This document shows, piece by piece, positions 1 to 64,000 of a stretch of DNA of 64,000 nt. The DNA comes from an uncultured Oscillospiraceae bacterium (lineage in GTDB: Bacteria; Bacillota; Clostridia; Oscillospirales; Oscillospiraceae). The stretch's first letter is position 1. The number at the start of each line of letters is the position of its first letter. The notes below the pieces were generated by a model. It was not told the DNA's origin and searched no databases. It saw nothing but the letters and a program-made list of their open reading frames with translations. Where the stretch lies: assembly GCA_947629795.1 (NCBI GenBank), contig CANRFC010000001.1, positions 141,369 to 205,368 of the forward strand. The letters are read 5' to 3'. The position numbers and the translations under genes are program-made.

Positions 1-3000
1 AGACCAGCACGCTGTCCTCCCTGGCGCCGGTGCGCACGGGAGTGGTGTAAGTGGTGTAAGAGACGTTGTTCTTGCTGTCCACGCTCTTGCCGTCGGGGCT
101 GAGCAGGCCGCTGCCCAGGGCGCCGTAACGGCTCTCGCCCACGCTGTACACGTAGCCGTCCTTGCCCAGGATGGCGGTGTGGTCATTGCCGGCAGCCAGG
201 CCGAAGCCCTTGTTGGTGTAGTTGGCGAACCAGGTGGTATTCTTCTCCACGCCGCCCTGGCTGAACAGGGTCTCGGTGGGCGTGGCGGTGAAGGCCGCGG
301 CGCCGGCGCCCAGGCCCAGCTCGCCCTTGGCGTTGCCGCCCCAGGCGTAGACGATATTGTAGGAGTTGACCTCGTACTTGCTCTTGGTCGTACCGTCGGC
401 AAAGTGGAGGGTGGCGTAGTCGGGACTGGTGGCGTAGTAGACGTGCTCCTGCAGGCACTTGGTAAGGTCGGTGCTGTCCTCCTCATTGACGCAGTCCACC
501 ACATTGGTGGGCTCGGGCAGCAGGTCCTCCAGGAGGAAGGACTGGACCGCGTCGGTGGGATCGGCGGGGTCGGTGACGTCGGCGGGATCGGCCGGGTCAA
601 CGCCGGGATCGGTGGGATCGGCCGGTGTGACGGGAGCTGCGGGCTTCTCATACCGGGTGGCAGAGAGGGCCACGGTGTGGTCGCCGCCGGCGGAGACATC
701 CACGATGTTGGTGAGCTTCTCGCCGTTGATCTGGACCAGGGCGGGATAGGTAAAGTCGGCGTAGACATTGCCGCCGTTGTCGCTGCGGTTGTTGAAGCCG
801 ATCTGGCCCTTACTGTTGGCGCCCCAGGCCAGGACGGTGCCCTCCCGGGAGATGACCACGGTGTGGTTGCCGCCGGCAGCGATGATGGAGATCTTGGACA
901 GGTACTGACCGGCCATGGTGTAGGCATCGTCGGTGGTGGACATGACCTTGTCGGGCACCGGCCAGTTGGTGGTGCCCTTGTTGCCCAGCTGGCCGTTGGC
1001 GTTATTGCCCCAGGCGAACACGGCGCCGTCGGAACGCAGGACCAGGCCGTGGGCACCGCCCGCGGCGATCCCGGCCACGTTGTTCATATAACCGCCGCCG
1101 TTGTAGCCCAGCAGGCGGGACGGGGTGGTGCGCTTCTGCCAGGAGTTGATACCCAGCTGGCCGTTGGTGTTATTGCCCCAGGTGTAGACGCTGCCGTCCT
1201 CGGTGAGGGCCATGGAGAACTCGTCGCCGGCGGCCACCCGGACCACGCCGGTGAGGTTGCCGCCCTGACCGGAGGGGCCGGAGACCAGGACAGGCGTATA
1301 GTAGTTGACGATCTCGGTGCCCACGCCCAGCTGGCCGCTGCGGTTGAGGCCCCAGGTGTAGACGGTGCCGGTATCGGTGACGGCCAGGACATGGCTGCCG
1401 CCGGCGGCCAGGGTGAGGATGGTCACATCCATGGGCTCGCCCTTGTCGTTGCGGAAGATGACCTGGGCGGGGGTGTTGCGGGTGGTGGTGACCACGTTCT
1501 TATTGGTGCTGTCGTAGGCCAGACCGGTGCCCAGCTGGCCCTGGTCGTTCTTGCCCCAGGTCCACACGGTACCGTCGGAGCGCAGGGCCACGGTGAAGTC
1601 GTCGCCGGCGGAGACCATGGGCACGGCCACGGCGCCGTCGTCCACCACGGAGATGAGCATGGAGCCGGAGTAGATGGGATCGCCGTTGGGGGCAATGGCG
1701 ATGTAGAAGCTGATGGTGGCGGTGCCGAAGCTCTCGCTGTCAGCGGGCTCGATGGTCCACAGACCGTTCTCCCGCTGCCAGACCTTCACCACGTCGGTGT
1801 TGGAGCTGGTCATGACCACGTGGTTGCCCCAGGCGGGCTCTTTCCGGGTGTCGCTGTACAGGTTGAAGCCCTTGTAGTAGACCTGGATCATCTCTTCCCA
1901 GGTGGCGGTGTAGCGCTCGCCATGGTGGAGGGTCAGAGCCAGGGGCGGGTTGTTGCTGGTGCCGTCGGCGTTGACGGTGTCCTTCTGGTAGGTCTTGATC
2001 AGCTTGCCGTCGGCGTCGTAGAGACGGCTGGTCACGATCTCCAGGCTGTAATAGGGGTCGGGGCCCACATTGACGGGGAAGGGACGCATCTTGTCCATGA
2101 AGTCGCCCATCTGGCCCTTATCGCCCACGCCCCAGGCCTTGGTGAAGCCCTGATCGTTGGCGGCCAGGGAGTGGTTGTAGCCGGCGGAGATGCTCTGCAC
2201 GGCGGTGAGGTACTCGGCCAGGATCTTCACCTTCTGGCCCGAGCTGTTGGTGGTCTGGATGGCCACGCCGTTGTGGTCGGTGAGGGTATACTCGTTCTTG
2301 CCCGCCAGGACCCTGGTGGGCTCGGTGCGGTCATCCTTGATGTTCGGGGTCTTGCTCATGGTCTCGTCATCCAGGCCGGTGATGCCCAGCTGGCCGTTGG
2401 TGTTCTGGCCCCAGGCGTAGAGGTCGCCGTCCTCGGTCTCCAGCAGGGAGAAGGTGCCGCCGGCGGAGACGTGGGCCACGAAGACCTGGCCGCGGTAGTC
2501 GGCCTCCTCCTGCAGCTTGGCGAGGAGGGTGGTATCGGCGGCAACGGAGATGGTCAGGGCGGCCTGAGTGGCTTTCTCCTCCGTGGTGAGTTCCTTCCCG
2601 GCGGTCACCTTGTCGTTCAGGGCATCAAGACTGGCCTGGTCCTTGGCAAGGCTGGTCTCCAAGTCATTGGCCATGTTCCGGAACACGCCCAGGATGGCGT
2701 AGTCGCTCTGGGTGGTGCGCTTCACCGGCGCGGCCAGAGTATTGGCCACAGAGCCTGTGCCCGTGGTGGGCCGGCCCAGGCGGGTGTTGCCGTTGCTGCC
2801 CCAGCTGTACACAGGGGTGCCGATGCGGCGGAAGGTCTCGGTGGAGGTGGTGACGGTGCTCTCGCCCTCGCCGGTGGTGGTAGTCACGATGCCGTAGTCG
2901 GGCAGGCCGTTGGCCTTCACGGTGTACTCGCCCCGGAGGGCCAGGGTGTGGATATAGCCCGCGCTGAGCTCGGTGATCTGGGTGAGGACCACGCCGGTGT

Positions 3001-6000
3001 CGGTGAGGTAGTTGTCCACATCGGCGGCGTCCCGGCGGGGATCGATGAGCTTGCCGTCGTTGCCGTTGGCATCCACGGTGCCCTTGGCGGTGTAGCCGGT
3101 GGCGGCGGTGAGCACCGGGTTGGGGAAGCGCTTGGCCCGGGTGCTGTAATCGCCCAGCTGTCCGTAGGTGTTGTCGCCCCAGGCCCAGACGGTGCCGTCG
3201 GAGCGCAGGACGGTGCTGGTGCCCCGGGAGTTGGAGGTGCCCGCGGCGGCGATGGAAATGACGTTGTTGAGCCACTCGCCCTCGCCCACGCTGCCGCCCT
3301 CGCGGACGAACTGCGGGGTCAGGGTGTGGCTGACGCCGCTGACGTTGTCACCGGCCTGGCCGTTGCTGGTATTGCCCCAGGCCAGGACGGTGCCGTCCTT
3401 CAGCAGGGCCAGGGAGTGGTCGTAGCCGGCGGAAATGGCCACCACGCCGGTGAGGTAGCGCACGCCGTCACCGTCCACGGTGCCGTCGGCCTTCTTGGCA
3501 TCCTCGTTCACATGGCGCTCGCCCATGCTGTCCACGGTGTACCAGTAGGGGCTGGTGCCGGCCTGGACCCGGATGGGATAGCGGGTCTTGGTGGTGGTGC
3601 CGTTGCCCAGCTGGCCCTGGGAGTTGTAGCCCCAGGCGTAGACGTCGCCGTCGGCAGTAAGGGCCAGCACATGGCCGCCCGCGCCGTTGGTCTCGGCGTA
3701 GGAGCTGTTGACGGACAGGGAGATGATGGGCCGGTTGGTGGCGGTGCCGCCCTTGGCGCTCTTGGTGGTGATGTCGCCCAGCAGGCCGATGCCGTTGATG
3801 CCCACCACCTGAGTGGGAGTCTTGATGACGGTAGAGGTCACATCCACCTCTTCCTCCTCCACCTGGGCCCGGGCGGTGACGCTGGCGTTGGGGAACAGGC
3901 CGGAGGCGGTCACATCGGCCACCTGGTCGGCGGCGGTGTAGACCTGGGTGATGGGCGTGCCGGCAAAGGCCGACACCGGGATGGCGTTGGCGGTCACATC
4001 GGCAGTCTTCACATTGTAGTTCACCGAGCTCAGGCTCTTCACATCGGCCAGAGCGCCCCGGCGGATGGTCCGGATGCTCTCGGGAATGGTCAGAGTGGTG
4101 AGCTTGGCGTCCCGGAAGGAGGTAGCGATCCCCTCGGTGCCGTCCACGTCAAAGTCCACAGCCACCACGGGCAGAGAGGGATATCCGCCCAGAGCGCTGA
4201 CGGCGGCGGCATCCAGCACGCTGCTGTAAGAGCTCTCGGTCAGGGTCTCGGGCAGGGTGATCTCGGTATCGGTGAGGCCGTCGCCCCGGACGCCGATGAT
4301 CACCGGCAGGCCGGGATAAGGCGTGCCGTCGTTTTCGATGGCAGCCTTGATGGCGGTATAGAAGGCGGCGTCAGCCAGGGCGGGCGCCTCCTGATCCAGG
4401 AGGGTCTTCAGGGCGGCGTAGGTGGTCTCCACGTCATTCTGCAGGGAGTTGAAGGGGTTGTTCTCCTTGATCGGCGTGCTGTCCACACCGCTCTGGGCGC
4501 TGCGGAGCTCGGAGCCCTCGGCCATCAGCTCGTCCACGGCCGTCATGGCGGTAATGGCGGAGGCATACATGTTCATGTCGCTCTCCACAAGCGTCATAAA
4601 GTCAGCCCGCACGGTATCGGTGGCGGTGCCATCCGCAACAGTCACGGGGTCAAGCGCCGCCCAAGCGGTGTCCAGCGCATTTTCGGCAGCGGTGCGGTCA
4701 CTGAGATAGGCGCTGAGGTTGGTGTTCACCTCCATAAGGTTGCTGGCGGTGACACTGGCGCCGGTGACGGAGCTGACCTTGTTGTACAGGCCGTCGCAGA
4801 TGGCGGCACGCCGCTCCAGCGCCGCGGAGAGGGCCTGGAGGGCATCGGCCATTTCGGTCAGGCCATAGGTGTTCATGGTGGTGATGGCCACATCCACGGT
4901 GTTCCTGGCCGCAGTGGTCTGGATCCGCAGCGCGGTCACCGCGTCCAGATAAGCCAGCCGGGCGCTCTCCCAGTCGGCCTCATCCATCTTCTGACGGGCG
5001 CTGTTGTAGTTGCCCCGGGCGGTCTCCACCTGTCCGGAGAGGTTGTCCACCACGCCCTGATTCATCTCGATGAGCTCGGAAAGGTAGTTGTCGGCTTCGG
5101 TCTCGGCGGGGTAGAACTTCCAGATGAAGTTCTCGGCGGCAGTGGCCTGCTCGCCCTCGGTGTACTCCACGCCCTCGCCGTTGAGGCCCAGGTTCTCGTT
5201 CGTGTTGTCGCCCCAGGCCCACACGGTGCCGTTGCGCTTCACGGCGTAGGAGGTGTTGATGCCGCTGAAGACCATGGCGTTGGTGACGATGGGGTCGGAG
5301 TCGTCGTTGAGGCCCTCGGGATACACGGTGACAGTGAAGCTGCCCCAGTAGCCGTTGACCTTATCCACCACCACGATGGTGGCGGTGCCGTAGCGGTCGC
5401 CCTCGTGCCAGAGCTTGATGCCGGTGGACTTGCCGTCCTCCAGCACCCGCTCAGCCTTGACAATGCTCTCGTCGCTGGAGAAGGCGTAGAAGCGGTCGGC
5501 GTAGTCGGCCTGGGTCTCCGTGGCCTGGTCAGCCTCCTCGCTCCACCAATTCTCGGCGGTGCGGCGGGTCACATCCCAGTGGAGGTTGTAGCCCTTATAG
5601 CTCTCCTCCACGATGCTCTTGGTGTCCACAATGGCCACCTGGCCGTGGGTGAGCTGGAGGTTGACGGGCATGCGCTCGTTCTGATAGGTATAGCCAGTCA
5701 GGTCCTCGAGCTGCTCGGGAGCGTAGTAGATGGCCTGGCCCCGGGTGGCGTTGACAGCGGCGTTGGAGCTGTCCACGGTGGCCTGGGTGTTCAGATTGTC
5801 GTTGGGGAAGTTGTCCTTTACAAAGACGCTCTTTTCGATCTTGGCCGTGGTGATCTGGAGCAGGTTGGCGCTGCGGGCGCCCACCAGCATGGGCAGAGTC
5901 ACCCGGTTGCCGTTGGAGTCGTTGCTGCCGGCGGTGTCGCCCAGGGAGACGTTGCCCACCTCGCCGGAGCCGTTGTAGCCCCAGCCGTAGAGGTAGCCGT

Positions 6001-9000
6001 CCCGGGACAGGGCGATGGTGGTGTTCTGCCCGGCGTCCACGGTGATGATGTTGGTCAGGTAGCCGGTGGTAGTCTCGCCGTCTTCGGTCTTCACGGCGGA
6101 CTGGCCGGGGATGGTGGACGGGCCCTCGCCGGCCATGGCCCGGAAGGCGTTGTTGGCGATGGGCGAACCCGAGCTCGTCATGGTGTTGTTGTTCTGGGCC
6201 AGCTCGCCGTACTGGTTGTTGCCCCAGAGCCACACGGAGCCGTCGGCAGCCACGCCCACGTCGTGGTTGTAGCCGGCCGAAATGCTCTTGAGGAGCAGCT
6301 TCTCGCTGTCGGTGCCCGTCTTGGTGACCACGGTGGGAGCCATGTAGCGGTCATAGGAGTAGCTACTGTACCAGTAGTCGCCGGTGCTGCGGATATAGCG
6401 GCCCCAGGTATAGGTGGTGCCGTCGGCAGCCAGGGCCAGCGCGTGGTCCTGACCGGCGGAAATGGCGGTGATGCCGGTGAGGAAGCCCTCGCCGTCCACG
6501 CCCTTGACCTGGGTGGGCACGTAGCGGTCCAGGGTATCGGTCTGGCCCACATAGCTGGTGCTCTTCTGCGTCGAGGCGCCGGAGACCACCTGAGCCGCAT
6601 TGTTCGTTGTCATGTTGGTGCCGTTACCGGCGATGATGGACTTCTGGCCCAGCTGATAGTGGTTGTTGCGGCCCCAGGCGTACACGGTGCCGTCGGAGCG
6701 CAGGGCCAGGGTGAAGTACTGGCCGGCGGAGACGGCCACCACGTGGTCGAGGTAGCGGTAACTGTCGGTGGCGGCGTCGCCCCGGGTGACATGGACGGGC
6801 ACGATGACATCCACCTGGGTCTCGGTGCCATCCTCCTGCTCCACGGTGAACTTCTGGGTGCTGTTGTCCCGCTGGGACAGGGTGGCCACCGCGGTGTTCT
6901 CCCTGTTGAGATAGTCCTGATAACCCTCGTGATAGCCGCCGCTGTAACTCACCGTCCAGTCCCACTTGGAGGCGGACTTGTCCTTGGCGACATAGGAGGC
7001 GGCGTCATCGCCCAACTGGCCGAAGCCGTCGTTGCCCCAGGCCCAGACCTCACCGTTGGAATCCAGAGCCACGGCGTGGTCGTAGCCGGCGGAGATGGCC
7101 ACGATGACCACGTCCCGGCTGGCGCTGAGGTTGGTGTCCTCACCATCGTCCACAGCGGGGGTGGTGTAGTTGTGCTCAGTGTCGTAGTGAGACTTGGAGA
7201 AGTCAATGCGCTTGGCGGTGTAGTTCCCGTCGGTGACGGCGGGCACCACATTGGCCTGGGTGCCCCAGCCCCACACGTTGCCCCACAGATCCAGGGCCAG
7301 GGTGTAGTTCTGGCCGGCGGAGACGGCGATGATGTGGTGGAGGAACTCCCCGGTGTCCTCCATGGTGTTCTTGTTGAGGATGGTCTCGCTGCCGCAGGCG
7401 CAGGTGCTGCCGGTGACGGTGCCGTCCTCTTCATTGACGGTGGCGCCGTTGAGGTAGCCGGTCTCGGCGTTGAAGGCGCTCTCGGGATAGAGCTCGCCGC
7501 AGGCGGCGCAGTAGTAGTAGACCTCCTGCTGGCCCCGCTTGACCTGCACGGGGAAGGTGAAGCTGTTGGTGGTACCCTCGCCCAGCTGGCCGCTGGAGCC
7601 GGTGCCCCAGGCCCAGACGGTGCCGTCAGCCTTCAGAGCCACCGAGTGGCTGCCGCCGTTGGAGATGGCGGGGGTGGCCACGTCGGCCCGGGCCCGCTGC
7701 TCGCCCTTGACGTCGTTGCTGCTCTTCCGGCTGACATAGAGCTGGAGGAGCATGACGTAGGTCTGGCCGTCCGTATCGGTATAGCTGATCTGCACCGAGG
7801 TCTGGCCCATGGTGCGGTCAGTGGTGCTGATGGGCTGGAGGATGATGCGGGTGGGATCGGTGGCGGTGTCCGCCGTGGCGATGAGCTCATCGCTGAAGGT
7901 GACGGTGAAATCGGAGGCGGTCAGGGTCTCCCCTTCGGCCACCTGGAAGGGCACCTCGCCCCCGTTGCGGTCGTAGAGGTCGAACCCGGCCATGTACTGC
8001 TTCAGGATATCCTCCACCAGGATGGAGACCTTCTGGTTGTCGTTGATGCGGATGATCTCGCTGCCCCGGTCCACGGAGATGGACTCCCAGGCCAGCTTGG
8101 TGGCATCGGTGGCATCCACGGCGTTGTTGGTGTTGATGTAGATCTTGCCCTCCACATCGTCCACCAGCATCAGGGTGTGCTCCACCTCACCCACGCGGAC
8201 GGGATAGACGTGGGTGCGGTCAGTGGTGGTGTTGTTGCCCTGGCTGCTGGAGGTGCTGGCGGTCCGGGAGGTGGCGTTCTCGCCCAGCTTCCAGTTGGTG
8301 TTCTCGCCCCAGCCCCAGACGGTGCCATCGGCCTTCAGGGCCATGGCGTGCTGGTAGCGGTTGGAGAAGGAGCGCACCTCGGTGATGGGCAGGTCGTTGG
8401 GCTTCTGGGAAACCACGGTCTTGCCATCCTCGGCGTAGGTCACATCCATGCCCGCAGGCTCATCCACAGACAGGCCGGAGAGCACGGGAGTGGGCAGGAG
8501 CATATGGACGTCGGTGGTCCAGGCGGTGATGGTCGTAGTCTTGGTGGAGTCGGCGGTGTCCATGATGCCCAGCTCGCCGTGGCCATTGTAGCCCCAGGCG
8601 TAGAGCTGGCCCTCATCGTCCAGGGCAAAGCTCTGGTACTCGCCGGCCATGACGCCCATGATGTTGATGTTGTCGGGATCGGAAGCGTCGGCGGTGGAGC
8701 CGAACCAGTTGTGGGTGCCGCCCTCCTCAATGGTGGGCCGGTAGAGCACCCGGACAGGCGTCATGGTGCTGGCGTTGTAGCTGCTGATCAGCAGGCCGTC
8801 CCGGGTCCAGGTGCCAAGCTGGCCGTAGGTGTTGTCGCCGGTGGCATAGACCTCGGTGCGGGCGTTGCCGGAGCCCTCGATGCGGACCAGCACCAGGGTG
8901 TGGTTCAGGCCGGCGGAGACCATGTAGGCGTTCTCGAAGTAGTCGCCGGTGGACTCGCTCTGGCCCTTGAGCATGTATACAGGCAGGCCCCGGTTCTCCC

Positions 9001-12000
9001 GGGTGCCGTCGCCCAGCTGGCCGTTGTTGTTCAGGCCCCAGGCGAAGACATAGCCGTCGGTACGGATGGCGAAGGAGTTGCTGGAGCCGGCGGCGATGGC
9101 CGCGATGGAGCCCAGGTAGTCGGTGTCGGAAGCGCTCTGGCCCTTGAGGACCTGCTTGGGCTCGAACTGGTCGGCGGTGACGCTGGTGCCCAGGCCCAGC
9201 TGGAAGTAACTGTTGTCGCCCCAGGCCCAGACCTCGCCGCCGGTGTAGGACTTGGTCACGGTGCCGTTATTGTAGTTGGGCACCTCCACGCCCTGGGTCA
9301 GAGCCAGGGTGTGGTAGCCGCCGGCGGCCACGGCGGTGAAGAAGGGCTGATTTTCGGCAGGCTTGCGCGCGCCGGTCTCCTCATCCTCGACCCAGTTGAA
9401 GATGACCTGCACGGCGTAGTTGTTCTTGTAGGGGGTGCCCTCAGCAGCGCCCTCGGCCAGGGTGGATGCATAGCCCAACTGGCCCTGGGAGTTGTCGCCG
9501 GTGGTGTAGACCTTGCCGTCCCTGGTGACCATGACCAGGTGGGCCTCGCCGGCGGCGATGGAGGCCACGTTGCCCAGATAGACCTTCCGGCCCGCCACAT
9601 TGGGGGTGAGCTGGACCTGGGTGGGCGTGGTGCGGGTGATGATGGTGCCGTCGCCCAGCTGGCCCTGGGAGTTGTCGCCCCAGGCCCACACGGTGCCGTC
9701 GGAGCGCAGCGCGGCGGTGAAGTTCCGGCCGGTGACCACCATGGGCACGGCGGTGTAGTCGGGCGCCACCTGGCTGATGATGACGTTGAGGGTCCCGGTG
9801 TGGCCGGAGACGGTGTTGGTCACACGGACCTGGGTGGTGCCGTAGTTGCCCTCTTCGGCCTGGCCGATGACGGCCACGGCAAGGGCACCGTCGTCGCTCT
9901 TGCGCACCACGTTCACGTCGGCGATGGTGGGATCGGCGCTGACCCACTGGATGTTCTTGCCGTCGGCGTCCACATCCACCGCCCGGAGGGCCAGGCTGCG
10001 GCTGTCGATGAGCAGGTTGAAGCCGGACAGGTAGGTCTCCACCAGAGCCACGTTGTTTTCGTTGTCAGAGTAGTCCACCACGGCCACCTCGTCGGCCTGG
10101 ATCACGATCTCGGCCACGGCGGCTGCATCAAGAGCGTTGGGATCAAAAATACGGATGCGCTTGGGCGTGGGGGCGGTGGGGATGGTGGGGGTGGGATCGG
10201 CAGTGGGATCGGCGGAGGGATCCACAGTGGGCTCCTCTTCCCCATCCTTGCCGATGCTGTTCAGGAACTCCTCGTACTCGGCCTTGTCATAGACGTACAC
10301 CTTGTACACGGCCAGGGTCTTGGCCTCCAGGTCGCCCACCTGCACGGGAGTGGCGGCCATGTGGACGGGAGTCTTGGACGCGGTATCCTCGTAGATGTCG
10401 GCGGCGCCCAGCTTGTAGTTCTCGTTGGAGCCCCAGGCGAAGACGAAGCCGTCGTTGCGCACCGCCAGGGTGTGGTCATAGCCGCTGTCCAGAGCCAGCA
10501 CGCCCTGGAGGCCGGGCTCGGCGGTGGCGTTGAAGGACTCGCCCTTCTTCACCTTGGTGGGCTTCTCCACATAGTAGTACTCGCTGCCGGACCCCTCGGG
10601 CCCGCCCACCTGGGTGTGGGTGTCGCCCATGTCCTCGGTGGACACGGCGGGGTCGGACCAGTCCTTGTTGTCGTGGGTGCGGTGGTCGTCGGCGCTGGGA
10701 TCCCGGCCGGTGCCGGTCTGGCCCAGGACGTTCAGACCCCAGGCCCACACGGACCCGTCGGTCTTCACGGCGGTGCCGTAGCTGTCGCCCAGGCTGACGT
10801 AGCTCACGCCGGTGAGCTCCTTGGCGGCCTCGTTGACGGTAAGCACGCCGTCCTCGTCGGCCACCCAGCTCCCCTCGGTCTCGGTGAGGAGGGTGGGCGT
10901 CAGGATCACGCCGTTGTTGTTGCGCTGGCCCAGAGTGACCACATGGATCTCGTCGCCGAACTCGTCATGGAAGGTGTAGTCCACGTCGCCCACGCCCAGC
11001 TGATACTGGTCGTTGCGGCCCCAGACGTAGACCTTCCCGTCCTCGGTGACGGCGGCGGAGCTGTACTGCCCGGCGGAGATGGACTGGACGCCGGTCAGCG
11101 CCACAGTGGCGCCGTTGGTCAGAGGCACATAGACGTCCTTGGTCACCGCGGGAGTGGTCACGCCGGTCTCTTCGTCTGTGGTTTCAGGCGTGACGATCTC
11201 GGTCACGATCTCAGTCTTCACCGTGGTCAGAGTCTTGAAGTAGTTCGAGGAGGTGCTGCCGCTGTTGAGCACCAGCTTGTCCTCGGTCTGGTAGTTCCCC
11301 AGCACCACGGCGGTGGGCACGGTGACATTGGTCCCGGCCTTCATCACGTAGAGGTTGTTGTCCGCAGTGTAGCCGCCCTTGCTCATAGTGGTGTTGGCGT
11401 TGCTGGTGACGAACTTGCCGGCGTCGATGTTCGCCTGGGTCCCGCTGACCACATAGGTGGTCGCGGCCTTCTCGGCGGTGACAGCGATGCCCAGCTGCCC
11501 GTAGGCGTTGCCGTCGTTGTTGGCGCCCCAGGCGTAGACCGCCCCGTCGGCGGTGAGCAGCAGGTAGTGGTCCTCGCCCACGGCCACCTGCTTCACGTTC
11601 TTGCCATCGGGCACAGCCACCACCGTGGCGGCGGCAGCGTCGGTCCCGGCGGTCCAGGTGTAGACACCGGTCCCGTCGGTGGCGATGATGTTCTTGTCGT
11701 AGGTCTCCACCTGAGTGAAGCTGACGGTGTTGGAGATCACCTTAGGCGCGGCGGCATAGCCCTGGCCCCAGGCCCACAGGCTGCCGTCCTTGGCGATGGC
11801 CAGGGTGTAGCCGTTGCCGGCCTCCACAGCCTGGAAGGTCACGTCCGTCCCGTCGGCGCTCTTCACCGACAGGTGGTAGGGATACTCATAGTACGCGGGG
11901 GCATTGGCGGTGCCGCTGCCGATCTGGCCGTAGGCGTTGGAGCCCCACAGCCACAGGGTACCGTCCTGAGCCAGAGCGGCGGAGTGGGTCTTGCCGGCGG

Positions 12001-15000
12001 TGACCATGGGATCGGCCACCTTCTCCTTGTCGGTGAAGGCCACCCGCAGATAGCCCTTGGCATAGACGGTGTTGTCGGCGTTGTAGACCGTGATGGTCAG
12101 CACCACCGTGCCGGCCTTGCCGGTGCCGGTGAGGGTGTAGATGCTGCTGCCCTCCGCGTTGGTGATGACGCCGATGGTCTCGTCCCCGGAGGTGACCACA
12201 GCCTTCTGGCCGTCCAGCATGGGCACCCGGTAGCCGTCCTTGTAGAGGTTGAAGCCGTTGGTGAGCTGGAGGCAGACCGCCGTCACGTCGATGTCCAGGG
12301 TCTGGTTCTTCCACAGAGTGATGAAGTCGGGGGCCATGTTGCCCGTGCCGGTCGTCACATTGTAGTCATAGGTCATGGTGGCAGTACCGCTGGTCTTGAT
12401 GACCACCTTCCCCGCCTTGGCGCTGACGGTGGAGTTGGCGCCCACCTGGACGGGCAGGCTCTTGGACTGGAAGGTGCTGTCGCCCAGCTGGCCCGAGACG
12501 CCCCGGCCCACGGAGTAGATGGAACCGTCGGCCTTGTAGAACACGGTGTGGTTGTCGCCGGTGGCCACCGCCACGGTGTCCTTGAGGTACACCATATCCC
12601 GGCTGTCCACAGGCTGCTCGGCGAAGGGCGCGTAGACCTGGGTGAACACGGCGGTGACGTCCCGGCTGGCGGAGGCCGCGCCGGTATTCTGCCCGGTGAC
12701 GTAGTCCCGGCCCAACTGGCCGTTGAGGTTCTCGCCGGAGGCATAGACCTTGCTGGTGTCGTTGCCGTAGAGCCCAGTGACCACCGTTATGTTGTCCCGG
12801 CCGGCGGACAGGTCGTGGACATCGGAGATGATGGTGTCGGCCTTATCCTTGTTGCCCATGTCGGCAGGGGTATAGTGAACGAAGGTGGGCCGCACCGCGC
12901 TGAACTTCTGACCGGTGGCGCTGGCGGCGTGGTTGGTCAAGGTGCCGTTCATCAGGAGCTTGGCGCTGCTGTCCACCAGCCACAGGGCATCGTCGCTGGC
13001 GGCCATATCCACGATCTCCCGGATGTACCGGCTGGTGGAGCTGTTCTTCTCCTCGCCCCGGGCCATGAAGTACGGGAAGGAGATGTCGCCGGTGCCGGTG
13101 TACTCGCCGCCCTGCTGATGGACGTCGTTCCGGCCCCAGGTCACCACCGAGCCGTCGCCCCGGAGGGCGGCGAAGAAGCCCTCGCCGCCGGTGACCTGCA
13201 CCACATCCCGCAGGTACTGGTGGCGGGCGGTGCTGTTCTTGTCCAGGTCGCTCTGGCTCACGCCGGCGGCAGTGGTGCCGGCGATCACCCGCACGGGCTT
13301 GGAATAGGATCCGGTGCTGCTGGCGATGTCGGCGCCCAGCTGCACGTCGTTGTTCCGGCCCCAGGTGTACACAAAGCCGTACTTGTCGCTCACCGCCACG
13401 GTCTCGTCGGCGGCGGCCACGGTGCGGATATCGGTAAGGTAGGGCTGCTTTTCGGTGACGGTGTCGTCCAGCGGCTGGGCACCCCGGACCACCTTCCGGG
13501 CATAGGTCCGGTTGGTGGTGGTGTTGTCGCCCAGCTGGCCGTAGGTGTTGTTGCCCCAGGCCCAGACGAAGCCGTCCCGATCCAGCGCCAGGGCGAAGTT
13601 GTCCCCGGCGGCGATGGCAGTGATGTTGCGCAGCGGGGTGCCGTAGATGTCAGTGGTCACCTGCACCGGCTCGCTGCGGTCGTAGGTGGTGGTGTCGCCC
13701 AGCTGGCCGTTGTTGTTGCTGCCCCAGGCCCACACGGTGCCGTCGGAGCGCAGGGACACGGTGAAGTCGTTGCCCGCCGCGATCTGGGGAGCGGCCATCT
13801 TCACGCTGGCGCCGGAGGTGGACTTGCGCACCTCCTCGGTATCCTGCACCACGCTCAGGCGGAGCACGCCGTACTGGGGCTGGGCCTCGGCGGTGTACTT
13901 CACCAGGATGTTGGCGGTGCCATAGCCGCCCTTCACGGGCTTGATGGCCCAATAGGCGCTGCCGGTCTCGCCCTCGGCGGGCTCCACCAGCTCCACTGTG
14001 GCCACATTGGGGTCAGAGGAGGTCAGCACGAACTGATCGGCGGTGGCACCGTGGATGCCCTGCTCCCGCAGGGTCCGGCCGGTGTCGGCCTGGGTCTCGT
14101 GGGGCTGGTTGCCGTCCTTGGTGGCGTCGGCGTCCACCGCGGCGGCGTACATGTCGGTGGTGGACAGCTCGTTCCACAGCAGGAAGCCGGAGGCATACTC
14201 CTGAGTGACCTTGCTGGGATCAATGGTCAGGGTCTGGTTGTCGTGGATGACCACGAAGGGCTCCTCGCCCAGCTCACTCTGGCCGGTGGTGTTGACCTTG
14301 CCGTCGTGGGTGGCGGGCTGGACCCACTTCAGGGCGTACTCCTTGGTGGGATCGCTCTCGTCGGGGGTCAGCTTCCAGGTGCTGCCCGCGGCGTTGACGA
14401 TGCTCAGGGCATTGTTGAGGAACAGGGCGTGGTAATCGTCGGCGCCCACCCGGAAGGGATAGTAGCGGTTGGCGGGGTTGCCGTTGGCCGTCACGCCCTC
14501 GTTCACCGTATCGGTGTCGGCGTTCTCCTCGGTGGGCTCCTCGTTGGAGTTGGTCTGATAATTGCCCAGCTGGCCGCTGGTGTTCAGGCCCCAGGCGTAG
14601 ATGGAGCCGTCGTTGCGCAGGACCATGGTGTGGTTCCCGCCGGTGGCCGCCATGAGCACGTTGTCCACGTAGTTGGCGTTGGGGTCGGAGTTGTAGTAGT
14701 AAAGGTCCACCAGGCCCTTGTTATTTTCGGCGCTGTCGTCCTGCTTCTTCACGGTGGTGAAAGCGGTGACCACGGCATTGTCCTCGGTCACGCCCTGGCC
14801 CAGGGCGCTGTACGCGCCGTTCTCGCCGGTGACGTAGAACATGTCGTCATCGGTGATCACCATGGTGCGGTTGTAGCCGGCGCTGACCTGCACGGGCCGC
14901 ACACCGGTATTCACCAGCTCGGTCGAGGTGGTGCCGTCTTCGTTGGTCTTGGTCACGGTCTTGGTGGCCCAGGAGGAGCTGACCTTGCCGGGCAGGCTCC

Positions 15001-16837
15001 GGTCAGTGGTGGTGCCGTCGCCCAGCTGGCCCTTGGCGCTGCCGCCCCAGGTGTAGACCAGGCCGTCACGGAGCAGAGCCACAGTGTGGGTCGCGCCCAC
15101 ATCCAGGTCCACCGCGCCCCGCAGGTAGCTGTCATAGGTGTTGTTGGCGTAGATCTTGTTCTCCTCGTCGATGGCGTAGACGCTGGCGCCGGCCAGGACG
15201 GGCATGGGCACGTCCTTGTTGTTCCAGTTCTTGCCCTCATTGGTCTGGCTGGAGCCGATCTGGCCGTTGCCGTTGCTGCCCCAGACCAGGATGGTGCCAT
15301 CGGCCCGGAGGGCGGCGGAAGTGGCGCTGCCGGCGGCGATGGCCACCACGGCGTCCAGCTGATACCGCTCGTTGCTGGAGCCCACGGCGCCCCGGACCTT
15401 CACAGGCTCGGTGGCGGACACGCTGGTGCCGTTGCCCAGCTGGCCGTTGCCGTTATTGTTGTTGGTCACGGTGCTCCCGGAGTAGACGTTGGTGCCGAAG
15501 GCCCACACCGTGCCCTTCTCGGTCAGGGCCAGGGTGTGGTGGGTGCCCGAGGCCAGTCTGACCACCCGGCCCTCGAAGGTGGAGGCGGCGATGGTCTTGG
15601 TCACGGTGTAACCGGCGTTGTTGTTGCTGGCCCAGAGATAGACGGTGCCGCTCTTGTCCACGGCCACGCCTACGTTGTTCTCGGCGCTGATGTCCACGAT
15701 ATTGGTCAGGGGCGCGGTGCCGCTCTTGATGACCTGCACGGGATAGTTCCCGCCGTTGCGGCCCCAGGTCCACACGGTGCCGTCAGCCTTCAGGGCCACC
15801 GAGAAGGTGTCCCCGCTGACGATCTTGGGCGCTACCTGGGAGACCCAGCCGGCGGTGCCCTTGAGCTGCTGGTTGACGGTGACGATCAGCCGGCCCTCCA
15901 TGTGGGTCACGGTATCGTACACGCTGATGGTGGTGTCGCCGTAGTAGCCCTGGGTGTTGGCGATGATCTTCACCCGGCCGGTGGCGGTGTCCTTCTCCAC
16001 CGTGGCAATGCGGGTATCGGAGGAGGCGTAGACGAACCGGTCGGCGGCCGCGGTGGGCAGGCCGGACCAGGCCTTGACCTCATTGGCGGTCAGGCCGGTA
16101 AAGTCGGCGGCGGTGGCGTCCATGGTCACCACGTTGTTCAGGGTGCCGGCCACGGTCTCGCTGCCTGCGTCATTGGTGGTGGTAGCGGTCCCCTTCAGGG
16201 TGGCCACGGGGGTGCGCTGGGTCCGCTGAGACAGGTTCAGGCCGGGGGTGTGGACCTGCAGCAGGGAGTCGATGGTGGCCACGTCGCCCTCGTCCAGGTT
16301 CAGGAACAGGACGTTCTCCTGGAAGGTGTTGTCGGTCTCAACATAGACGATCTTTCCGGTGGTCTCGCCGGAAGCGCCGCCCTCTTCGCCGGCATCGGCG
16401 GTGTCGATGGGCTCGTCCGTGTTCTCATCGGTGTTTTCGCCCGGATCTTCGGGAACAACAGGGGTCTCGGCGGGCTTTTCGGTGGAGATCGTCACTTCCT
16501 GGCCGATCATCACCAGGCGGTCCATGGCGGCCTCGCCGGCCCGGATGGGCTGGTGCATATTGGTGGCGGGGGTCCCGAAATTGGAGCCCAGGCCCCTCTG
16601 ACCGTCCGTATTGGCTCCAGAAGTGTAGATCTCGCCGTTTTTCAGCAGGAAGATGCCGGTCTCGGCGCTGAAGTCGGCGGCCACGATGCCCCGCAGATAG
16701 CCCGTTTCGCCCAAAATAGTTGTGGAATCAGCCCGATTCCAGGCAGAAACGGGGCGGGAGAGGAGCAGGAAGTTCGCATCGCCCTCGATGCCGTTCTCGG
16801 TGGTGGAGACGCCCAGATCGCCCTTCAGGTTGGCGCC
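1..16837 (-). pseudogene. In-frame continuation of the giant RCC1 protein gene beyond the TAG; runs off the left window edge
   Basis: Manual translation directly after the TAG gives GANLKGDLGVSTTENGIEGDANFLLLSRPVSAWNRADSTTILGETGYLRGIVAADFSAETGIFLLKNGEIYTSGANTDGQRGLGSN. Translation of 2-181 in the same frame gives HTAILGKDGYVYSVGESRYGALGSGLLSPDGKSV. No minus ORF in the track below 16838 has a start coordinate congruent to 2 mod 3, so this frame contains no further stop. 'Pseudogene' is provisional: read-through or a sequence error is equally possible. Confidence 0.85.
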
Positions 16838-19800
16838 CTAGACAAGGGTCAAGTCCTTCTCTACCAAGGCTTTGGAGCCATCGGCGGCAGAGACGTAGAG
16901 GGTGCCGTAGGCGGCGTTGTTGTTGACGCCGTTGGTGGCCCCGGTGAGGTGGAAATAGTAAATTTCGGCCGTCTCTACCCCGGGATCTTCGGTCTCATTC
17001 AGGGTCTCATCCCCGGCGGTCCCGGTCTCATCGGTACCGGTTTCAGGCGCGGTCTCTCCGGCGGTGACGGCGGGGAGGTCGGCGGGATCCAGAGAGGCGG
17101 TCTCGGCGGGCGCCTCGGGCTCGGCCGGGGCGGTCTTGGTGAAGACGTAATAGCCGTTTTCAAACTTGGCGTCGTAACCCTTCAGCGCGGCGGCCGCCTT
17201 GGCCTCCCGGAGGAAGGGATCGGCGTAAGCCTGGTTGTCCACCCGGTAGAGCTGGCCGTCCTGGGTGAGCATGAGACGCTGGGTGCCCACGGTGACGGCG
17301 GCGGCGGTGTCGAAGTAGCCGCCCACGCCGGAGCCCACCAGACGATGGGCCCGCAGGTCCCAATCGTTGTTGCCCCAATCGTCGATATAGCCATAATAAT
17401 GGCCGCCCAGACCCTCGCCGATGGTGCTGAAGTAGACGCTGCCGTTGGCGGAGAGGGCCAGCAGGCCGCCCTCGCCGGCCGCGATGTCCACAATGTGGCT
17501 GAGGGAGGTGGTATCCCAGTAGGAGTTGCGGTGGCCGTAGTTCACCTTGACGGCAGAGCTGTAATTGGTGAATCTGATGCTGTGGGTATAGTCGTCGTTG
17601 AAGCTCTGGAGATACCAGAAGTAAACGTCCCCGGCGCTGTTGAGGGCGTAGAAGTACTGGTTGGAGACCCAAGTGTCCTTGCTGTAATCAATGGCAGTGG
17701 GCCGGCTGGAGAGGTTGGTGCCCACGCCCACCTTGATGACGGTGCCGGGGATATCCACGGCGGTGAAATCAGCATAGTAGGCGCCCACGGAGTCCTGGGT
17801 GCCCAGGGTGCTGCTGCCGCGGGTCTCCCACTGGGGAGCCCGGTAGCCCACCTGGTAGGCCTTGCCGTCGGTCTTGACGATGACGGCGGAATGGGCGGCG
17901 GCAGCGATCTGGAGCACGCCGGTGGCCACCAGCATGGGAGTGTCCACGCTGGTGCTGTTCAGGATGCCCTGGCGGCCGTTGCCCATCTGGCCCCGGTAGT
18001 TGTCGCCCCAGGCATAGAGCTCGCCGGAGGAGGACAGGGCGTAGGTGGTGTTCCAGGTGTGGGGGACCTTGTTGGGATCACTGTCGCTCCAGGGCGCCTC
18101 GGGGTTCTGGGGACCCACGGTGACCACCTGGGGCACGGTGATGATACGATCGTTGGAGTTGTCGGACAGGCCGATGAGGTTCATGCCCTGGTCGGTGGTA
18201 TCCTCCCCCACAGAGGGCAGGAGGCTGACCAGGATCAGGCCCTGGACCCCGTTGTAGGCATCCTTGATGACCACGGAGACGGTGCCGAAGGCGCCGGGCT
18301 CCCGGTTGGGAGTCAGCCGGACCTTGGCAGGCTCATTCTCCCCGGTGAGGTCGGTGATGACATTCCCGCTCTCATCCAGGTAGGTAACGGTGAGCAGCTC
18401 GCTGTTGGAGCTGGTGACGGTGAGATAGTCCCTGGCGGCGGCCCGGTCCTCGGCGTCCACACGGAGGTTGAAGCCCCAATCCAGGTGGAGGTAGATCGTG
18501 GTCAGGTCGATCTCCAGCTCCTGGAAGGGCAGCATCTTCACGTGGTGGCCCAAGGGGTTGACGAAGTCGGCGGGGACGGTGTTGCCCTCACTGTCGGTGC
18601 TCGCGGCCTTATTGGTGTGGGGATCGTAGGTGGTGCTGGCCTGATAGGTCTCGGAGAGCTTGCGGGTATATTTGGTATAGGCGTCGCTGACGCCGGAAAT
18701 TTCGTAGGTATACATGGCGGCATCGTCCACCAGGAGCTCGTAGAAGTCCTCGGCGCCCACCTGGACGGGAGTGGCCTGGTCGCCGGACTTGAAGGTGCCC
18801 AGACGGTAGACCCGGCTGCTTCCCTGGAGGCCCCAGGCCCAGACCGAGCCCTCGGTCTGGACAGCGTAGGTGGCATTTTCGCCCAGAGCCAGGTCATAGA
18901 CCCGGTTGAGCTTGCCGCTGCGCTCGGGGAGGGTGTTGTGGCTGTCGCCCTGGACGGGCTCCTGACCCGCGGTGAACACGGAAACGGCGGGATCCAGCAC
19001 GCCCTGGGCAGCCTGGTACTGCCCGTTGTCGGCCCAGACCCAGGCGGTGTTGGTGAGGGAGGCGCTGGAGGTCAGGCCGGCAGAAGTGGCGGTGTTGCGC
19101 ACCGCGGCGTTGGTGTGGCCGCCGGCATAGACCCGGAGGAGGTCGGTGATATTCCCGCCGGTGACGGCGTCGGTGGTCATGACCTGGATCGTGCCGGTGG
19201 AGTCGCCGGTGACACCCAGCTGGCTCTGGTCGTTGGCGCCCCAGGAGAGGACCCGGCGGCCCTGGGTGGTGGTGGCGGGAATGGTAACGGTGGTCTCAGT
19301 GATGTTGTCCGCGGTGAGAACATCATCATAAGTGCAGGGAGTGTCGGCCTCGCCTTCGGCGGTGGCGGGAATGGTGCCGTCGCAGGTCAGGGTGACGGTG
19401 GTGGTGACGTCGCCGGTGGTCTCATCGGTCACGGTCTCCACCTTGATCTGACTGCCGATATTCTCATCGGTGAAGGTCTTGCCGCAGGTGGGGCAGGTGT
19501 AGGTGTGGGTGGTCTGGGTGGTCTCCTCGGTGCGTGTGGTGGTGCTCTGGAGGGCCAGGGTGTGGGTGGAGCCGGACTCCAGATCCAGGACATGGCTGAG
19601 CTGCCCCTGCCCGGAGGACCCGGCAGCGACAGGATAGGGGTTATACTGCTTGGTGGTGTAGAGGTGGGTGCCCGCAGCGTCGGTGTAGCCGGCGCCCAGG
19701 AGGGCGTTGCTGGCGCTGTTGGCGCCGCCGTCGGGCAGGGCGGTGGCCCAAGTGCCGGCGGGAATGTCGTTCTGGCCCACCACGAAGACCTTGCCGTCCA

Positions 19801-22800
19801 TGCGGAGCATGACAAGGGAGGCGTCCCGGGCGGACACCTGGAAGATGTTGGTGAGGATGGTGTTGTGCTGGTAGCCCACCGAGCCGCTGACAGACTCGGT
19901 ATGGCTGGCGCTGTAGCCGGCGCGGAGCTTTACGGGGCTGGTGAAGATGCGGCGGATGGCGTAACCGTTGGCGCTGCCGTCGTGGGCGCCGTAGTTCCAA
20001 TAGCTGGTGTGCGCCGTCGCATTGTCGTTGTAGTCGGTGTTGCCCCGGACCTCGGTGAAGTAGTTGCGGCCCCAGACGTAGACCTCGCCGGTGGTGCGGT
20101 CCACGGCGGCGGAGAAGTACTTCCCGGCCACCACCTGGCCGGCGTTGGTAATGCCGCTGACTTGGACGGCATCGGTGAAGCTGGTGGTATAGCTGAAGTA
20201 GGAGCCGTAATCACTGCTACCCTGGCCGCCATCGCTGTATTTGTAGTAGTCCCAGGTGCCGTTGCCCAGCTGGCCGTAGTCGTTGCGGCCCAGGGCGTAG
20301 ACGGTGCCGGCGTTGGTGAGGATGAGGGCGTGGTCATACCCAGCGGAGACCTGGATGGCGCCGCTGATGTTGGAGACCTTGATGGGGGTCTGGGAGTAGG
20401 AGTTCTTCCAGGAGCCGTAGCCGCTGGAGCGGTTATAGGTGTTCCAGTAGCGGCCCAGGGAGCCCCAGACGTACACGTCGCCGTTGGCCCGGAGGGCGAT
20501 GGCGAAGTCCTCGCCGGCAGACACCATGGGAGTGGCGGTGGCGTGGAGGGCCAGGGAGACCTCGGTGACGTTGAAGGCCAGCATCATGGAGAAGCCGGTC
20601 TTGGTGTTGGTGATGAGGAGGTTGGCCCAGCCAATGCCCACGGAGGTGACCCGGATACCGGCGACAGCGCCGGAGGTTTCGTCCGTGTAGAGCTCGGCCT
20701 TGATGACGCTGGGGTCGCTGACCTCCAGGACCAGGCCGTCAATGGAATCCATGTCGAAGGGCAGGCGGTCGGCGCCGTGGCGGAGAGAATAGGTGTAATC
20801 GTAGTCCTGGACCAACTGGGCGAAGGGAACGTCCAGGGTGGTGCCGCTGACGGCGGGGACGGTGGCGGGGTTCTGGAGGGCCTTGGTGTAGGCGTCCACG
20901 TCCACGAAAACCTTGAGGGTGTAGTAGCTGGGCATGCGCTTGCCGTCCACGTACCAGCGGTACATCTTGGTCTCGTCGGGACCGAAGCGGTCGGGGAGGA
21001 CGGAGTCGGCTTCGATGACCTCGTCGCCCGCGCCCTGGTCGTACTTGCCCCAGCCGTAGTGGCCCACCACGTAGATCTCGCCGTCCCAGTCCACCAGGAC
21101 GGAGTGGGTGCCGCCGGCAGCCACGGCAATGGCGGTGGAGAAGTAGTCGCGGGTCGTGCCGTCGTCGTTATAAGTCACACAGTCGCCGGCCAGGACCCGG
21201 ACGGGGGTGGCGGAGTAGGTGACGTCGGTGTTGTTGCCCAGCTGGCGGTTGGAGTTGTAGCCCCAGGCCCAGACCTGGTTGTTGACGCCCTGGGAGAGGG
21301 TCTCGGGCTTATCCAGGTCGGGGATGCCGCTCTCGGCGCTCTCCTGGCGGACGGTGCGGGGGATGGCCATGACCATGGCGTGGTTGGCGCCGGCGTAGAT
21401 GGCGGTGGCCATCAAATTGTCGGGGATGAGGACCTTGGAGGGCAGGGACTTGTTCTCGGTGGAGCCGTTGCCCAGGCGGCCGTTGGCGCCGTTGCCCCAG
21501 GTGTAGACCTCGCCGTTACGGGTGAGAGCCATGGCGTAGCCGGCGCCGGCGTCGATCTCGATGACGTCACGGAAGTAGGCGGCGTCGGCGTCGTACTCGC
21601 CGGGCTTGACTTGGATGGCGTGGAGGGAGCCGGTGTTGCTGTTGACGCCCAACTGGCCGTAGGAGTTGTCGCCCCAGGCGAAGAGGGTGGAGTCAGAGCG
21701 CAGGGCCAGGGCGAAGCCGTCACCGGCGGCCACGCGGGTGATGTTCTTCAGGTAGTCCAGGCTCTCCAGGCCCAGGACCTTGTGGGGGGTGGTGTAGACG
21801 ATGGGGTGGACTTCCTTGCCCTCGGGATAACCCAGGGTGCCGTCGTCCTTCATCTCCAGCTCCACATCGTCCTCGGTGTAGGGGCAGAAGTCGGTGTTGC
21901 TGTGGGCGGTGTAGTAGGCCCACTGGCCCTGGGCATCCTTGCCCTGCTGGCCCTTGTCGTTGAGGCCCCAGGCCCAGACATAGCCGCCCTCGCCCACGGC
22001 CAGGGCGAAGCCCTTGCCCATGGAGATGTTGTAGATGGTGCCGCCGGGGGTGCCGGGGCCAATGCCCTTCACCTTATGGCCCACCATGGAGTCATAGCTG
22101 ACCTGATAGATGCTGTAACTGCTGCCGGTCCAACCGTAGCTGTTGTAGGTGCCGTCGCCGAACTGGCCGTAGTCGTTGCTGCCCCAGACGTAGACGTTGC
22201 CCAGGTTGGACAGAGCCATGAAGGTGCGGTCATAGCCGTCGATCTGGACGATGTGCTCACCATCGGCCATGCCGGAGAAGCTCACCTGGGTGGGCATCTC
22301 GTAGGTGACGGTATAGGTGCCGTGCTGGCGGATATCCTTGGTAGAAGCATCCCAGCTGCCCCGGTTGTTGACGCGCAGGGTGAACTGACCCCACTGCCAG
22401 ACGGTGCCGTCGGCCTGGAGGGCAATGTTGGCGTTGTTGGCGGAGATGACGGTGACGGCAGCCTCGGGGATGACGCCCTGGAAGTTGTCGGAGGGCAGGA
22501 TGATGACCTCGTAATCGCCCCAGTAGGCGTCCCGCTTATTGCGCAGGGTGATGATGATGCGGCCGTAGCTCTCGCCGGTGGGCACCAGGTAGAGGGTGCC
22601 GTTGACGTACTTGAAGTCGGCGATGCTGGGGTCGGAGGAGGTGTACTCGATGATGGCGTCCAGAGGCAGACGGCGCTCGAACTCGGGGTCAATGAGGTTG
22701 AAGCCGCTGCTGAAGGCCTGGCGGAGGTCCTGCTCATCGATCCAGAGGTACTGGTCGTCGTACATGGTGACCGAACGAGGCATACGCTCCCGGGTGGTGA

Positions 22801-25800
22801 CGGTCTTGGGAGGCCAGGTCCAGGTCTTGGTGGCGGCATCGTACACGGGCTCCATGGGGGTGTTCAGGTCGTCGTGCTGGTACATATTGGCCTTGCCGAT
22901 GATCAGGGAGTAGAAGGTACCCAGGCCGGTCTGGGTGGGCACGGAGCGATCCTCGGTGGTGAAGTCGGCGCCCTGGTGGCCGGAGTTCTCACCGGTGAAC
23001 CAGACGGTGCCGTCCTCCTGGACCAACTGGGTGGTCAGGTTGCCGGCGCTGATGAGCAGATTCTCCCGGATGTACTCGGCCTTGCGCTCGGTGCCGTCGG
23101 GCAGGGTCTCGCCGTAGCCCACGATCTCCACCATGGAGACGGTGCCGCCCTTGCGCACCAAGGCAGCGGCGGTGGTGTCGGCGGGCTGGACCATGTTGCC
23201 CTTGCCGTCGCTCTGGCCCTGGCCCAACTGGCCCACGGTGTTGCGGCCCCAGGCGTAGAGCTTGGAGTCGTGGACGCCGGTATCCTTGTCGATCTCGCCG
23301 CCGTGGAGGATATCGCTGCACAGAGCCAGGGAGTAGCCGTTGCCGGCAGAGACCTGGCGCACGCCGGTGAGGAAATTGCCCTCGGTATCCACCACCCGCA
23401 GGGGGGCCACGGAGTTGGCCAGGCCCTGGGTCTTGAGGTGCCCGGTGAGCTCGGCACCGCAGCCGGAGCAGGTAATGGTGGAGGAAGTCCCCTCCAGAAC
23501 GGTGGACGCGTTCGTACAACCCTCAGTGGTACAAACGTAGGTATAAACGCTGGCGCCGGGCTTGCCCTGACCCAGCTGGCCGTACTCGTTGGAGCCGGCG
23601 GCGTAGACGGTCATGGTGAGCTCGCCCACCGGGATGACGGACATACCGGGATCCACCTCGTCATCGGGGGCGGGAAGGGCCAGGGTCCCCACGTCCTCAT
23701 CGGACGGAGTCTGCTCTTCCACATGATCCTCAGGCCGGTCGCCCAGGTAGGTGACCACCTGGTAGAGGGAGTGGTCCTTGCCCATGGACAGGTCCACCAC
23801 GTTGCGCAGGGCGCCCACGCCGCCCTGGTCGGCGGCGCCGGAGACGGGCACGGGGACCATCACATCGCCGCTGGCGGCCACGGCCAGCTGGCCCTTGTCG
23901 TTGTAGCCCCAGGTGTAGGCAGTGCCGTTGGAGAGGACCACGCCGGAGGAGTCGCCGCCGGCACGGATGGCGATGACGTTGGAGAGATAGTAGGTGGAGC
24001 TGGCACTGGTGCCCTTGAGGACACGGGTGGGGGTATAGCGGGCGCTGTCCACTTCCTTCTCGGGGACATTGACGGTGGTCAGGCGGGTGGTGTAGTCATA
24101 TTCCTTGTCGCCCACGCCCAGCTGGCCCTTGGAGTTGTCACCGAAGGCCCAGACGTTGCCGGTCTCGTCCAGGAGCAGGGTGTGGTGGTCGCCGGCGGCC
24201 ACGGCCACGATGGTGGGCAGGGTCATGGGCTCGTTCTCAAAGTCGTAGGCACCGGCCTCGGTCTTCACGATGTCGTGCTGCTCCCGGCTGGCCAGGTGCT
24301 CGGTGAGGTTGGTGGGGAAGTCGATATACTGGACACGGGCATAGCGGTTGATCCGGGTGGTGATGGGCTCGTTCTGAGAGTTCAGGTCGGAGACGATGGT
24401 CTTGTAGTATTCCTCTTCGCTGGTGTAGATGCCGGTCTGGCCGTAGGTGTTGTCGCCCCAGGTGTAGACGGTGCCGTTGGCCTTCAGGGCCACGAAGTGG
24501 TTCTTGCCGGCAGCGATCTGGACCACGTTCTCCAGGGTGCCCAGCTGGGTGGGGTTGCGCAGCTCGATCTGCTTGCCCTTGTTCTCACCGGAGGGCACGG
24601 TGTAAGCGCCCAGGCCCCAGGTCCAGACGGTGCCGTCGGCCTTCAGGGCCACGGTGGCGGTCTCGCTGGAGACCACCATGGGCACGGTAAAGCGGGTGGT
24701 GGTCTTGGTGGGGTCATCGGGGTCGGTATAGGTACCCAGGACCTTCACCCGGAAGACAGACAGGACATTGCCCTGGCTGTCCACGGCGGCGATGGAGACC
24801 TCACCCATCTTCTGGAAGTCGGAGTAGGTCTTCTCGGCGTTGCGCACCCGCCAGGTGTCGCCCTTCTTCTCCACGATGACCACGCTCTCGTCACTGGAGA
24901 TGAAGCGCAGGCCCTGGTAGTCGTCGGCCAGGGAGACGGGCTGCTTGTCCACTTCGTTGGTGAGGAGGTTGAAGCCGGCGTAGTTCTCCCGGCTGGCCTG
25001 GTCCAGGATGGTGACGGCCTCGTCCTCGTTCTCGGACCAGACCAGGGTGATGGCGTCATAGCCGTTCCTGGTGTACTTGCCGTCAAACTGGAACTCCAGG
25101 AACTGGGCGGCCTGGTCGCCGGTGTAGGTGGGTGCGGAGCGCACGTCATCGGCGGCAGGGCTTTCCAGGTTGCCGCTGCCGCTGGCCGCGATGCCCAGCT
25201 GGCTGAAGGTATTGTCGCCAAAGGAGAGGACCCGGCCGTTGGCAAGGACGATGACCGAGTGGTTGCCGCCGGCTGCGGCGATGATGACCTTTTCTGCCTC
25301 ACCGGAGGCGGTGACGGCCTCGCCGTCGCTGACGGTAACGTGGCCATACTCGTCGGCCTGGCCGTCGGAGAGCTGCTGACGGGCGTTATCGCCCCAGGCC
25401 AGGACGGTGCCGTCGGCCTGGCGGGCCACGGTGTGGGCCGTGCCGGCATCCAGAGAGACGGAATCGCCGGTGCCGGGGACGCGCATGGGCTGGAGGGCAA
25501 TATCGGCACCCTCCAGGGTCACACCGAGCTGGCCCTTGGAATTGTCGCCCCAGGAGAAGACGCTGCGCTGGGCGGTGTGGGTGACAGTGGTAGTGGGCTC
25601 GGTCTCGCCCTCGGCGGGCTCGGTGGTGGTGGTCGTGGTCTTGAACTCGGTGGCGATGGCGGAGACGTGGTGGTCCCCGGCGGCGATGGCGGCCACGCCG
25701 GAGAGGATGTTGAACTGGGCGCTGGCGTCCACCTCGTACTCGCCGCTCATGACCTGGATGGGCGTGGAGCTGTAGTTGACGTCCACGATCTGGCCGTCCA

Positions 25801-28800
25801 CCTCAGCGTCGGGGATCATACGGCCCAGGCCAAGCTGACCGTAGGTGTTGTCGCCCCAGGCGTAGAGGGTGCCGTTATCCAGGAGGGCCACGCTGTACTG
25901 GTCCCCGGCGGCCACGTCGATGACGTGCTCCAGGAAGCCCTTGCTCTTGAAGCCCTTGACCTGGACGGCGCCGTTATACTGCTTGGTGTCGTTCTGGCCC
26001 AGCTCGCCCCGGCTGAAGCTGCCGGCGGCGTAGACCTGGCCGCCCCGGGTCAGGGCCAGGACGTGGTCCTTGCCGGCGGCGATATCGATGATGTCGGTGA
26101 GCTCCACGGCATCTTCGCCCTCGCCCACGGCGAGCACGCCGCGGCCGGGCGTGGAGATGTCCTCGCCCAGGTCGTAGTAATCGAAGATGATATGGCCGTG
26201 CCGGTCGCAGCGCCAGATACGGTAGCGCCACTGGTCCTCGGGAACGTCGGGCTGCTCGGGATCATTCCAGTGGTTCACATCCACGGTCTTGGTCTTGCCG
26301 TCGCTCATCTCACGGTTATACCAGACGTCATAGGAGTCCTCATAGATGAGGGTGAAGGCCTCCTGGCCCACGGAGGGGCAGGTGGGGTCCATGGGGCAGT
26401 GGAGAGGCGTGATGGTGTCCAGAGGATCGTAGTGGAAGGTGGTGGTGGGGTAGTGGTTACAGCTGATGTTCAGGTAGCCGGTGAAGGTGGTGTACTCGCG
26501 GTTCTCCAGCTTGGTCCAGATGTAAACAGTGCCGCTCTGCCCACCAGCGGTGATGGGTCTTTCGATCATGTAAGCACCAGGTGCTGCAGAATTGAAACCG
26601 GGCTCCACCAGATAGGTGGTGCCATTGTACTCAAACTCCTGGGTAAGCTTGTGAATGACCTTTTGAGCCTGATCATCCATGATCTCGTAATAGTAGCACT
26701 TCTGCGGCTCACCATCGGGCTCACCATATGTGACATTGAAGCTTACTGTGGTCTGCACAGGCTGGAACTGGGAGCCCGTGGCGGCCTGGGTCTCCCGGGT
26801 GATGTTGTGGCCGGTGGCGCTGGGAGTCTCGCAGATGGGGCAGGTCTCGGGGATGTCCATGAAGAGACCGCAGTTGTCGCCGGTGCTGTTGATGTAGTGG
26901 TAGCCGGGCCAGTAGTACCGATAGAGGGTCTCGTCGGCGTCGTGCTCGGCCTTCTCGGCTTCGGTCATGGTGAAGGTGGCGTTCACATCGTACTTGGTCT
27001 CGCCCTCATAGGTCTCGTAGCCGTCCCGGTCCAGGGACTTCACGCGGTACTCGAAGAGCTTGACCACATAGCCATCCTGAGTGGAGCCGGTGGGGATGCT
27101 CTCGGGAGGAAGCACGCCGTCTTCATTGAAGGGCACCACCTGGTAGGCGGTGGACCCGGTCTCGCCGGAGCGGAGCATGGCGGCCTTCTCGGGGCGCAGG
27201 GCAAGTTCCGCCTGGAGCTTCTCCTGGGCGGTGGGAATGTGGATGAAGTTGCTGGTCACGCCGGTGAGCAGGCCCACCACGATGACCTTGCCCTCGTCAG
27301 TGAGGAGCAGGCTGAACTCGTCGCCGGCCGCCACGGCCTTGATGCGCTGGTAGGGGTTGCCGTCGGCATCCACCATCTGGACGGGGTAAGCGCGGTCCAC
27401 GAAGGTGTTGTCGCCCAGCTGGGCCTCCTGGTTGCGGCCCCAGGCCCACACGGTACCGTCGGAGCGCAGAGCCACGGTATGACGGGAGCCCACAGCCACC
27501 TGAGGCGCGGTGGTGTACTCGTCGGACTTCTGCTTGACCACCACCCGGAGCAGCAGGGTACGGCCGGTCTCGGGGTGATAGATCTGGATAAAGGTCTCGC
27601 CATAGCGGCGCAGAGTCTCGTCGTCGTTGGCGTTGAAGACCACGGTGCCGTCGGAGGTGGCGTCCTGGTTCTGGTCGATGAGGCCGGCATCCAGGGAGAG
27701 GAACCGCAGGTCGCCGCTGCTGATCTCGCCCACGGGGATGTGCTGGAGGAGGTTGAAGCCCTTGTTCCACACAAAGCTCATGGAGGCAAGGTCAAAGTAC
27801 AGCTTCTCGTTCTCCACCAGGGTCACCTGGGGAGAGAGCAGCCGCACAGTGGTGTCGGAATCGGTGTGGCCCATGGCGATGATGGTCTCGTAGGAGAGGT
27901 CGCCCACCACCACGGGGTAGTTCCAGGCGTCGGTGGTAAAATCACCGAGCTGGCCGTAGGTATTATCGCCGGCAGCGAAGACAACGCCGTCGTCGTTCAC
28001 GAGAAGCATGTGATTTTCGCCGATGGCGAAGGTCATCACGTCCCGCATATAGTCGTAGTCAGTTTGGGCGCCGACCACCTTGCCGTTCTCGTCACGGGGA
28101 ACGGTGTTATCCTGGTCGATGGGGGTGCCGTTCTTGACGGCGGTCTCCCCGGCGCCGGGGCCATAGTTGCCGTGCTGGCCCATGGAATTGTCGCCCCAGG
28201 CAAGGGTCTTGACCTGCTTGAGGGGCTCCACCACGCGGAGGTCCTGGACCTTGGTGAAGGTGGAGTTGAAGCCGGCAGCGATCTGCTGGCCGTAGTAGGG
28301 GTTGGCGGGATCGGTCTCACTGCCGCCGCCGATGGTCAGGCCGTCGGGGTCGGTCATGAGGGTCGCCATGTCGGTATAGGTGGGGACCTCGACGGGCTCG
28401 GCAGGAGTCTCGCCGGCGGTCTCGTCCAGGGTCTCCACAGGGGGCTGCTCCGCTTCGGGAGCCTTCAGGGTGCCGATCTGGCCCTTGGAGTTGTCGCCCC
28501 AGGCGTAGATCTTGCCGTCCAGGCGCAGGACCACCTGATGGTTCCAGCCGGCGGCCACAGCGACCACCTTGTTCATGCTGGAGTCCTTGGAGTCCCGGGG
28601 GTTGGTGCTCTCGCCCTGGCGGACTTTGACGAAGGAATAATGGTTATAAATGTCTCTGCTGTTCTGCTGGCCCAACTGGCCCTTGTCGTTGCGGCCAACG
28701 GTAAAGACGGTGCCGTTGGAGAGGAGGATGATGGTATTGTCGCCGCCGGCGTCCACGCTGACGACCTCCTCCACATAGTTGGAGGTACTGGGGGCGGCGC

Positions 28801-31800
28801 CCTTGGCCATGCGGCGGGCGAAGGAGGACATGGTGGTCTTCCGGGCGTTGTAGCCCAGCTGACCGTAGGTGTTGTCGCCCCAGCTGTACAGGTAGCCGCT
28901 GACGCTGAGGGCCACGGCGTGATGGCTGCCAGCGGCCACGGCGATGATGCGGTCGGTCTCGGAGTAGACGTGGGTCTGGACGGTGTTGCCCACTTCCTCG
29001 TCGTACTGCTTGGTGACCACGGCAGTACCCAGGATCTCAGCCATGGCGGAGGTGCCGGCGATGACCCGGGCGGGCTGCCAGTTCACGACCTCCTCGGGCC
29101 GGGCGTTGCCGCGGCCGAGCTGGTTCATGTCGTTGTTGCCCCAGCTCCAGACCTGGCCCTGGTTATCCACAGCCAGGGAGAACTGGTCGCCGGCGGCAAT
29201 GTATGTAAAGGTAAGTGCCTTGCCGTTTTCGTCCTTCAGATCCTTGAGGATCTGGACAGGGGCGGTAAGATAGGCGGTGCCGCCGTTCACATCGTTGCTG
29301 ATGCCCAACTGGCCCTGGCTGTTGTCGCCCCAGGCCCAGACCTGGCCCATGGAGTCCAGCGCCAAGGAGTGGTTGGTGCCGGCGGCCACCATGGGCGCAG
29401 CCGCGATGGCGTCGGGGTCATCACTCCCCGCGCCGGCGTCGCGCTGGATGTGGCGCACCCAGACGGGCAGCACCATCATGTTGGTGCTGGCGGTCTCGGT
29501 GTTCTCTTCGCCTTCATTATAGTCAATGTAAACGGAGGTCAGGCCCAGCTTATTGGGCTTGAGCACGACCTGAGCGCCCTCATCCCTGGTGGCGGTGAGG
29601 ACGGAGGGGTCGCTGACGCCCACCGCCAGCGCATCGGTGCTGGTGATGGTCACGTTCTCGTTGTCGTGGAGCAGGTTGAAGCCGGTACGGTGGCTGTTGA
29701 TGACGTCCTTCAGGTCGAAGGACAGATACTGGCCCTCGTCCATGGAGAGCTGGGCGGGGTTATCGTAGCCCATGGGCCGGGTCTGAGAGTAGCTGTGGGA
29801 CAGGGTATCGTCGGCGTTGTAGACCTCGTACTTGTCCAGCAGCAGGGTCTTGGAGTCGCCGTCGCCGGCCTGGACGTGGGTATAGGCGGTGTCGGTGGAA
29901 CCGTTGCCCAACTGACCGTGGGAGTTGTCGCCCCAGTTCCAGACGTAGCCGTCATCCTTGAGGGCCGCGGCATGGGCGCCGCCCACGGCGATGCGGATGG
30001 CATCGGCAAAGTTCTGGTTTGCAGCATCGTCCTTATCCTCGCTGGCACCCCTGTCGATCAACATGGCAGAGGCACGGAAGGCGGTAAAAGTCGTGCTGTC
30101 ATTGTAGTCTTCCTTCAGACCCAACTGGCCGTGGGCGTTGGAGCCCCAGGCGTAGACGCCGCCATCCTGAGCCAGGGCCAGGGAGCTGACGCCGCCGGCG
30201 GCCACGTCCACTGCGCCGACAAGGGAAGTCCCTTCAGGGTTGACCACCTGCACGGCTGCGGCCTCACGGCGCACGCTGGTCTTGGGGTCAACCAGCTCGT
30301 CGGCGGTGGGAGGCACCTCCACGTCCTCGGAGGGCTCCATGTCAGCGATATCAAAGGTATCCGTATAGGCCGCGTCGCTGCCCAGCTGGCCGTATCTGTC
30401 CGCGCCAAAGGACCACACCTGACCGCCGTCCAACAGCAGCAGGGTGTGGTTTCCACCGGCGGAGATACCGACCACGTTGTTCATGTAGGAGATGGACTTG
30501 TTGTTCCGGAAGGCTGTAAACTCATTTGCCTTGTCAGCAGTGTTATACCCGCCGGCCACGATGCGGATGGGGGCGCGGTAGCTGAAGGTGCCGCCCACGT
30601 TCTCCTCGGCCAGGGAAGCCTCCAGGGTGTAGTCCAGATCGGTGCCGAGCTGGCCGTAGGTGTTGTCGCCCCAGGCATAGACCGCGCCGTCAGAGCGGAG
30701 AGCCACGGCGTGGCCCTCGCCGGCGGAGATGCGGATGATGTTGCTCAGGTAATAGCCCGCGCTGGCGCTCTGCCCTTCCACCACCTGGGTGGGAACGACA
30801 GTGTACTGATTGAAGGTGGGCGCGCTCTCGCAGGGTTTGCCGTTCTGCAGGGTATGCTCCCGGTCATCGTAGACGGCCAGGGCGGCCTGATAGTCCTCAA
30901 AGGTCCACTTGGCGCCGGAATAGGAGGGCTTGGCAAGCTCCCAGCTCTCATCGCGGATCAGGGTGGTCGGGACCGTCGGGTCGCTGCCATCAGCCCACTC
31001 GCCGCCCTGGACCTTGATGATGGGCTTGAAGCTGGCGACCTGCGTCTTCGCCAGGTCATAGAGACGGAGCGCGGTCAGATAGTCGTTATAGCTGGCCATT
31101 TCGCCGCCGATGTACTCGGGGACCTTCAGTGTGACCTCGAAGGTATCCTTATCAACGTAATACTCCAGCATGATATCTTGGTTGCCCTGGATCTTGATAA
31201 AGCTGGACTCGCCGCCGTTGACCAGATCGTAGAGGTACTTCTCATAGAGGAAGAGGCTGTCCAGATAGTAGGGCTTGGGCTGGGCGTCGATCTTGGGATC
31301 GGCCAGGTCGCCCAGCACGGAGGCACGGACAGAGTCAAAGCCCACTACGTCGCCCAGATAGCCGGTGCCGAGCTGGCCCTTGTCGTTGCGGCCCAGGCCC
31401 CAGACAGTGCCCCGGGCGGTGAGGAGCAAGGTAAAGCCCTTGCCGGCCGCCAGGCTGGTGACCTGACCCAGCACGCCGTCGGTGGAGATGACGTTGGCGT
31501 AGGGCAGATAGAGCACGGGGTCGGGTGCATTCTCGTCCTCTTCGTTGACCTTGGGAGGATAGGGCTCCACGCCCAGCTGGCCGGTGGTGTTGGAACCCCA
31601 GGCGTAGACCTTGCCGGTGCGGTCCACCGCCACGGCGTGGTCATAGCCGGCGGCGATGGCCACGATGTCGGACAGGGCCACGCCGTTGACGTCCACGACC
31701 TTGACGGGGGCATCGCTGTAGACAGTGGTCATATCGTCGATACCCAACTGGCCCTGGCTGTTGTCGCCCCAGGTCCACACGGTACCGTCAGCCTTCAGAG

Positions 31801-34800
31801 CCACAGAGAAGCTGTTGCCCAGGGCGATGGCGGGAGTGGAACGGTAGACGTACTTGCCCGCATCGGTCTTGGAGTCCTCCACGTTGATGACGTGGACACT
31901 GAGCATGACGGAGCGCTTGGTCTCCTCATTATAGATGCGGACCACGGCCTTGCCCACGGTCTCGCCGGCTGTCAAGGTATATCCGTTGACAGAGACCACG
32001 TTGGGGTTGGAACTGGTAATGGTGAAGTTGGCACCTTTGTTGACAGCCAGCTCCTCCGCATTGACTACCACTTCGTTGCCATCTTCGTCCATTTCGGTCT
32101 CCTCGGTGGGCACAGTGAGGTAGGGCTGCGCCTTATCGCCAGCCACGGTGGTATTGATGTAGGTGATGCTGTCCTGCTTGTTGCCCCGCAGGCGGAAATC
32201 GGAGAGGTAGTCCTCGATGGTGCCGGTGATATCCACGGTGTCGCCGGAGACCAGCTCGATCTCGCTGCCCAGCAGCAAGGTGGCCTGGGTGTACTCACCC
32301 ACGACCATGGCCTGGGGCTCCCGGCCCTCCACCTCGGTGAGGGTATGGGTAATGGAGGAGTCGGCGGCCTTGGGCTCGGCGCTCTGCGCAGCGGCTTCGG
32401 ACTCGGGCTCGGTCTCGGGCGCGGAGGTCAGCTCCACCTCAGGCTCAGGCTCCTGCTGCTCTGTAAAGTCTTCCTGCTTGCCGCCCTCAGCCTGGACGTC
32501 AATGGGCTCATCCACGGAGAGGAGGGAGATCCCGCCGGCGGCTGCGCCCTTGTCAACGACCATAATATTGATAGTGACGGCCTTGTCGGTGGACAGTTCG
32601 CTAAGCCCGGCCACAGTTTGACCCTTGCTCGTAACATTTTCAGTAACCACGACAGAAGAGGTGTTGCCGGGCACACTCCCCTGGGTGCCAGAACTGGGAC
32701 CGCTTCCGCCATAGACAACTGTCCAGGTATAATCGTAAGCATGGCTGGGGTCGTCGGTCACAGCAGAGATGACCACGCCCAGATTCACAGGGCCGCCCAC
32801 ATCAGTATGAGCCTCATAGACCGGGACTCTGATGCTGTCGAGGGGCACATCCTGGGTGGCATCGGCAGTCACCCTGACCACTTCGGTCCCGCTGTCCTTG
32901 GACTGATCATAGCTCTCGATGGTCAGGGTAGTGGTACCCACAAAGGGAATGGCCCCATGATTCTCCCCCATCACCGTCACGGAATAGTTGATGGTCATAT
33001 ACTTGAGGTTGGCCATCACCACGGCAGAGGTCTGCAGGGCGTCGGCCACAGCGCCGGGAACCTGCACTTCGTCAATATAGACGAAGTAGACGTCCTGAGG
33101 CACTTCGCCCACGTAGACGCCGCCGGCCTTGTGCTGAAGCCGATAGGAGGCCCAGACCACATCGCCGGTATTGGTGGCATCTGTACCACGCCCGGTGGCG
33201 CTCTGAACGGTGACATACCCATCTTCGGCATCGTTACGGTCGGCCCACTCCTGGCCGTCCAGGGTGAACTTCACCAACTCCTGCGGCCTGCTCTCCGCAG
33301 TGGAGGTGGCAGCCACTTCCAGCTTGGCGCCGGGCACAGTGACCTGGTAGACCATGGTCTGGTTATTGGCCGCGGCAACGCTCATGTGCAGATCCTCCAT
33401 ATTGGTGGGGGACCACTGGAAGGTGGGCTTATAGAGGTTGTCAAATCTGGGGGCCCCGTAGGCCTTGAAAACCAGGGGCGCACCCTTGAGGACGGGCGTC
33501 CCGCTCTTCAAATAATACTTGTAGTCGTTGGGCGCCTTCGAGCCGACGGGCGCCTCCACGGCAGAGATCACGGTCTTGCCGTTCTCATCGGTGGTGGTCT
33601 TTCCGTAATAGGCACGCAGATAGGCCCAGGAAACACCGCCGCTGGGGGTGATGCTGTAGTCCAGGGTGAAGTACTCCATCACCGTGCTCTCGCCGGAACC
33701 CACGTGCATGGTCATGCCGGTGTCGTAACCCTCAATGGAGTCGACCTCGCCCCGGCCTTCCTCGGCGGGGTCATCAGTGGTCTTCAGTGTCACGTCGCCG
33801 TCAATGATACGATAGACGCCGTTGGGCACCTTCTCCACAGAGAATGCGCCGTTGCTGCCCTCCTCCAGCTGGATGGCGATAAAGTCGCTGACCAGCCAAA
33901 GGGTCTTGCCGCTGTTGTTCCAGGCATTGTTGTCCTTGTAGAGAGTAAGCCCGGCATTCTCAACCGTGGGACCGGTAATGGTGCAGGTCAGGTCCAGCGT
34001 ATCGTGGAGGCTCTCGATGGTATAGATGCCGTCCATCACCGGGGAGCCTTCGGTCCGGGCCACGGTGGTCACCACGGGCTCGTTCTTGCTGTTCTCCACA
34101 GCGTCGGACCAGCTGTACTTATAGTCGTCCACCACGCCGTTGTGTCCGACGGCGCGGATGACCAGCTTCTTGTTGCCCCAGACGATGTCGCCGCTGCTGA
34201 TGGACTCTTCCTGGCCGGGCATGCCGTAGGTGGCAATGAGTTCGCTGTCATTGCCGTCAAGATTTATGGGATTCAGTTCGAAGTTGACGGTGAAGAAGTC
34301 CACGATGACGGGCTCCCTCTCCTCAATGCCCTTGCTCACCACCACATCGGCGCCGGTGTCCTCCCAGAGGGCCTCCACTGTCTCGCCTTCGGTCTCGCCG
34401 CCGGAGGAGGTGATCTTGCGGGCCATGACGCTGTAGTTGCCGCCCTTCACGGCGTTGTTCCTGTAAAGGGTCCTGCCTTCACTGTCTTCCTCGGATACCC
34501 GGGTCAGCGCAAACTCGGTGGCCACGGGGGTGTTGAGGACCAGCTTGTAATCGTACTGCTGCTTGCTGTCGGGATAGGCCTCATGGTCCAGCTCGATGGC
34601 CACGGTCACCTCATGGTCCACATTGCCGCCGTAGTTGATCACGCCGGCCACATGGGGAATGTACGCCTCTTCAAAGCCCACATGAGCAGTGGCGGCGCGG
34701 TCCACCAGGGAGAACTCGCCCAACTGGCCGGTGGCGTTGGCACCCCAGCTGAAGACCTCACCCACATCGGTGAGCGCCAGGCCATACCCGCCGGCAGCAG

Positions 34801-37800
34801 CCACAGAAGTGATCACGCCCTTATTGCCATTGACCGGGATCTCCTTCAAATCGCGGCTGATATTGTTCTTATAGCTGTCTTTGTTGACCTCCATCTCAGG
34901 ATTGGTGCCCAGCTGGCTGTCGCTGTTGTAGCCGAAGGCATAGACCTTGTTCTCTGTAAGGTCATTCTCCTTGTCACCGTTTGCACGGAGGATCACGCTG
35001 AAGTACTGGCCGGCAGCCACATCGACAGCATCTTTGATCAGGTTGGAACTGCTTGTCTCACCGCTGTAAAGATCCGCGGCGAAGTTCATGTACTCTCTGT
35101 TCTCATACAAGGTATGGCCACACTGACCGTAGGTGTTGTCGCCCATGACACGCACCCGGCAGGCATCGCCCTCACCGCTGATGAGGATGGTGTGCCGCTC
35201 ACCGGCAGCCACCTTGACAATGCCGGACACCGGGCTGTTGCTGTCGGCCAGCTTCGCTTCATCCGGTGTGAAGGTATAGAACAGAGGCAGGTTGGTGTCG
35301 GGATCGTTTTCGGTCTGGCGGCGATCATAGCCCAACTGGCCATAGGTGTTATCGCCCCAGCCCATCATGCTGGTGGCATCCGACATTATATCCCCGCCGG
35401 AGGTGTGGAACTTGCCCACCGCCAGAGAGTGGTAGGCGCCGGCGACCACAAAGTCGGCTCCGGAGAGGTACCGCTCCTGGGGATCCGTAGCGTTCAGGTC
35501 GTGCATCACCTGGCTGGGCTCGCTGCGGGTCATGCCGGTGGCCGCCCGGTTATAGCCGCTGCCCAGCTGGCTGTGAGAGTTGTCGCCCCAGGTATAAATG
35601 AAACCGTCGCTGTTGCCCAGCAGGGCCATGGAGTGAGCGGCGCCGGCCGCCAGACTGGTGGCTCCGGTGAGATAGGTCACGCCCTCATTAAAGAGGATGC
35701 TGTTGCCGGCCTTGACCTGGACTGGGAAGGCATATGCCTTGTCAGCATCCGCACCCTGGCCGATCTGGTCCTTGCTGTTGTCGCCCCAGGCATACACGCT
35801 GCCGTCACTGGTCCGTGCCAGCACGTGGTGGTAGCCGGCTGCGATCTCCTCAATAAGGTTGAGCCGCTTGGTCGTATTGTTCAGACCCTTTACAGGTGCA
35901 GGGTAGGTGGTGAAGGGAGTCTGGGAACCGGTGAAGCCGATGCCCAGCTGTCCATAGGAGTTGTCACCCCAGGACCACACGCTGCCGTCGGACTTCAGCG
36001 CCACAACAAAGCCATCGCCGGCCTTCACGGTAGGCGTGGTGAAGTTGTCGGCGTCCTTGACGGACAGCTGGAAGGAACCGCGGTAGGCGTCCTCATCCAG
36101 CTTCTCCGCAGCCAGGATCTCCTGGGCGCTGAGAGTGGTCAGGCCATACTTCGGAGCTTCTTCGTTGCTGGTGGGCATGATGTGAGCGTCGTTCAGCTTG
36201 GTCTCGGGAACGAACGCATTGTAGTCCTCCACCAGGTCCACATCGGCGATGCCCTCATCCACGTTGAACTCAGACTTGTCATAGTCCACGCCGGTGACCC
36301 ACTCGGGGGTAGGTTCGGTGCGGTCCCGCTCCACCAGGTTGAAGCCCACGGTATAGAACCGCTGGATGCCCTCCCGGAAGACCACCACATCCTGGCGGTC
36401 GGTGATGGGAAGCACAGACATGAGCTTGCTCTCGGGGATGTACTCCGCCTGAGGAGCCAGAGCCTTATCGGCATCGGTGAGGGGCATGGAACCCAGGTGC
36501 TCGGCATAGCGGGCAGTGAGCAGACGCTCGGTCACGCCGGTATCGGGGTCCTCGTCGGTGGTATAGACCCAGACCTTGTTGAAGAGCAGTTCCTTACCGA
36601 TGCCGGCACCCACCCGAACGGGAAGGGTCTGGTCCTTGTTCAGGTCCCCGGTAACTCCCATCTCCTGAATGGCAATGTCGGCGCCCAGCTCACGGGCGTA
36701 GTTATAGCCGGTGCCCATGACCGTGCCGTCTTCCAGCCAGTAGATGGTGTAACCAAAGCCGGCGGAAACTCCTACCACAGTGTTGTGAGAGTCCTTCTCC
36801 ACGGTCGCGCCGGGAACGCTCTCATCAGGCTCGCTGCGCAGGATCTGGAGCGGGTTCAGCTGAAGCTTGTTCCCCGACTCGCTGCCCTGTCCAAGTTCGC
36901 CGTAGTTGTCATAGCCCCAACCATAGGCGTAATACTTGGGCACCAGCTTGGTCGTCGGCTCAGGCTCGGCGGTCTCGGCCAGGAGGGAGATCCCTTCCTC
37001 CTCCATCAGGTCGCCCACGCTGGGTTCCGGCTCAAGGGGCTGCTCGTCTGTCCCCTCGGTCTCCTGCTTGCTCTGGTCCTCCTCTACCTTATTAGTATTC
37101 TCTTCCTTTTCGCCGGTCTCGGTCTCGGTCTTGTTCTCATCCTCGGTCTTGTTCTCGTCTTCGGTCTTGTTCTCGGTCACAGTCTTGTTCTCGTCCTCGG
37201 TGCTGTTTTCGTCCTCGGTCTTGTTCTCGGTCACAGTCTTGTTCTCGTCCTCGGTGCTGTTTTCGTCCTCGGTCTTGTTCTCGGTCTCAGTCTTGTTTTC
37301 AGTCTCAGTCTTGTCTTCAGTCTCAGTGTTGCTTTCGGTCTCAGTCTTGTCTTCGGCCTCGGTCTTGTTCTCTGCTTCGGTCTCGGTGCTCTGGTCCTTC
37401 TTGATCTGCTCCATCAATGCGGCTTCCTCCGCCGCGGTCATGATCTCGCTGTCAAGGGAAACTGCTTGCGTGCCGATCTCAGTGGCAAGGAGCTCAAGAT
37501 CCAGGTCCTGCCCCTCCACGGTCTCGTCCTCAGGCATGGCAACATCGCCGCCCTCGGACTGCTCCGAAGTCGACGTGCTGTTGTCCTCCTTCTGTTCCTC
37601 CTCGCCGGTCACACTCTGGGAGGGTCCAGCAGGAGTGGAGGGCTCCTCGGACTTGTCACCCTCAGGGACCTTGTCGGTCTCCTCGGGTACGGGCTCCTCG
37701 GTGACCTTGTCGGTCTCTTCGGGCGTAGGCTCCTCGGTGACCTTGTCGGTCTCCTCGGGCGTGGGCACCTCAGTGACCTCAGGGGTCTCCTCGGGCTTCA

Positions 37801-40800
37801 CGCTCTCGGTGGCCGCGGGAGTCTCTTCGGGCACGGGGCTCTCGGTGACAACGGGAGTCTCCTCGGGAGCCGGGCTCTCGGTGGGCTCTTCCAAATTCAG
37901 GGTAGCGATCTCAGCCTCCGGCTCGGGGGTAACGACCTCCTCCTCCAGCCGGCGGACCACAGCGGTGGTGTGATAGACGCCGGTGTCGATGGCTACGATC
38001 CGAAGACCGTCCCGCTCAAAGTCTTCCCGGAAGCCCACGCCGACAGGGGTAATCTCGCCCTCATTCTGGAGCTGCTTGTTGTTGCCCACCTGGCCGTAGT
38101 TATTCTCGCCCCAGCCCCAGACCTTGGTCTCGCCGGTGTAGGTGCCGCTGCTTGCCACCGCAGCGGTGATGGCCGCGGCGTGGCCGCTGCTGCTTGTGGT
38201 ATTCGTGGAGGCAAGGCCCCATGCAGAGACCGCCACCACGCTGTTGAAAGTGGTCGCTGTGGTCGTATTATAAGGTATACAGTTCATGATCTGGGCGGCA
38301 TAATTGCGGTTCTCCAAGCTCTCCTTGGACACGCCGCTGCCCAGCTGGCCCATGCGGTTGTCACCCCAGGACCAGGCATTGCCGTCGGCGCTCATGGCCA
38401 CAGAGAAATGGCTGCCGGCGGAGATGGCCACGATCTTTTTCAGGAGACTGGTCCCATCCTCGCTCGCCACCACCTGGGTGGGCGTGGTGCAATAGGGGAT
38501 ACCGGCACTGGTCTTCGGCAGACCCGCCGCCGCAGTGTCGCCGATGCCCAGCTGGCCATCGTCGGCCCGGCCCCAGGCATAGACGGTACCGTCACTGGCC
38601 AGGGCAAGAGCGTGGTCCACGCCGGCAGAAATGGCGATGATGTTGCACAGGTGGCCCTTCCCGTCATTGTTGGCATCGCCCGCGGGAGCCTTCACCAGGG
38701 TGGGCTCGGTCACCTGAGTGCTGGGCTCTTCGGTCACGCCCAACTGGCCATAGGTGTTGGCGCCCCAGGCGTAGACGGTACCGTCCATGGTCAGCGCCAT
38801 GGAGAAGTCGTTGCCGGCGGACACCGCCACGATGTCGTCCATCACCTGGTAGGACCCGTTGCTCTGCCGGATATAGATGGGCTTGGGCTCACCGATCTCT
38901 CCCATGTTCTGGGAGCTCAGCTGGCCGTGAGAACCAGAGCCCCAGCCGTAGACCGTCCCGTTGCCCAGCACGGCAAGGGAGTGGTACTGACCGGCCGAGA
39001 CCATGGGCACGGCGCTCTTCATTTCAAAATAGTTGGGGTCCTCGCTCTCGCTGCTCTGGCGGTAGACGTCCCGCACCTCCAGAATGGCCGAGGCATATAC
39101 CAAACTGTAAAATTTGTCACGGCCCAGGGCATACACTGTGGTCCGGCCCTCGGCAGTGGGCTTCAGCTTCCCGGTGGTGGGGTCATAGGAAGCGATCCGC
39201 TCGTCCAGCACCGCCACCTGGCCCGCCTGCATGGTCCCGCCGGCATCCTGGATAAGGGCGGACATGATGCTGTCGATGTCAATGAGGTCGGGCTCATTGT
39301 CATTGATGTAACCCCGAATGACATAGCTCCGCCCATCGGGGCCCTGGTTCTGCCCGTTGAAGCGGCCCTTCATATCGGCGATCTGCTCAGCCACCGTCTT
39401 GGGCTGCTCCTCCACAGGCTCTTCGGTGGGCTCGGGAGAGGGCTCGGGCTCCTCCAGGGTCTGGGCCTCGTTGTCCATCACGGTCTCGCCCCAATAGTAG
39501 GCGGCACCGTAGGTACGGATGCTCTCATTGCTGCGCATATGTACTCCGAAGAAGGCCTGGACCACATTCTCCGGCAGCTCCTCCTGAGCGGCCTCATCCT
39601 CCTGGGCCTCAGCGGAAGCGGAGGGAGTTGCCTGGGCGTCATCGCCGGCGGTCTCCTGGGTCTCGGCAGCGGGAGTGGCCTCGGGCTCGGCGGAGGGAGT
39701 CGCCTCGGCGTCGTCTCCGGTCTCCTCAGGGGTGGGAGCCAGAGCGGGAGGCTCGTCCTCGATGATCTCCCCGGTGGGCTCGGCAGAGGGCTCTTCAGAA
39801 GGTGCGGCAGAGGGCTCCGCAGAGGGTACAGCGGAAGGCTCGGCAGTGGGAGTCGCCGAGGGGACCGCGGAGGGGACCACACTGGGCTCGGCAGAGGGCA
39901 CGACAGTGGCCTCTGCCGAAGGCTCGGCAGAGTTCTGGGTCCCCAGCAGATTGAAACCGGTGTCGCCAGCCTCGGTCTTGGTGGCGTCGTCCCCGGTCTG
40001 CTCCTGCAGGGCGTTGATGACCTGGTCCACGTCCACCGTAGAGTCGGCTGCGTTGATGATCAGACCCTCGGCCTTGGCCCGCTCCTCAAAGGGGGTCAGG
40101 TCATAGACCGACTTGGACTGCACCAGGCCCTCCTTATAGAGCTCCCACAGGAAGTCCTGGACCTCCTGGGGCTGGTCGGCGATGCTCTTGGTGCCCACTT
40201 CCTCGGCGCTGGGGCCGGAAAGGGCGGTATCGGTGGTGCTGCCGGCGTTCTCGCCGAAGAGGGCCGCGATCTGCTCGTCAGTGAGGTCGGCAATTTGTCC
40301 GTTATTATTTAAGGTAGTGGCGGCGGGAATGGTCACCTTGGGCCGCTCGCCGGTCCAGGTGAGCTTGGCCCGGCAGGAGATCATGGGGGCCCGGTCCCGG
40401 GTGCCCTCGTAGATGGTCCAGCTCACAGGCTCGATGGAGAGACTGTCGCTGTAATCCTCGTCCTCCATGGCGGCTTCCCACACGAACTGCTGCTTCAGCT
40501 TCAGGGCCGCCTCGGCAGAGGGCCGCTTGGAGAGCCGCTGGCTCTCGCTCAGGCCCTTGATGTACTCCCGCTGCTCGTGGGTCAGGTAGGTCACCCGGTC
40601 CAGATCCACGCTGGTGGGGATAAAGGCCGCATACTGATCCAGGGTCAGGCCCAGATACTGGATGTCGGTCATATAAGCAGTGACCTCGATGGTATCCTCC
40701 CCTTCCGAGAACACCACAGCGGACGGATCCAGGGTCAAGGGCATGGCAATATCCGCCGACCCCAAGTCATACTTGGAAGCGACGGTGTCCACACTCGACT

Positions 40801-40939
40801 GACCCCTGTCCTTGGTCTGGGCCACCGCGGCAGCCAGGTCTTCCGCCTGGGCCGTGGGGACAAGGCCGGTGAACAGGGAGAGCGTCATTGATGCAGTTAA
40901 GATCCCCGACACGATCCGTGCGGGCAGGCGATCCAGCAT
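16838..40939 (-). CDS. Giant secreted RCC1-repeat (beta-propeller) protein, N-terminal part up to an in-frame TAG
   Basis: ORF track 16838..40948 (-), 8036 aa. ATG at 40939 is preceded by an AAGGTGAG Shine-Dalgarno and is preferred over the GTG at 40948. N-terminus MLDRLPARIVSGILTASMTLSLFTGLVPTAQAED looks like a signal peptide. Dozens of RCC1 motifs (V.AWGDN..GQLG / AAG..H..AL..DG) occur throughout, with interspersed GFNL Ig-like modules. Confidence 0.95.
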   Translation of the reverse strand: MLDRLPARIVSGILTASMTLSLFTGLVPTAQAEDLAAAVAQTKDRGQSSVDTVASKYDLGSADIAMPLTLDPSAVVFSEGEDTIEVTAYMTDIQYLGLTLDQYAAFIPTSVDLDRVTYLTHEQREYIKGLSESQRLSKRPSAEAALKLKQQFVWEAAMEDEDYSDSLSIEPVSWTIYEGTRDRAPMISCRAKLTWTGERPKVTIPAATTLNNNGQIADLTDEQIAALFGENAGSTTDTALSGPSAEEVGTKSIADQPQEVQDFLWELYKEGLVQSKSVYDLTPFEERAKAEGLIINAADSTVDVDQVINALQEQTGDDATKTEAGDTGFNLLGTQNSAEPSAEATVVPSAEPSVVPSAVPSATPTAEPSAVPSAEPSAAPSEEPSAEPTGEIIEDEPPALAPTPEETGDDAEATPSAEPEATPAAETQETAGDDAQATPSASAEAQEDEAAQEELPENVVQAFFGVHMRSNESIRTYGAAYYWGETVMDNEAQTLEEPEPSPEPTEEPVEEQPKTVAEQIADMKGRFNGQNQGPDGRSYVIRGYINDNEPDLIDIDSIMSALIQDAGGTMQAGQVAVLDERIASYDPTTGKLKPTAEGRTTVYALGRDKFYSLVYASAILEVRDVYRQSSESEDPNYFEMKSAVPMVSAGQYHSLAVLGNGTVYGWGSGSHGQLSSQNMGEIGEPKPIYIRQSNGSYQVMDDIVAVSAGNDFSMALTMDGTVYAWGANTYGQLGVTEEPSTQVTEPTLVKAPAGDANNDGKGHLCNIIAISAGVDHALALASDGTVYAWGRADDGQLGIGDTAAAGLPKTSAGIPYCTTPTQVVASEDGTSLLKKIVAISAGSHFSVAMSADGNAWSWGDNRMGQLGSGVSKESLENRNYAAQIMNCIPYNTTTATTFNSVVAVSAWGLASTNTTSSSGHAAAITAAVASSGTYTGETKVWGWGENNYGQVGNNKQLQNEGEITPVGVGFREDFERDGLRIVAIDTGVYHTTAVVRRLEEEVVTPEPEAEIATLNLEEPTESPAPEETPVVTESPVPEETPAATESVKPEETPEVTEVPTPEETDKVTEEPTPEETDKVTEEPVPEETDKVPEGDKSEEPSTPAGPSQSVTGEEEQKEDNSTSTSEQSEGGDVAMPEDETVEGQDLDLELLATEIGTQAVSLDSEIMTAAEEAALMEQIKKDQSTETEAENKTEAEDKTETESNTETEDKTETENKTETENKTEDENSTEDENKTVTENKTEDENSTEDENKTVTENKTEDENKTEDENKTETETGEKEENTNKVEEDQSKQETEGTDEQPLEPEPSVGDLMEEEGISLLAETAEPEPTTKLVPKYYAYGWGYDNYGELGQGSESGNKLQLNPLQILRSEPDESVPGATVEKDSHNTVVGVSAGFGYTIYWLEDGTVMGTGYNYARELGADIAIQEMGVTGDLNKDQTLPVRVGAGIGKELLFNKVWVYTTDEDPDTGVTERLLTARYAEHLGSMPLTDADKALAPQAEYIPESKLMSVLPITDRQDVVVFREGIQRFYTVGFNLVERDRTEPTPEWVTGVDYDKSEFNVDEGIADVDLVEDYNAFVPETKLNDAHIMPTSNEEAPKYGLTTLSAQEILAAEKLDEDAYRGSFQLSVKDADNFTTPTVKAGDGFVVALKSDGSVWSWGDNSYGQLGIGFTGSQTPFTTYPAPVKGLNNTTKRLNLIEEIAAGYHHVLARTSDGSVYAWGDNSKDQIGQGADADKAYAFPVQVKAGNSILFNEGVTYLTGATSLAAGAAHSMALLGNSDGFIYTWGDNSHSQLGSGYNRAATGMTRSEPSQVMHDLNATDPQERYLSGADFVVAGAYHSLAVGKFHTSGGDIMSDATSMMGWGDNTYGQLGYDRRQTENDPDTNLPLFYTFTPDEAKLADSNSPVSGIVKVAAGERHTILISGEGDACRVRVMGDNTYGQCGHTLYENREYMNFAADLYSGETSSSNLIKDAVDVAAGQYFSVILRANGDKENDLTENKVYAFGYNSDSQLGTNPEMEVNKDSYKNNISRDLKEIPVNGNKGVITSVAAAGGYGLALTDVGEVFSWGANATGQLGEFSLVDRAATAHVGFEEAYIPHVAGVINYGGNVDHEVTVAIELDHEAYPDSKQQYDYKLVLNTPVATEFALTRVSEEDSEGRTLYRNNAVKGGNYSVMARKITSSGGETEGETVEALWEDTGADVVVSKGIEEREPVIVDFFTVNFELNPINLDGNDSELIATYGMPGQEESISSGDIVWGNKKLVIRAVGHNGVVDDYKYSWSDAVENSKNEPVVTTVARTEGSPVMDGIYTIESLHDTLDLTCTITGPTVENAGLTLYKDNNAWNNSGKTLWLVSDFIAIQLEEGSNGAFSVEKVPNGVYRIIDGDVTLKTTDDPAEEGRGEVDSIEGYDTGMTMHVGSGESTVMEYFTLDYSITPSGGVSWAYLRAYYGKTTTDENGKTVISAVEAPVGSKAPNDYKYYLKSGTPVLKGAPLVFKAYGAPRFDNLYKPTFQWSPTNMEDLHMSVAAANNQTMVYQVTVPGAKLEVAATSTAESRPQELVKFTLDGQEWADRNDAEDGYVTVQSATGRGTDATNTGDVVWASYRLQHKAGGVYVGEVPQDVYFVYIDEVQVPGAVADALQTSAVVMANLKYMTINYSVTVMGENHGAIPFVGTTTLTIESYDQSKDSGTEVVRVTADATQDVPLDSIRVPVYEAHTDVGGPVNLGVVISAVTDDPSHAYDYTWTVVYGGSGPSSGTQGSVPGNTSSVVVTENVTSKGQTVAGLSELSTDKAVTINIMVVDKGAAAGGISLLSVDEPIDVQAEGGKQEDFTEQQEPEPEVELTSAPETEPESEAAAQSAEPKAADSSITHTLTEVEGREPQAMVVGEYTQATLLLGSEIELVSGDTVDITGTIEDYLSDFRLRGNKQDSITYINTTVAGDKAQPYLTVPTEETEMDEDGNEVVVNAEELAVNKGANFTITSSNPNVVSVNGYTLTAGETVGKAVVRIYNEETKRSVMLSVHVINVEDSKTDAGKYVYRSTPAIALGNSFSVALKADGTVWTWGDNSQGQLGIDDMTTVYSDAPVKVVDVNGVALSDIVAIAAGYDHAVAVDRTGKVYAWGSNTTGQLGVEPYPPKVNEEDENAPDPVLYLPYANVISTDGVLGQVTSLAAGKGFTLLLTARGTVWGLGRNDKGQLGTGYLGDVVGFDSVRASVLGDLADPKIDAQPKPYYLDSLFLYEKYLYDLVNGGESSFIKIQGNQDIMLEYYVDKDTFEVTLKVPEYIGGEMASYNDYLTALRLYDLAKTQVASFKPIIKVQGGEWADGSDPTVPTTLIRDESWELAKPSYSGAKWTFEDYQAALAVYDDREHTLQNGKPCESAPTFNQYTVVPTQVVEGQSASAGYYLSNIIRISAGEGHAVALRSDGAVYAWGDNTYGQLGTDLDYTLEASLAEENVGGTFSYRAPIRIVAGGYNTADKANEFTAFRNNKSISYMNNVVGISAGGNHTLLLLDGGQVWSFGADRYGQLGSDAAYTDTFDIADMEPSEDVEVPPTADELVDPKTSVRREAAAVQVVNPEGTSLVGAVDVAAGGVSSLALAQDGGVYAWGSNAHGQLGLKEDYNDSTTFTAFRASAMLIDRGASEDKDDAANQNFADAIRIAVGGAHAAALKDDGYVWNWGDNSHGQLGNGSTDTAYTHVQAGDGDSKTLLLDKYEVYNADDTLSHSYSQTRPMGYDNPAQLSMDEGQYLSFDLKDVINSHRTGFNLLHDNENVTITSTDALAVGVSDPSVLTATRDEGAQVVLKPNKLGLTSVYIDYNEGEENTETASTNMMVLPVWVRHIQRDAGAGSDDPDAIAAAPMVAAGTNHSLALDSMGQVWAWGDNSQGQLGISNDVNGGTAYLTAPVQILKDLKDENGKALTFTYIAAGDQFSLAVDNQGQVWSWGNNDMNQLGRGNARPEEVVNWQPARVIAGTSAMAEILGTAVVTKQYDEEVGNTVQTHVYSETDRIIAVAAGSHHAVALSVSGYLYSWGDNTYGQLGYNARKTTMSSFARRMAKGAAPSTSNYVEEVVSVDAGGDNTIILLSNGTVFTVGRNDKGQLGQQNSRDIYNHYSFVKVRQGESTNPRDSKDSSMNKVVAVAAGWNHQVVLRLDGKIYAWGDNSKGQIGTLKAPEAEQPPVETLDETAGETPAEPVEVPTYTDMATLMTDPDGLTIGGGSETDPANPYYGQQIAAGFNSTFTKVQDLRVVEPLKQVKTLAWGDNSMGQHGNYGPGAGETAVKNGTPIDQDNTVPRDENGKVVGAQTDYDYMRDVMTFAIGENHMLLVNDDGVVFAAGDNTYGQLGDFTTDAWNYPVVVGDLSYETIIAMGHTDSDTTVRLLSPQVTLVENEKLYFDLASMSFVWNKGFNLLQHIPVGEISSGDLRFLSLDAGLIDQNQDATSDGTVVFNANDDETLRRYGETFIQIYHPETGRTLLLRVVVKQKSDEYTTAPQVAVGSRHTVALRSDGTVWAWGRNQEAQLGDNTFVDRAYPVQMVDADGNPYQRIKAVAAGDEFSLLLTDEGKVIVVGLLTGVTSNFIHIPTAQEKLQAELALRPEKAAMLRSGETGSTAYQVVPFNEDGVLPPESIPTGSTQDGYVVKLFEYRVKSLDRDGYETYEGETKYDVNATFTMTEAEKAEHDADETLYRYYWPGYHYINSTGDNCGLFMDIPETCPICETPSATGHNITRETQAATGSQFQPVQTTVSFNVTYGEPDGEPQKCYYYEIMDDQAQKVIHKLTQEFEYNGTTYLVEPGFNSAAPGAYMIERPITAGGQSGTVYIWTKLENREYTTFTGYLNISCNHYPTTTFHYDPLDTITPLHCPMDPTCPSVGQEAFTLIYEDSYDVWYNREMSDGKTKTVDVNHWNDPEQPDVPEDQWRYRIWRCDRHGHIIFDYYDLGEDISTPGRGVLAVGEGEDAVELTDIIDIAAGKDHVLALTRGGQVYAAGSFSRGELGQNDTKQYNGAVQVKGFKSKGFLEHVIDVAAGDQYSVALLDNGTLYAWGDNTYGQLGLGRMIPDAEVDGQIVDVNYSSTPIQVMSGEYEVDASAQFNILSGVAAIAAGDHHVSAIATEFKTTTTTTEPAEGETEPTTTVTHTAQRSVFSWGDNSKGQLGVTLEGADIALQPMRVPGTGDSVSLDAGTAHTVARQADGTVLAWGDNARQQLSDGQADEYGHVTVSDGEAVTASGEAEKVIIAAAGGNHSVIVLANGRVLSFGDNTFSQLGIAASGSGNLESPAADDVRSAPTYTGDQAAQFLEFQFDGKYTRNGYDAITLVWSENEDEAVTILDQASRENYAGFNLLTNEVDKQPVSLADDYQGLRFISSDESVVIVEKKGDTWRVRNAEKTYSDFQKMGEVSIAAVDSQGNVLSVFRVKVLGTYTDPDDPTKTTTRFTVPMVVSSETATVALKADGTVWTWGLGAYTVPSGENKGKQIELRNPTQLGTLENVVQIAAGKNHFVALKANGTVYTWGDNTYGQTGIYTSEEEYYKTIVSDLNSQNEPITTRINRYARVQYIDFPTNLTEHLASREQHDIVKTEAGAYDFENEPMTLPTIVAVAAGDHHTLLLDETGNVWAFGDNSKGQLGVGDKEYDYTTRLTTVNVPEKEVDSARYTPTRVLKGTSASSTYYLSNVIAIRAGGDSSGVVLSNGTAYTWGYNDKGQLAVAASGDVMVPVPVSGAADQGGVGALRNVVDLSMGKDHSLYQVVTYLGDRPEDHVEEQTPSDEDVGTLALPAPDDEVDPGMSVIPVGELTMTVYAAGSNEYGQLGQGKPGASVYTYVCTTEGCTNASTVLEGTSSTITCSGCGAELTGHLKTQGLANSVAPLRVVDTEGNFLTGVRQVSAGNGYSLALCSDILHGGEIDKDTGVHDSKLYAWGRNTVGQLGQGQSDGKGNMVQPADTTAAALVRKGGTVSMVEIVGYGETLPDGTERKAEYIRENLLISAGNLTTQLVQEDGTVWFTGENSGHQGADFTTEDRSVPTQTGLGTFYSLIIGKANMYQHDDLNTPMEPVYDAATKTWTWPPKTVTTRERMPRSVTMYDDQYLWIDEQDLRQAFSSGFNLIDPEFERRLPLDAIIEYTSSDPSIADFKYVNGTLYLVPTGESYGRIIITLRNKRDAYWGDYEVIILPSDNFQGVIPEAAVTVISANNANIALQADGTVWQWGQFTLRVNNRGSWDASTKDIRQHGTYTVTYEMPTQVSFSGMADGEHIVQIDGYDRTFMALSNLGNVYVWGSNDYGQFGDGTYNSYGWTGSSYSIYQVSYDSMVGHKVKGIGPGTPGGTIYNISMGKGFALAVGEGGYVWAWGLNDKGQQGKDAQGQWAYYTAHSNTDFCPYTEDDVELEMKDDGTLGYPEGKEVHPIVYTTPHKVLGLESLDYLKNITRVAAGDGFALALRSDSTLFAWGDNSYGQLGVNSNTGSLHAIQVKPGEYDADAAYFRDVIEIDAGAGYAMALTRNGEVYTWGNGANGRLGNGSTENKSLPSKVLIPDNLMATAIYAGANHAMVMAIPRTVRQESAESGIPDLDKPETLSQGVNNQVWAWGYNSNRQLGNNTDVTYSATPVRVLAGDCVTYNDDGTTRDYFSTAIAVAAGGTHSVLVDWDGEIYVVGHYGWGKYDQGAGDEVIEADSVLPDRFGPDETKMYRWYVDGKRMPSYYTLKVFVDVDAYTKALQNPATVPAVSGTTLDVPFAQLVQDYDYTYSLRHGADRLPFDMDSIDGLVLEVSDPSVIKAELYTDETSGAVAGIRVTSVGIGWANLLITNTKTGFSMMLAFNVTEVSLALHATATPMVSAGEDFAIALRANGDVYVWGSLGRYWNTYNRSSGYGSWKNSYSQTPIKVSNISGAIQVSAGYDHALILTNAGTVYALGRNDYGQLGNGTWDYYKYSDGGQGSSDYGSYFSYTTSFTDAVQVSGITNAGQVVAGKYFSAAVDRTTGEVYVWGRNYFTEVRGNTDYNDNATAHTSYWNYGAHDGSANGYAIRRIFTSPVKLRAGYSASHTESVSGSVGYQHNTILTNIFQVSARDASLVMLRMDGKVFVVGQNDIPAGTWATALPDGGANSASNALLGAGYTDAAGTHLYTTKQYNPYPVAAGSSGQGQLSHVLDLESGSTHTLALQSTTTRTEETTQTTHTYTCPTCGKTFTDENIGSQIKVETVTDETTGDVTTTVTLTCDGTIPATAEGEADTPCTYDDVLTADNITETTVTIPATTTQGRRVLSWGANDQSQLGVTGDSTGTIQVMTTDAVTGGNITDLLRVYAGGHTNAAVRNTATSAGLTSSASLTNTAWVWADNGQYQAAQGVLDPAVSVFTAGQEPVQGDSHNTLPERSGKLNRVYDLALGENATYAVQTEGSVWAWGLQGSSRVYRLGTFKSGDQATPVQVGAEDFYELLVDDAAMYTYEISGVSDAYTKYTRKLSETYQASTTYDPHTNKAASTDSEGNTVPADFVNPLGHHVKMLPFQELEIDLTTIYLHLDWGFNLRVDAEDRAAARDYLTVTSSNSELLTVTYLDESGNVITDLTGENEPAKVRLTPNREPGAFGTVSVVIKDAYNGVQGLILVSLLPSVGEDTTDQGMNLIGLSDNSNDRIITVPQVVTVGPQNPEAPWSDSDPNKVPHTWNTTYALSSSGELYAWGDNYRGQMGNGRQGILNSTSVDTPMLVATGVLQIAAAAHSAVIVKTDGKAYQVGYRAPQWETRGSSTLGTQDSVGAYYADFTAVDIPGTVIKVGVGTNLSSRPTAIDYSKDTWVSNQYFYALNSAGDVYFWYLQSFNDDYTHSIRFTNYSSAVKVNYGHRNSYWDTTSLSHIVDIAAGEGGLLALSANGSVYFSTIGEGLGGHYYGYIDDWGNNDWDLRAHRLVGSGVGGYFDTAAAVTVGTQRLMLTQDGQLYRVDNQAYADPFLREAKAAAALKGYDAKFENGYYVFTKTAPAEPEAPAETASLDPADLPAVTAGETAPETGTDETGTAGDETLNETEDPGVETAEIYYFHLTGATNGVNNNAAYGTLYVSAADGSKALVEKDLTLV
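37120..37400 (-). repeat. Coding tandem repeat (ENKTEDENSTEDENKTVTENKT...) in the N-terminal linker
   Basis: 18-nt units encoding 6-aa ENKTED-like repeats, including a 54-bp unit duplicated in tandem (copies aligned from ~37171 and ~37225). Confidence 0.85.
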
Positions 40940-41009
40940 CTCAGTCACTCACCTTACCGTGGATTTTCCCGAAAAAGGGCATAGCGATACCACTCTAATC
41001 GTATCCTAT

Positions 41010-41038
41010 ATTATGCCATTAGTTGACGTAAAAATCAA
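41010..41038 (-). promoter_or_regulatory. Candidate sigma70 promoter for the giant RCC1 gene
   Basis: Minus strand TTGATT - 17 bp - CATAAT, about 70 bp upstream of the ATG. Confidence 0.5.
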
Positions 41039-41313
41039 GAGGGTGACACTATTTTTTTCTCCATTTTTTGGGTTTTTCTTTCTATATCAGACTTGCTTAA
41101 CAGTATTTGATAACTTTTTTATAAGAAAAGCAACATTTTGCACTTTCTTTCCACCATTTTTTCCACATTTTTGGAAAAATCTCCCTTTTCCTTGGGCCCC
41201 AAGGGTTTGCGCTTCCCCTTATCCCTCATTTTGAGGGGGCAATAACATATTCTTCTGTCAACCGCTTTATCAGACGTCTCTCCCTGCTTTTTGTTCCCAA
41301 GATCTGCCCAAAA

Positions 41314-41356
41314 CGGAAAATTGCCCCAGGCCGTGGTCCTTCCACGCCTGGGGCAA
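41314..41356 (-). terminator. Rho-independent terminator downstream of the DUF3343/yedF pair
   Basis: Minus strand ATTGCCCCAGGCGTGGAAGGACCACGGCCTGGGGCAATTTTCCG: long GC-rich hairpin plus U-tract. Confidence 0.75.
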
Positions 41357-41445
41357 TCGTTCGGTCTTATGGCACTACCTTAAATACATACACATACGCT
41401 CCCATCGGAACATCCCGGCCGCTCCCGATCCCTTCTGGGACACAC

Positions 41446-41700
41446 TCAGAGCTTCCGGCAGCGCAGCTCTTTCCCGCTTCCGGTGACGGAATATAGTGTC
41501 CATCCCTGGATATTCGTCATAAAAAGGGCATCTTTGACCTTTTCCACGTCCTCAGCTTCCACACGCAGCGCAATGCCGCAGCCGGCAGTGACCTGCCGCA
41601 GCGCCGGCATCACCACCACCGGGCACACTCCCTTGAGGGCCCGCTGGGCGGCCATGGCGCCGCTGGCCGAGGCAAAGGTCACATGACACCAGTCCATCAC
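41446..41700 (-). CDS. DUF3343 family putative Se/S carrier-like protein
   Basis: 84 aa, MMDWCHVTFASASGAMAAQRAL...TAGCGIALRVE; ATGA overlap with the upstream yedF. Confidence 0.75.
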   Translation of the reverse strand: MMDWCHVTFASASGAMAAQRALKGVCPVVVMPALRQVTAGCGIALRVEAEDVEKVKDALFMTNIQGWTLYSVTGSGKELRCRKL

Positions 41701-42296
41701 AGGGTGATCACTTTGGGATGGGCCCCCATCTCGGTGACGATGTCATACATATTGCTCACCGTCCCCGCCTTCAGCGCATCGGTCAGGCCATAAAAGTTCA
41801 GGCAGGTGCCGCACACCAGCACCTTCACGCCCTTGTCGATGAGCGTCTTCAGGTGTTCGGCCACCTGCTCGTCCCCGGTGGGCAGCTTTACACCGGCGTT
41901 CATGAAGATGACGGCGGCAGGAGGCTGATCCACCTGGGTCAGGGTGTAAAAATACATCCGCATGAGGTTGCCCCCCAGCTCCCGGTCCCCGTCTCCGATG
42001 ATATCCCGGCCCACGAACACCGCCCAGTCGCCTTCCGTAGGGGCGGCAGCGCACTGGATCTGGGGCTCCGGGCCCCGGACGGCACTCTCTCCGCCGGTGA
42101 GAGTCAGGGTGAAATCTCCCTCTCCCCCGCCGACAACGGCGGTATAGCCCTGGCTGGCCGCCAGCCGCTTCACGTTCTCCACTGCAGCGGCGTTGTCCAC
42201 CCGCACCGTCAGCTCCCGCTCCCCCGCGTCCATGGCCTGTTTGGTCAGGATCACGGGCTTGGGACAGGCCAGACCTCTGGCATCGATCTCCTTCAT
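41697..42296 (-). CDS. yedF: Selenium metabolism protein YedF (TusA/SirA-like N-domain plus DsrE-like C-domain)
   Basis: MKEIDARGLACPKPVILTKQAM (TusA-like CPxP motif); C-terminal GVKVLVCGTCLNFYGL. Confidence 0.88.
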   Translation of the reverse strand: MKEIDARGLACPKPVILTKQAMDAGERELTVRVDNAAAVENVKRLAASQGYTAVVGGGEGDFTLTLTGGESAVRGPEPQIQCAAAPTEGDWAVFVGRDIIGDGDRELGGNLMRMYFYTLTQVDQPPAAVIFMNAGVKLPTGDEQVAEHLKTLIDKGVKVLVCGTCLNFYGLTDALKAGTVSNMYDIVTEMGAHPKVITL

Positions 42297-42370
42297 ATTT
42301 CTGCCTCCCTTTCCTTTTGATTTTCACCCATTATACTCCCTCTTCCCGCAAAAGAAAACCCTCATTTAAG

Positions 42371-42478
42371 TTTACATAAAATTATTATGGTAAATTATTT
42401 CCCGCCCATTGATTTACATAATTTAATTATTGTAAACTTAACCGGCTTGTTTGATTTACATAAATAAATTATGGTAAA
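42371..42478. repeat. Three 24-bp palindromic operator-like repeats, period exactly 42 bp
   Basis: 42371-42394 TTTACATAAAATTATTATGGTAAA; 42413-42436 TTTACATAATTTAATTATTGTAAA; 42455-42478 TTTACATAAATAAATTATGGTAAA. Confidence 0.9.
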
Positions 42479-42517
42479 CAAATTTCCAGAAATAACCATA
42501 GCGCATAAAGATTTTTC

Positions 42518-42546
42518 TTGACACCGTCCACAAAATGGGGTATATT
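42518..42546 (+). promoter_or_regulatory. Sigma70-type promoter of the cold-shock gene
   Basis: TTGACA - 17 bp - TATATT, ~120 bp upstream of the cspA ATG. Confidence 0.75.
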
Positions 42547-42663
42547 ATCAGCGTGTTCTCATGTGAAAATTGATTGCCGCCTGTGTACGTCAGTCTGACA
42601 CAACACAGCCGGCTTTTATTTTTTGCTGCGGGGTCACAACATCTTTTTGGGAGGTTTCCAACA

Positions 42664-42876
42664 ATGAATCACGGTACTGTCAAATGGTTCAACAACGAGA
42701 AGGGCTACGGCTTCATCTCCAACGACGACGGCAGCGGCGACGTGTTCGTGCACTTCTCCGCCATCCAGGGCACCGGCTTCCGCACCCTGGAGGAGGGCCA
42801 GAAGGTAACTTACGACACCGAGCCCGATCCCAAGGACGCCGGCAAGATGCGCGCCATCAACGTGGTGGCCGAGTGA
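42664..42876 (+). CDS. cspA: CspA-family cold-shock protein
   Basis: [59 protein letters not shown] Shine-Dalgarno; RNP1 KGYGFI and RNP2 VFVHF. Confidence 0.97.
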
Positions 42877-42980
42877 TCGAGCGTACTTCTCTTGGAAGAA
42901 AATCGCGCACACCTCTCAGTGCCGCCTCAGCAAGAGTCGGTCTCCGAGGGGCAATCTCAAAGCAACTTCTGATTCGCAAA

Positions 42981-43012
42981 GGCGGTGTGGCTACGGCTAC
43001 ACCGTCTTTTGC
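42981..43012 (+). terminator. Probable terminator of cspA
   Basis: GGCGGTGTGGCTACGGCTACACCGTCTTTT hairpin plus T run. Confidence 0.6.
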
Positions 43013-43177
43013 TGTCTGTGCCGTCGATACTCCCAATATCAAAAGCCATGTGCGTTGCAAATGATGAGATCACATATCAGCGCAAATACCCCGTTTTTGA
43101 GCGTAAAAACGCAAATGTCAGCCGCGATAAATTGCCTCCGATGCTTATGGTAAGCAGCGGAGGCCTTTTGGCCTTGA

Positions 43178-43206
43178 TTGACGAAATTAGACAGTAGCTG
43201 TATAAT
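43178..43206 (+). promoter_or_regulatory. Consensus sigma70 promoter directly outside the IS605 right end
   Basis: TTGACG - 17 bp - TATAAT, ~30 bp from the predicted IS edge, pointing toward it. Confidence 0.8.
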
Positions 43207-43233
43207 CTGAAATATGGCGGTAAATGGAAATGG

Positions 43234-43420
43234 GTTGACACTCCCCACGGCTAAAGCCGGGGGATTCTCGGTTCAGCGACCATTGCCTTCACCATGAGAG
43301 GTCTTACGCGGTCTCCCCGAGCGTTTGGTTCGGGCGTGTCCCGCCCTACCACATGGACTGGCTACACCAACAGGCGCAGCCCTTCGTTCAGAATGTTCTT
43401 CGCGGCGTTGATATCCCTGT
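43234..43420 (-). ncRNA. Candidate omega RNA (TnpB guide RNA) at the tnpB 3' end and IS right end; extent approximate
   Basis: Positional inference from IS605/TnpB biology; right-end hairpin at ~43242-43264. Confidence 0.45.
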
Positions 43421-44486
43421 CGTGGACGACCCCGCAGCTTGGGCAGGTCCACTCCCGGACGGAGAGGTCTTTGGTTCCGGGCCACTGAGTGCCGCAAGCA
43501 GAGCAAAGCTGACTGGACGGGAAAAATCGGTCAACAGTGACTACCTGTTTCCCGTACCATTCCGCCTTGTATTCCAACTGCCTGCGGAACTCGCCCCAGC
43601 TTGCATCAGAGATAGACCTTGCCAGCTTGCGGTTCTCCACCATTCTCTTGGGGGCCAAGTCCTCAATGCAGATGATATCGTTTTCCCGCACCAACTTTGT
43701 GGACAACTTGTGAAGCATATCTGCCCTCTGGTTTGCGATGTGCTCATGGAGACGGGCTACCTGGATCCTCGCCTTCTCCCGGCGATGGCTCCCCTTTGTT
43801 TTTCGGGAGAGCTGCCGCTGGAGCCTTGCGAGCTTCTTCTGGCTTTTGGACAGATACTTGTGGTTGGGGTACTCCGTTCCGTCGGAGGCAACGGCAAACG
43901 CCTTCAAACCCAAATCAAGACCAACTACTTCTCCGGTAGAGGGCAGAGGCTCCATCTCAACGTCGGTGCAGCATAGAGCGACAAAATATTTTCCGCTGGG
44001 ATTCTGACTGACCGTCGCGGATAGGATACGGCCCCTCACTTCCTTGCTGATTCTGCACTTCACAAGGCCGAGTTTGGGAAGTTGAACCGCTTTATCCAAC
44101 GCTTTGATATTCGTGCCAACGCACTTGCTCTTGTAGCTCTTTCGGTGGTCGCGCTTGCTCTTGAACCGTGGATAACCGGGTTTTCCGCCCTGTTTCACCC
44201 GCCGGAAAAAGTTTTGATAGGCGGTATCCAGCGTTTGCAAAGACGCTTGCAGAGAAGTGGCGTCCACCTCTTTCAGCCATTCCAATTCTCTCTTGAGAAG
44301 TGTCAGCTCCTTGTCCTGCTGAAACCGTGTAGGGGCTTTCCCGGTTTCTTTGTACATCTCCATCCGCTGCGCGAGAAAATGATCAAACACAAACCGGCAG
44401 CAACCGAAGGTCCGTTGGATCAAATTTTCTTGCCTTTGAGTTGGATATATCCGAAATTTGTAGCTGTATTCCATGTTTATCCTCAC
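43362..44486 (-). CDS. tnpB: RNA-guided endonuclease TnpB (IS605 OrfB)
   Basis: 374 aa; Ruv[19 protein letters not shown], Ruv[15 protein letters not shown], zinc ribbon [10 protein letters not shown]...WTCPSCG, Ruv[16 protein letters not shown] all present. Confidence 0.95.
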
Positions 44487-44875
44487 ACATTTTTTTGGTC
44501 CTCAATATATTGCTTGATGACAGACAGAGGAGCGCCGCCGACTGTGGAGACAAAATATGCGTTTGTCCACAGAGAGGGGAGTCTGGAGCGCAGCCATCCA
44601 AATTCCTGGCGCAATATCCGAGATGTGCGGCCTTTTATTCGCTTGACGGCCTTGTGTACGCCAAACTGAGGGTCTACTTCCATCAGCAGATGCACATGGT
44701 CTGGCATGATTTCCATCTCAATGACTTCAATTCGATATTCGGCGCAAATTTCCTTTATCAATGCTTTCAGCCGAATATCTACGCCATTGTCCAAGACCTT
44801 TCGGCGGTATTTTGGGCACCAGACCACGTGATATTTGCAGGAGTACACCACATTATGATTGCTTTTGTATTCCAT
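44483..44875 (-). CDS. tnpA: IS200/IS605 Y1 transposase TnpA
   Basis: [28 protein letters not shown]...[13 protein letters not shown] (HUH)...VIKQYIEDQ (candidate catalytic Tyr). ORF track extends to 44899; start at 44875 preferred. Confidence 0.93.
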
Positions 44876-45000
44876 GCAAAAGATTATACTACTCAACAAA
44901 AACTAATGCAACCCTGTAGTCCCTATACGGGAAAATAAGGTGTGGCTTATATCCCCATGCCTAAAGGTAGGGGCTTCACGCCACGTTTGGTAAAGAGACA

Positions 45001-45783
45001 ATGCCAGTCAACAAGAACACACTGAAAGCGGAGCTATCCGCAAATGGCAACCGCGTTTGCCAAGATATACAGGCCGTCGCATCGGAGCTGAGTACCACAC
45101 TTACGGATACGGAGACTCTTGTCGGCACTTGCGTCAACCGGCAGGCGATCCCGTTTATCCTGTGGAATGATTTTTTCAATGTGGCTGGTACACTCTCTCC
45201 CAAAAGCGGGAAGCAACAGTACCGTTATAAATGGGGTGATAAGGTCTTTGTGGATTTTGGCTGTGCCAACATTCAGACGGAAATTTCTTTCCCCCATCCG
45301 GCCATCGTGCTTTATAATTTCTCCAATACGGTCATTATCGCGCCGACTACCTCAGACGATAATCCGTCTTTCTCTGCCGATATTGAATCGGTGGTTATCA
45401 AGGCGGACAAGGATGGGAAGATATTCCCGAAAGATACGGTCATCAACCTCCACCAAATCAAGGCCGTACATAAAGAGCGCATCATCAGCAACCTGAAATG
45501 CAATGTACGCGATTACACTGTCAGCCCTGCCGAGATTCAGCGGCTGAACAACATCGCGCAAAGGCCGGTATTTGCCAACGGAATTGACCTTATGGCCTGT
45601 ATTCGCATCAAGCTGGCGTCGATGTTCGCAGCGTCGTATGTCCAGGGATTGATTACAGCGGCCGAGACAGCAAAGGAGACGGTCAAGGCACAGGCGGAGC
45701 AGCTTGTGGAGAAAGACGCTGAGATTGCCCGACTAAAAGTTGAGTTGGACGCGCTCACAAGAAAGCAGGATAACAACGGTTAA
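45001..45783 (+). CDS. PemK/MazF-like protein with N- and C-terminal helical extensions
   Basis: Core RYKWGDKVFVDFGCANIQTEISFPHPAIVLYNFSNTVIIAPTTSDD...DTVINLHQIKAVHKERI resembles PemK/MazF; C-terminus is a heptad-rich helix (AAETAKETVKAQAEQLVEKDAEIARLKVELDAL). Confidence 0.75.
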   Translation: MPVNKNTLKAELSANGNRVCQDIQAVASELSTTLTDTETLVGTCVNRQAIPFILWNDFFNVAGTLSPKSGKQQYRYKWGDKVFVDFGCANIQTEISFPHPAIVLYNFSNTVIIAPTTSDDNPSFSADIESVVIKADKDGKIFPKDTVINLHQIKAVHKERIISNLKCNVRDYTVSPAEIQRLNNIAQRPVFANGIDLMACIRIKLASMFAASYVQGLITAAETAKETVKAQAEQLVEKDAEIARLKVELDALTRKQDNNG

Positions 45784-45815
45784 TTTCTGCATATACTAAC
45801 ATAGGCAAATTGAAC

Positions 45816-45844
45816 TTGACACTGCATGGGAAATTTGCTATACT
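45816..45844 (+). promoter_or_regulatory. Consensus promoter of an orphan small RNA
   Basis: TTGACA - 17 bp - TATACT. Confidence 0.75.
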
Positions 45845-45850
45845 TTAAGC

Positions 45851-45955
45851 AGATGCCGAAAGGCTCTATCTTGTCAGCTCGAAAGAGTGAGACATTTAAC
45901 TTTTTGCTTAAAGTGCGGATGGGGATTGTGAAAGCAATCCCCATCCATCTTTTTT
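45851..45955 (+). ncRNA. Unassigned small structured RNA
   Basis: Starts after a consensus promoter; contains GCC-GAAA-GGC and CTC-GAAA-GAG GNRA-capped hairpins; ends in a perfect 12-bp terminator stem (45917-45928/45935-45946) plus T6; no ORF or RBS. Confidence 0.65.
45917..45955 (+). terminator. Strong Rho-independent terminator
   Basis: GGATGGGGATTG-TGAAAG-CAATCCCCATCC followed by ATCTTTTTT. Confidence 0.92.
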
Positions 45956-46103
45956 AGAAAAACACACGCAGTCCTGTCAGAAGCAAAGGCTTCATTGTGT
46001 GCTGCCTTTTCTGTTTGGGGCTCTCATCGCCCAATGCAATTTAATTGATCGTCTGACCGTCTTCAGGTGTGCGCGATTTTTTTGCTTTTCCGGAGGGATG
46101 CCG

Positions 46104-46325
46104 TCACTCCATCTCGGCCACCAGCCGGCGGAACCGCTTGGGGTCGACGTCGTCCTCCACCACCACGCTGGCATGCTTCCCCACCAGGTCAAAAAGTCCC
46201 AGCAGCGACCGGGCGTCCAACATCACGGTCCCGCAGTTGAGCCAGACCTCATAGGGCTCCTTGCTGGCCAGGAGGTTGATCCTCTCCACCTGCTTTGCAG
46301 AGGTAATGTCGATTTCTCGGACCAT
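46104..46325 (-). CDS. HPr-like fold protein lacking the canonical HPr active-site motif
   Basis: MVREIDITSAKQVERINLLASKEPYEVWLNCGTVMLDARSLLGLFDLVGKHASVVVEDD resembles HPr C-terminal region (..AKSIMGLMSL..); no GLHARPA; RBS AAGGTGGGATC. Confidence 0.6.
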   Translation of the reverse strand: MVREIDITSAKQVERINLLASKEPYEVWLNCGTVMLDARSLLGLFDLVGKHASVVVEDDVDPKRFRRLVAEME

Positions 46326-46581
46326 AGATGATCCCACCTTTCTTTGCAGCCTTGCCATGGGCAACACAGCTTCCTGTGTTGCCCCACATTTTAGCAGTCC
46401 GCCCTTCTCCTGTCAACGACCATCTTATACGAATCGCACAATTGGAAACGGTTCCAATTGTGCGATTTGACTAATCCGTGCTTTCCTTCTTTTCCCTTGC
46501 CTTTTTCCCTCCGCCAAGATATAATAGAGTCAGAATAAGACGAAAAAATGGGACAACCCTAAAAAATTCGGAGGTATCGCC

Positions 46582-47817
46582 ATGGAAGTACGCCGTGAAG
46601 CCACGCTCCGCGCCCTGACCCGCCGCCGGAACAGCGGTCAGGTCAAGGTCATCACCGGCCTGCGTCAGTCGGGCAAGTCCACCCTCCTGCGCCAGTTCCG
46701 GGAATCCCTTCTCTCCGGCGGTCTGAGGGAGGACCAGGTCCTCCTCCTGGCCTTCAACGACCGCTCCAGCCGCGCCCTCCGGGACCCGGACAAGCTCCTG
46801 GCCCACCTGAAGGCCCGGGCCGCTGACGGCGAGCCCATGGTCTTCCTTCTGGACGACATCCACCGGGTCAAGGACTTTGAGGAGGTCCTCATGGGCCTGC
46901 TCACCCTCCCCAACGCCGACGTCTACGTCACCGGCGGCAGCGCCGAGCGCCTGTCCTCCCAGGTCCTCACCGACTTCCGGGGCAAGCGGGAGGAGATCCA
47001 CCTCTACCCCCTCTCCTTCCGGGAGTTCGTCACCGCCTATCCCGGCGACCCCCAGGGGGCCTGGGCGGACTTCCAGACCTACGGCGGCCTTCCCGGCGTC
47101 CTGTCCCGCGCCGAGCCGGAGGAGAAGATGGAGTACCTGAAGAGCCTTCTCTCTGAGGTCATCCTCCCCGATCTGGCCCAGCGCTGCCACCTGCGCTCCG
47201 GGGAGGAGCTGACCGGTCTGGTGCGCACCCTGGCCGAGCTGGAGGGCTCCTTCACCAACCCCACCAAGCTCTCCAAGACCTTCCAGACCGCCAAGGGCAC
47301 TCCCCTCACCGACAAGACCCTCCGCCGCTACCTGGGCCATTTGGAGGACTCCTACCTCATCCGCCGCTCGGACCGCTACGACATCAAGGCCAGCCGCTTC
47401 CTGAACACTCCGGTGAAGTACTACTTTGAGGACGCCGGCCTGCGCAGCGCCGCCCTGAACTTCTGGCAGCAGGACCCCGACCGCATCCTGGAGAATCTGG
47501 TCTACACCGACCTGCGCTGCCGGAGCTTCCACGTAGACGCCGGCGTGGTGGAGCGCTCCCAGCGCTCCTCCTCCGGCCGGTCACGGCAGTACCTGAACGT
47601 GGACTTTGTGGCCACCCTGGGGGACCGGCGCTACTACCTGCTCTCCGCCCTCTCCCCCGATTCCGACCCCCAGCGCCGCCCCCTGCGCTCCATCGACGAC
47701 TCCTTCCGCAAGATCGTCCTGGTGAAGGACGACCTGCCCCCCCGCCGGGACCCCTCCGGCCTGGTCACCGTGGGCGTCCGGCACTTCCTTCTGGCCCCCT
47801 CGGTCCGGGACCTTTAA
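46582..47817 (+). CDS. AAA+ ATPase with DUF4143-type C-terminus
   Basis: Walker A TGLRQSGKSTLL; FLLDDIHRVKDFEEVL; LSFREFVTAY; C-terminal KYYFEDAGLRSAALNF...ILENLVYTDL. Confidence 0.85.
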   Translation: MEVRREATLRALTRRRNSGQVKVITGLRQSGKSTLLRQFRESLLSGGLREDQVLLLAFNDRSSRALRDPDKLLAHLKARAADGEPMVFLLDDIHRVKDFEEVLMGLLTLPNADVYVTGGSAERLSSQVLTDFRGKREEIHLYPLSFREFVTAYPGDPQGAWADFQTYGGLPGVLSRAEPEEKMEYLKSLLSEVILPDLAQRCHLRSGEELTGLVRTLAELEGSFTNPTKLSKTFQTAKGTPLTDKTLRRYLGHLEDSYLIRRSDRYDIKASRFLNTPVKYYFEDAGLRSAALNFWQQDPDRILENLVYTDLRCRSFHVDAGVVERSQRSSSGRSRQYLNVDFVATLGDRRYYLLSALSPDSDPQRRPLRSIDDSFRKIVLVKDDLPPRRDPSGLVTVGVRHFLLAPSVRDL

Positions 47818-47892
47818 AAGCCCTTTCTTTTCCTTGTATTCCGCCCAGAATATGATATGATAGAGATAGAAGAAAATCTTGGAGGTGTTGCT

Positions 47893-49107
47893 ATGGACCC
47901 CATCAAATGGCAGGAAAATCAGCTCCCCCCCACCGATGACGCCCAGCTCCCGGTCATGTCTCTGGACCGGGTGGCCAAAGCCCGCGCCTTCCATCAGAGC
48001 TTCCCCCAGTACGCCCCCACCCCCCTGGCCCGTCTGCCCCATCTGGCGGCGCTGCTGGGCCTGGGCGGCCTCTTCGTCAAGGACGAGAGCTACCGCTTCG
48101 GCCTCAACGCCTTTAAGGTCCTGGGGGGCTCCTTCGCCATGGCCTCCTACATCGCCGAGGCCCTGGGCCGGGACGTGGGCGAGATGACCTACGACGTCCT
48201 CACCGGCGACGCGCTGCGCAGGGACTTCGGCCAGGCCACCTTCTTCACCGCCACCGACGGCAACCACGGCCGGGGTGTGGCCTGGGCCGCCCGCCAGCTG
48301 GGCCAGAAGGCGGTGGTCCTCATGCCCAAAGGCACCGTAAAGTCCCGCTTTGACAACATCGCCAGGGAGGGCGCCCAGGTCACCATCGAGGACATGAACT
48401 ACGACGACTGCGTCCGCAAAGCCAACGCCCTGGCCCAGGCCACCCCCCACGGCGTCATGGTCCAGGACACCGCCTGGGCCGGCTACGAGAAGATCCCCGC
48501 CTGGATCATGGAGGGCTACGGCACCATGGCCGCCGAGGCCGCCGACCAGCTCTGCGATGCCGGCACAGGGCGCCCCACCCACATCTTCATCCAGGCCGGC
48601 GTGGGCTCCCTGGCTGGAGCCGTGGCCGGGTATTATGTCAACCGCTTCCCCGATGATCCCCCCAGGATCGTGGTGGTGGAGTCCTCCGCCGCCGCCTGCC
48701 TCTACGAGAGCGCCCTGGCCGGAGACGGCGCCCCCCGCTTCGTCACCGGGGACCTGGCCACTATCATGGCCGGCCTGGCCTGCGGCGAGCCCAACACCAT
48801 CTCCTTTGACATCCTGAAGAACCACGCCGCCTGCTTCGTCTCCTGCCCCGACTGGGTCTCCGCCCTGGGCATGCGCCTGCTGGGGGCCCCTGTCAAGGGG
48901 GACGACCGGGTGATCTCCGGCGAGTCCGGCGCGGTAGGGGCCGGCCTGGTCTACGCCCTGATGACCGATCCCGCCTGGGCCGATCTCCGCCGGGCCCTGG
49001 CCCTGGACGGCAGCAGCCAGGTCCTTCTCTTCTCCACCGAGGGGGACACCGACCCGGAGAACTACCGCAAGATCACCTGGGAGGGCGCCCACCCCGCCCC
49101 TTTCTGA
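47893..49107 (+). CDS. ygeX: Diaminopropionate ammonia-lyase (PLP-dependent, YgeX)
   Basis: MDPIKWQENQLPPT...LFVKDESYRFGLNAFKVLGGSFA (PLP lysine region), TATDGNHGRGVAWAARQLG; RBS GGAGGTGTTGCT. Confidence 0.92.
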   Translation: MDPIKWQENQLPPTDDAQLPVMSLDRVAKARAFHQSFPQYAPTPLARLPHLAALLGLGGLFVKDESYRFGLNAFKVLGGSFAMASYIAEALGRDVGEMTYDVLTGDALRRDFGQATFFTATDGNHGRGVAWAARQLGQKAVVLMPKGTVKSRFDNIAREGAQVTIEDMNYDDCVRKANALAQATPHGVMVQDTAWAGYEKIPAWIMEGYGTMAAEAADQLCDAGTGRPTHIFIQAGVGSLAGAVAGYYVNRFPDDPPRIVVVESSAAACLYESALAGDGAPRFVTGDLATIMAGLACGEPNTISFDILKNHAACFVSCPDWVSALGMRLLGAPVKGDDRVISGESGAVGAGLVYALMTDPAWADLRRALALDGSSQVLLFSTEGDTDPENYRKITWEGAHPAPF

Positions 49108-49156
49108 TTCCATTTTGTAATTTATCACAACAAAATAACGAAAAGGAGGCATTCCC

Positions 49157-50539
49157 ATGGACTTTGACGCCATCAAGCAAGCCGCCCAAAGTTACGGCCC
49201 CGCCATGACCGCCTTTCTCCGGGCCATGATCTCCCACCCCAGCGAGAGCTGTGAGGAGAAGGAGGTGGTCTCCTGCATCAAGGCCGAGATGGAGAAACTG
49301 GGCTTCGACGCCGTGGAGGTGGACGGCCTGGGCAACGTCATCGGCTGGATGGGCGACGGGGACAAGGTCATCGCCATCGACGGCCACATCGACACCGTGG
49401 GGGTGGGCAACCGGGACAACTGGACCGCCGACCCCTACGCCGGCTGGGAGGATGACGCCGTCATCTTCGGCCGGGGCGGCTCCGACCAGGAGGGCGGCGT
49501 GGCCTCGGCGGTCTACGGCGCCAGGATCATGAAGGACCTGGGCCTCATCCCCGCCGGGTACCGCATCATGGTGGTGGGGAGCGTCCAGGAGGAGGACTGC
49601 GATGGCATGTGCTGGCAGTACATCCTGAACAAGGGCCACCCCGAGCTGAAGGAGAAGCTGGAGTTCGTCATCTCCACCGAGCCCACCGACGGCGGCATCT
49701 ACCGGGGCCACCGGGGCCGCATGGAGATCCGGGTGGACGTGAAGGGCGTGTCCTGCCACGGCTCCGCCCCGGAGCGGGGAGACAACGCCATCTACAAGAT
49801 GGCGGACATCCTCCAGGATGTGCGGGCCCTGAACGAGAACCCGGCGGACGACACGGTGGAGATCAAGGGCCTTGTGAAGATGCTGGATCCCAGGTACAAC
49901 CCGGAGCACTACGAGGACGCCCGGTTCCTGAGCCGGGGCACCTGCACGGTCTCCCAGATCTTCTACACCTCCCCCAGCCGCTGCGCCGTGGCGGACTCCT
50001 GCGCCATCTCCATAGACCGCCGCATGACAGCCGGCGAGACCTGGGACTCCTGTCTGGAGGAGATCCGCAGCCTGCCCAGCGTACAGAAGTACGGGGACGA
50101 TGTGAAGGTCTCCATGTACATGTACGACAGGCCCTCCTGGACCGGCGCGGTGTATGAGACCGAGGCGTACTTCCCCACCTGGATCAACCGGGAGAACGCC
50201 GCCCACGTCCAGGCATTGGTGGATGCCCACCACGCCCTCTTCGGGGACAAGCGCATCGGCGCCCCCAGTGCCATGCACCTCCGGCAGCGGCCCCTCATAG
50301 ACAAGTGGACCTTCTCCACCAACGGTGTGGCCATCCAGGGCCGGTACGGCATCCCCTGCGTGGGCTTCGGCCCCGGGGCGGAGAGCCAGGCCCACGCCCC
50401 CAACGAGATCACCTGGAAGCAGGATCTCGTGACCTGCGCCGCCCTCTACGCCGCGGTGCCCGGTCTCTACAAAGAGGAGAACAAGACCGCAGACATCGCC
50501 CAGTTCCGGGCAGGCCTCACGGACAACGACATTCGCTGA
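49157..50539 (+). CDS. ygeY: YgeY family selenium-metabolism-linked hydrolase (M20-like)
   Basis: [64 protein letters not shown]; follows ygeX. Confidence 0.92.
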
Positions 50540-50553
50540 GAAGAGAAGGAGAC

Positions 50554-51762
50554 ATGATTCCCATGGACAAGAACACACTGCACTTCTATCTGGACAAGCT
50601 GGCCGGCCTGGACTTCCACAAGATGTACAACGGGGACTTCTTCCTCACCTGGGAGAAGACCGATGACGAGCTGGCGGCGGTCTTCACCGTGGCAGACGCC
50701 CTCCGGAACCTCCGGGAGCGGAACATCTCCACCAAGATCTTCGACTCCGGCCTGGGCATCTCCCTGTTCCGGGACAACTCCACCCGCACCCGCTTCTCCT
50801 TCGCCTCGGCCTGCAACCTGCTGGGCCTGGAGGTCCAGGACCTGGACGAGGGCAAGAGCCAGATTGCCCACGGCGAGACCGTCCGGGAGACCGCCAACAT
50901 GATCTCCTTCATGGCCGACGTCATCGGCATCCGGGACGACATGTACATCGGCAAGGGCCACACCTACCAGAAGGCGGTGGTGGATGCCGTCACCCAGGGC
51001 CACGCCGACGGGGTCCTGGAGCAGAAGCCCACCCTGGTGAACCTCCAGTGCGACATCGACCACCCCACCCAGTGCATGGCGGATATGCTCCACGTCATCC
51101 ACCATTTCGGCGGCGTGGAGAACCTCAAGGGCAAGAAGGTGGCCATGACCTGGGCCTACTCCCCCAGTTACGGCAAGCCCCTCTCGGTCCCCCAGGGAGT
51201 CATCGGCCTGTTCACCCGCTTCGGCATGGACGTGACCCTGGCCCATCCCCAAGGCTACGAGGTCATGCCAGAGGTGGAGGAGATCGCCCGCGCCAACGCC
51301 GCCAAGACCGGCGGCAGCTTCTCCAAGACCCACTCCATGGCCGAGGCCTTCCGGGACGCCGACATCGTCTATCCCAAGTCCTGGGCCCCCTTCGCCGCCA
51401 TGGAAAAGCGCACCGACCTCTACGGCAAGGGAGACACCGCCGGCATCCAGGCCCTGGAGAAGGAGCTCCTGGCCCAGAACGCCCAGCACAAGGACTGGAC
51501 CTGCTCCGAGGAGCTGATGAAGACCACCAAGGACGGCAAGGCCCTCTATCTCCACTGCCTTCCCGCCGACATCAGCGGCGTGAGCTGCCTGGAGGGCGAG
51601 GTGGACGGCTCGGTCTTTGACCGCTACCGGGACCCCCTCTACAAGCAGGCCAGCTACAAGCCCTACATCATCGCCGCCATGATCTTCCTGGCCAAGTCCA
51701 AGGACCCCGCCGCCCTCCTGCAGGCCCTGGAAGAGCGCGCCACCCCCCGCCATCTGGGGTGA
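50554..51762 (+). CDS. ygeW: Knotted carbamoyltransferase YgeW
   Basis: FRDNSTRTRFSFASACNLLGLEVQDLDEGKSQIAHGETVRETANMISFMADVIGIRDD; ends LYLHCLPADISG...; RBS GAAGGAGAC. Confidence 0.93.
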   Translation: MIPMDKNTLHFYLDKLAGLDFHKMYNGDFFLTWEKTDDELAAVFTVADALRNLRERNISTKIFDSGLGISLFRDNSTRTRFSFASACNLLGLEVQDLDEGKSQIAHGETVRETANMISFMADVIGIRDDMYIGKGHTYQKAVVDAVTQGHADGVLEQKPTLVNLQCDIDHPTQCMADMLHVIHHFGGVENLKGKKVAMTWAYSPSYGKPLSVPQGVIGLFTRFGMDVTLAHPQGYEVMPEVEEIARANAAKTGGSFSKTHSMAEAFRDADIVYPKSWAPFAAMEKRTDLYGKGDTAGIQALEKELLAQNAQHKDWTCSEELMKTTKDGKALYLHCLPADISGVSCLEGEVDGSVFDRYRDPLYKQASYKPYIIAAMIFLAKSKDPAALLQALEERATPRHLG

Positions 51763-52016
51763 TATCACCGGGTTCCGCTCGAAGCGCAGCCTCTCTTTCG
51801 CAAAAGGGGCTGCAAAAAGCAGATCGATCAGGCCCGTGGGTCTCCGAATTGGAAATCCGCAGGCATTTTATGGGTGGAACTGAAATTACACCAGAAGAAG
51901 GTATAAAAGCCAAATCCTGGGGGCCAAGATCCCATTTTGCGAAAAACTGAGATCGCCTTTCTGCCTTTTTTGGCCCCTTTGATAAAAATTTTGCTGTGAA
52001 AAGCAGCGACAAGTCG

Positions 52017-52045
52017 TTGACACACCGCTCAGTCTCGGATATAAT
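52017..52045 (+). promoter_or_regulatory. Consensus promoter of the ToxIN-like locus
   Basis: TTGACA - 17 bp - TATAAT. Confidence 0.85.
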
Positions 52046-52051
52046 ATGGGT

Positions 52052-52194
52052 GTGGGTGTATCTCAGCCCTAAATGAGAAACTTATTGAGCGGGCTTCTCT
52101 TGGCCCTTAAGCAAGAAAGTTACAAGTGAGTGTTTCGCCACTCCAAGTGCGAGCGTAACAGCGGGGGCAGGGCTACCTTGCCCCCGTTGTTTTT
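52052..52194 (+). ncRNA. toxI: ToxI-like type III antitoxin RNA (putative)
   Basis: Lies between a consensus promoter and an attenuator hairpin just upstream of the toxN-like gene; two degenerate ~37-41 nt repeats (TCTC..GCCCT.AA...AGAAA.TTA....GAG) and a unit GAGTGTTTCGCCACTCCAAGTGCGAGC. Confidence 0.7.
52162..52194 (+). terminator. Attenuator-type terminator between antitoxin RNA and toxin
   Basis: CGGGGGCA-GGGCTACCT-TGCCCCCG + TTGTTTTT, 15 bp before the toxin ATG. Confidence 0.85.
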
Positions 52195-52208
52195 ATGAGG
52201 AGACAGAT

Positions 52209-52688
52209 ATGGACAATATCAAGCTTTATGAGATAGCGCCTGCCTATATAGAATACCTTGCACCCCATGCCCCTCATCTGTTTCGAAATAAGCAGGCGGG
52301 TCAGCATAATGAACGAAAGTATATTGGTGTTGTGTTAACGGTCAATGATATGAATTATTTTGCTCCTCTCTCTTCTTTTAAGGAAAAACACCACCGGATG
52401 CAGGAGGGGCTTGACTTCATTAAAATCAAAAACTACGCAGTTATCAATCTTAACAATATGTTTCCTGTTCCCGCTGGGCAATACAATTATGTGGACATAT
52501 CCAAGGAGCGGAATCCAAAGTATAAGTCCCTGCTCTTGGCAGAATACCGTTACATCAAGTCCATCCAAGAGAAAATCAGGAAGAACGCTGCAGTCCTTTA
52601 TCGGCTTAAGGTCAAGGGACCTGCTTCTCCTTTGACCAAGCGATGCAACGATTTTGCGTCATTGGAAGTTCTCTGTAAACAGTACTGA
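52209..52688 (+). CDS. toxN: ToxN/AbiQ family type III toxin (endoribonuclease)
   Basis: MDNIKLYEIAPAYIEYLAPHAPHLFRNK...RKYIGVVLTVNDMNYFAPLSSFKEKHHRMQEGLDFIKI..YAVINLNNMFPVPAGQY matches the ToxN/AbiQ family pattern; RBS GAGGAGACAG. Confidence 0.88.
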   Translation: MDNIKLYEIAPAYIEYLAPHAPHLFRNKQAGQHNERKYIGVVLTVNDMNYFAPLSSFKEKHHRMQEGLDFIKIKNYAVINLNNMFPVPAGQYNYVDISKERNPKYKSLLLAEYRYIKSIQEKIRKNAAVLYRLKVKGPASPLTKRCNDFASLEVLCKQY

Positions 52689-52842
52689 AAATAGATGTGG
52701 GGCTGTAAGGAAACGGTTCTTTCAAAGCCAGTGGACCTCCGGGATAGATGCCCACTGATATTTAGTTCTCCGGGCTCCCCTATCCGGCTTCCGCCGCCTC
52801 TTCCCCATAAGATTTGTTTCTGACAACTTAATTCTACCGCAA

Positions 52843-52915
52843 AGAGGAGAGGACAACCCTTTGGGCTGCCCCCTCCTCTCTTTTTTTGACCCGTTTTTGC
52901 AACGGGTCCTTTTTC
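52843..52915 (+). terminator. Two tandem terminators after the toxin gene
   Basis: AGAGGAG...CTCCTCTCTTTTTTT then GACCCGTT-TTTGC-AACGGGTCCTTTTT. Confidence 0.75.
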
Positions 52916-53021
52916 TGTGCCGACAATTCGCGAAATTCCTCATGTTTCACGCGGGACATTTGTATCAAAGGTGCATTCCATTCCCCAGGGGAGTTGCCCT
53001 CCGGGAAAGAGTCTCTCAAAA

Positions 53022-55604
53022 TCAGCCCCTATCCTTCCGATAGTACGTCCCCTCCATGGGCAGCCTGGTCCTCAGCCGATGGTCCAGGGCGTAGTATGCC
53101 CCCTGGACCGCCGGGGCGGTGGGGATGCCGGCGATCTCCCCCACTCCCTTGGCCCCGTAGGCGAAGGGCAGGCTCTCCCCCTCCACGAAGACGGCGTGGA
53201 CCTCCGGGATGTCCGTGGCCCGGAAGAGCCCCAGGGTGCCCAGCTTGGCCGTGGGGACACAGTCCTTCAGGGGGAAGTCCTCGGTGAGGGCATACCCCAG
53301 CCCCATGAGCACACCCCCCTCGATCTGTCCTTGGATGGCCAGGGGGTTCACCACCTTCCCCGAGTCGTGGGCGGCCCAGACCTCCTTCACCCGCCCGTGG
53401 TCGTCCAGCACCACCACATGGGTGGCGTAGGCGTAGGCCACATGGCTCTTGGGGTTGGGTTTTGGGGAATTCAGCGGGTCGGTAGGGTCGAAGAACTCGG
53501 CGGAGAACTCCCGCCCCTCCAGCCCGGCCAGGTCTCCCCCCGCCCCGTCCAGAGCGGCCTTCAGGTCGGTCCCCGCCAGGCGCACCGCCTCGCCGGTGAT
53601 GAGGGTCTGGCGGGAGCCCGAGGTGGTCCCCGAATCCGGGGAGGTGTCCGACCCGGCGGGCATGAGCTTCAGGCAGCTCCGGGGCAGCCCCGTGGCCTGT
53701 GCCAGGATCTGCAGAAACACGGTGGAGCAGCCCTGTCCGATGTCCGAGGCGGCGGTGTACAGCTCCACCGTCCCCCCGCGCACCGCCAGCCGGCAGCGGC
53801 CCTTGTCGGGCAGGCCCACTCCCACGCCGGCGTTCTTCATGGCGCAGGCGATGCCTGCCCGGCCGGCGTTTTTCTCATAGACCTCCTTCACCGCCAGCAG
53901 GGTCTCCCGCAGGGCGGTGGAGGGGTCGGCGATCTGGCCGTTGGGCAGGGCCCGTCCCGGCGCGATGGCGTTGCGCCAGCGGATCTCCCAGGGGGAGATG
54001 CCCACCTTCTCGGCCAGGAGGTTGATGTTGGACTCCAGGGCGAACTCGCTCTGGCACACCCCGAAGCCCCGGAAGGCCCCGGCAGGCGGGTTGTTGGTGT
54101 AGTATCCCCAGCCTTTGATATCGGTGTTCTGGTAGCAGTAGGGCCCCACGGCGTGGGTGCAGGCCCGCTCCAGCACCGGTCCGCACAGGGAGGCGTAAGC
54201 CCCGGTGTCGAAGTAGATCTCGCACGCCAGGGCGGTGAAAATGCCCTCCTCGTCGCATCCCAGGGTGAAGGTGGCCTCCATGGCGTGGCGCTTGGGGTGG
54301 AAGGCGATGGACTCCTGCCGGGAGAGCTTCACCTTCACCGGCCTTTGGACCTTCAAGGCTGCCAGGGCGGCCAGATGCTGGACCGACACGTCCTCCTTGC
54401 CCCCGAAGCCGCCCCCCACCAGCTTGTTCTCCACCACGATGCGCTCCGGCTCCCAGCCCAGCATGATGGAAATTTCCTTCCGGGTGTCATAGACCCCCTG
54501 GTCGGAGGTGTAGACCTTCACCCCGTCCCCGTAGGGGAAGGCCACGGCGCACTCGGGCTCCAGGAAGGCATGCTCGGTGAAGGGGGTGGTGTAGGTCTGC
54601 CTCACCACGTATTTGGAGGCCTTCAGGGCCCCCTGGGCGTCCCCCCGGCACACGTGCCGGGACTGACACAGATTCCCGCCGGAGTGGACCAGAGGGGCCC
54701 CCTCCGCCATAGCCTCCCGGACGTTCCGTACCGGCTCCAGGGGCTCGTAGTCGATCCTGATGCGCTCTTTGGCCTGGGCCAGGGTCTTTTCATCCTCGGC
54801 CACCACCAGGCAGATGGCGTCCCCCACGCAGCGGGTCACGTCCCCCACGGCGATCATCACATCCCAGTCCTGCTGGAGGTGGCCCACCTTGTTGTGGGGC
54901 ACGTCGGCGGCGGTGAGCACCGCCAGGACCCCCGGCAGAGCCAGGGCCGCCGAGGGGTCGATGGAGAGCACCCGGGCCCTGGGGTAGGCCGAGCGCACCG
55001 CCGAGGCATGGACCATGCCGGGCAGCTCCACGTCGTCGCAGTACTCCCCGGCGCCCAGCACCTTGTCCCGCACGTCGGCGCGGAAGGCCCCCTTCCCCAC
55101 GCCGAAGGTCTCCCCCGCCTCCAGGGCGGCGTCCACGGCCCCCTCTCCCCGGAGAAGGGCCCCGGCCAGGGTCACGGCCTCCACGATCTTCTTGTAGCCG
55201 GTACAGCGGCACAGATTGCCCCGGAGGGCCTTTTTGATCTGCTCCTCGTCGGGGTCGGGGTCCTGATCCAGCAAGGCCTTGGCACACATGACCATGCCGG
55301 GGGTGCAGAAGCCGCACTGGACCGCTCCCGCCGCCCCGAAGGCGTAGACGAAGATCTCCTTTTCCCGCTCAGAAAGGCCCTCCACAGTCAAAATCTGCTT
55401 GTTTTGGGCCCTTTTGGTGGTCAGAACGCAGGATTTGACCGCTTTTCCGTCCACCACCACGGTGCAGGTGCCGCAGGCCCCCTCGGAGCAGCCGTCCTTC
55501 ACCGATTTCAGGCCTAAATCGTCCCGAAGGTAGCGCAAAAGGGGCTTTTCCTCGGTGGTTATGTACTTTTTCCCGTTGACGGTCAGGGTGTATCGATCGG
55601 ACAT
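53022..55604 (-). CDS. xdh: Fused xanthine dehydrogenase-type molybdenum hydroxylase (2Fe-2S domain + molybdopterin-binding domain), selenium-dependent Xdh family
   Basis: MSDRYTLTVNGKKYITTEEKPLLRYLRDDLGLKSVKDGCSEGACGTCTVVVDG (CX4CXXC 2Fe-2S), CRCTGYKKIVEAV, VGGGFGGKEDVSVQ, GAFRGFGVCQSEFALE; adjacent to ygfK and ssnA. Confidence 0.92.
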   Translation of the reverse strand: MSDRYTLTVNGKKYITTEEKPLLRYLRDDLGLKSVKDGCSEGACGTCTVVVDGKAVKSCVLTTKRAQNKQILTVEGLSEREKEIFVYAFGAAGAVQCGFCTPGMVMCAKALLDQDPDPDEEQIKKALRGNLCRCTGYKKIVEAVTLAGALLRGEGAVDAALEAGETFGVGKGAFRADVRDKVLGAGEYCDDVELPGMVHASAVRSAYPRARVLSIDPSAALALPGVLAVLTAADVPHNKVGHLQQDWDVMIAVGDVTRCVGDAICLVVAEDEKTLAQAKERIRIDYEPLEPVRNVREAMAEGAPLVHSGGNLCQSRHVCRGDAQGALKASKYVVRQTYTTPFTEHAFLEPECAVAFPYGDGVKVYTSDQGVYDTRKEISIMLGWEPERIVVENKLVGGGFGGKEDVSVQHLAALAALKVQRPVKVKLSRQESIAFHPKRHAMEATFTLGCDEEGIFTALACEIYFDTGAYASLCGPVLERACTHAVGPYCYQNTDIKGWGYYTNNPPAGAFRGFGVCQSEFALESNINLLAEKVGISPWEIRWRNAIAPGRALPNGQIADPSTALRETLLAVKEVYEKNAGRAGIACAMKNAGVGVGLPDKGRCRLAVRGGTVELYTAASDIGQGCSTVFLQILAQATGLPRSCLKLMPAGSDTSPDSGTTSGSRQTLITGEAVRLAGTDLKAALDGAGGDLAGLEGREFSAEFFDPTDPLNSPKPNPKSHVAYAYATHVVVLDDHGRVKEVWAAHDSGKVVNPLAIQGQIEGGVLMGLGYALTEDFPLKDCVPTAKLGTLGLFRATDIPEVHAVFVEGESLPFAYGAKGVGEIAGIPTAPAVQGAYYALDHRLRTRLPMEGTYYRKDRG

Positions 55605-55750
55605 GGGAACTCCCCCTCTCGGTCGCCGCACCCCGCGGCGAGGGCGTGGCGCAGCTGACAAATGCGGTCAGATTCTGCTATTTTCTGTGAATTATTACAA
55701 ATTTTCGTCATAAAACAGGGCTTCTGCCCGGTTTGGCCCCCCTCCGGCGG

Positions 55751-58741
55751 TCAGGGGAGCAGGTAGGGATGCCCCTCCAGAACGGCCAGGATGAATTTGC
55801 GGAGGGGGTCATAGAGCCCGCAGGCGTTGTCTTTCACGTTGTACTCGGCCACCCGGCCGGCGAAGCGGACCAGGGCCCTGTGGCCCCCCAGGGGCAGAAA
55901 GCCCTGATTCTCGCTGTTTTCCAGGTCCTCCCGGCTCCAGAAGAGGGTGAATTTGTCCTTGTAGGGCCTGGAATCGTAGGGGCAGAAGACGGCGCAGTTG
56001 CCGCACTCGTTGCACATGCCGTCCACGTGCAGGATCTGGGGCAGTCCCATACCCGGGACCGTGACCGCCACGTTGGCCCGGTTGGGGCAGACGGACACGC
56101 AGGTCTCGCACAGGGTGGCACAGCGGAGGCAAAGGTTTGGGTTTCCCCGTTTTTCCGGGGAAATTTCCAACTTTCCCCGCTCCAAAATCAGCTTTTCCGG
56201 GTCCGGAGCGGGGCTGAAGGAGGGGGCGGGCTCCCCGATGGGATGGCCCAGAATGTCTTCCACCGCCAAAAGTGCGTCAGATTGGGCTTCTACCACGGTT
56301 TTGGGGCCTTTTTGGGCGTCTCCGATGAGGTAAAGGCCGGGGGCGGCTTTGCCGTGCTCGTCGGTGACGGGGCGGCCCTTGGGGTCCAGTTCCACCCCGC
56401 TTTGGCGCAAAAACGCGGTCTCTACCCCCTGCCCTACGGCGGCGATGACGGCGTCTACCCTCAGATTTTTGATCTCATGGGTGGGCTTTGGGGTACGCCT
56501 TCCCGAGGCGTCCGGCTCCCCCAGGGCCATCACCCGGCAGGTGAGCTCTCCGTCCCGGAACCGCTCCGGGGAGAGGAGGGGATGGAAGAGCACTCCGTCG
56601 GCCAGGGCCTGGTCCAGCTCCTCCCGGTCGGCGGGCATGTTCCCCACGTCCCGGCGGTAGACCAGGCAGACGCTCTCCACCCCGGGGAGCCGCTTGGCGG
56701 CCCGGGCGGTGTCCATGGCGGTGTTGCCCCCGCCGATGACCGCCACGTGGGAGCCCAGCCGGGGGAGCTTGCCCGCCTTGATGTCGGCCAGGAACTGCAG
56801 GGCGTCCAGGGCCTTGTCCCCCTCCAGGGGCAGCTTCCCCGGCGCCCAGGCCCCCACGGCCAGCAGGATATGGGTGTAGCCCTCCCGCCGCAGCTCTTCC
56901 ACAGAGGGGGCGGGGGTATTGAGACGGATGTCCGCACCGTAGGCGGCGATGAGCTTGGCGTCGTTGTCCATGGCCTCCTCCGGGATACGGAAGCCGGGGA
57001 TGGCCCGGCGGACCACGCCGCCCAGGGCGGGACCCTTCTCGAAGAGGGTGACCCGGGCCCCGGCCCGGCTGAGGTAGAAGGCCGCCGCCATGCCGGCGGG
57101 GCCGCCGCCCACGATGGCCGCCTTCACCCCCGGGGCGCTCCCCTTGGGGGGAAGGGCCTCCAGGAGGGCCTGGAAGGCCCCCTGGGCGGCTTTCAGCTTG
57201 GCCTGGCGGATGTGCAGCCCCTCCTCGTAATGGCCCCGCATACAGGCGCCGGCGCAGGGATGGGGGCAGATGGTGCCGGTGATGAAGGGAAGGGCGTTCC
57301 GGGCGGTGATGACCTGAAGGGCCTCCAGGTATCTGCCCTCCCCCACCAGCTCCAGGTAGGCGGGGATGTCCTGATGGATGGGGCAGGTCTCGTGACAGGG
57401 GGCGGTGAAGCAGTCCAGCAGGGGGACCTGCCGGGGCAGCTTCTGGACGGGAAGGGCCTTGGCCGGCTTGCGGCTCATTTCCCCGGTGCGGACCTGCTCC
57501 GCCAGGGCGGAGAGGGCGGGGACGTCCACCCCGGTCCAGGGCTTTGCCGCCCCCTCCAGGAGCTCTCCGATCTGGGCAAAGCGCTCATAGCCGCCGGGTT
57601 TCAGGACGGTGGTGGCCATGGTCACCGGCCAGACCCCGGCGGCGACCAGGTCCCGGACGGTGGCGGCGTCGGCCCCGCCGGAGTAGGAGATGCGCAGCTT
57701 CCCCTCAAAGGTCCTGGAGAGCTGCTCTGCCAGGGAGAGGGTGAGGGGCAGCAGAGCCCGACCCGACATGTACATCTCCTCCGCCGGCAGCTCCCCGGCG
57801 CGGACCTCCACCGGGAAGGTGTTGGAGAGCTTGACTCCGAACTCCACGCCCCCCTCCTCCGCCAGGGCCTCCAGCTGGCGGAACATGGGCACGGCGTCGG
57901 CCATCTGCAGGTCCTCGTTGAAGTGGTGGTCGTCAAAGGAGACATAGTCCCAGCCAAGGAGATCCAGGGTCCGCCGGGCGAAGTCGTAGCCCAGGAGGGT
58001 GGGGTTGCATTTGACGTAGGTGTGCAGGCCCTTTTCCCCGATGAGATAGGCAGCAATGGCCTCGATCTCTCCGGCGGGGCAGCCGTGGAGGGTGGACAGG
58101 GTGATGGAGCGGGAAATTTTGGGGGAGACCGCCTTGACATAGCCCTCGTCCACCCGTTGGAACCGGTCCAGGTTGGCCAGGGTCCAGTCCACGCACTCCT
58201 GCCACACGGGAGTGTCCGAGGCGTCCTTCATGCCCTCGATATAGCCGTCGATCTTGGGGCTTTGGATACCCTTGAGGTCATAGCCCACGCTCATGTTGAA
58301 GACGAAGCCGTTGGGGTCCCCCAGGTCCAGCTCTTTCGCCAGGAGCTTGCAGGCGAACCAGGCCCGGACATACTCCGCAAAGGCCTGGGGCACCGTGAGC
58401 TCGGTGGACCACTCGCAGTTGTAGCACTCGTCTTCGGCGGCGATGCAGGGCTTGGCGACACACTGGGACAGCTCCTCCCCGTCCATGATCTGGACGGTCT
58501 TGAGCTCGAAGAACCGGGCCCCGGAGACATAGGCCGCCACAATGTTCTGAGCCAGCTGGGTGTGGGGGCCGGCGGCGGGGCCGAAGGGGGCGGCAAGAGT
58601 CTCGCCGAAGATGGGCAGAAGGGCCCCTTCCCGGGGGGCTTTGGCGACAGTTACGCCGAAAATCTGACCTTTGTCGCGATTTTCCGTCAGGATCCAGGTC
58701 ATCAGGCGGGCAAAGCCCATGGGATACATCCGATCAGACAT
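55751..58741 (-). CDS. ygfK: YgfK, putative selenate reductase subunit / FAD-NAD(P)-Fe-S oxidoreductase
   Basis: 996 aa; MSDRMYPMGFARLMTWILTENRDKGQIFGV; GFxxxAGxxxxxxQ-less glutamate-synthase-like FAD motif AAIVGGGPAGMAAAFYLSRAGARVTLFEKG; C-terminal CLRCATLCETCVSVCPNRAN...CNECGNCAVFCPYDSRP. Confidence 0.93.
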   Translation of the reverse strand: MSDRMYPMGFARLMTWILTENRDKGQIFGVTVAKAPREGALLPIFGETLAAPFGPAAGPHTQLAQNIVAAYVSGARFFELKTVQIMDGEELSQCVAKPCIAAEDECYNCEWSTELTVPQAFAEYVRAWFACKLLAKELDLGDPNGFVFNMSVGYDLKGIQSPKIDGYIEGMKDASDTPVWQECVDWTLANLDRFQRVDEGYVKAVSPKISRSITLSTLHGCPAGEIEAIAAYLIGEKGLHTYVKCNPTLLGYDFARRTLDLLGWDYVSFDDHHFNEDLQMADAVPMFRQLEALAEEGGVEFGVKLSNTFPVEVRAGELPAEEMYMSGRALLPLTLSLAEQLSRTFEGKLRISYSGGADAATVRDLVAAGVWPVTMATTVLKPGGYERFAQIGELLEGAAKPWTGVDVPALSALAEQVRTGEMSRKPAKALPVQKLPRQVPLLDCFTAPCHETCPIHQDIPAYLELVGEGRYLEALQVITARNALPFITGTICPHPCAGACMRGHYEEGLHIRQAKLKAAQGAFQALLEALPPKGSAPGVKAAIVGGGPAGMAAAFYLSRAGARVTLFEKGPALGGVVRRAIPGFRIPEEAMDNDAKLIAAYGADIRLNTPAPSVEELRREGYTHILLAVGAWAPGKLPLEGDKALDALQFLADIKAGKLPRLGSHVAVIGGGNTAMDTARAAKRLPGVESVCLVYRRDVGNMPADREELDQALADGVLFHPLLSPERFRDGELTCRVMALGEPDASGRRTPKPTHEIKNLRVDAVIAAVGQGVETAFLRQSGVELDPKGRPVTDEHGKAAPGLYLIGDAQKGPKTVVEAQSDALLAVEDILGHPIGEPAPSFSPAPDPEKLILERGKLEISPEKRGNPNLCLRCATLCETCVSVCPNRANVAVTVPGMGLPQILHVDGMCNECGNCAVFCPYDSRPYKDKFTLFWSREDLENSENQGFLPLGGHRALVRFAGRVAEYNVKDNACGLYDPLRKFILAVLEGHPYLLP

Positions 58742-60068
58742 GATTCAATTCCCCCCACAATTTTTTGCTCTCGGCCAGGCAGAAGGCCCGCTCCTCCCCG
58801 GCGTCCACGGTGAGGAATTCCCGGTCCTTGTAGACCACCCGGCCGTTGATGACGGTGGTGCGGCAGTCGTGGCCCTGGAGGCCGAAGATGGCGTGGCCGT
58901 CGATGTTTTCATCCGAGAGAGGGGTGAAGGCCGGGTAGTCCATGACGATGACGTCGGCGGCGGCGCCCGGCTTCAGGACCCCCAGGGGCCGGGAGAAGTA
59001 CCGCTCGGCGATCCTGGCGTTGTTGGCGAAGAGCATAGAGGTGACCTCCCCCCAGGCCACCCCTGGCTGACCGGCATGGTGGCGCTGGATGAGAAGGGCC
59101 ACCTTCAGGCTCTCCAGCATGTCGTGGGTATAGGCGTCGGTGCCCATGCCCACCAGGACGCCCTTTTCCAGCATCCGGAGCACCGGGGCGCAGCCCACGG
59201 CGTTGCCCATGTTGGATTCGGGGTTGTTGACCACCATGGTGCCGGTCTGGGCGATGAGGTCCATCTCGGCGGGAGAGAGGTGGATACAGTGGCCCAGGAT
59301 GGTCTTCTCCCCCAGGATGCCGTTGTAGTAGAGGCGGTCCACCGGCAGGCAGCCGTACTTTTCCCGGCTGTCCACCACGTCGTTCATCCCCTCGGAGACG
59401 TGGATGTGGAAGCCGGTCATGCCGTCGTTGGCCTTGACCATCGCCCGGAAGGTCTCGTCCGAGATGGTGAACAGGGCGTGGCCGCCGAACATGGCCTTGA
59501 GCATATCCGAGGGGTGGTCCCGGCAGAAGCGGGCGAAGTCGGCGTTCTCGGCGATGGCCTCCCGGCACTTCTCCGCCCCGTCCCGCTCGGAGACCTCGTA
59601 GCACAGGCAGGCCCGGACCCCGAAGCGCTCACACTCCCGGGCGATGGTGAACAGGGAGCCGGGGACCTGACAGAAGCTGGCGTGGTGGTCGAAGATGGTG
59701 GTGACCCCGTTGCGGATGCACTCCAGGAGGGTGGCCTTGGCGCTGGCCTGGGTGCCCTCCAGAGTGAGGCGGCGGTCGATGTTCCACCACATGCCCTCCA
59801 GCACCGAGAGGAAGTCGGTGGGGGCGTATCCCCGGATGGACAGGCCCCGGGCCAGGCCGGAGTAGATGTGGGTGTGGGCGTTGATGAACCCCGGCATGAT
59901 GAGGCCGCCCCGGGCGTCGATGAACTGGGCCTGGGGGTACTTTTTCCGCAGTGCGGCGGTGGGGCCCACCTCCCGGATGGCCTCCCCCTCCATGAGCACC
60001 CCGCCCTCGGGGAACCAGGGGGCGGCGGGGTCTCTGGTGATGACGCGTCCGTTTCCCAACAGCAGCAT
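58734..60068 (-). CDS. ssnA: SsnA putative aminohydrolase
   Basis: MLLLGNGRVITRD...GGLIMPGFINAHTHIYSGLARGLSIRGY; ...GFHIHVSEGMNDV; overlaps ygfK start. Confidence 0.92.
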   Translation of the reverse strand: MLLLGNGRVITRDPAAPWFPEGGVLMEGEAIREVGPTAALRKKYPQAQFIDARGGLIMPGFINAHTHIYSGLARGLSIRGYAPTDFLSVLEGMWWNIDRRLTLEGTQASAKATLLECIRNGVTTIFDHHASFCQVPGSLFTIARECERFGVRACLCYEVSERDGAEKCREAIAENADFARFCRDHPSDMLKAMFGGHALFTISDETFRAMVKANDGMTGFHIHVSEGMNDVVDSREKYGCLPVDRLYYNGILGEKTILGHCIHLSPAEMDLIAQTGTMVVNNPESNMGNAVGCAPVLRMLEKGVLVGMGTDAYTHDMLESLKVALLIQRHHAGQPGVAWGEVTSMLFANNARIAERYFSRPLGVLKPGAAADVIVMDYPAFTPLSDENIDGHAIFGLQGHDCRTTVINGRVVYKDREFLTVDAGEERAFCLAESKKLWGELNHV

Positions 60069-60116
60069 AGTGAGCCCTCCTTTTCAAAATGGGTGGTCGG
60101 GTCGGAGCGGCCCGGG

Positions 60117-60168
60117 TACAAAAAGAGCGCGCACGGGCCGGTATTTTTTATACCGGGCCCGTGCGCGC
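60117..60168 (-). terminator. Leader terminator/attenuator hairpin upstream of ssnA-ygfK-xdh
   Basis: Minus: GCGCGCACGGGCCCGGTATAAAAAATACCGGCCCGTGCGCGC + TCTTTTTG (17-bp near-perfect stem), ~50 bp before the ssnA ATG and downstream of a candidate promoter. Confidence 0.8.
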
Positions 60169-60235
60169 AGCACTCCGTTACAGCCTGGCTTGGCAATTTT
60201 TGGCGTTTTTCACGAAGTCCCAAGCTTCTGAAAGC

Positions 60236-60264
60236 ATTTTATCATATCTTTTGCTCAATTGCAA
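60236..60264 (-). promoter_or_regulatory. Candidate promoter of the ssnA-ygfK-xdh operon
   Basis: Minus: TTGCAA - 17 bp - TAAAAT; predicted leader ~160 nt. Confidence 0.55.
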
Positions 60265-61018
60265 TCGCTGGGTGGAACTGTCGACAGAGATTTTTTGCCC
60301 TGTTTTTTGCCCAATTTCGATTTCTGTATATGACTCGTTTTTTCGGGGAGGGGCAATTCCTGCATATTAGTATACGGAGGTTCATTTTGACGACAGGAGG
60401 AGCTGTTCCCGGTCGGATCTGCAGATGGAAGCATGGAGACTTCCGGCGGACCGTTTTACACCGGGGAACAAGTGCCTGGAAATTGCCCTTCCCTGTGCCG
60501 CAAAACGCGGCGGGAGCGCCTTTCCGGGACAATGGGACAGACATGGCAGCAGGGATCTGCGCACAGGGGAACTCAGCGGTCCCGGCCCGGACGGGCGGGA
60601 GCGCGGATGCGTCCGGCAGCGGCAAAGAGGCCGGGCCGGAGCGGACCTTGCCTGCGTATCTGCTGCGGAGCACTCTGGTGTCCTTTTCCCCACAGATGGA
60701 GAAGGGCCGGGCTCCCGTGTCTGTCTGTGGGCGGTGTCACCCCGCCGGGTCACGTCTTCCCCCTCGCCCCAGATCGGGCGGGGTCAACAAAGAGATGAGA
60801 CAAACGGTGACGCTCGATGTCTTGAATGGAAAGGCAGGTCGAAGTCCCTGGCGCCGGACGGCGCAGAAATCATGGGGGATCGTGCGCCCTTTTGGGCGGG
60901 AAAGGAGTGTGCGTCAGAACAATTATCCTTTGGCGTTTTGGAAATTGAGATGGGACAAGCAGTGACATGTCCGCATCTTCTCCACAACTTGACATTTCAG
61001 AAAGGAAGTGCTGTTTTT

Positions 61019-62023
61019 ATGGGCAGAAAAGAAGGCGGGAGCCTATTCCATCAATTCATACAGACCCCGGGGCTGTTTTTCCTGCTGTATCGGCGCAGGG
61101 CAGACGGGAGCCTCATTCCTGTGGCCTTCAGCTCCCGGAAGCTCTATCTCAAGGAGCTTCACCTGGCGGCGGGATATTTCACGAAGTTGGGGATCTCCCG
61201 GCTGGACCAGATCGGAAAGGCGGAAGTGCAGGCCTACGAGCTCTATCTGGAGGGAGCGAAGAAGACGGCCTCCACCATCCACAACTACCTTGCGCCGATA
61301 TGCAAGCTCCTGGGGATCCCTATGGACGAGATCAGAAAGCCCCTACGCCACGCCGCCGATTTTACCCGCAGCCGCGGCGGCGGACCCACATACGGCGGGC
61401 CCCCCGGAGAACTGAATGCCTTGGTCGGCCTGCGTCGCCATGACCTGCAGCGTCTGCACGGCAATGACCTCCTTGAAAAGGACGGCAATACGTATATTAT
61501 CGTCGACAGGAGCAAAGGGGGGAAGTATCAGGAGCAGAAAGTCCTTCCCCAATACGTCCACGCCGTAAAAGCGTTTTTTGACGGCTCTGACCGGCTGCTT
61601 TTCAAGCCCAAAGATCTTGTCTATGGGTTTGACTACCACGGCCAGCGCCGATCAGTGGCCCAGGAGGCCATAGAATACTACACCCGGCGGCTGAAAAATG
61701 AGCCGGGATACCGGAAGCAGCTGTACCGTGAATTGGCCGGGCAGTGGCATGCCTACAACAAGAAGAACCGGAACCGGCTGGAGCCCCTCAGCTTCTTTGA
61801 CAAGCCGTACATCCTGCGTGGAAAGAACAGAGACGCCGCGCTGGCTCAGGGCAAGGCGGTGGTCCTGGACCGCCTGGCCCTGCGGGCGGTGAGTATCCTG
61901 CATCTCTCCCACTGGCGGGACGGCGTGACCGTCCAGAGCTACTATCTGGACCGCGGCCAGGACGCCGGGGGGCAGGAGACGCAAAGGCAGACGATCAGGC
62001 GGGCTTCCTGCTGTGATCTTTGA
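61019..62023 (+). CDS. Tyrosine recombinase/phage integrase-like protein
   Basis: MGRKEGGSLFHQFIQTPGLFF...; N-terminal SAM-like helices; LVGLRRHDLQRL (box I Arg), RSKGGKYQEQKVLP (Lys turn), ILHLSHWRDGVTVQSYYL (box II H..R...Y). Confidence 0.65.
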   Translation: MGRKEGGSLFHQFIQTPGLFFLLYRRRADGSLIPVAFSSRKLYLKELHLAAGYFTKLGISRLDQIGKAEVQAYELYLEGAKKTASTIHNYLAPICKLLGIPMDEIRKPLRHAADFTRSRGGGPTYGGPPGELNALVGLRRHDLQRLHGNDLLEKDGNTYIIVDRSKGGKYQEQKVLPQYVHAVKAFFDGSDRLLFKPKDLVYGFDYHGQRRSVAQEAIEYYTRRLKNEPGYRKQLYRELAGQWHAYNKKNRNRLEPLSFFDKPYILRGKNRDAALAQGKAVVLDRLALRAVSILHLSHWRDGVTVQSYYLDRGQDAGGQETQRQTIRRASCCDL

Positions 62024-62164
62024 TAGTGATCCATACAGGGGGCTATTCATGGCCCTTTGACAAAAGCGGCCCGGGATCGGGGGAAAGGGCTATGAGGATC
62101 CCGGCAGCGGAAAAGCGGGGCGGCTTGCCCCGAAAAGCAGGCCGCCCTTTGGATCTGTGCTGAC

Positions 62165-62812
62165 TTAAATTCTGAATACGTGCCTGCGCAATGTCTTGTT
62201 CGCAAAGATCGCAAGAAGGTCCTTGATGACCCAGCGGGGAGAGAGGAAACGCGTCACCGCGTCCACACAGCTCCATGGCGCAAGCCGGCCCGCCATATCG
62301 GGCTGTGCATCCAGGGCGAAATCCTTCAGGACCTTCCACAGTGCCTGATACTCCCGTTCGCCGGCGTGGGCAAGGAACTCGTTGAGTTGTCCCTCATAGG
62401 CGTAGATGCGCCCAAAGGTCTTATCAAGCCAAACGAGATCCTCCGCCATGCGTGCGGAGAAATCTTTGGCAGACAGCGGAGCCTCCTCACTGTGTACGTT
62501 CTCGAGATAGGTCTCGTAATAGATCCCGAACGCCTCCTCCTGCTCCTCAGACAGCACACAACCGGGGCCGCCGTCATACAGGGGAAGACGCGCAGACGCC
62601 AGGAAGCGCTCCAGCACCGCGCCGCTCAGGATACTTTTGATCCCGGATCTGCTCTCATCAAAGGGCTCGTCCTCGTAGGTGTCGTTGAACCCATCGTACC
62701 TCTTGCCCGCACCATCCGGACCCATGTTCAGGACAGTGAGTTCCTGACCGCACACTTCGACCGCCTTGGCGGTCATCGCAGGGAAGTGAAAATCTTGATT
62801 GATATGATCCAT
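62165..62812 (-). CDS. Hypothetical protein
   Basis: MDHINQDFHFPAMTAKAVEVCGQELTVLNMGPDGAGKRYDGFNDTY...; RBS GGAGG; start 62812 preferred over 62830. Confidence 0.65.
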   Translation of the reverse strand: MDHINQDFHFPAMTAKAVEVCGQELTVLNMGPDGAGKRYDGFNDTYEDEPFDESRSGIKSILSGAVLERFLASARLPLYDGGPGCVLSEEQEEAFGIYYETYLENVHSEEAPLSAKDFSARMAEDLVWLDKTFGRIYAYEGQLNEFLAHAGEREYQALWKVLKDFALDAQPDMAGRLAPWSCVDAVTRFLSPRWVIKDLLAIFANKTLRRHVFRI

Positions 62813-62846
62813 AGAAATTCCTCCAATCACTATGACAAATACGGAT

Positions 62847-62948
62847 CTGCAGGATATACGATCCTGCAGGCTGTCGCTTCCAATGCGACAGTCTTTCTGC
62901 CGTTTTGCAGGATCTCAAACCTGCAGAACGTCGCTTTCGATGCAGCCA
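62847..62948 (-). repeat. Duplicated ~43-nt hairpin-rich element in the leader of the 62165-62812 gene
   Basis: Unit A TGCAGGATATACGATCCTGCAGGCTGTCGCTTCCAATGCGACAG (62848-62891), unit B TGCAGGATCTCAAACCTGCAGAACGTCGCTTTCGATGCAGCC (from 62906), offset 58 bp; palindromes 62847-62869, 62871-62891, 62906-62925. Confidence 0.8.
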
Positions 62949-63372
62949 TCTTTCCGTTGTGTTGGCGGTCCCCGCTGCCTGGGTCGGAAATTTTTCCTGC
63001 GCATACCATCACCTCCGGATATAAGAATTATGTTTGATTTTGCCTTTTTTACTTTTTGCTATAGTAAAAGCAAATTTCTTCCTCCTTTCCTCTTTTTTTC
63101 GAACAGAAGCAGGAATGTTGTGCGGATCGTGGCATGGGAGATCCGGATCTTAATTGAAAGTCCTACTACAGAATGGTAGAGTTCCCCCTTTGCGAAGCTC
63201 ATTTTGGGCCCAAATTTGCATTAAATTTCAATTTTTAATGATTTCTTCATGAACTGTCCACAGACTGTTCATAGAATATTTACATTTTGCGAAAAAACGC
63301 TCATATGTGAAAATTCAGATGAGACCTCTCACATGTAAGAATCTATCTGCGAGCTCGCATCAGCAAAAATTC

Positions 63373-63410
63373 AGGGCCGGCACTCCTCCGTGGGAGATGC
63401 CGGCCCTTTC
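63373..63410. terminator. Strong GC hairpin, probable terminator
   Basis: AGGGCCGGCACTCCTCCGTGGGAGATGCCGGCCCTTT; also followed by GAATTTTT on the minus strand. Confidence 0.6.
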
Positions 63411-64000
63411 GAACCAGAATGTATTGAGTTGGCCGCTGACTCTGTGCCGTTGGCCGGAGGTGCGTGCTGCCCGGCAGTCTTCGGTCCCTTCTGCTTCCCA
63501 GAAATTCCAGTTTCTTGACTTTGTGAAATAGGATCAGTGTATTGCATTGAGACAAGTCCTGTCATATCCGGGTATGGATCATTTTGGAATAGGCGTCTCT
63601 GGCCTTGAGCAGGGGCCTGCCCAATCAACTTTGCAGGTGGCTTATCCGTACAGGCATGTTCACCTTGTTGATCTGGCGGATCGACTGCTTGGCCGGTGAG
63701 CGCATTTTGACGCGCAAAAAGCCCGGAGCATTTCTGCCCCGGGCGTGGTAGGTGCTTCTGTTTTTCATCAAAATGTCTGCCAAAGAGAGGGCTGCAAAAA
63801 ATTTTGCTGATTTTGCGATTCTATATTGACAGAACATATTTTCTATGGTACTCTGGTTCCAGAAAATAAAAAGTGCGGCAGTGGAAGAGGGCTGCCACCC
63901 TCTCCCACCTGCGCAGGTGACCAACCACCTACACAGCGGACTTCGTCCGCGCCACGGGAACAGTATACCCTTTTTCCCGCCCTTTTGCAAGGGTGGATTG

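Follow-up and report, generated by a model that had tools for sequence, protein, structure and literature searches.

A phased cluster of three candidate XerD binding sites between yedF and cspA in an uncultured Oscillospiraceae bacterium

At the terminus of the Bacillus subtilis chromosome, SMC complexes are unloaded in an XerD-dependent manner (PMC12322038, PMC10945525, PMC8357415, PMC13220808), and trapping of a complex may require several sites (PMC10945525). The sites concerned, XDS (XerD-binding SMC-unloading sites), were described by Karaboja et al. 2021, as cited in PMC12322038 and PMC10945525. XerD also gives its name to one arm of dif, which in B. subtilis reads ACTTCCTAGAA-TATATA-TTATGTAAACT (PMC3025954). 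A dif site consists of an 11-bp XerC arm, a 6-bp centre and an 11-bp XerD arm, and is present once per chromosome. The matS/MatP system of Escherichia coli offers a functional analogy only: its sites are likewise dispersed, and the protein bound to them keeps an SMC complex away or unloads it, whereas both its sequence and its protein are unrelated to those considered here. XDS action is reportedly independent of XerC, dif and catalysis.

We analysed a stretch of 64,000 nucleotides (the window; all unprefixed coordinates refer to it) from an uncultured Oscillospiraceae bacterium, in which three phased near-palindromes lie between yedF and cspA. On the basis of sequence and genomic context, they are most likely a cluster of XerD sites.

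The array between yedF and cspA

Three near-palindromes of 24 bp each occupy positions 42371..42394, 42413..42436 and 42455..42478 on the plus strand, with a period of 42 bp and two spacers of 18 bp (42395..42412 and 42437..42454, no strand). A rescan reproduced exactly the starts, length and period given by the first-pass annotation. With up to 3 mismatches allowed, the window contained no match beyond these three, and none appeared in 100 dinucleotide shuffles, which puts the chance expectation at zero. Site 1 reads TTTACATAA-AATTA-TTATGGTAAA (with flanking bases, AGTTTACATAA...TTATGGTAAAT), site 2 reads TTTACATAA-TTTAA-TTATTGTAAA and site 3 reads TTTACATAA-ATAAA-TTATGGTAAA; the consensus is TTTACATAA-N5-TTAT(G/T)GTAAA (9+5+10). 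The centre is therefore N5, one base less than the N6 first proposed. The description of the sites as palindromes is right for the inverted arms and wrong for the symmetry, the right arm being one base longer than the left. Similarly, the two spacers, which had been called identical, agree in length but have only 6 of 18 bases in common, indicating that the array is unlike a recent tandem copy.

The placement of the array between yedF and the cspA promoter was confirmed. It lies 75–182 bp upstream of yedF (41697..42296, minus strand, start at 42296), which encodes TusA and DsrE domains (PF01206, PF02635) and is accompanied by a gene for a Se/S carrier-like protein (41446..41700, minus strand; PF11823). 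On the other side, 39 bp separate the end of site 3 from the -35 box (42518) of the cspA promoter, TTGACA-17-TATATT (42518..42546, plus strand), which was found by promoter scan with 11 of 12 consensus matches; cspA itself (42664..42876, plus strand; PF00313) encodes a cold-shock domain protein. For yedF, sequence reading suggested a putative -10 box, TATAAT, at 42330..42335 on the minus strand; it lacks a good -35 box and was not returned by the promoter scan. The window also contains an IS200/IS605 pair (Y1 transposase and TnpB; 43362-44899, minus strand) ~900 bp from the array, a gene whose product combines a PemK/MazF-like toxin domain with a long extension at the C terminus (45001-45783, plus strand), and an 8,036-aa open frame with RCC1-like repeats (16838-40948, minus strand), opposite to which runs a 13,377-aa open frame (179-40312).

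Such an array could represent operators at which a dimeric, as yet uncharacterised transcription regulator binds cooperatively on one helix face and controls yedF and/or cspA, with the other copies, including those at xerD, forming the rest of its regulon. The position between divergent promoters agrees with this explanation, as do the four-turn phasing and the location of site 1, whose centre precedes the inferred yedF transcription start, with its weak -35, by ~60 bp. In addition, many copies in another genus are intergenic, and in one genome (G005) a one-mismatch site immediately precedes the start of a ROK-family gene. However, yedF was detected in 43 of 151 family genomes, and at the 29 orthologue loci searched in the family the palindrome was upstream of yedF in none; the sole related string was an isolated half-site 254 bp upstream (L089). 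The regulator of the selenium/purine locus that the first-pass annotation had suggested was rejected on these grounds, and the copies found elsewhere adjoin unrelated genes. That annotation had named, as its refutation, a lack of conservation at yedF orthologues together with a lack of other genomic occurrences; the former was found, whereas other copies do occur. One of them, in G066:C30, lies ~250 bp upstream of a DUF3343–cysteine desulfurase pair, which we took as coincidence because of the positions of the other copies. Further points against operators are copies that lie 3' of genes or within coding sequence (aroE, MBOAT), the incoherent set of genes beside the copies, the identity of one arm with the XerD arm of dif and the sites near the terminus in unrelated Firmicutes. 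We consider operators unlikely; a signal in chromosome organisation is a likelier role for the array than switching of the adjoining selenium gene.

Arms of the XerD type and the comparison with dif

The first-pass annotation had suggested an uncharacterised regulator and had not recognised the consensus. Regularly phased candidate protein sites, recurring elsewhere, are indeed present, but half of the motif is recognisable as the XerD arm. The conserved half AGTTTACATAA, which forms the left arm of site 1, agrees in 11 of 11 bases with the XerD arm of B. subtilis dif (TTATGTAAACT) read as its reverse complement, and the other arm, TTATGGTAAAC, resembles the XerD arm with 1 extra base. Over 73 distinct sites, the element was refined to GTTTACATAA-(A/T)5-TTATGGTAAAC, 27 bp in length. 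In this set the arms were invariant, the centre was 95% A/T but varied and the flanks were non-homologous, with conservation ending sharply at G(-1) and C/T(+24/+25). Positions in the search pattern are conserved through site selection, so that the independent evidence consists of the outer bases and the centre; among the 48 sites not chosen on their outer bases, G preceded the core in 85% and C followed it in 71%.

Invariant arms, a varied centre and unrelated flanks indicate a protein-binding-type site rather than a copied repeat. One genus does carry multiple intergenic copies, as a dispersed palindromic repeat (REP- or MITE-like) would, and an AT-rich array might also arise by chance without any binding protein. 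Nevertheless, the shuffles, with zero matches expected, the 73-site profile, with a centre randomised among A/T, and the presence of the element in distant Firmicutes largely refute these explanations, which we regard as very improbable.

The Firmicutes dif (ACTTCCTATAA-TATATA-TTATGTAAACT) and the element share one identical arm, an A/T centre and inverted arms, and the element lies near dif in Salinicoccus and Paucisalibacillus. In contrast to dif, the element has a centre of 5 rather than 6 bp and a second XerD-like arm in place of the XerC arm, and it is clustered and multi-copy, with 4 exact copies in the window genome and up to ~15 in the related genus. The array as dif itself was rejected because the centre length is wrong, the XerC arm is missing and there are several copies. 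The shorter centre and the missing XerC arm further suggest that the sites are most likely for binding and not for recombination. A convincing Firmicutes-type dif was not found in 16 family genomes, the window's genus included; a relative of the element with a 6-bp centre, ATTTACCATAA-TATAAA-TTATGTAAACT, is present at G151:C1:102979.

Copies in the family and the recombination alternative

In the window genome, the fourth exact copy is inside aroE (C4:102846), with a further half-site 54 bp off. Weaker copies were located upstream of spoIIM-xerD (C21, 2 mismatches) and at C10:65134, where the copy abuts the 3' side of an IS200 transposase gene. The other family genus (G066, G151, G166, G167, G168, G173) had 4–15 copies per positive genome at up to 2 mismatches and 0 of the reversed pattern; among these copies are ones 3' of mfd and of malQ and others in the thrC–dapF interval. 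Just 1–3 copies were found in Bacillota genomes outside the family. A version of the palindrome with a 6-bp centre was seen inside the MBOAT gene of two same-genus genomes (L008:1501-1524 and L010:1501-1524), where 8 of 8 codons are identical; the signal of DNA-level constraint on this site across the two genomes is weak (P ~0.013).

Sites of this kind could also serve recombination: they would be dif-like, XerCD or another tyrosine recombinase would insert and excise small modules as with pdif modules or integron cassettes, and the array would be three sites 18 bp apart. Between thrC and dapF, a single site is present in G168, whereas in G151, G167 and G173 a direct pair of sites flanks 250–790 bp of unrelated, repeat-rich non-coding DNA (L160-L163). 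This difference is between species and could also have arisen by plain tandem duplication or by DNA inserted between sites already present. Neighbouring sites less than 1 kb apart were direct in ~12 cases and inverted in 1, although plain tandem duplication also gives direct orientation. Tandem units are present in G168:C4, and at L232:17-1059 two similar barstar-like genes stand in tandem with one palindrome after each, like a duplicated cassette. The pdif/dif modules of Acinetobacter plasmids resemble the related genus in that dif-like sites bound variable modules at one locus, and they differ in that the element is chromosomal, direct in orientation, 5 bp at its centre and associated with mostly non-coding modules. 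Both arms are Xer-like in character, which speaks for recombination; against it stand the 5-bp centre, the absent Firmicutes XerC arm, modules that mostly lack gene-cassette logic, an 18-bp module too short for circularisation and the low copy number outside the family. Presence and absence of a module was not seen at the window locus. We judge recombination to be quite improbable as the role of these sites and keep to XerD binding as the preferred reading.

Half-sites are frequent as well. TTATGTMAAC occurs 53 times in the window genome, against 3 occurrences of the reversed pattern, and is also found in many family genomes; we did not use this enrichment as main evidence because Tyr-Val-Asn codons yield the same string. 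In the window genome the half-sites form clusters (20 neighbour pairs less than 1 kb apart against ~1 expected, partly confounded by the same codons), almost all of them on a subset of contigs (C4, C10-C13, C30, C45, C47), some of which carry origin-type genes; one such contig bears walR/walK-like genes and mnmE. Direct repeats of the half-site at 14-bp spacing were also seen upstream of genes in the window genome (C10:7905-7933, C12:19987-20010, C30:26889-26912) and upstream of xerD in G066, G168 and G173, and this spacing equals the centre-to-centre distance within the palindromes.

The copies at xerD link the element to its candidate binding protein. The same three genomes share a conserved pair of tandem half-sites (GTTTACATAA, spaced by 14 bp) ~210 nt upstream of xerD, and in Atopococcus tabaci an exact palindrome precedes an operon of two genes, the second of which NCBIfam identifies as XerD. 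These positions suggest that XerD may also control its own synthesis. A dedicated recombinase shared by the motif-bearing genomes was considered and rejected: among the matches, no extra common tyrosine recombinase was evident, and all of these genomes had XerC- and XerD-like proteins.

Chromosomal position and the XerD reading

The exact 26-bp form, GTTTACATAANNNNNTTATGGTAAAC, was recovered in 26 stretches from a scan of 85,462 species, and all but one rumen bacterium were Firmicutes-named records. In Salinicoccus luteus, the site falls between plsY and parE, and a perfect Firmicutes dif carrying the same arm is 18 kb away. In Paucisalibacillus globulus, the skew maximum is 6 kb and a dif remnant 9 kb from the site. 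The remnant (G181:C8:10542) matches the consensus over 22 bases, after which the XerD arm is broken following TTATGT (TTATGTTCGGG); perhaps an element integrated at dif. Sites in Anaerotignum neopropionicum and Saccharibacillus kuerlensis lie 10 kb and 56–61 kb, respectively, from the cumulative GC-skew maximum. The probability of such proximity by chance was 0.003–0.03 per genome; with the Paucisalibacillus value doubled for its two sites, the combined Fisher P was ~2e-5 over 4 genomes, which come from 7 named genomes examined rather than from a blind sample. A skew switch was absent from the contig stretch read around the Bacillus haynesii and Atopococcus sites. The B. haynesii site is near genes resembling cwlC, nrdEF and miaA, which we take to be on the terminus side in B. 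subtilis.

Around the window array itself, GC skew changes sign; however, third-position skew tracks the coding strand in the window genome, and skew was dropped as proof that the array is at the terminus. For the related genus, GC skew was dropped because its signal was too weak. The genes aroE with the S10 operon, mfd and prs are usually origin-proximal. Since copies lie beside aroE and the S10 operon and, in one genus, beside mfd and prs, restriction to the terminus is doubtful in Oscillospiraceae.

These positions frame the comparison with XDS, which draws on the description of XDS in the citing papers. Both have XerD-type arms, few copies per genome and proximity to the terminus (in the four other Bacillota genomes), and the array likewise holds several sites together, which the XDS work reportedly considers important for unloading. 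Unlike XDS, copies of the element also occur upstream of xerD and, in Oscillospiraceae, beside usually origin-proximal genes, and the array has its three sites phased at 42 bp.

We therefore favour, with moderate confidence, a cluster of three candidate XerD binding sites, most likely for SMC unloading or chromosome organisation. Each site would present a pair of XerD-type arms, inverted about a centre of 5 bp made up of A/T only, and several sites in a row on one helix face would raise local occupancy. Such a pair with a shortened centre, present in few copies near dif, might be the form taken by a platform that does not recombine. XerD at the sites would unload translocating SMC, as reported at the B. 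subtilis terminus, and by this analogy the array is probably related in kind to those sites. The steps that we infer are the binding of XerD, the unloading of SMC and any influence on yedF or cspA transcription. Counted against this reading were the half-sites in 14-bp direct repeats, an unusual Xer arrangement, as well as the centre length and the family copies at usually origin-proximal genes.

A broader proposal, which we offer tentatively and with more doubt than belief, is that the 27-bp element is a Firmicutes-wide second class of Xer site apart from dif: a platform for XerD at which recombination is weak or absent, and whose copy at xerD serves autoregulation. In Oscillospiraceae, it would have been multiplied into phased arrays and dispersed clusters, also outside the terminus, and would thereby set SMC traffic in several domains of the chromosome. 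The present reading corrects a likely mis-annotation, in that palindromes near a metabolic gene would not be its operator. The three-site array would be a compact natural cassette for asking what number and spacing of XerD sites SMC unloading requires. If the XerD reading is right, XerD-dependent SMC-unloading sites would be predictable from sequence across Firmicutes, including uncultured gut Clostridia.

Follow-up and report, generated by a model that had tools for sequence, protein, structure and literature searches.

A divergent PemK gene with a separately promoted RNA

The window, the whole 64,000-nt stretch of DNA analysed here, carries a plus-strand gene for a long PemK-like protein (45001–45783, 260 aa), present in one copy in the source genome, which is that of a gut bacterium. 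Its product matches PF02452 (PemK_toxin) over residues 79–166 at 5.2e-9 (5e-9 rounded), with a score of 36.7 bits against a cut-off of 23.1, and this PemK/MazF domain lies between an N-terminal helical region and a C-terminal coiled coil; PF13958, which covers ToxN/CptN/TenpN-type toxins, gives no match to this protein. Alignments position H99-P100 where MazF has R-P, and PTTSDD at residues 115–120. The catalytic Arg position of MazF is His in all ten aligned family members, while L113, a locus found later than that ten-member alignment, keeps the Arg; the active-site Thr/Ser of MazF is retained in nearly all members. By sequence, the ORF is a divergent member of the PemK family. An AlphaFold model built from a three-sequence alignment (pLDDT 40) was too poor to use.

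No antitoxin-like ORF adjoins the gene, in agreement with the earlier note: its neighbours are IS200/IS605 tnpA and tnpB on the 5′ side and an unrelated minus-strand ORF on the 3′ side. MazE/PemI-type antitoxin genes are likewise missing next to the gene in the window and in three related loci described below (L003, L004 and L048). A constant protein partner is absent, the annotated plasmid and phage loci of the wider family showing only repressors or HTH genes.

The neighbouring feature is instead an RNA gene, and the independently promoted, strongly terminated RNA of about 105 nt that the earlier note placed downstream of the ORF was recovered in that form. Its promoter (TTGACA-17-TATACT, 45816–45844, plus strand; −35 box 45816–45821, 17-nt spacer, −10 box 45839–45844) starts 33 bp after the pemK stop codon and is conserved in L003, L004 and L048. 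The structured RNA (45851–45955, plus strand; recognized by its fold and by a covariance model, R1) has its 5′ end placed 7 nt past the −10 box, near 45851, and finishes in an intrinsic terminator with a 13-bp stem and T run (45917–45955, plus strand; from sequence and fold). Including the terminator, the fold has a minimum free energy of −43.7 kcal/mol (z −6.7), and the core without the terminator a z of about −2.4. A closing helix of this fold, UUUAAGC/GCUUAAA, overlaps the −10 box and probably lies outside the transcript, because transcription starts past that box.

The conserved core, CUAUCUUGUCAGCUCGAAAGAGUGAGACA (45866–45894, plus strand, from four loci), consists of an unpaired CUAUMUU and the hairpin GUC-AG-CUC-GAAA-GAG-UGA-GAC. 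Two GNRA-capped hairpins had been described for this RNA; the second, GAAA-capped one (45872–45894) is conserved, and the first is missing in L004 and L048. The AAAGTGCGG stretch before the terminator is not kept in L048. The window RNA has no Rfam match at the gathering cut-off and nothing credible at E≤10, no pseudoknot was found in it and its repeats are not clear against shuffles (p 0.5).

In this genome the native toxin promoter has been cut off from its gene. Promoter and leader (43174–43235, plus strand; TTGACG 43178–43183, 17 nt, TATAAT 43201–43206) are identified by a 64-nt match to the stretch directly upstream of the intact L003 gene. An IS200/IS605 element, which lies outside the module (43236–44986, minus strand, ends approximate), separates them from the ORF; NCBIfam models identify its tnpB (43362–44486, minus strand, IS200_TnpB) and tnpA (44483–44899, minus strand, transpos_IS200), and its flanks match consecutive parts of L003. 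The insertion point falls between the pemK leader and the ribosome-binding site, just upstream of the latter, and the RNA promoter is intact. Expression of the toxin in the window is probably weak or absent, unless a promoter within the element drives it.

Gene and RNA are inherited together

The same RNA lies directly 3′ of the gene in four of four close relatives (the window, L003, L004 and L048), whose surroundings are unrelated. L003, from an Oscillospiraceae metagenome-assembled genome and the only close relative found among genome contigs, encodes a protein with 76% amino acid identity to that of the window; identity is 56% for L004 (genome G119, same family) and 46% for L048, a prophage on an IMG/VR contig, where the gene sits downstream of a phage tail-type gene. 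Similarity between the window and L003 spans exactly the stretch from pemK promoter to RNA terminator, with flanks that score like shuffled sequence; by this comparison gene and RNA travel together and are inherited as a single transferable unit.

Across the four loci, whose proteins are 46–76% identical, the core sequence CUAUMUUGUCAGC(U)CGAAAG(A)GUGAGAC hardly varies. It is better conserved than the protein, unpaired bases included, a pattern expected of an RNA that binds a protein. The L048 hairpin has one pair fewer and another pair altered on both sides, and so remains a hairpin; with n=4 sequences, formal covariation is thin.

R1 matches L003, L004/L035 and L048, three that were used in building it, as well as a remnant at L034. 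Across 295 genomes of the order, R1 finds intact copies of the RNA in just two, G000 and G119, each of which also has the gene, and no intact RNA gene stands without a toxin gene; G552, a genome without pemK, has one degraded core fragment. At that place (L034, 100–600) a ToxN pseudogene is followed directly by the degraded core. Two weaker R1 candidates, L058 and L059, were judged chance matches (inside a xerC-like gene and before a zinc-ribbon gene). BLAST with the RNA against plasmids and phages gave no matches, nor did the hairpin pattern in a scan of viral contigs; exact-pattern matches there to the 3′ core of the RNA were taken as chance, the remainder of the RNA being absent. The co-conservation across genomes that the earlier note named as a check is borne out by these loci and by the covariance model, and an RNA widespread without the gene, or one belonging to an existing Rfam family, was not encountered. 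These comparisons support the reading of gene and RNA as one module.

Relation to type III and other systems

A complete CptIN-type type III locus (promoter, ToxI, terminator and ToxN) lies at 52017–52688 of the same window; its ToxN matches PF13958 at 1.7e-45 and is assigned to AbiQ by PADLOC. The window ToxI has degenerate pseudoknot-like repeats, an architecture repeated in L040–L042, where the stems GGGC/GCCC, GAGC/GCUC and GAAC/GUUC covary by eye.

The PemK–RNA module resembles ToxIN, CptIN and TenpIN in combining a Kid/MazF-like ribonuclease fold with a structured, terminated RNA on mobile elements, and ToxN/CptN, themselves similar to Kid in structure, are inhibited by structured RNAs (PMC4627078, PMC8860590). 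The toxins differ in family, PF13958 (ToxN/AbiQ) against PF02452, and hhalign between the PemK-like protein and the window ToxN gives a probability of 0.2%, that is, no profile similarity. Type III RNAs lie upstream of the toxin in one operon under one promoter, with a read-through terminator, whereas the RNA here is downstream under its own promoter, a gene order opposite to that in the reviewed systems (PMC5086642). The window RNA also differs from type III antitoxins in being a single hairpin unit with no pseudoknot found; tandem RNA repeats, a type III feature, occur within the PemK family in L063, L064 and the L124 type and are not significant in the window.

Two likenesses drawn by the earlier note do not survive this comparison. 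The AAAGTGCGG stretch had been likened to CCAAGTGCGAG of ToxI, a superficial resemblance given that ToxI relatives differ there and that R1 matches the ToxI of none of 11 ToxN loci at E≤5; and the layout of the ToxI locus 6 kb away, called analogous, has the reverse order, with ToxI upstream of toxN. CptI-type ToxI was considered as a homologue of the RNA on the strength of a suggestive pairwise likeness (a 14-nt match to L042) and set aside when the covariance model gave no support. Judged by toxin family, gene order and RNA homology, the module is not a member of ToxIN/CptIN; we think it probable that it works like them.

A functional analogue is AbiF/RCd22 of Clostridioides difficile (RF03085), a phage-borne protein with an adjacent, terminated RNA of about 100–130 nt; RCd22 has two hairpin motifs and is described as an antitoxin, and it differs in accompanying an Abi_2 protein instead of PemK and in lying upstream, co-transcribed with the gene (PMC12373285). 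Another RNA structure tied to PemK genes in Clostridia is the pemK RNA motif (RF02913), which is classed as cis-regulatory and lies upstream, whereas the window RNA is downstream. RF02913 matches occur elsewhere in the source genome and in G119 and G943, and at four loci with a PemK gene the motif is upstream, within the leader of canonical short MazF/EndoA genes (L068, L069, L070 and L074 in G119, G000 and G943, with several copies per genome), possibly another relationship between an RNA and PemK. The window RNA was rejected as a member, giving no match to a covariance model that does match bona fide members in the same genome.

With type II MazEF/PemIK the module shares the PemK/MazF fold of its toxin; it differs in the lack of a MazE/PemI antitoxin gene in the window, in the long N- and C-terminal extensions and in H-P for R-P. 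The window protein matches phrog_1412 at 2e-6 and the L048 protein does so at 8e-8. This family is labelled ‘antitoxin mazE-like’ (moron) in PHROGs, with the protein called an antitoxin and no RNA described, and the Streptococcus phage proteins so annotated have the same layout as the module. The proteins bearing this label match PemK-type toxins, and the label may be wrong.

Long PemK-like genes of Firmicutes mobile elements

Distant long PemK-like proteins (20–34% identity) were found, and at several of their loci a promoter and a terminator after the stop codon were seen by eye, after which a mechanical test was written. It asks for a promoter that matches the consensus at 9 or more of 12 bases and has a spacing of 16–18, at −40 to +150 of the stop, and for an intrinsic terminator that gives an RNA of 55–170 nt. 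The first tally, in which eight of ten family members passed, was partly post hoc, and the test was left unchanged afterwards; six of the seven loci examined once it was frozen also pass (L113 and five Streptococcus phage loci, with L101 failing). Of 242 gene ends scored across the same set of six genomes, 4 pass, three of them family members, which leaves 1 of 239 others; the rate is 1 of 94 for other gene ends in two of the Streptococcus phages and 0 of 17 for the canonical short MazF genes scored. Overall, 14 of 17 family loci (all but L005, L065 and L101) pass against 2 of 333 other gene ends from six bacterial genomes and two phages, the 14 including several near-identical loci that reduce to eight distinct RNA types.

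Passing loci lie on a Desulfosporosinus plasmid, in other Firmicutes genomes, in Streptococcus prophages and in a satellite phage. In the plasmid annotation the gene stands alone and is called a type II PemK/MazF toxin. Phage copies directly precede a gene for an integrase or a resolvase and usually follow one for a CI-like repressor, and the Streptococcus phage loci carry no annotated antitoxin. Two of these phages show a second promoter–RNA–terminator unit 3′ of the PemK moron and before the integrase (L126, about 3330–3460; L128, about 3270–3400). Queries with L062 and L063 against viral contigs found no matches.

The window RNA model finds no significant match at the distant bacterial loci, whose RNAs therefore share no detectable sequence with it but have the design in common. 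The stop codon falls within TTGACA in L048, L063 and L113. In L063 the promoter with that stop codon in its −35 box is TTGACA-17-TATAAT, and the RNA carries UGAGCCGAAGGGCAAA twice. The L064 RNA forms the hairpins GGGCUAGUUGCCC and GGACUAGUUGUCC, and the L124 type, from pneumococcal prophages and the satellite phage, has GGAG-UUUA-GCUCC-AUAA and GGAU-UUUA-GAUCC-AUAA. These tandem hairpin repeats are significant in L063, L064 and the L124 type (shuffle p<0.005), with stems that vary on both sides (GGAG/CUCC to GGAU/AUCC); repeats are not significant against shuffles in the window, L049, L062, L113 and L126.

A candidate protein–RNA toxin–antitoxin module

We propose that the module is probably a type III-like toxin–antitoxin system in which the toxin has the PemK fold and the downstream RNA, transcribed separately, is the antitoxin, toxicity and binding being predicted. 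The long PemK-like protein would be an endoribonuclease toxin, and the short structured RNA, made in excess from its own promoter just downstream, would bind it directly and block it. Should transcription of the RNA stop, for example when a phage infects the cell or the element is lost, the RNA, being unstable, would disappear and the toxin would act. The module may serve to defend against phages or to maintain the element. Counted against this reading are the thin covariation, a window RNA with no clear repeats or pseudoknot, the gene order opposite to type III, the catalytic Arg that is mostly His and the three failing loci.

Several other roles for the RNA were weighed. As a small separate transcript beside the gene it might base-pair with the toxin mRNA and block translation, as in type I systems, and pairing with the start region does beat most shuffles in the window (6.5% are as strong) and in L004 (3%). 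Pairing in L003 and L048 is no better than in shuffles, however, the best sites differ in place from mRNA to mRNA, and gene and RNA share one strand, so that the RNA is not antisense; we regard this reading as unlikely. We would say much the same of an RNA that serves the PemK-like protein as cofactor, guide or activator instead of inhibiting it. The co-inheritance data are compatible with any protein–RNA partnership, but the MazF-fold ribonucleases established so far need, to our knowledge, no RNA cofactor. ToxI and CptI, the RNAs known to partner this fold, both act as inhibitors (PMC4627078, PMC8860590).

That an independent regulatory RNA of mobile elements merely travels beside the gene is suggested by the insertion element that adjoins the window gene and by the other copies on a prophage contig, phages, a satellite phage and a plasmid; it is made improbable by RNAs of unrelated sequence that fill the same place after members of the PemK-like family and after almost no other genes, and by the lack of an intact copy without the gene in the 295 genomes. 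A small antitoxin peptide encoded by the RNA is more doubtful again. The frame ILSAR(K/T)SE(T/A)(F/L)NF does run over the core in the window, L003, L004 and the L034 remnant, yet in L048 a two-base deletion that leaves the hairpin in place runs the frame into a stop (ILSAER*), L004 offers no ATG, GTG or TTG start ahead of the ILSAR stretch, and no peptide is common to the unrelated RNAs of other members. The orphan ToxI-like decoy for ToxN raised by the earlier note draws on the ToxN gene 6 kb away, the degraded core after the G552 ToxN pseudogene and the 14-nt exact match to one CptI-type ToxI; with the module present in G119 where there is no ToxN, with R1 matching no ToxI at E≤5 and with no profile similarity between the two toxins, we consider it highly improbable. 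An RNA that binds the protein is favoured because the two are co-inherited, unpaired bases are conserved and there is no constant protein partner, and because pairing with the mRNA is not conserved and the shared peptide frame is broken in L048.

More broadly, we lean towards the view that the long PemK-like proteins of Firmicutes mobile elements represent a widespread and undescribed class of protein–RNA toxin–antitoxin or abortive-infection systems, in which separately promoted downstream RNA antitoxins are of many mutually unrelated kinds. No description of the gene-plus-downstream-RNA arrangement was found in the literature (open-licence papers), and the type III systems reviewed to date comprise three families with one toxin type and the RNA upstream. 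If the proposal is right, a PemK/MazF-family toxin controlled by an RNA encoded downstream would constitute a new branch, and RNA control of the MazF/Kid fold would extend beyond the ToxN family, having arisen anew or being ancestral. It would also account for the antitoxin that long PemK genes on plasmids, mobile elements and prophages seem to lack, supply a candidate module for phage defence beside the integrases of Streptococcus prophages and make it possible to ask directly how one fold switches between protein and RNA antitoxins.

Elsewhere in the window, the only Rfam match is an ssnA RNA motif (RF03031, 60156–60185, minus strand), and a giant ORF of 8036 aa (16838–40948, minus strand) contains many RCC1-like repeats (W.WG.N..GQLG) together with other repeated stretches.
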